From NCBI GenBank assembly GCA_021154785.1, contig JAJKHX010000114.1:1-34197 (forward strand): DNA of 34,197 nucleotides, in the 5' to 3' direction. Position 1 is the stretch's first letter. The number at the start of each line of letters is the position of its first letter. This DNA comes from Nocardiopsis sp. GTDB lineage: Bacteria; Actinomycetota; Actinomycetes; Streptosporangiales; Streptosporangiaceae. Positions 1 to 34,197 of this stretch are shown piece by piece. The translations under genes were made by a program, and so were the position numbers. The notes beneath the pieces were generated by a model that was not told where the DNA came from, did no database searches, and saw nothing but the letters and a program-made list of their open reading frames with translations.

Positions 1-81
1 GGGGACCGGGGTCGTTCGGGATACTGGTCCTGACCTGGCCGTGCTTCGCGCGTTCACCGTCGCCGGCAGCGGATCGACTGC

Positions 82-1254
82 TTGAATGGTCGTTCCGAAG
101 GGCAGGACCGGCCGGGGGGATCGATGGAAGACGATGCGGGCATGGACCGGCGAGCAGCGGTCAGGACGATGTTCGGCCTGGGGGCGCTGCCGCTGGTCGG
201 CGCCTGCGCCGGGACCGCGCTGACGCGGACCGGGCAGTCGCAGCCGGCGCTGACGCCACGGCAGCTGGCCGGCCAGCGGGTGATCTTCTCCTATCCCGGG
301 CTGACCGTGCCGTCCGCCCTGCTCCAGCAGATCAGGGCGGGCCAGGCCGCCGGGGTGATCTTCTTCGGCGAGAACATCTCGAACGAGACCCAGATCGCGT
401 CGGTGATCCGGCAGCTGCGCCAGGCCCAGCGGAGCAGCCCAGTGACGTCACCGCTGCTGCTGATGACGGACCAGGAGGGCGGCCTGGTCCGGCGGCTGCC
501 CGGGGCGCCGGCGCCGTCGGAGAAGCAGGTCGGCGCGGCCGCGCACCCGGCCGCGGCGGCCAGGTCGGCCGGCACCAGCGCGGGCCGGAACCTAGCGGGC
601 GTGGGCATGAACGTCAACCTGGCCCCCGTCCTCGACGTCTACCACGCGCCCGGCGACTTCACCGATCAGTACCAGCGCTCTTACAGCAGCCACGCGGCGA
701 CCGTGACCGCCTGCGGGAAGGCCTTCATCACCGCCCAGCAGCGGGCCGGCGTGGCGGCCACGGCCAAGCACTTCCCCGGCCTGGGGACGGCCACCGCGGC
801 GCAGAACACCGACACCGGCCGGGTCACCCTCGCCGAATCCCTGTCCGGCCTGCGGGCCAGGGACGAAGCGCCCTACCCGGCCGCCATCGCCGCCGGGGTC
901 AAGCTTGTCATGGCGTCCTGGGCGGTCTACCCGGCGCTGGACGCCAGGCGGCCGGCCGGGCTGTCGCCGGCGGTGATCCAGGGCGAGCTGCGCGGCCGCC
1001 TCGGCTACCGCGGAGTGACGATCACCGACGCCATCGAGGCGGGTGCGCTGGCCGCCTTCGGGAGCTACCCGCAGCGCGCCGTGCTCGCGGCCAGGGCCGG
1101 GATGGACCTGCTGCTGTGCTCGGCCCGGGACGTGTCGCAGGGCCGGGCCGTGGTCACCGCCCTGGCCGGCGCGCTGGGCAGCGGGAAGCTCGGCGCGGGC
1201 GGCTTCCAGGCCGCCGCCCGGCGGGTGACCGCGCTGCGCGACAGCCTGCACTGA
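82..1254 (+). CDS. Glycoside hydrolase family 3 (beta-N-acetylhexosaminidase/NagZ-like) lipoprotein; start may be ATG 124 or 142
   Basis: GH3 motifs KHFPGLG and VTITDAIEAGAL; twin-Arg/lipobox-like N-terminus (MDRRAAVRTMFGLGALPLVGAC). Confidence 0.85.
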   Translation: MNGRSEGQDRPGGSMEDDAGMDRRAAVRTMFGLGALPLVGACAGTALTRTGQSQPALTPRQLAGQRVIFSYPGLTVPSALLQQIRAGQAAGVIFFGENISNETQIASVIRQLRQAQRSSPVTSPLLLMTDQEGGLVRRLPGAPAPSEKQVGAAAHPAAAARSAGTSAGRNLAGVGMNVNLAPVLDVYHAPGDFTDQYQRSYSSHAATVTACGKAFITAQQRAGVAATAKHFPGLGTATAAQNTDTGRVTLAESLSGLRARDEAPYPAAIAAGVKLVMASWAVYPALDARRPAGLSPAVIQGELRGRLGYRGVTITDAIEAGALAAFGSYPQRAVLAARAGMDLLLCSARDVSQGRAVVTALAGALGSGKLGAGGFQAAARRVTALRDSLH

Positions 1255-1257
1255 GCG

Positions 1258-2091
1258 TCAGGTCCGGGCGGGGCCCCCAGACCAGGCGGCCAGGGCCGCG
1301 CCCGCCCACTCGGCGTGCAGGCGGGCGAACAGGGCGGCGGCCGTGGCGCCGGCCCACGGCGCGGGCAGGAACTGGGCCGGCAGGCCGGGGTCGACCCACG
1401 GGAACCGGCGCCAGGCGTGCACGAGGTCGATAACGCGGACGAGCGGGTCGGGCGTGACGTCACCGCCGAACGCCGTGATGAACTCGTCGTACTCCCGGGT
1501 CAGCTCGTCCAGGTCCCAGGCGCTGCCGACCATCGCGGCCAGCGCGCTGCCGCCCTGGTACTCGGCCGTGAACAGGTAGCCGTCCGGCAGGCCGGCCTCG
1601 GCGAGGACCTGGAGCACCTCGCCGCCGCGGTCGCTGCGCGGGCTGACCCAGACCCCGGGCATCACGCTGCCGAATCCGGCCCAGCGCAGCCGCGTCCTGA
1701 GCACGTGCCGGGCGGCGCGCTCGGTCTCCGGAGCGCGCGCGATCACGACGGTCCAGCGCCCGTCCCAGTCCGCGGCGGCCGCGGTGAAGCCGAAGATGCG
1801 CTCGGTGCCGTCCCGCAGCAGCCGCTCGGCGGCCGGGGTGAGCCGCCACCGGGTCCGCCGCCCGATCCGCTCCGGGCTGAGCCAGCCGTCGGCGGCGGTG
1901 CGCATCAGCGCCTGCCTGGCCGCCTTCTCCTCGACGCCCAGCCGGCCGAACACGTCGATGAACGCCGACGTCCAGGCCTCGCCGCCCGTCGGCAGGACCA
2001 GCTCGCCGAGCACGGTGAACAGCACGCTCCGGGCGCTGTCCGCGCCCGCGGCGTGGCGCCGCGGGAGGGCGGGCTGCTCGGTGTCGGTCAT
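1258..2091 (-). CDS. PaaX family transcriptional regulator
   Basis: PaaX-like N-terminal winged helix (SVLFTVLGELVLPTGGEAWTSAFIDVFGRLGVEEKAARQALMRTAADGWL) and C-terminal domain; divergent from an aromatic-CoA operon. Confidence 0.85.
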   Translation of the reverse strand: MTDTEQPALPRRHAAGADSARSVLFTVLGELVLPTGGEAWTSAFIDVFGRLGVEEKAARQALMRTAADGWLSPERIGRRTRWRLTPAAERLLRDGTERIFGFTAAAADWDGRWTVVIARAPETERAARHVLRTRLRWAGFGSVMPGVWVSPRSDRGGEVLQVLAEAGLPDGYLFTAEYQGGSALAAMVGSAWDLDELTREYDEFITAFGGDVTPDPLVRVIDLVHAWRRFPWVDPGLPAQFLPAPWAGATAAALFARLHAEWAGAALAAWSGGPART

Positions 2092-2100
2092 GGCAAACTA

Positions 2101-2145
2101 AATACTACGAACTCTTGACGTTCAACTCAAGATTTGTAGAGTATT
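2101..2145. promoter_or_regulatory. AT-rich imperfect palindrome with overlapping divergent promoters (operator between paaX-like gene and boxC)
   Basis: CTTGA(2114-2118)/TCAAG(2127-2131) core and AATACT/AGAGTATT outer arms; + strand TTGACG-16 nt-TAGAGT; - strand TTGAGT-17 nt-TAGTAT. Confidence 0.6.
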
Positions 2146-2170
2146 GAACATCGGCAGGAAGGAACCGGCC

Positions 2171-3871
2171 ATGCCCGACGCGACGAACACTGCGGCGACG
2201 AACAGCGAGGCGGGCGAACCGCGGGTCGAGTTCCGGGTCAGCCCGGACCAGTACCGGCACTGGAAGCTGTCGGCCGACGGTCCGGTCGCGACCCTGGTGA
2301 TGGACGTCGACGAGCAGGGCGGCCTGGTTCCCGGCTACGAGCTCAAGCTGAACTCCTACGACCTCGGCGTCGACATCGAGCTGTACGACGCGGTGCAGCG
2401 GCTGCGCTTCGAGCACCCCGGCGTGCGCACCGTCGTGATCACCAGCGGCAAGCCGAAGATCTTCTGCGCCGGGGCCAACATCCGCATGCTGGCCGCCTCG
2501 CCGCACGGCTGGAAGGTGAACTTCTGCAAGTTCACCAACGAGACCAGGAACGGCATCGAGGACGCCACCGCGAACTCCGGCCAGACGTACCTGGCCGCGG
2601 TGAACGGCACCGCCTCCGGCGGCGGCTACGAGCTGGCGCTGGCCTGCGATCACATCATGCTGGTCGACGACCGGTCCTCGGCGGTCTCACTGCCCGAGCT
2701 GCCGCTGCTCGGCGTGCTGCCGGGCACCGGCGGGCTGACCCGGGTCTCCGACAAGCGGCACGTGCGGCGGGACCTGGCCGACTACTTCTCGACCAAGTCC
2801 GAGGGCATCGGGGGCAAGAAGGCGGTTCAGTGGCGGCTGGTCGACGAGGCCGTGCCGCGGCCCCGCTGGGACGAGACCGTCGCGGAGCGGGCCGCCGAGC
2901 TGGCCGCGCGCTCCGGCCGCCCGCCGGACGGCACCGGCGTCACGCTGAGCCCGCTGGCCAAGACCCGCGACGACGACGCGATCAGCTACCGATACGTCAC
3001 CGCCCGGCTCGACCGCGACGCGGGAAAAGTCGATATAACGGTAAAAGGCCCGCCTGGCGACCCGCCGGCCAGCATCGGCGACGCCCGGAGCGCGGATTTC
3101 TGGCCGCTGGCCATGACCCGCGAGCTCGATGACCTGATCCTGGACCTGCGCACCAACGAGCCGGACCTCGGCACCTGGCTTTTCCGCACCGAGGGCGATC
3201 CGGCCCTGGTCCTGGCCTACGACGAGTTCCTGCTCAGTAACAAGGACGACTGGTTCGCCAACGAGGTCCTGCACTACCTCAAGCGAACCCTGCGGCGCCT
3301 CGACGTCACCAGCCGCAGCCTGATCGCGGCGATCGAGCCGGGCAGCTGCTTCGCCGGGTCGCTGCTCGAGCTGGCCCTGGCCGCCGACCGCTCGTTCTCA
3401 CTCGCCGGGATCTTCGAGGACAAGGACCCGGACGCCACCCCGGCCGCCATCACCGTCGGGAACCTCAATACCGGCCCGCTGACCATGAGCAACGGGCTGA
3501 CCCGGCTGCAGGCCCGGTTCTGGGGCGACGAGGCCGGCTACGAGGCGGCCGCCAAGCGCAAGGGCGAGGCACTGGAGGCCGAGGACGCCGCCGACCTGGG
3601 CCTGATCACGTTCGCGCCGGACGACATCGACTGGGACGACGAGCTGCGGATCACGACCGAGGAACGGGCCAGCTTCAGCCCCGACGCCCTGACCGGCCTG
3701 GAGGCCAACTACCGGTTCGCGGGTCCCGAGACGATGGAAACCAAGATCTTCGGCCGGCTGACGGCCTGGCAGAACTGGATATTCAACCGGCCCAACGCGT
3801 CGGGCCCGGACGGCGCGCTGCGCCGGTTCGGCACCGGCCAGCGGGCCGTCTTCGACCGGAAGCGAGTCTGA
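2171..3871 (+). CDS. boxC: Benzoyl-CoA-dihydrodiol lyase (BoxC), 2,3-epoxybenzoyl-CoA dihydrolase
   Basis: Enoyl-CoA hydratase-type repeats characteristic of BoxC (VEFRVSPDQYRHWKL..., SGKPKIFCAGANIRML, NWIFNRPNA); ATG 2171 preceded by aggaagga RBS. Confidence 0.9.
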   Translation: MPDATNTAATNSEAGEPRVEFRVSPDQYRHWKLSADGPVATLVMDVDEQGGLVPGYELKLNSYDLGVDIELYDAVQRLRFEHPGVRTVVITSGKPKIFCAGANIRMLAASPHGWKVNFCKFTNETRNGIEDATANSGQTYLAAVNGTASGGGYELALACDHIMLVDDRSSAVSLPELPLLGVLPGTGGLTRVSDKRHVRRDLADYFSTKSEGIGGKKAVQWRLVDEAVPRPRWDETVAERAAELAARSGRPPDGTGVTLSPLAKTRDDDAISYRYVTARLDRDAGKVDITVKGPPGDPPASIGDARSADFWPLAMTRELDDLILDLRTNEPDLGTWLFRTEGDPALVLAYDEFLLSNKDDWFANEVLHYLKRTLRRLDVTSRSLIAAIEPGSCFAGSLLELALAADRSFSLAGIFEDKDPDATPAAITVGNLNTGPLTMSNGLTRLQARFWGDEAGYEAAAKRKGEALEAEDAADLGLITFAPDDIDWDDELRITTEERASFSPDALTGLEANYRFAGPETMETKIFGRLTAWQNWIFNRPNASGPDGALRRFGTGQRAVFDRKRV

Positions 3872-3876
3872 CCGCC

Positions 3877-5310
3877 ATGACCACAACCGCCGACTACGGC
3901 GAGAAGATCCCGAACAACGTCCGCCTGCACGAGGACCGGCGGCTGCAGCGGGCCCTGGAGTCCTGGCAGCCGAACTTCCTCACCTGGTGGCAGACGATGG
4001 GACCGACGCTGCCGACCCAGGACGTCTACCTGCGCACCGCGGTCAACGTCGGCCGGGACGGCTGGGCGCAGTTCGGCCACGTGCCGATGCCGGAGTACCG
4101 CTGGGGGATCTTCCTGGCCGAGCGGGACCCGGGCCGCACGGTCGGGTTCGGCGAGCACAAGGGCGAGCCGGTGTGGGACAAGGTACCGGGGGAGTACCGG
4201 GCCGAGCTGCAGCGGCTGATCGTGATCCAGGGCGACACCGAGCCCGCCTCGGTGGAGCAGCAGCGCAACCTGGGCGCCACCGCGCCCAGCCTGTATGACC
4301 TGCGCAACCTGTTCCAGGTGAACGTCGAGGAGGGGCGGCACCTGTGGGCGATGGTCTACCTGCTGCACGCCTACTTCGGCCGGGAGGGGCGGGAGGAGGC
4401 CGAGGAGCTGCTGCACCGCAACTCCGGCAGCGAGGACTCGCCGCGCATCCTGGGCGCGTTCAACGAGGAGACCCCGGACTGGCTCTCGTTCTACATGTTC
4501 ACGTACTTCACCGACCGGGACGGCAAGTACCAGCTCGGCACGCTCAAGGAATCGGCGTTCGACCCGCTGTCGCGGACCTGCGAGTTCATGCTCAAGGAGG
4601 AAGCGCACCACATGATGGTGGGCACCACCGGCGTGGACCGGGTGGTGCAGCGCACCGTCGAGGTGATGCGCGAGCACGACACCGCCGACGTGGGCGGCCT
4701 CGGCGCGATCCCGCTGCCGGTGATCCAGAAGTACCTGAACTTCCACTACTCGGTCTCGCTCGACCTGTTCGGCGGCGAGACCTCCACGAACGTGGCCAAC
4801 TACTACACCGCCGGGATCAAGGGCCGGTGGATGGAGGACCGGCGCAAGGACGACCACAAGCTGGGCAGCGACTCGATCATGGTGGACGCGCTCGTCGGCG
4901 ACGCCAGTGGTGAGCCGAGCATTGGGCAGACCGAGGTCTCCGCACTGGTCGGCCTCAACACCGACCTGCGGCGCGAGTACATCGCCGACTGCCAGGGCGG
5001 CGTCAAGCGGTGGAACCGCATCCTGGAGGAGGGAGGCGTGACGCAGCGGCTCAAGCTGCCGCACGCCGCCTTCAACCGCAAGGTCGGCGCGTTCGCCGGG
5101 ATCGAGGCGACGCCGGACGGCGAGAAGATCTCCGCGCCGGAGTGGCAGCGCCGCCAGGACGAGTGGCTGCCCAGCGCGGTCGACAAGACCTACGTCCGGT
5201 CGCTGATGCGGCCGGTGCACGAGCGCGGCAAGATTGCCGCATGGATCGCACCGCCGCGCAACGGCATCAACGGCCAGCCGTTCGACTACGACTACGTCCA
5301 CCTCGCCTGA
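3877..5310 (+). CDS. boxB: Benzoyl-CoA 2,3-epoxidase oxygenase subunit (BoxB)
   Basis: BoxB-like diiron ferritin-type sequence (DYGEKIPNNVRLHEDRRLQRALESWQPNFLTWW, NVEEGRHLWAMVYLL, EEAHHMMVG); 5 bp after boxC. Confidence 0.9.
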   Translation: MTTTADYGEKIPNNVRLHEDRRLQRALESWQPNFLTWWQTMGPTLPTQDVYLRTAVNVGRDGWAQFGHVPMPEYRWGIFLAERDPGRTVGFGEHKGEPVWDKVPGEYRAELQRLIVIQGDTEPASVEQQRNLGATAPSLYDLRNLFQVNVEEGRHLWAMVYLLHAYFGREGREEAEELLHRNSGSEDSPRILGAFNEETPDWLSFYMFTYFTDRDGKYQLGTLKESAFDPLSRTCEFMLKEEAHHMMVGTTGVDRVVQRTVEVMREHDTADVGGLGAIPLPVIQKYLNFHYSVSLDLFGGETSTNVANYYTAGIKGRWMEDRRKDDHKLGSDSIMVDALVGDASGEPSIGQTEVSALVGLNTDLRREYIADCQGGVKRWNRILEEGGVTQRLKLPHAAFNRKVGAFAGIEATPDGEKISAPEWQRRQDEWLPSAVDKTYVRSLMRPVHERGKIAAWIAPPRNGINGQPFDYDYVHLA

Positions 5311-5329
5311 GCTGCCTCCGGGGGACCCG

Positions 5330-6937
5330 ATGAGCGCCGCGGAGTTCAACGCCTGTGACTACCTGCTCGACCGGCACGTCCGGGAGGGGCGCGGGCACCG
5401 GCTCGCGCTGACCGGGCCGGGCGGCGACGTCAGGTACGCCGAGCTCGCCGGCCGGGTCGCGCGGGCCGCCGTGGGCCTGCGCGGGCTGGGCCTGCAGGCC
5501 GAGCAGCGCGTGGTCATGGTGATGGCGGACTCGCCCGAGTTCGTCGTGGTGTACCTGGCGGCCATGCGGATCGGCGCAGTGCCGGTGCCGGTCTCGACCA
5601 TGCTGCGGGCCGGCGGCATCGCGGAGATCCTGGCCGACTCGCGGGCCCGGATGGTCGCCGTCAGCTCGGCGTACCGGGAGGTCGTGGCGGCCGCGCTGGG
5701 CTTCCCCGGCGTCAGCGAGGTGATGGCGGTGGTCACCGATGAGGCGGGTGAGCCGGTGGCCGGGCTGTCTACCACCGCGCTGGACGGGCTGGCTGCGGAC
5801 ACGCCGGACCAGATCTATCCCACGACCGCGGACTCCCCGGCCTTCTGGCTGTACACCTCCGGGACGACCGGGACGCCCAAGGGCGCGATGCACCGGCACG
5901 GCTCGGTCCAGGTGGTGTGCGAGACCTACGCCACCCAGGTGCTCGGCATCACCCCGGAGGACCGGTGCCTGTCGGCGGCCAAGGCGTTCTTCGCCTACGG
6001 CCTGGGCAACTCGGTGCTGTTCCCCCTGTCCGTGGGGGCGGCCGCCGTACTCGAGCCGGCCCCGGCGCGGCCAGACCTTATGGCCGAACGGGTCCGGTCC
6101 TACGCCCCGTCCCTGTTCTTCGCCGGGCCGACGTTCTTCGCCGGCATGCTGCGCGCCGGCCTGCCGGGCGACGCGCTGGCCGGGGTACGGCTGGCCGCCT
6201 CGGCCGGCGAGGCCCTCCCGGCCGCGCTGTACCAGCGGTGGACCTCGCACTTCGGGGTGGACATCCTCGACGGGATCGGCATGACCGAGATGCTGCACAT
6301 CTTCCTGTCCAACCGGCCGGGCCAGGTCAGGCCCGGGACCACCGGTGTCCCGGTGCCCGGCTACGACCTGCGCGTGCTCGGCGAGGACGGGCAGGAGGTC
6401 CCGCCGGGGACGCCCGGGACGCTGTTCGTCCGGGGCGCCTCGGCCGCCACCGGGTACTGGTCCCGCTACGACGCCTCCCGCCAGGTGTTCCAGGGCGAGT
6501 GGCTGCGCACCGGGGACACCTACGTGGTGGACTCCGACGGGTACCACGCCTGCCTGGGGCGTACCGGGGACATGCTCAAGGCCAGCGGCATCTGGGTCTC
6601 ACCGGCCGAGGTCGAGGCCCGGCTGCTGGCCCACGCGGACGTGGTCCAGGCCGTGGTGGTCGCCGCGCACGACGCCGACGGACTGGAGAAGCCGGTGGCG
6701 TTCGTCCAGCTCGGCCCGGGCGGCACGGCCGACGAGGAGACGCTGATCGGGTTCTGCCGGGACGGCCTGCCGTCGTTCAAGAGGCCCCGCCGGATCGTGT
6801 TCGTGACCGAGTACCCGACGACCGCCACCGGCAAGATCCGCCGGGTGGAGCTGCGCGCGCAGGCCGCGACGATCATGGCGGCGCCCCTGCAGGCGCAGGC
6901 GCCCGCCGATCCGGTCCCGCCGCGACCGGGCCACTGA
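5330..6937 (+). CDS. Benzoate-CoA ligase family protein (ANL superfamily)
   Basis: AMP-binding motif YTSGTTGTPKGAMHRH, core motif DGYHACLGRTGDMLKASGIWVSP, PTTATGKIRR acetylatable Lys motif; operonic with boxCB. Confidence 0.9.
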   Translation: MSAAEFNACDYLLDRHVREGRGHRLALTGPGGDVRYAELAGRVARAAVGLRGLGLQAEQRVVMVMADSPEFVVVYLAAMRIGAVPVPVSTMLRAGGIAEILADSRARMVAVSSAYREVVAAALGFPGVSEVMAVVTDEAGEPVAGLSTTALDGLAADTPDQIYPTTADSPAFWLYTSGTTGTPKGAMHRHGSVQVVCETYATQVLGITPEDRCLSAAKAFFAYGLGNSVLFPLSVGAAAVLEPAPARPDLMAERVRSYAPSLFFAGPTFFAGMLRAGLPGDALAGVRLAASAGEALPAALYQRWTSHFGVDILDGIGMTEMLHIFLSNRPGQVRPGTTGVPVPGYDLRVLGEDGQEVPPGTPGTLFVRGASAATGYWSRYDASRQVFQGEWLRTGDTYVVDSDGYHACLGRTGDMLKASGIWVSPAEVEARLLAHADVVQAVVVAAHDADGLEKPVAFVQLGPGGTADEETLIGFCRDGLPSFKRPRRIVFVTEYPTTATGKIRRVELRAQAATIMAAPLQAQAPADPVPPRPGH

Positions 6938-6947
6938 AGGAGCCACC

Positions 6948-7376
6948 ATGACGCTGACCTGGATCAAGGAGAACTCGCCGCGCTGGGACGCCGACAAGCA
7001 GCGGATCTTCAGCCCGGCCGAGCTGGCCGCGACCGGCCTGGGTGAACCGCGGCCCGGCGAGCCGGTCGCGGACGAGTGGTGGCGGGTGACCGACGGCGCC
7101 GAGGTCGCCGGGTACGGCTGGCTCGACACCGAATGGGGCGACGCCCGGATCACCTTCGTCGTCGCGCCCGGACAGCGCGGCCGCGGCGTCGGCGCCTTCA
7201 TCCTGGAGCACCTGGAGGACGAGGCCGCCGCGCGGGGCCTGAACTACATCTACAACGTGGTGCCCGGCTCGCACCCCGACGGGGCGTGGATCCGGAACTG
7301 GCTGTCCATGCACGGCTTCCACGAGGCCTCCCGCGGCCAGCTCCGCCGCCAGGTCGCCACCCAGATCACCCGGTAG
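6948..7376 (+). CDS. GNAT family N-acetyltransferase
   Basis: Acetyl-CoA binding motif A FVVAPGQRGRGVGAFILEHL; 10 bp downstream of ligase with ggag RBS. Confidence 0.85.
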   Translation: MTLTWIKENSPRWDADKQRIFSPAELAATGLGEPRPGEPVADEWWRVTDGAEVAGYGWLDTEWGDARITFVVAPGQRGRGVGAFILEHLEDEAAARGLNYIYNVVPGSHPDGAWIRNWLSMHGFHEASRGQLRRQVATQITR

Positions 7377-7525
7377 AGCCCTCCGGGGGCTGCCTGGTGT
7401 ATCAGAACCCGCGCCGGGCGCTCCGGACATACGACGGGCCAGCACGAGACGCCGTCGGCGCCGGCCCGGGTCCAGACGCCTGCGGGGTGAGCGGGTTCGC
7501 CCGCCGCCACCCCGTCACCACGTCC

Positions 7526-7555
7526 GGCCCCGCCGGTTAGGGCCCCGGCGGGGCC
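7526..7555 (+). terminator. Strong GC-rich hairpin, probable terminator of the box operon
   Basis: GGCCCCGCCGG-ttagggcc-CCGGCGGGGCC, 11-bp perfect stem, followed by AT-rich gggcaaaatatat. Confidence 0.6.
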
Positions 7556-7672
7556 GGGCAAAATATATCGCGCCACGGGTGTATCAGGAATGCCCGGAGG
7601 CTCCTCCGCTTTGAGAAGCAGCAGGTATCACCCCGAACGGCCCATAACTATCGCCCGACGCGAGGAGCCGCG

Positions 7673-8047
7673 ATGTACGTCGGCGATCTTCCGCTCACCA
7701 GCCTGGCCGGCCCCGCCGTGGCCGGGAACCGCCTGGCCTGGCTGAGCTACGACTCCGCGCTGGAACCGGTCCGCTGCCTGCGCGGCGATCCGGGTCAGGC
7801 ACGCGTCCTGATCTTCACCACGACGCCGATGTCGCTGGAACTCGAGGTGATGGCCGGCCACGTGGCCGGCCAGATCGTCCCGCCGGGGCCGGGGGAGATC
7901 GTGGTGGAGACCCCGGACGGTACCAGCGTCCGGATCGAGGCCGATGACATCGGCTTCTTCGACTTCGCCGGCCTGCCGCGCGGCCAGATCCGGCTGCGCT
8001 GCGACACCCCGTCGGGGCGGCTGGTCACCGACTGGATCTGCCTGTGA
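7673..8047 (+). CDS. Small beta-rich (carboxypeptidase-regulatory/Ig-like) protein of CHAT module
   Basis: C-terminal AGQIVPPGPGEIVVETPDGTSVRIEADDIGFFDFAGLPRGQIRLRC resembles regulatory beta-sandwich repeats; convergent with the CHAT gene (17-bp gap). Confidence 0.6.
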   Translation: MYVGDLPLTSLAGPAVAGNRLAWLSYDSALEPVRCLRGDPGQARVLIFTTTPMSLELEVMAGHVAGQIVPPGPGEIVVETPDGTSVRIEADDIGFFDFAGLPRGQIRLRCDTPSGRLVTDWICL

Positions 8048-8064
8048 CTGCGCCCGGCCCCGGG

Positions 8065-10686
8065 TCAGGCCCCCAGGGCGATGAAGGAGTAGGCGGTGGC
8101 CTGGGCCACCGGGTCATCGCTCATGGCCTGCCGGGCCCGGGTCAGGGCGGCGGCCAGTCCGGTGCCGGTCCGGAGCTGATCGTGCAGGGCGGTCATGAGG
8201 GGGACGGTGGCGGGGTCGTTGACCGGGACGACGCTGGCGATTACGCCGGCCGAGCCCAGCGAGATCAGGGCGCTGACCAGGCCGAGGAGCTCATCGGCGC
8301 CGACCGCTACGCTGACGGCCGAGCTGCAGCTGGACAGCACGACGTGGTACGGAGCCTGTTTGAGCCGTTCGAGGTCGTAGACGGTCAGCGGCCCGTCCGC
8401 CAGCTCGATCGCGGAGAACAGCGGGCTGTCATCCCGGAACGTGCCGTGCGCCGCCATGTGCACCAGCCACGCCCCGTCGATGGCGGCCATCACCCGGTCG
8501 GCGGTCGCGTCGCCATCGGCCAGGACGGTCGCGTCCGGGTACTGCCCGGTCAGGGCGCTGACCTCGGCGTCGCCGGTGAGCAGCCGCGGGCCGCCGACCA
8601 GGACCACCCGGTTCTCGTCCGGGCGGGCGGCCTGCCGGGCCCGGAGCCATGCCGATGCCGAGGGCGACACGGCCGTGGGCCGGTCTCGCAGCGAGGGCAT
8701 CATTCCCCACGGCACGGCGTGCAGTTTCCCGGTCGGCACCACCACCAGCGGCCCGTCGCCCAGCAGTCCGACCGACTCACCCAGCAGGCTGGCCTCCAGG
8801 CGGCGGCCGATCTCGGTCAGGTCGAGCCGGTGGGTACCGCGGCCGGCGCCCTCGCGGCGCAAGGCGAACAAGGCGTGGGCCAGCGCGCGGGTGGCCGTCT
8901 GGGTCGGGCCGACGTGAACCAGATGCAGCCGTCCGCCGGTGACCACGACGGCGTGCAGCTGGCCGTCGACGTCGGTGAGTTCCAGCAGGCCGGTCTCGCC
9001 GAGCTGGCCAACGAGGTCGGCGGCGCGCAAGGCCTCGGCCTGTCCGGCTGCCACCGCGGGTGTACGCAGAACCCGCTGCCGGACAGCGGTTTCAAGCCGG
9101 CGGCGTTCCCGCTCGAGCGCCGGGGCTGCGGCCCGGCTGTCCAGGGCGCTGTCCAGGCGGGTGGCGACGTTCCGCAGGGCGGCCAGGTCGGCCATCAGCT
9201 CGCTGTCGGGCGGCGGGCGTACGGGGGTGATCCGGAGCACCGTGCCGCGCCAGCGCTCGCTCCATTGCAACAGCAGCCTGGCGTCGGCCCGGCGCACGGC
9301 GTGCCGCAGCGCCATGCCCGCCAGAGCCGCGCCGTTGGCGGTGGCCAGCGTGCGCAGTTCGGTGGCGCCGAGCGTCTGCAAGTGCAGGTCGAGCAGGGCC
9401 AGGCCGCGGTCGCACGCGGCCAGCATGCCCCGCCAGTTCTCCTCGGCCTCGCACCAGGTGGCCCGGGCCAGCCAGCCCACGCTGCGGACGCGCGGCTGGC
9501 CCCGGTGCCGGGCGGCCGACGCGGTCTGCAGATGGCGTGCCGCCTCGTCGCGCCGGCCCCGGGCCAGCGCGACCCGGCCGGTGAGCAGGTGCGCGTCGAC
9601 GGCCCGGGCCGGATCGAGCTCGTCCAGCTGCGCGGTCACCCGTCGAGCCGCCTGCAGCAGCACCGCCGAACGATCCTCACCCTCCGCGAACCGGCAGAGC
9701 AGCAGGGTCAACTCGGCGCGGGCCGCCCACCACGGGCGCTGCTGGCGGCGGAACAGCCGGAAGGCTTCGGTGCTGCGATCCTGCGCGAGGCTGAAATCAC
9801 GGGTCGCGGTGGCGGCGACGGCGGAGGAATACAGCAGCTCGGCGCGCCTGGTCGCCGAGCCATGGTCCTGCTCGATCCTGGCCACCGCGGCATTGACCTC
9901 GCGCAGGGCATCTTGGGCCAGGCCGGCCGCCAGCAGCACTGTGCACTTATGGACGAACAGGTCGGCCATGAAGATGTCGAGCCCGTCCAGCAGGGCCTGG
10001 GCATGATCGAGATAGGCGAGGGCGGCGGGGAGGTCGCCTCGGATGTGCGCGGCCAGTCCGCGCTCCAGGCGGGCGAAAGCGTAGTCTGCTCGCTGGCCGC
10101 ATTCGAGCCACAGCGTCTCGACCTGGGCGTAGTCGCGGTCGGCCCGTTCGATATCGCCCATGGCGAGGTATACCGCTGCGCGGTAGTGCAGCGCACGCGC
10201 CTCCCAGACCAGGTCGCCTGTGCCGGACAGCAGGCTCACTGCGGCCCGGGCGTCCTGCAGTGCCTCGGTGTTACGGCCGAGGACAAGAAAGGCGGCGACC
10301 CTGCGGATCAAGATGCGACCCGTGAGGACGCCGCCGCCACTGCGCTCCACCAGGGAGTCCAGGACCGACAGGCCACGCCGGGGCTGGCCGGAGTGCATCA
10401 GGGCCATGCCCAGGCTGGCCGAGACGTCAGACTCCCGATCCGGGTCCCCGGCCTGGCGCGCGAACTGGCGCGCGGCCTTGAACTCCTTGATCGCCTGACC
10501 GATATCGCCAAAGTCCCTGAAGACCACGCCGGCCGCCTGGTGCGCGATCGCCGCTTGTGCCGGCGACGGGTGCCCGGCCAGCACCTCACGGGCCGCGGTG
10601 AGCGCCTCTGGTGGCCGCGACAGGGCCAGGGCCAGCAGCTTGTCTGGCTCCCAGGCCACCGAGGCGACATCAGGCACGACCGGCAT
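8065..10686 (-). CDS. TPR-repeat CHAT domain protein (caspase/separase-like protease)
   Basis: N-terminal ~500 aa TPR-like helices; C-terminal CHAT: HMAAHG (His codon 8446-8448) and VVLSSCSS (Cys codon 8326-8328). Confidence 0.9.
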   Translation of the reverse strand: MPVVPDVASVAWEPDKLLALALSRPPEALTAAREVLAGHPSPAQAAIAHQAAGVVFRDFGDIGQAIKEFKAARQFARQAGDPDRESDVSASLGMALMHSGQPRRGLSVLDSLVERSGGGVLTGRILIRRVAAFLVLGRNTEALQDARAAVSLLSGTGDLVWEARALHYRAAVYLAMGDIERADRDYAQVETLWLECGQRADYAFARLERGLAAHIRGDLPAALAYLDHAQALLDGLDIFMADLFVHKCTVLLAAGLAQDALREVNAAVARIEQDHGSATRRAELLYSSAVAATATRDFSLAQDRSTEAFRLFRRQQRPWWAARAELTLLLCRFAEGEDRSAVLLQAARRVTAQLDELDPARAVDAHLLTGRVALARGRRDEAARHLQTASAARHRGQPRVRSVGWLARATWCEAEENWRGMLAACDRGLALLDLHLQTLGATELRTLATANGAALAGMALRHAVRRADARLLLQWSERWRGTVLRITPVRPPPDSELMADLAALRNVATRLDSALDSRAAAPALERERRRLETAVRQRVLRTPAVAAGQAEALRAADLVGQLGETGLLELTDVDGQLHAVVVTGGRLHLVHVGPTQTATRALAHALFALRREGAGRGTHRLDLTEIGRRLEASLLGESVGLLGDGPLVVVPTGKLHAVPWGMMPSLRDRPTAVSPSASAWLRARQAARPDENRVVLVGGPRLLTGDAEVSALTGQYPDATVLADGDATADRVMAAIDGAWLVHMAAHGTFRDDSPLFSAIELADGPLTVYDLERLKQAPYHVVLSSCSSAVSVAVGADELLGLVSALISLGSAGVIASVVPVNDPATVPLMTALHDQLRTGTGLAAALTRARQAMSDDPVAQATAYSFIALGA

Positions 10687-10749
10687 TTACGAATCGTATT
10701 TAGTGTTTCAGCATTCCGTCGAGACCATCACCTGAGCAGAGAGGCATAC

Positions 10750-12042
10750 ATGCCTGTAAACGACCGCGCGAGGGCGCAGGCCCAGCTGATCTTTAACGGA
10801 CATCCCGGCGCCGCGGCGCACCCGGCCCCCGACCGCTGGGAGGATGTGGACGACTTCGATTACCTCTACCGTGAGTACGCCGTTCTCGTCCGCGCCGAGG
10901 ACGTGGAGGAGGTGACCGGCGAGCTGGGGCGGATCTTCGAGGACGCCGGCTACGGAGACGTCCCGGAGGGGGAGGCGCGGGACATCCAGCGCGAGCAGGT
11001 CAGCCGGGGCCTCGTCCGCCTGACCGTGCCGACCACACCGACACTGGTGCCGGACCTCATCGGTCGCCTCGACGCGGCTCTCGGGCCGGGGGTGGCCAGG
11101 CCCGAGCATAAGGTGTACGTCTGCCCGAATCCGTGTCCCGCCACCGAGCCGGGCGTGGTGCCGTCGGGCACCACCGAACCCGTCCCGCCGCCCGACCCTG
11201 CCCTGCGTGTGCCCTGGGCGGGAAACAACGGTAGCGGCGTCAACGTCAGCGTGATCGACACCGGGCTGATCCCGAACGCCGCCGCCGGTCACCCCTGGCT
11301 GGCCGGGGTGCAGGGCACGGCGGAGGAGCCGTACACCACCGACAGCGCCGGCGACTCGGTGATCGTCCCGTACGCCGGTCACGGGACGTTCGTCGCCGGC
11401 GTGCTGCGTTGCGTGGCTCCGAAGGCGTCGGTCTACGTCGAGCGGGCCTTCGACATCGCCGGCGCCGACTACGAGACCCGCCTGCTGGGCAGCCTGGAGG
11501 ACGCGCTCGCACGGGATCCGGACATTCTCGTATTCACCTTCACCTCCACCACCCACCGCGATCAGTCCCTGCATACCTTCGACGAGCTGTACGAGCGGCG
11601 CATTCGCAGCATCAAGGGCCTGGTCGTACTCGCCCCGGCGGGCAACGAAGGGTCGCCGCGCCTGCACTGGCCCGCCGCCCACCCGGGGGTGATCGCCGTG
11701 GGTGCCCTGGCCGCGAACTGGCGGGACCGGGCACGCTTCAGCAACTACGGCCGGTGGGTGGACGTGTACGCGCCGGGCGAGGATCTCGTCAACGCTTTTC
11801 CGGAGGGAACATACGTGTGCACCGAGCCGCCCGATGTCGGGCAGCGCCGGCACTTCCACGGAATGGCCCTGTGGAGCGGAACATCGTTCAGCACCCCGCT
11901 TGTCGCCGGGCTGATCGCCGCCCGGATGTCGCAGACGGGGGAGAACGCCAGCCAGGCCGCCGACGCGCTCCTGCGGCTGGCCGCCAGCCAGGCGATTCCC
12001 GGCGTCGGCCCGGTGCTCTATCCCGGCCAGGCCCTGTCGTAA
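10750..12042 (+). CDS. S8 family (subtilisin-like) serine peptidase without signal peptide
   Basis: Triad motifs VIDTGL (Asp 11257-11259), YAGHGTFVAGVL (His 11380-11382), GTSFSTPLVAG (Ser 11884-11886); ATG with agagagg RBS. Confidence 0.9.
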   Translation: MPVNDRARAQAQLIFNGHPGAAAHPAPDRWEDVDDFDYLYREYAVLVRAEDVEEVTGELGRIFEDAGYGDVPEGEARDIQREQVSRGLVRLTVPTTPTLVPDLIGRLDAALGPGVARPEHKVYVCPNPCPATEPGVVPSGTTEPVPPPDPALRVPWAGNNGSGVNVSVIDTGLIPNAAAGHPWLAGVQGTAEEPYTTDSAGDSVIVPYAGHGTFVAGVLRCVAPKASVYVERAFDIAGADYETRLLGSLEDALARDPDILVFTFTSTTHRDQSLHTFDELYERRIRSIKGLVVLAPAGNEGSPRLHWPAAHPGVIAVGALAANWRDRARFSNYGRWVDVYAPGEDLVNAFPEGTYVCTEPPDVGQRRHFHGMALWSGTSFSTPLVAGLIAARMSQTGENASQAADALLRLAASQAIPGVGPVLYPGQALS

Positions 12043-12061
12043 GCCCGGGCCAGGACGGGCC

Positions 12062-13771
12062 TCAGATAGCCTCCACTTCCGGGTAGGCGGGTTCCCACAT
12101 GGCCGCGCGGACCCGCTCGGCCAGTCCGTCGAGCGGCACCTCGGACAGCCCCTCGGCCACCGCGGCCCGGGCCACCGCCTCGCCCACCGCGGCGGACACC
12201 TCGCGCAGGCTGGTGACCGGCGGCAGCACGGCCGCGCCGGGACTGGTGACGTCGGCCAGCCCGGCCAGCGCGTTGGCCGCGGCGGCCAGCATGGCGTCGC
12301 TGACGCGGCGGGCCCGGGCGACGGTGACGCCGAGACCGAGGCCGGGGAAGATCAGCGCGTTGTTGGCCTGGGCGACCTGGTACTCGACCCCGCCGTAGCT
12401 CACCGGCGGGAACGGGCTGCCGGTCGCGATGAGCGCCCGGCCCCCGGTCCAGGCGATCAGGTCGGCGGCCTGGGCCTCGGAGCGGGAGGTCGGGTTGGAC
12501 AGCGGCATGATGACCGGCCGCTCGGAATAGCCGGCCATCGCGGTGACGATCGGCTCGGAGAACGCCCCGGGCTGGGTGGAGGTCCCGATCAGCATGGTGG
12601 GACGGGTCCGGGTCACCACCTCGGCCAGGCCGATGCACCCGTCCGCGTCACGCTCCCACCCGGCTACCTCCGCGGCGGTCCGGGCGTACGGCACCTGGAA
12701 GTCGCGCAGCGTCCCCGGGTAGCCCTCGGCGAGCAGGCCCTTGCTGCCGAGGGCGTAGAACCGGGTCATGGCCTCCGCCGGGCTGAGGCCGTCGTCGATC
12801 ATGACCTGCCGCAGCGCGTCGGCGATCCCGATCCCGGCCGTGCCCGCGCCGTGGATCACGATCACCTGGTCGCGCATCGCGGTGCCCGCGGCCCGGGTGG
12901 CACCCAGCGCGGCGGCCAGCACCACGGCGGCGGTGCCCTGGATGTCGTCGTTGAACGTGCAGCAGCTGCCGGCGTACTTCAGCAGGATCCGGCGGGCGTT
13001 GGCGGCGCCGAAATCCTCCCAGTGCAGCATCGCGTGCGGGAACAGCTTGGCCGCGGCGCTGACGTAGGCGTCGATCAGCTGGTCGTACCGCTCGTCCCGC
13101 ACCCGCGGGTGCCGGGCGCCCAGGTACATGTCCTCGGCCAGCAGGGCCTCGTTGTCGGTCCCGGTGTCCAGCACGACCGGGATGACCCGGCGGGGGTGCA
13201 GCCCGGCCGCCGCGGTGTAGACGGCCAGTTTCCCGTCCGCGATCGCGATGCCGCCCACCCCCCAGTCGCCGATGCCCAGGATGCCCTCGGAGTCGGTGGC
13301 GACGATCAGGTCTACCTCGTCGGCTTCCAGCCCGTAGTTGCGGAAGGCCGTCTCCACCTGGTCAGGGTGATCCACCGACAGGTACACCCCGCGCGGGCGG
13401 GCGAACTCCAGGCTGTACCGCTCGATCACGGTCCCGATCGTCGGGGTGTACACGATCGGCAGCATCTCGTGGATGTGCTCGGCCAGCAGCCGGTAGAACA
13501 GCACCTCGTTGCGGTTGCGTATCTGGCCGAGATGCAGGCTCTTGGCCAGGTCGTCAGGCTGGCGCAGGTACTGCGCGTAGACCCGGCGCAGCTGCCCCTC
13601 GATCGTCGAGACGCCGCCGGGCAGCAGGCCGGTGAGCCCGAGCGCCTCCCGTTCGGCCAGCGTGAAGGCGGTGCCCTTGTTGAGCATGGGCGAGAAGAGC
13701 ACCGAGGTGCCCCGCAGCCGGACCCTGGCTACCGTGCCGGTCTGGTCGAGCTCGAACGGACGATCTGGCAT
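12062..13771 (-). CDS. NAD-dependent malic enzyme
   Basis: LPIVYTPTIGTVIERYSLEFARPRGVYLS, VATDSEGILGIGDWGVGGI, FNDDIQGTAAVVLA, IHGAGTAGIGIADAL. Confidence 0.93.
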   Translation of the reverse strand: MPDRPFELDQTGTVARVRLRGTSVLFSPMLNKGTAFTLAEREALGLTGLLPGGVSTIEGQLRRVYAQYLRQPDDLAKSLHLGQIRNRNEVLFYRLLAEHIHEMLPIVYTPTIGTVIERYSLEFARPRGVYLSVDHPDQVETAFRNYGLEADEVDLIVATDSEGILGIGDWGVGGIAIADGKLAVYTAAAGLHPRRVIPVVLDTGTDNEALLAEDMYLGARHPRVRDERYDQLIDAYVSAAAKLFPHAMLHWEDFGAANARRILLKYAGSCCTFNDDIQGTAAVVLAAALGATRAAGTAMRDQVIVIHGAGTAGIGIADALRQVMIDDGLSPAEAMTRFYALGSKGLLAEGYPGTLRDFQVPYARTAAEVAGWERDADGCIGLAEVVTRTRPTMLIGTSTQPGAFSEPIVTAMAGYSERPVIMPLSNPTSRSEAQAADLIAWTGGRALIATGSPFPPVSYGGVEYQVAQANNALIFPGLGLGVTVARARRVSDAMLAAAANALAGLADVTSPGAAVLPPVTSLREVSAAVGEAVARAAVAEGLSEVPLDGLAERVRAAMWEPAYPEVEAI

Positions 13772-13873
13772 TGCGTCACCTCGTGTCCGGGCCAACGTGC
13801 GTGTGCCAAGAAGTAACACACGACGAACCCGTCGCGCACCCGGAGCCGGTGACGCGATGCCAGAAGCCGTCTC

Positions 13874-14503
13874 TCAGTCGAACGAGGGCTTGCGGTCCCT
13901 GCTCCGCTTGAGCTCGAAGAAGCCGTCGGTCCCGGTGACCAGCGCCACCCCGTCGTACAGCCGTCCGGCCGCCTCGCCGCGCGGCGCGGGCGTGATGACC
14001 GGGCCGAAGATGGTGTTCCCGGCGATGCGGATGACCGGGGTGCCGACGTCGATGCCGACCTGGTCGAAGGCCTCGTTGTGGGAGTCCTTGATGAGCTGGT
14101 CGAGCTCGTCGCTGTCCGCGGCGGCGGCCAGCGAGGCGGGCAGGCCCACCTCGGCCAGGGCCTCGGGGATCACCTGCGGGTCCTCACGACGGCCCTCGTT
14201 GTGGAGCCGGGTGCCGATCGCGGTGTACAGCGGCCCGAGGATGTCGGTGCCGCTGTGCTGGGCGGCGGCCGCGACGACCCGGATCGGCCCCCAGGCCTTG
14301 CTCATCCGCTCCAGGTACTCCTCGTTCAGGCCCTGGCCCTCATGCTGGATCAGGTTGAGGTAGGCCAGGGACATGATCCGCCAGTCGGTGCGCACCGGCC
14401 GGACCTTCTCGACCTCCAGCATCCAGCGGGAGGTGATCCAGGCCCAGGGGCACAGCGGGTCGAACCAGAACTGAACGTCTTCTCTTTCCGTCTGTTCCGT
14501 CAC
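13874..14503 (-). CDS. DsbA-fold oxidoreductase, mycothiol-dependent nitroreductase Rv2466c-like
   Basis: FWFDPLCPWAWITSRWMLEVEKVR... GTPVIRIAGNTIFGPVITPAPRGEAAGRL...FFELKRSRDRKPSFD closely resembles Rv2466c as recalled. Confidence 0.85.
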   Translation of the reverse strand: MTEQTEREDVQFWFDPLCPWAWITSRWMLEVEKVRPVRTDWRIMSLAYLNLIQHEGQGLNEEYLERMSKAWGPIRVVAAAAQHSGTDILGPLYTAIGTRLHNEGRREDPQVIPEALAEVGLPASLAAAADSDELDQLIKDSHNEAFDQVGIDVGTPVIRIAGNTIFGPVITPAPRGEAAGRLYDGVALVTGTDGFFELKRSRDRKPSFD

Positions 14504-14549
14504 GACCGCGCCAACCGCCGCCGGCGCGCCGCTATTCCCCGCCCCGGCC

Positions 14550-15344
14550 TCAGGACCCGGCGCCGCCGGACAGGACGAACCCGGTGACGGCCGCGGCCAC
14601 GTCGCGGTGCACGGTCTCGTTGAGGATGTCGTGGCGGGCCCCGGCGAACTCGGCCAGGCGGGCCCGCTTCAGCCGCCCGGCCCACTCCCGGGCGTGCCCG
14701 GCCGGTACCACCGGGTCCTCCGCGCCGTGCACGAACAGGACGGGCAGCGTCACCTGCCCGAAGCCGGCGGCCAGCTCATCCCAGGCCGCGGGGAGCACGT
14801 CAGCCAGGCTGCGGGCGCCGGCCGCGCTGGTGAACGCCAGCGGATCGTAGGCCAGCTCGTCCAGGTAGAACGGATCACCGGACAGGCCGGCCGGATCCAG
14901 GTCAAGGTCCGGGGCGTCAGCGTCGCCAAGCGCGACAACCCAGTCCAGCGGGGAGATCGCCGCTCCGGACAGGATGAGCCCCGCGTACCGGCCGGGGTCG
15001 CGGGCCGCCGACACGGCGGCGGCCGCCGCCCCGAGCGAGTGCCCGGCCAGCCAGACCGGCCGTCCCGGCTGGGCCGCCTCGGCGATGGCGGTCAGCCGGC
15101 GTCCGTTCTCCACCAGGTCGTCGATGGACCGGATGACGGCCCGGTCGCCGTCGGTGAGCCCGTGGCCGATCTCGTCGAGCGCCCACAGGTCGATCCCGGC
15201 GTTGTTCAGCGCGTTCCCGTACCGGTGGTACAGGCCTGAGTGCTCGCCGAAGCCGTGCAGGAAGACCACCGTCGCGGCGCTGGGGGCCGGGACGCGCCAG
15301 GCCTTGTAGTACACCTGTCCGGTTACTCCGCTGAAAGTGGGCAC
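14550..15344 (-). CDS. Alpha/beta hydrolase (monoacylglycerol lipase-like)
   Basis: FLHGFGEHSGLYHRY, GHSLGAAAAAVSA, FVHGAEDPVVPAGHAR; GTG start 15344 with AGGAG RBS. Confidence 0.85.
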   Translation of the reverse strand: MPTFSGVTGQVYYKAWRVPAPSAATVVFLHGFGEHSGLYHRYGNALNNAGIDLWALDEIGHGLTDGDRAVIRSIDDLVENGRRLTAIAEAAQPGRPVWLAGHSLGAAAAAVSAARDPGRYAGLILSGAAISPLDWVVALGDADAPDLDLDPAGLSGDPFYLDELAYDPLAFTSAAGARSLADVLPAAWDELAAGFGQVTLPVLFVHGAEDPVVPAGHAREWAGRLKRARLAEFAGARHDILNETVHRDVAAAVTGFVLSGGAGS

Positions 15345-15369
15345 GCCTGCTCCTGTCTTCTTACCGGCA

Positions 15370-16596
15370 CTATGTATTAATCGTGCCCGGGGCCGCCTCG
15401 TCAAGGGGGCGGGTGCGCTGATCTCGCCGCGTCAGGGCGGGACTACCCGGCCGGGCGGCGGGGAACGCGTGGCGGCGCGCGACCGCGACCGTGCCCAGCG
15501 CGGCGGCGCCGAACGCCAGCGTGACCCAGGGCAGGCCGGCCGGCCCGGCCCGGCCCAGGACCAGGCCGCCGGCCAGTGACCCGGCGGCGATGCCGGCGTT
15601 GTACACCGTGGTCTGCAGGGCGGTCGCCACGTCGGCGCGAGCCGGGCCGGCCGCGTCGATCAGCGCCGTCTGCAGCAGCGCCGGCGCCCCGCCGAACGCC
15701 GCGCCCCACAGCGCCACCGCGGCCAGCAGCGCGGCCGGCTGGCGCCCGGCCAGGCCCAGGGCCGTCATCGCCGCGGCGATCATGGCCATGGCGGTGAGCA
15801 GCGCCAGCCGCAGGTACCGGTCGGCGGCGATGCCGGCGATCCAGATCCCGGCCACGGTCGCCACGCCGAACACCAGCAGGACGAGCCCGGCCCGGCCCGG
15901 TGCGAAGGGGGCGAGGTAGGTGTACATCGCCTGGTGCCCGGTGAGCAGCAGCACGGTGGCGGCGAGCACGGCGGGCACGCCGGGTCCGGACGCCACCTGG
16001 CGGAGCGGGACCCGGCGGGCCGGGGGCTCGCCGCCGAGGGCGGGGACCTGGCTCCCGGTCCAGGGCACCAGCAGCAGCGCCACGGCCGCCAGCAGGCCGA
16101 AGACGGCCCGCCAGCCGAGCAGGCCGGCCAGCGCCGCCCCGGCCGGGATGCCGGCGGACAGCGCGACGGTGATGCCGCCCAGGACGACCGCGATGGCCCG
16201 GCCGCGCTGGGCGGCCGGCACCATCCGCGCCGCGTAGCCGGCCAGCATCGACCACAGGGCGCCGCCCATGACGCCCGCCAGCAGCCGGGCCGCGAAGGTC
16301 AGCGGGTACCAGGGCGAGATCGCGGTCACCGCGTCGAGCAGCGCGAAGCCGGCCAGCACCGCCTGCAGCACGGGCCGCCGGGGCAGCCCCCGCAGGGCCG
16401 CGGTGACCGGGATCGCGGCCAGCGCCGAGGCGACCGCGAACGCGCTGACCAGCAGCCCGGCCCGCGCCTCCGGCACGTGCAGGCCGCTGCTCAGCTGCGG
16501 GAGCAGGCCGGCCGGGAGCAGGTCGGTCGTCACGTCGGTGAAGGCCGCCGTGGCCAGGGCCAGCAGGCCCGCCCAGGGAAACGCGTCGGGAAGCAT
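15370..16596 (-). CDS. MFS transporter
   Basis: 12-TM hydrophobic pattern, MFS signature AARLLAGVMGGALWSMLAGYAARMVP. Confidence 0.85.
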   Translation of the reverse strand: MLPDAFPWAGLLALATAAFTDVTTDLLPAGLLPQLSSGLHVPEARAGLLVSAFAVASALAAIPVTAALRGLPRRPVLQAVLAGFALLDAVTAISPWYPLTFAARLLAGVMGGALWSMLAGYAARMVPAAQRGRAIAVVLGGITVALSAGIPAGAALAGLLGWRAVFGLLAAVALLLVPWTGSQVPALGGEPPARRVPLRQVASGPGVPAVLAATVLLLTGHQAMYTYLAPFAPGRAGLVLLVFGVATVAGIWIAGIAADRYLRLALLTAMAMIAAAMTALGLAGRQPAALLAAVALWGAAFGGAPALLQTALIDAAGPARADVATALQTTVYNAGIAAGSLAGGLVLGRAGPAGLPWVTLAFGAAALGTVAVARRHAFPAARPGSPALTRRDQRTRPLDEAAPGTINT

Positions 16597-16611
16597 TCCG
16601 CCATGGTCCGA

Positions 16612-16631
16612 CCTTCACATCAGTGTGAAGG
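16612..16631. promoter_or_regulatory. Palindromic putative MerR operator between MFS and merR-like gene
   Basis: Perfect CCTTCACA-tcag-TGTGAAGG dyad between divergent genes. Confidence 0.6.
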
Positions 16632-16649
16632 CAAATCCTGGGAGCACCG

Positions 16650-17048
16650 GTGCGGATCGGTGAGCTGTCCGCCCGGACGGGCGTCCCCGCCCGGCTGCTG
16701 CGCTACTACGAAGAGCAGGACCTGCTGCACCCCGAGCGGGACGCCAGCGGGTACCGCAGCTACGGCGAGGCCGACGCCGGCCGCGTCGAGCAGATCCGGG
16801 GGCTGCTCGACGCCGGCCTCACCACCGAGATCATCCGCCAGCTCCTGCCGTTCCTCGGCGGCGGCATCCACCTGCCCGCGCCGTGCCTGACTGCGGACAT
16901 GGCGCAGCTGCTGGAACTACAGGCCAGCCGGCTCGGGCGGCGCATCGACTGCCTGAGCCGCAACCGGGACGCCCTGCTGGGCTACCTGGCCGCCATCCGC
17001 GGGCCGCTACAGGACCGCTTCGGCGAGCAGGGTGACCTGGTCGGGTGA
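16650..17048 (+). CDS. MerR family transcriptional regulator
   Basis: VRIGELSARTGVPARLLRYYEEQDLLHPERDASGYRSYGEADAGRVEQIRGLLDAGL; GTG start with ggag RBS. Confidence 0.9.
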   Translation: MRIGELSARTGVPARLLRYYEEQDLLHPERDASGYRSYGEADAGRVEQIRGLLDAGLTTEIIRQLLPFLGGGIHLPAPCLTADMAQLLELQASRLGRRIDCLSRNRDALLGYLAAIRGPLQDRFGEQGDLVG

Positions 17049-17870
17049 GGCGGTGGCCGGGACGAAGATGAGCTCGTCGCAGCCGGCCGCCTCGAACGCG
17101 GCGGCGTAGCCCTGGGCCATCTCGGTGCTGACGGCGGCGCCCGCCGCGATCTGCCGGGCGACGTCGCCCAGCCAGTTGTAGTAGTGCAGCAGGTAGTTGT
17201 CCGCGTGGCCGCGGGCCTCGGGTCCCAGCGCGAAGTAGGCCAGCGAGAGCTTGCGCGGCCTGCCCGGGCGGCCCGCCTCGGCCCAGGCCCGGTCGACCTG
17301 CGCCCCGGCCTGGGCGAACATGTCCGGGGTGCCGCCGCCCATGATCCAGCCGTCACCGAGCAGGGCCACCCGGCGGAAACTCGCCTCGGCGTTGCCGCCG
17401 AGGATGAGCTCGGGGCCGCCGCGCCGTACCGGCTCGGGCCCGATCGCCCCGGCGTAGCCGTAGTGCTCGCCGGACCAGATCCGCTTCATCTCGGCCAGCT
17501 GCTGGTCCAGCCGGCGCCCCTTGCCCTCGGTCGGCAGCGCGCTGGCCGCGTAGTCGTCGTCACGGCCGCCCAGGCCCAGGCCGAGCACCAGGCGCCCCCC
17601 GGAGAGCCGGTCGAGCGAGGCGGCCTGCTTGGCGAACAGCGCCGTGTTGGCGTACAGGGGCGCCAGCAGCACGCTGGTGGTCAGCCGGATCCGGCTGGTG
17701 ACCGCGGCCGCGGCCGACAGCGCGATCAGCTCCTCGTAGTTCGGGTAGACCAGGCGCCCGATCGTCCCCAGCGTGCTGAAGCCGGCCTGCTCGGCGTCCC
17801 TGGCCCAGTCGACGAGCCTGCGGCCGTCGACGCCCGGCACGGTGTTGGGCAGGCCGATTCCGATGTCCAT
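17007..17870 (-). CDS. LLM-class (F420-dependent) flavin oxidoreductase
   Basis: Luciferase-like: MDIGIGLPNTVPGVDGRRLVDWARDAEQAGFSTLG...LDRLSGGRLVLGLGLGGRDDDY. Confidence 0.88.
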   Translation of the reverse strand: MDIGIGLPNTVPGVDGRRLVDWARDAEQAGFSTLGTIGRLVYPNYEELIALSAAAAVTSRIRLTTSVLLAPLYANTALFAKQAASLDRLSGGRLVLGLGLGGRDDDYAASALPTEGKGRRLDQQLAEMKRIWSGEHYGYAGAIGPEPVRRGGPELILGGNAEASFRRVALLGDGWIMGGGTPDMFAQAGAQVDRAWAEAGRPGRPRKLSLAYFALGPEARGHADNYLLHYYNWLGDVARQIAAGAAVSTEMAQGYAAAFEAAGCDELIFVPATASPDQVTLLAEAVL

Positions 17871-17890
17871 GGTTCATCCAACCACAGGTG

Positions 17891-18652
17891 CTAGGAGCCG
17901 CCCGCGGGCCGGCGGCTGACCGCCAGCCGCGAGAACCCGGAGGTGGCGTCGATGTCGTACCGCGCGGTGGCGCCCGCCCAGCCGGGCGACGTCACCACCG
18001 TGCCGCCCGCCAGCCCGGTCAGGTGCTGGCCGTCGAGCGAGACGAAGGCCGCGCCGCCGTCCGCCGTCACCCGGGCCGGCACGCCGGGCGGGAGGCTGAG
18101 CAGGAACTGGCTCACCCCGCCGGCCAGCAGCAGCGGCACGGTCCCGGCCGGCCGGGGCAGGCTCATGTCCAGGGTGCCCGAGCCCGCCATGACGGCGATC
18201 CCGGCCACCTTGCCGCCGCGCAGGTCGGCCTTCGTGAGCTGGGTACCGCCGGCCAGGTCCAGGCTCCACGTGACGGCCGGGCTGAGGACCACCTTCACCG
18301 CGTAGCCGGAGCCCGGGCCCGGGGACCCCGGCCCGCCGGGGGCCGTGCCGTCCAGCGACAGCACGATCAGGCGGGAGCCGGACAGCACCGGCCGGACCGG
18401 GGCCCCGTCCGGCACCGAGACGCGGAGCAGGGGCCCGCCGGGCCTGCCCACCGTGATGTCGAGGACCGCGGTCCCCGACGTGACCTTGAGCTCGGCGCGG
18501 GTCAGCCCGCCCCGGGACATGACGGCGACATGCCGCGAGCCGGCTCCGCCGAGGGCCAGGGCGGTGCCGGCCGCGCCCGCGGCGACGGCGATCGCGGCCG
18601 CGAGCACCATGATCAGCCGCGGCCGGGTGAGCCAGCCTGGCATACCACGCAC
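17891..18652 (-). CDS. Secreted/membrane-anchored hypothetical protein
   Basis: N-terminal TM (LIMVLAAAIAVAAGAAGTALAL), beta-rich remainder. Confidence 0.6.
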   Translation of the reverse strand: MRGMPGWLTRPRLIMVLAAAIAVAAGAAGTALALGGAGSRHVAVMSRGGLTRAELKVTSGTAVLDITVGRPGGPLLRVSVPDGAPVRPVLSGSRLIVLSLDGTAPGGPGSPGPGSGYAVKVVLSPAVTWSLDLAGGTQLTKADLRGGKVAGIAVMAGSGTLDMSLPRPAGTVPLLLAGGVSQFLLSLPPGVPARVTADGGAAFVSLDGQHLTGLAGGTVVTSPGWAGATARYDIDATSGFSRLAVSRRPAGGS

Positions 18653-18715
18653 GGCCCCACCCTAGGCCGTCCCGCGCGGCGGCCGGGGGAACCAAAGGAC
18701 GGCGTCAGGGAATCG

Positions 18716-19978
18716 TCACCGGGTCCCGCGGGCCATGCCGATCAGCCGGCCGAGCACGGCCGGGCCGTCAGCCCGCAGGCCGTTGTGCTCGTACTCGCTG
18801 GTCACCCAGGTTTGCAGGCCGCGGATGGCGCGGGCCGTCTGCATCGAGAACTCGCGGTCCACGTACATGTCGTCGTAGTAGACCGCGGCGGCCGCCGGCA
18901 CCTCGCTGGCCGCGAGGCGCGACGGGTCGTACAAGGGCGGCCAGCCGTCCCGTTCGGCCAGCAGTTCGGCCGCCCGCCGGAACGGGCGCAGCACCGGGTC
19001 ACGGTCGATCATCCACGGGTAGATCATCTCCCCGGTGAAGTACAGCGGGCTGGCGTCCGGGGCGAACTCCGGGTACTCCGCCCGGATCCGCTGCGCGGAC
19101 CACCGGGTGGCCTGTCCCTGCGCGTACGCCGCCTCGTGCAGCAGCGCGTACAGCGGCCCGGTCGCGAAGCTGATCTGCTCCATCATCGCGTACAGGAACG
19201 CGTCGGACAGTTCGCCCCCGGCGAACGGGTCCTCGAGCAGGTAGTGCAGCGCGTGGCTGCCGCCGCTGGTGCCGAGCATCATCCCGGCCGACTGGAACGC
19301 CTCCACCGGCAGCAGGCTGCCGTCCGGCAGCCGCACCTCGCCGCCGGCCAGGTGCTCCGCGACCCGCCGGGCCTGGTCCGCGTCCTGCGGGTACCGCTCG
19401 TAGTGGGCGGCGTTCTTGGCCGCCACCGTCCGGTAGGTCTGCCGGTAGACGTCGTCAGCGGTCGCGGTGAGCCCGGGCAGGCCGCCGGTGATGAACGCCT
19501 CCCGGATGCCGTGCGGCGCGAACGACAGGTAGGTGACGGTGCACATGCCGCCGAAGCTCTGGCCGAGCACGCTCCACGGCTCGTCGGTGAGCTGGCGCCT
19601 GATCAGCTCGGCGTCGAGCACGATGGCATCGGCGCGGAAGTGCGCCAGGCGGCCGGCCTGAGCCTGCGGATCCAGCCCGGCCAGGGTCTTGCGGTTCACC
19701 GGGGAGGAGCGGCCGGTGCCGCGCTGGTCGAGCAGCAGCACCCGGTAGTCCTCCAGGGCCCGGTCCAGCCAGCCCTCCCGGCCCTCCGGGCGCTGCGCCC
19801 CGAACCCGGGCCCGCCCTGCAGGAACAGCAGCCAGGGCAGGTCCGCGCCGGCCTGGCCGGCCGCGACAACCTCGCGGGCGAATACCTCGATCTGCTCGCC
19901 GTCCGGCCGGGAATGGTCCAGCGGGACGGCGAATAACCGGTCGGTGAGCACGGTGCCGGGGTGGCGGAAGCTGATCAC
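18716..19978 (-). CDS. Alpha/beta-fold peptidase (prolyl iminopeptidase-like)
   Basis: LLFLQGGPGFGAQRP, LLLDQRGTGRSSPV, LGQSFGGMCTVTYLSF; GTG start (VISFRHPG) more plausible than the longer ORF start. Confidence 0.87.
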   Translation of the reverse strand: MISFRHPGTVLTDRLFAVPLDHSRPDGEQIEVFAREVVAAGQAGADLPWLLFLQGGPGFGAQRPEGREGWLDRALEDYRVLLLDQRGTGRSSPVNRKTLAGLDPQAQAGRLAHFRADAIVLDAELIRRQLTDEPWSVLGQSFGGMCTVTYLSFAPHGIREAFITGGLPGLTATADDVYRQTYRTVAAKNAAHYERYPQDADQARRVAEHLAGGEVRLPDGSLLPVEAFQSAGMMLGTSGGSHALHYLLEDPFAGGELSDAFLYAMMEQISFATGPLYALLHEAAYAQGQATRWSAQRIRAEYPEFAPDASPLYFTGEMIYPWMIDRDPVLRPFRRAAELLAERDGWPPLYDPSRLAASEVPAAAAVYYDDMYVDREFSMQTARAIRGLQTWVTSEYEHNGLRADGPAVLGRLIGMARGTR

Positions 19979-20030
19979 GCTCCGACCGTACCTGCCCGCT
20001 CCGGGGCCGCCCGTGAGTAGGGTCGTCGTC

Positions 20031-21224
20031 ATGGGAAGCGGTATCCGGCCTGTCAGCGTAGCCGAGCGGCGGGCGCGGCTGGCGGCCCGGCACCACCTGG
20101 CCCCCGCGTCCAGGGGCGCGGCGTCGCCGGCCGGGGTGGCCGGCGCCGTGGCGGACATCATCGCGCTGCACGGCACCGACCCGGCTTCGGTCTACCTGGC
20201 CGCGCGGGCCCGGACCGGGGCCGCCCGGGCGGACATCGAGAGCGCGCTGTACGACCAGGGCACGCTGGTGCGGATGCTCGGCATGCGGCGGACGGTGTTC
20301 GTCGTCCCGGCCGCCCTGATGCCGGTGATCCAGGCCGCCTGCACCGACCAGATCGCCGCGCGGATGCGGCGTGACCTGGGCAGGCGGGTCCAGGAGTCGG
20401 CGATCGCCGCGGACGGCGCCGCGTGGCTCGACGAGGCGGGCGCGGCCGTGGTGGCGGCGCTGGCCGCCCGCGGCAGCGCCACCGGCGCTGAGCTGTCCCG
20501 GGACGAGCCGCGGCTGCGCGCCCAGATCGTCTACCCCGCCGCCGCGGGCAAGAGCTACGGCGGCCCGGTGAACGTCACCAGCCAGCTCCTGACGCTGCTG
20601 GCGGCCGAGGGCCTGATCGTGCGCGGCCGGCCGCGGGGCGGCTGGACCTCCAGCCAGTTCACCTGGTCCGCCGCGCCGGATCAGCCCAAGCCGGACGCCG
20701 CCGCCGCCCGGGCCGAGCTGGCCCGCCGCTGGCTGCTGGCCTTCGGCCCGGCCGCCCCGGCCGACCTGCAGTGGTGGGCCGGCTGGACGGCGACGCAGGC
20801 CAGGCAGGCGCTGAGCCAGCTCGAGCTGGCCGAGGTGGACCTGGACGGGACGGCCGGGGTGATGCTGGCCGCCGACCAGGACGCACCCCCGGCGGAACCG
20901 TGGGCCGGGCTCCTGCCCGCCCTCGACCCGGCCGCGATGGGCTGGCGCGAGCGCGGCTGGTACCTCGGAGGGCACGCGGCCGCGCTGTTCGACCGGTCCG
21001 GGAACATCGGCCCGACCGTGTGGTGGGACGGCCGGATCGTGGGCGGCTGGGCGCACCGCCCGGACGGCGAGATCGCCGTCCGGCTGCTCGAAGATCCCGG
21101 CGCCGAGGCCGCGGCGGCCATTAACGCCGAGGCCGGGCGGCTGCGGGAGTGGATCGGCGAGGACACCAAGATCCGGATCACCCCCCGGTTCCGCACCCCG
21201 CTCGAACGCGAGCTGGCCGGCTAG
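20031..21224 (+). CDS. Winged-helix DNA-binding domain protein (HTH_42/AlkZ-like)
   Basis: VADIIALHGTDPASVYLAARART...YDQGTLVRMLGMRRTVFVVP and GGWTSSQFTW typical of this family. Confidence 0.8.
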   Translation: MGSGIRPVSVAERRARLAARHHLAPASRGAASPAGVAGAVADIIALHGTDPASVYLAARARTGAARADIESALYDQGTLVRMLGMRRTVFVVPAALMPVIQAACTDQIAARMRRDLGRRVQESAIAADGAAWLDEAGAAVVAALAARGSATGAELSRDEPRLRAQIVYPAAAGKSYGGPVNVTSQLLTLLAAEGLIVRGRPRGGWTSSQFTWSAAPDQPKPDAAAARAELARRWLLAFGPAAPADLQWWAGWTATQARQALSQLELAEVDLDGTAGVMLAADQDAPPAEPWAGLLPALDPAAMGWRERGWYLGGHAAALFDRSGNIGPTVWWDGRIVGGWAHRPDGEIAVRLLEDPGAEAAAAINAEAGRLREWIGEDTKIRITPRFRTPLERELAG

Positions 21225-23094
21225 GGACGGCCTTTTCCATCACGATTCGGCCTAGCACACATAAAACCCGGGAACGGGGAAGCTTACCGGCATGGTTACT
21301 TTCATTATCGTTTTGATCATCATCGGCCTCATCGCCGGCGCTGTCGCGCGGCTCCTCATCCCCGGCCGCGACCCCATCGGGCTGCTCGGCACCATCCTGC
21401 TGGGCATCGTGGGCTCGTTCGTGGGCGGCTTCCTGCAGAACCTGATCCAGCACCACACGCTGAGCATCCACAGCTTCCACACCGTCGGGATCATCGGGTC
21501 GATCATCGGTGCGCTGATACTCCTCCTCCTCCTCCGCCTGTTCCACGCCGAGCCCGGCCGCCGCCGCTGACAGCCGCCGGAACACCGGGCGCGGGGGCGG
21601 CAGCCGCCCGTCCGCGCCCGGGGTGCACTGCGCGGCGACGCGGGCGGCCAGGTCCGGCAGGAACGGCGCCAGCTCCCGGCCCAGCACCGAGCAGGCTCCC
21701 AGCAGCTGCGCGAGCACCGCGTCGGGCTGTTCAACCCCCTCCCGCCCGGCCCGGGCCAGTTCCCAGGTCCGGGCCCGGTTGACGTAGGCGTTCGCCTCAT
21801 CGACGATCCGCCAGATCGCTGCCGTCGCCCGCCGGAAGTCGAAATCCTCCAGGGCGGCGCCCGCCGCCGCGTTCGCCTCGCGGCACGCCGCGGCCAGGCG
21901 CCCGCCGCCCGGCGCGACGGCCAGTGCGGCGTCCGGCGCGACAGCCGGTGCCGCGGTAACGCCGGGAACCCGGCCGCCGCGGTAACGGCCGATCATGGCG
22001 ACGACCCGGTTGACCAGGTTGCCCAGGCCGTTGGCGAGCTCGTCGTCGGCCCGGGCCACCAGGCGCCCGGCGGTGAAGTCGGCGTCGCCCACCCGCGGTA
22101 CCTCGCGGAGCAGCCACCAGCGCACCGCATCGGCTCCGTACGCGGCGGCCAGCCCGGCGGGCTCCAGCGCGGCCGCCTCCGGTCCGGCCGCGGACTTGCT
22201 GATCTTGCGGCCGCCGGCGGTCAGGTAGTCATGCACGGACAGGGCGGTCGGCAGCGGCTGCCCGGATGACAGCAGCATGGCCGGCCAGTAGACCGCGTGG
22301 AACCGCAGCACGCCCTTGCCGAGCAGGTGAATGCGGTTCCCCGGGCCGGCCCACCACCGCCGGCAGTCCTCCTCGCCGGGACCGAGCGCGGTCACGTAGC
22401 TGCACAGCGCGTCGAACCAGACGTAGATCACCTGCCCGGGGTCGCCGGGCACCGGGATGCCCCAGCCGCCGGCCCGCCCGGCGGGCCGTGACACCGAGAA
22501 ATCCTCCAGGCCGGCGTCGATGAACGCGAGTACCTCGTTCCGCCGCCCGGCTGGCTCGATGCGCAGCTCGCCGGACGTGATCGCCGCGCGCAGCGGGGCG
22601 GCGTAGCGGGACAGCCGGAAGAACCAGTTCTGCTCACTGACCTGCTGCGGCACCGTCCCGTGGTCCCGGCAGCGGCCGTCGCGCAGCTCGGCCGGGGTGT
22701 AGAACTGCTCGCAGCCGGTGCAGTACAGCCCCTCGTACCGCCGGCGGTACAGGTCCCGGGCGCAGGCCCGCCAGAACCGCTCGACGCCGGGCCGGTGCCG
22801 GGGGTCACGGCTGGTCCGGATGAAGTCGTCGACGGTCAGCGACAGCGCGCCGCCGAGGGCGGCGAACGCCCCGGCGTTGCGGTCGACGAACGCGCGCACC
22901 GGAGTCCCGGCGGCCTCGGCGGCCAGCACGTTCTTCAGCGAGTTGTCGTCGGTGCCGGACTGGAACCGGACGTCCTCGCCGCGGGCGCGGCGGTAGCGGG
23001 CCAGCACATCGGCCTGCACGAACTCGAGGGCGTGCCCGATGTGCGGGCGCGCGTTCACGTACGGAATGGTGGTGGTGATGTAGGTCGCGGTCAT
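21178..23094 (-). CDS. metG: Methionine--tRNA ligase with non-homologous C-terminal extension
   Basis: YITTTIPYVNARPHIGHALEFVQADVLARYRR (HIGH), GRKISKS (KMSKS-like), FDALCSYVTALG; tail after PPPRPVFRRL is low complexity. Confidence 0.85.
   Translation of the reverse strand: MTATYITTTIPYVNARPHIGHALEFVQADVLARYRRARGEDVRFQSGTDDNSLKNVLAAEAAGTPVRAFVDRNAGAFAALGGALSLTVDDFIRTSRDPRHRPGVERFWRACARDLYRRRYEGLYCTGCEQFYTPAELRDGRCRDHGTVPQQVSEQNWFFRLSRYAAPLRAAITSGELRIEPAGRRNEVLAFIDAGLEDFSVSRPAGRAGGWGIPVPGDPGQVIYVWFDALCSYVTALGPGEEDCRRWWAGPGNRIHLLGKGVLRFHAVYWPAMLLSSGQPLPTALSVHDYLTAGGRKISKSAAGPEAAALEPAGLAAAYGADAVRWWLLREVPRVGDADFTAGRLVARADDELANGLGNLVNRVVAMIGRYRGGRVPGVTAAPAVAPDAALAVAPGGGRLAAACREANAAAGAALEDFDFRRATAAIWRIVDEANAYVNRARTWELARAGREGVEQPDAVLAQLLGACSVLGRELAPFLPDLAARVAAQCTPGADGRLPPPRPVFRRLSAAAAGLGVEQAEEEEEYQRTDDRPDDPDGVEAVDAQRVVLDQVLQEAAHERAHDAQQDGAEQPDGVAAGDEEPRDSAGDEADDDQNDNESNHAGKLPRSRVLCVLGRIVMEKAVPSRPARVRAGCGTGG
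21292..21570 (+). CDS. GlsB/YeaQ/YmgE family stress-response membrane protein
   Basis: IIVLIIIGLIAGAVARLLIPGRDPIGLLGTILLGIVGSFVGGFL conserved family sequence. Confidence 0.9.
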   Translation: MVTFIIVLIIIGLIAGAVARLLIPGRDPIGLLGTILLGIVGSFVGGFLQNLIQHHTLSIHSFHTVGIIGSIIGALILLLLLRLFHAEPGRRR

Positions 23095-23144
23095 CGCAGC
23101 CTCCTCCCGGGGGCTCCGCCTGTGCCGCACGCACATTGCCGCAA

Positions 23145-23217
23145 ACACGTCGAGGCCCCGTCACAGGGCCTCGGAAACGTCAGTGTCCGGACGTGTCAGC
23201 GGCCCCGCGTGCGGGGC
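23145..23217 (-). promoter_or_regulatory. Structured 5' leader of metG (putative)
   Basis: Nested pairs 23145-23151/23190-23196 (7 bp) and 23152-23158/23166-23172 (7 bp), plus hairpin 23202-23217 (gccccg-cgtg-cggggc). Confidence 0.4.
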
Positions 23218-23331
23218 ATCATGACCTGTCGTCCGGAAGTGCTCACGAGTTCAAGGATACCGCCCCGGTGCCGGGTGCCGGCCGGGTCACTGGATAGGTT
23301 ATTCACGACATCGATCCGGAACGGAGCTGAG

Positions 23332-23844
23332 GTGACACCTACCGAGCACGCGCCCGGCCGTCCTGACGGCGTCGCCCCGGAGGACCTCCCGCATCTGCGC
23401 CGCTGCGTCGAACTGGCCGCCGAGGCCGTGGACGCCGGGGATTACCCGTTCGGCTCGGTGCTCGTCGCGGCCGGCGGCCAGGTCCTGGCCGAGGACCGCA
23501 ACCGCGAGAACACCGCGGGCGATGCGACCCGCCATCCGGAATTCGAGCTGGCCCGCTGGGCCGCGGCCAACATGACGGCGGCCGGCCGGTCCGCCGCCAC
23601 CGTGTTCACGTCGGGGGAGCACTGCCCGATGTGCGCGGCCGCGCACGCCTGGACGGGGCTCGGCCGCATCGTCTACGTGAGCTCGTCCGAGCAGCTGACG
23701 GCGTGGCTCGCCGAGCTGGGAGTGCCGCCGTCCCCGGTCCGCGCGCTGGCCATCGGCGAGGTCGCTCCCGGCCTGACGGTCCAGGGCCCGGTCGCCGGCC
23801 TCGACGAGCAGGTCCGCGAGCTGCACCGCCGTTTCCGCGGCTGA
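23332..23844 (+). CDS. Cytidine/nucleoside deaminase family protein
   Basis: Zn motifs HPEFELARWA (HxE) and SGEHCPMCAAAH (PCxxC-like); GTG start with ggag RBS. Confidence 0.87.
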   Translation: MTPTEHAPGRPDGVAPEDLPHLRRCVELAAEAVDAGDYPFGSVLVAAGGQVLAEDRNRENTAGDATRHPEFELARWAAANMTAAGRSAATVFTSGEHCPMCAAAHAWTGLGRIVYVSSSEQLTAWLAELGVPPSPVRALAIGEVAPGLTVQGPVAGLDEQVRELHRRFRG

Positions 23845-24007
23845 TGCGGGACCGGGTTCCCCGCGGTCATTCCGGCGTCCGCCGGCGTGTCGTTTTGCCT
23901 GGCTGTCGCCTTGGTGGGCATCGTAAGAGCGACGTAACCCGCGATTCTCTCACCGCGCACGACAGTCAGCATGCACACTGGAAGGCGAAAGGGGGGCACC
24001 CCGGAGC

Positions 24008-24493
24008 ATGGGCGAGGGCAGCGTCGTGACCTGGCCGGACGCCGTGGCGGACCCGCCCGGTATGTCGGCTCCGTGGCCGTTGTCGACGTCACTGGTGCTG
24101 GGTGCCCTGCCCGGCGCCACCCCGAGTGCCCGCCTGCACGCCCGGGCCGTACTGACCGAATGGGAGCTCGGCGACCTGGTCGAGGCGGCCGAGCTCATCG
24201 TCAGCGAGCTGGTCACGAACGCCGTCCGGGCCTCGACCGGGCCGGACGGCAGGCCCCGGTACGACGGCGCCTCGATGCCGGTCGTGGTGCTGCGGCTGGC
24301 CAGCGACCGGATCCGGCTGCTGATCGAGGTGTGGGACGCCATCCCCGGCGCGCCGGCGGCGGCGCACCCCGGGCCCGACGAAGAGGGCGGCCGGGGCCTG
24401 ATGCTCGTCGAGGCGATGTGCGACCGCTGGCACTGGCAGGCCGTCCCGGGCTGGGCCGGCAAGGTCGTCTGGGCCGAGCTGCACAGCGATTAG
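24008..24493 (+). CDS. ATP-binding protein, anti-sigma regulatory factor-type HATPase
   Basis: ELIVSELVTNAVRAS (N box), DEEGGRGLMLVEAMCDRWHW (G box). Confidence 0.87.
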   Translation: MGEGSVVTWPDAVADPPGMSAPWPLSTSLVLGALPGATPSARLHARAVLTEWELGDLVEAAELIVSELVTNAVRASTGPDGRPRYDGASMPVVVLRLASDRIRLLIEVWDAIPGAPAAAHPGPDEEGGRGLMLVEAMCDRWHWQAVPGWAGKVVWAELHSD

Positions 24494-24515
24494 CCCCGCC
24501 GGCGGGTAGCCTCCG

Positions 24516-25379
24516 CTACAGCCAGCGGACCGGGTCGCCGGTGCTGATCCGGCCGGGGTGCAGCACCTCGGCGTAGACCCCGGCGCACGGCTCGGGACCG
24601 GCCTGCGGCAGCTCGGGACCGGCCTGCAGCAGCGGGCTGACCCGGTTGTGCCGGGCGAGGACCCGCAGGGCCTCGGCGTCCCGGGGCAGTTCGCCGTGGG
24701 CCAGGGTGGGAATCGCGCACCGCGGGGTCCGGGCGATCACGCGCAGCACGAGGTCCGCGCCGATCCGCAGGTCCCGGCCGAGCCAGTCGTTCTCGGTGAA
24801 CCCGGCCGCCCCGGTGCCGATGACGACGTTGGGGCGGTACCGCTCCAGGTGGGCCCGCCGGTACGGGCTGAGCTCGGCGATCCGGTCCAGCGTCGCGCTG
24901 GTCAGCAGGTGGAGCGGGGCGAAGTCGACGAACGTGCCGGGCGGGGCGCCTGCGCCGATCTCGACCAGCCTGGCCTCGACCGGGGCCGTTATCCCGTCGC
25001 GGAGCACCGCCTCGGGGACGGCCCGGTCCAGCGAGGCCCCGGGCGGCGGGACCGAGGTCAGCGTGACCGGCTCGTTCAGCAGCCTGGACAGCACGTCGTC
25101 GACGTCCGCGTCGGTACTGGCGACGGTCTTGCCGTCCGGCAGCGTGATCAGGGCGGCCACCGCGGGGCCGGCTCCGCCGAGGGCCCTGGCGGACAGGGTG
25201 AGCAGGTCCCGCCACAGCCGCGGGTACTTGGCGCTCGCGATCTTGCCGGTGCGGCGGCTGACCACGGCCAGCCGCCGGTCCCCGGCCAGGCCGGCCCGGC
25301 TGACATCGCCGGCGACCAGGTCCTCGCCCAGCATCGACTTGACCGGATAACGCCGCAGCCTGGTCACCGTCCCGAGCAT
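24516..25379 (-). CDS. MOSC domain-containing protein
   Basis: TVTRLRRYPVKSMLGEDL (MOSC N-terminal), FVDFAPLHLLTSATL, RYRPNVVIGT. Confidence 0.88.
   Translation of the reverse strand: MLGTVTRLRRYPVKSMLGEDLVAGDVSRAGLAGDRRLAVVSRRTGKIASAKYPRLWRDLLTLSARALGGAGPAVAALITLPDGKTVASTDADVDDVLSRLLNEPVTLTSVPPPGASLDRAVPEAVLRDGITAPVEARLVEIGAGAPPGTFVDFAPLHLLTSATLDRIAELSPYRRAHLERYRPNVVIGTGAAGFTENDWLGRDLRIGADLVLRVIARTPRCAIPTLAHGELPRDAEALRVLARHNRVSPLLQAGPELPQAGPEPCAGVYAEVLHPGRISTGDPVRWL
24590..24627 (-). repeat. In-frame 21-bp-period tandem duplication within MOSC gene
   Basis: 17-nt gctcgggaccggcctgc at 24590-24606 and 24611-24627, encoding QAGPELP-QAGPEPC. Confidence 0.8.
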
Positions 25380-25409
25380 GCTCCGAGCCTAAGTCCTCCG
25401 GCGCTGCGG

Positions 25410-25478
25410 TCAGGACTCCCCGGGCGCCCGGTACGCGGGCGACTTCGTGATCACCTGGTCCATTTCCGCCGGTGTCAT
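25410..25478 (-). CDS. Small ORF, 22 aa (MTPAEMDQVITKSPAYRAPGES)
   Basis: ATG preceded by GGAGG with 6-nt spacing; sits between MOSC and ridA-like genes; absent from ORF track because of length. Confidence 0.4.
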   Translation of the reverse strand: MTPAEMDQVITKSPAYRAPGES

Positions 25479-25520
25479 CAGCGGCCTCCAGTCCGGCCGG
25501 CGTCGCGTGGCCTGCCGGCG

Positions 25521-25922
25521 TCAGCCCGCGGCGACGGCGACGGCGACGGCCTCGATCTCGACCAGCTGGCCCGGGTAGCCGAGCACGGCCACGCCGAGCA
25601 GGGTGCTGGGCGCGTCGTGCTCACCGAACGCCGCGCTGACGACATCCCAGGCCGCCACCAGGTCAGCCCGCTCGGCCGACGCGACGAACACGGTGGTCTT
25701 GAGCACGTCGGCCAGCGTGGCCCCGGCCTCGGCCAGGGCGGTGGCCAGGTTGGCCACCGCCAGGCTGGCCTGCGCCCGCACGTCACCCGGGCCGACGACC
25801 TCGCCCCGGTCGTCCAGGGGACACGCCCCGGCGGTGAAGACCAGGGCACCGCGCGGGGCCACCGCGGCATACGCGTAGGGAACGCCGGAGAACAGGCTGC
25901 CGGACCGGATCAAGTTGATCAT
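25521..25922 (-). CDS. RidA family protein
   Basis: FTAGACPLDDRGEVVGPGDVRAQASLAVANLATALAEAGATLADVLKTTVFVAS. Confidence 0.88.
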   Translation of the reverse strand: MINLIRSGSLFSGVPYAYAAVAPRGALVFTAGACPLDDRGEVVGPGDVRAQASLAVANLATALAEAGATLADVLKTTVFVASAERADLVAAWDVVSAAFGEHDAPSTLLGVAVLGYPGQLVEIEAVAVAVAAG

Positions 25923-25941
25923 CTCAGCAGCCTGCCACCTG

Positions 25942-26165
25942 TTACGACCACTTTTCCCCGTTCTGGAAGCCGGCGGCGGAGGTGCTGGCGATCGCGGACA
26001 TCACGGCGTGGCTGGAGGTGATCAGCCCGAGCTCGCGGTTCTGGTTGAGGGAGGTGCTGGAGAAGTTCTCCGAGCCGATGAAGACCTTGGCGTGGCTGGT
26101 GCCGTAGTCGGCCTCGATGACCTTGCCGTGGATATAGAAGCCCTTGGAGGAACTGCAGTAGCTGA
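25942..26165 (-). pseudogene. C-terminal remnant of phospholipase D-like protein
   Basis: HGKVIEAD (HxKx4D) followed by YGTSHAKVFIGSENFSSTSLNQNRELGLITSS; upstream part of frame (to 26520) is non-homologous antisense of the RICIN gene. Confidence 0.75.
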
Positions 26166-26264
26166 TCGGACGCCGCCTCCCCGCAGACCTGTACCTCGGC
26201 GCCGCGATCGCAAGACCTTCATGATGTCTCCAAAATTTCCCGGGCCGGTGACGCAGGCCGGGCG

Positions 26265-33665: not shown

Positions 33666-34197
33666 TCAGTGCGTCGCGAGCGTGAAGATCACTGCCTGCC
33701 GGCTGAGGGCCGGGGCGACCGGGCCTATCCCGGTCAGCGCAGAGCGGGTGGCCTCCAGCGCGGTGATCTCATGTGTCCGCCCTGTGCCGGAACCGGTGAT
33801 GCCGCTGACGTGCGGCCGCGCCCACCTGTTCCCGGCACCGAGCGTCCACACGACAACCTCCTGCCCGCCAGTCCCGCTATATTCCCCGGCGGCGGCGAAG
33901 CCGCGGGTGCTGGCGGTGAGCGCGGTGACGGCCGTGTCGGGCCCGGGCAGGCCGAGCGGTATCTCCCGCCAGGTCATGCCGCTATCCGTCGAGAGCTCGG
34001 CAAACGCCCGGGTGGCCGCTCCGGTAATGGCGGGACCGCCAGTCGCGACGACGCGGCTGCCGCTGACCGCGATCTGGTTGAGCTGGGCGTTGGGCGCACC
34101 GGCGGGAAGCGGCAGCACGATCGTCCGCCAGACCCGGCCGTTGGACGTCACCCACACAGCGGGCTTGCCCTGGTGCGAGCCGACTGACACGAAGCCA
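33666..34197 (-). CDS. Beta-propeller/BNR-like protein, partial (5' end beyond window)
   Basis: Frame open to window edge (GFVSVGSHQGKPAVWVTSNGRVWRTIVLP..., STDSGMTWREIPL, GFAAAGEYSG). Confidence 0.65.
   Translation of the reverse strand, partial: GFVSVGSHQGKPAVWVTSNGRVWRTIVLPLPAGAPNAQLNQIAVSGSRVVATGGPAITGAATRAFAELSTDSGMTWREIPLGLPGPDTAVTALTASTRGFAAAGEYSGTGGQEVVVWTLGAGNRWARPHVSGITGSGTGRTHEITALEATRSALTGIGPVAPALSRQAVIFTLATH

Follow-up and report, generated by a model that had tools for sequence, protein, structure and literature searches.

A TPR-CHAT and subtilisin-like protease locus in Nocardiopsis sp. as a probable reduced form of an ECF54-type sigma factor cassette

The window, by which we mean the whole 34,197-nucleotide stretch of Nocardiopsis sp. 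DNA analyzed here, carries three adjacent genes: an open reading frame (ORF) called on the forward strand for a small protein of 124 amino acids (7673-8047), a reverse-strand gene for an 873-residue TPR-CHAT protease (8065-10686), and a forward-strand gene for a 430-residue S8 peptidase (10750-12042). The positions and lengths of these ORFs, as well as the spacings of 17 bp between the 124-residue gene and the CHAT gene and of 63 bp between the CHAT and S8 genes, agree with those given in an earlier note on this DNA. A Pfam scan identified TPR repeats and a CHAT domain in the 873-residue protein (PF12770, E=2e-35) and a Peptidase_S8 domain in the 430-residue protein (PF00082, E=2.7e-22), and returned no significant family match for the 124-residue protein. 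Both proteases keep their catalytic residues, as the note had said: His747 and Cys787 of CHAT are invariant in an alignment of 25 sequences, and Asp170, His211, Asn299, and Ser379 of S8 are invariant in an alignment of 30. Neither protease has an apparent signal peptide on inspection by eye, again in line with the note. The N-terminal domain of S8 (residues ~38-123) resembles a subtilisin propeptide and precedes the catalytic domain (~160-425). The best fold matches of its AlphaFold2 model (pLDDT 91.3) are unprocessed pro-subtilisin E and pro-Tk-subtilisin, over ~415 columns; with such a predicted fold, S8 may be a zymogen.

The genes that flank the trio are catabolic and housekeeping in nature, with benzoyl-CoA oxidation genes on the left and malic enzyme on the right. 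Positions 1258-7376 encode a PaaX-like regulator, an enoyl-CoA hydratase-like protein, a PaaA_PaaC-like oxygenase, and an AMP-binding ligase, a gene content resembling that of an aerobic benzoyl-CoA (box) catabolic operon. Among the neighboring ORFs scanned, we found no gasdermin, CRISPR effector, or other known defense gene.

Neighbor genes of the trio's homologs were examined in 20-kb stretches around the matches in relatives. Profiles for four families detected an ECF-type sigma factor, the small protein (hereafter SMALL), TPR-CHAT, and S8 together within a few kb in 52 out of 60 homologous loci, a proportion that is not an unbiased rate because the loci were picked by similarity to SMALL or S8. 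The fourth gene belongs to the sigma-70 family and is of the ECF type (TIGR02937, E=1e-26; Sigma70_r2 and r4_2). Within the same taxonomic order, SMALL matches occur in 76 of 151 genomes and S8 matches in 119 of 151, the latter count taking in more distant subtilases. The review PMC8999054, summarizing Huang 2015 and Casas-Pastor 2021, places carboxypeptidase, subtilase, and CHAT proteins in the neighborhood of ECF54 sigma factors in Actinobacteria. With its sigma factor assigned by this context rather than by ECF group models, the cassette appears to be of the ECF54 type, a kind of locus that is already known. The earlier note, which treated the trio as a module and named a lack of conserved co-occurrence as grounds for rejection, is not refuted on this point: the genes form a conserved module, as the joint occurrence of CHAT, S8, and SMALL with sigma and the co-variation of the CHAT and S8 trees (partial r 0.47) indicate. 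Its interpretation is partly supported overall, the usual sigma partner of the small protein and the chimeric, truncated state of the window copy having been overlooked.

The closest homolog of the trio that we found is locus L090 (genome G155), whose SMALL is 65% identical and whose CHAT is 71-72% identical to those of the window; the CHAT of L130 (Kibdelosporangium philippinense) is 61% identical. Both loci have the gene order of the window, plus a sigma gene before SMALL (sigma-SMALL / CHAT / S8). Sigma is missing from the window and from L083 and L109, which have CHAT, S8, and SMALL, and from L067 and L070, which have CHAT and S8, L070 being cut by a contig end. L083 (G149) and L109 (G060) represent a second, separate loss of sigma, in which a full-length SMALL comes immediately after S8 and the promoter motif described below lies upstream of S8. 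Other arrangements include a back-to-back pair of cassettes at L075 (G098, 3738-16125), whose SMALL genes lie end to end, and a second cassette type (L081, L082, and L110-L129), in which S8, sigma, SMALL, and CHAT share a strand and the TGTATCA motif is missing; this second type probably uses another promoter. A complete cassette with the motif is present in the 11.85-Mb Nonomuraea gerenzanensis record labeled “plasmid,” with its CHAT frame interrupted in the sequence as read. The genome of the window has another cassette on contig C319 (L065, G000:C319 9894-10441), whose sigma gene lies in two ORF pieces separated by a frameshift or stop; this may be a second cassette with a broken sigma or a contig error. 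In addition, positions 4051-4614 of MT838002.1, a 7.5-kb phage record from a human faecal sample, contain a CHAT stretch 36% identical to the window CHAT. Neither flank of the window is linked to the cassette in relatives, and flank synteny therefore gives no insertion date.

The structure of the small protein is best seen in the full-length SMALL of L090, whose AlphaFold2 model (pLDDT 88, mostly 93-98 across the sandwich) has helices at residues 7-24 and 26-45, followed by a nine-strand sandwich. The description “small beta-sandwich protein” in the earlier note, judged by this model of a full-length homolog, fits the part that the window has retained, but the window gene is truncated and chimeric. 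Against PF13620 (CarboxypepD_reg), the 124-residue protein falls below the cut-off (E=0.076), and weak matches occur in 23 of 44 SMALL family members, the best with E=1.8e-5. The “carboxypeptidase” of the ECF54 literature may consequently be SMALL itself, as a non-enzymatic CarboxypepD_reg-like beta-sandwich. At the sequence level, a SMALL profile searched against PDB sequences with E up to 10 found neither Csx30 nor any anti-sigma factor, and the fold search returned only generic beta-sandwiches and no anti-sigma fold. A relationship to Bap-type surface domains (weak, E=0.0027) or to Ig/FN3 folds was also considered and set aside, these matches being generic.

Comparison with L090 points to a composite origin of the 124-residue gene. 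DNA homology between the window and L090 starts abruptly inside SMALL, at window position 7733, and upstream of this point the window resembles the start of the L090 sigma gene, including the motif, the leader, the ribosome-binding site, the start codon, and the first codons. The leader with its ribosome-binding site GCGAGGAGCC (7607-7672, forward strand) is homologous to the L090 sigma-gene leader. Codons 1-23 (7673-7741, forward strand), which encode MYVGDLPLTSLAGPAVAGNRLAW and derive from a sigma N-terminus, align without gaps on MDHGDNPVSWLVDAAGSGNERAW of the L090 sigma factor and keep, in register, four residues that vary little or not at all in the sigma family (A15, G18, A22, and W23). 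The local alignment of the two regions scores 32.5 with the motif included, versus 23.5 for the best of 2000 shuffles, and the leader and first codons score 28.5 when the motif is excluded, versus a maximum of 21.5 in 2000 shuffles. Codons 24-124 and the stop codon (7742-8047, forward strand) encode the CarboxypepD_reg-like beta-sandwich of SMALL and lack the two N-terminal helices of the family; the exact junction, at ~7742, is uncertain by a few codons. Relative to L090, and calculated from coordinates, the missing piece spans ~665 bp and corresponds to sigma residues 24-191 and SMALL residues 1-53. Mapped onto the SMALL model, this loss takes away the hairpin of two helices and leaves the sandwich in place. 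The reading frame is restored across the junction, and the promoter and ribosome-binding site are kept. From this alignment, it appears that a single clean in-frame deletion took out the body of sigma and the SMALL helices, fusing sigma codons 1-23 to the beta-sandwich.

A sigma factor search of the window with filters off gave no match, and only the first 23 sigma codons remain there. A misannotated start hiding the N-terminus of SMALL was rejected, since the upstream frame has no SMALL-like residues and homology to the L090 SMALL stops inside the gene. We likewise rejected a relocation of the sigma gene within the same genome, where the best paralog shares just 48% identity with the L090 sigma; the assembly is incomplete (577 contigs, 74.5% complete), and an orthologous sigma may lie in the missing sequence.

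The promoter region kept by the window contains a recurrent motif, TGTATCA-N15-17-CTC. Two forward-strand copies lie upstream of the chimera, namely P1 (TGTATCA-N16-CTC, 7398-7423), an exact match, and P2 (TGTATCA-N17-CTC, 7580-7606), located 93 bp before the start codon and matching the L090 sigma promoter, whose copy lies 88 bp ahead of the sigma start. These are the only copies in the window, as opposed to a mean of 0.01 in shuffled sequences, with at least two copies in 0 of 100 shuffles; the divergent region between CHAT and S8 (10687-10749, no strand assigned) has none. Across the 60 loci (0.97 Mb), the motif is found upstream of the sigma operon in 26, and 28 of its 40 occurrences fall within the 400 bp ahead of a cassette gene, CHAT excepted, versus 0 of 7 occurrences upstream of cassette genes for five scrambled or reversed control patterns. 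Roughly half of the loci lack it, chiefly where all four genes run on a single strand. The genome of the window contains 25 motif sites, compared with one for the reversed control pattern, and 23 of the 25 are intergenic. These sites (L139-L163) are distributed over contigs C154, C190, C216, C72, C319, and others. The predicted targets include the C72 sigma operon and the C319 cassette; a graspetide-type precursor with an MvdD-like ATP-grasp ligase; and an FHA-P450 fusion, a CotH kinase, a glycosyltransferase, an NlpC/P60-like protein, and a fibronectin type III protein. Elsewhere in the order (150 genomes), the counts are near the control and show no excess on the scale of a regulon, which ties a large regulon to this genome rather than to the family. 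We therefore regard the 25 sites as a candidate regulon specific to this genome.

An overlap between the sigma gene and the SMALL gene, present in 36 of 50 loci, suggests coupled synthesis by analogy with sigma/anti-sigma pairs. Partial correlations of distance matrices are highest for SMALL-sigma (0.64), S8-CHAT (0.47), and CHAT-SMALL (0.34), the others ranging from -0.01 to 0.13 (sigma with CHAT, 0.13; sigma with S8, 0.10). Physical linkage contributes to these values, yet S8, which is often beside sigma, does not co-vary with it. The pattern fits a chain S8-CHAT-SMALL-sigma. A precedent exists in Csx29, a TPR-CHAT protease that cleaves the sigma inhibitor Csx30 and thereby frees the ECF factor CASP-sigma (PMC10028731). 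From this precedent, the gene overlap, and the co-variation chain, we infer that SMALL would bind sigma and hold it back, probably through its N-terminal helices, and that a signal sensed by the TPR part would switch CHAT on. CHAT, together with the pro-subtilisin S8, would then cleave or remove SMALL, and the released sigma would turn on its own operon and a regulon at TGTATCA-N15-17-CTC promoters. On balance, we consider it probable that the window carries an ECF54-type cassette reduced by the ~665-bp deletion from a parent that worked as such a sigma/SMALL/CHAT/S8 switch. We put forward more tentatively, as one possible reading, that the complete cassette is a CRISPR-free, Craspase-like switch in which CHAT, linked to a cytoplasmic pro-subtilisin, destroys a translationally coupled anti-sigma protein and so frees the ECF sigma factor, and that the window copy is a protease-arm derivative whose helix-less decoy has come under the promoter of sigma itself.

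In the window itself, which has no sigma gene in cis, the truncated beta-sandwich would be expressed from the kept sigma-type promoter by a paralogous sigma factor encoded elsewhere. Intact sigma genes of the same family are present in the genome on contigs C72, C461, C312, and C327, and together with the same motif at the C72 copy, they make expression of the chimera in trans possible. Such a product would no longer be able to restrain sigma, whereas it could still occupy CHAT and S8 as a substrate or decoy; the chimera could thus be a decoy substrate or a leftover. The retention of CHAT and S8 without a cis sigma at L083, L109, and L067 also makes a sigma-independent role of the protease pair possible. 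The cassette genes are under purifying selection averaged over the family, with dN/dS values of 0.27 for CHAT (window versus L090 and L096), 0.39 for S8, and 0.48 for SMALL (both window versus L090), values that are averages over a period longer than the possible age of the deletion. In relative-rate counts, SMALL changed somewhat faster on the window branch (13 versus 3 with one outgroup and 12-15 versus 7 with the others), and CHAT showed no acceleration (52 versus 52).

Other explanations of the cassette assign different roles to its proteins. In the proposal made for ECF54 in PMC8999054, sigma is controlled by proteolysis and no anti-sigma factor takes part; the proteases would then degrade sigma directly, SMALL would be a co-factor or substrate presenter, and loss of sigma would leave them with other clients. 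The lack of a recognizable anti-sigma domain in SMALL suits this proposal, as does the persistence of CHAT and S8 without a cis sigma at L067, L083, and L109. However, the gene translationally coupled to sigma is that of SMALL and not that of a protease (36 of 50 overlaps), SMALL co-varies most with sigma (0.64, versus 0.13 for CHAT and 0.10 for S8), and the “carboxypeptidase” of the literature may be a non-enzymatic CarboxypepD_reg-like protein, and we regard direct degradation as unlikely. The earlier note had labeled the trio a conflict or programmed-cell-death-like module, in which CHAT and S8 would cut each other and the small protein would act as inhibitor or trigger. TPR-CHAT proteases do act in Craspase (PMC10028731), the predicted fold of S8 is that of a pro-subtilisin zymogen without a signal peptide, and CHAT and S8 co-vary; nevertheless, the flanks are catabolic and housekeeping, no defense gene was seen among the neighbors scanned, the standard partner is a transcription factor, and the context described in PMC8999054 is ECF transcriptional signaling. 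A lone weak hit, confined to CHAT, among 50,697 phage records says little. We have abandoned this label and consider such a module very improbable.

Further alternatives concern the window copy alone. It might be a decaying remnant in which CHAT, S8, and the chimera lost their function after the deletion, as the loss of sigma and of the SMALL helices, the slightly quicker evolution of SMALL on the window branch, and the rearranged flanks would suggest. We judge this improbable in view of three open frames with intact catalytic residues, a deletion that restored the frame and kept the promoter and ribosome-binding site, and the unaccelerated CHAT. Finally, two loci could have been joined at ~7742 by an assembly error, with the trio normally accompanied by its sigma factor. 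The assembly is fragmented into 577 contigs and neither window flank adjoins the cassette in relatives, but the join is in frame, the sequences to either side match a single homologous locus and follow its order (sigma start, SMALL, CHAT), and the motif, leader, and ribosome-binding site are in register, all of which makes an artefact quite unlikely.

Among known systems, the TPR-CHAT activators of bacterial gasdermins offer a CHAT-type protease with repeats. Unlike these, the window CHAT has no adjacent gasdermin and is surrounded by SMALL, S8, GNAT, and malic enzyme genes, with sigma added in relatives. S8 shares its propeptide-like and catalytic domains with pro-subtilisins such as subtilisin E and Tk-subtilisin, but it has no apparent signal peptide, is predicted to be intracellular, and is genetically tied to CHAT. 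It matches IetS models weakly (E ~2e-5; NCBIfam score 21.9 versus a cut-off of 900), and it differs from IetAS in that no AAA ATPase (IetA) adjoins it.

The nearest likenesses are to Craspase/CASP (Cas7-11, Csx29, Csx30, and CASP-sigma) and to ECF54. As in the former, the gene for the TPR-CHAT protein of the cassette accompanies those for an ECF sigma factor and for a small protein that would take the place of the inhibitor, and the CHAT profile picks up Csx29 (E ~1e-5) as one of few CHAT proteins of solved structure. The cassette differs in having no CRISPR component (neither Cas7-11 nor any other Cas protein was found among the window ORFs scanned with Pfam, which covered part of the small ORFs), in adding an S8 pro-subtilisin, and in being chromosomal in many actinobacteria; moreover, SMALL is not detectably related to Csx30 in a sequence search of the PDB. 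With respect to ECF54, relatives of the window locus carry an ECF sigma factor, CHAT, a subtilase, and a putative carboxypeptidase or carboxypeptidase-regulatory-like protein, and the window itself has adjoining CHAT and subtilase genes; it differs in that sigma and the helical N-terminus of SMALL are gone and a sigma::SMALL chimera is present. Sigma cassettes with CHAT and subtilase are widespread in actinobacteria; according to PMC8999054, how they are controlled is a matter of proposal, and the “carboxypeptidase” has been counted as a protease. What our analysis adds is the anatomy of SMALL, a helical hairpin and a beta-sandwich encoded by a gene that overlaps the sigma gene, together with a candidate promoter motif for sigma. 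The parallel with Csx29, Csx30, and CASP-sigma makes the parent mechanism directly testable, and the deletion in the window represents a natural mutant that parts the protease arm from the sigma arm.
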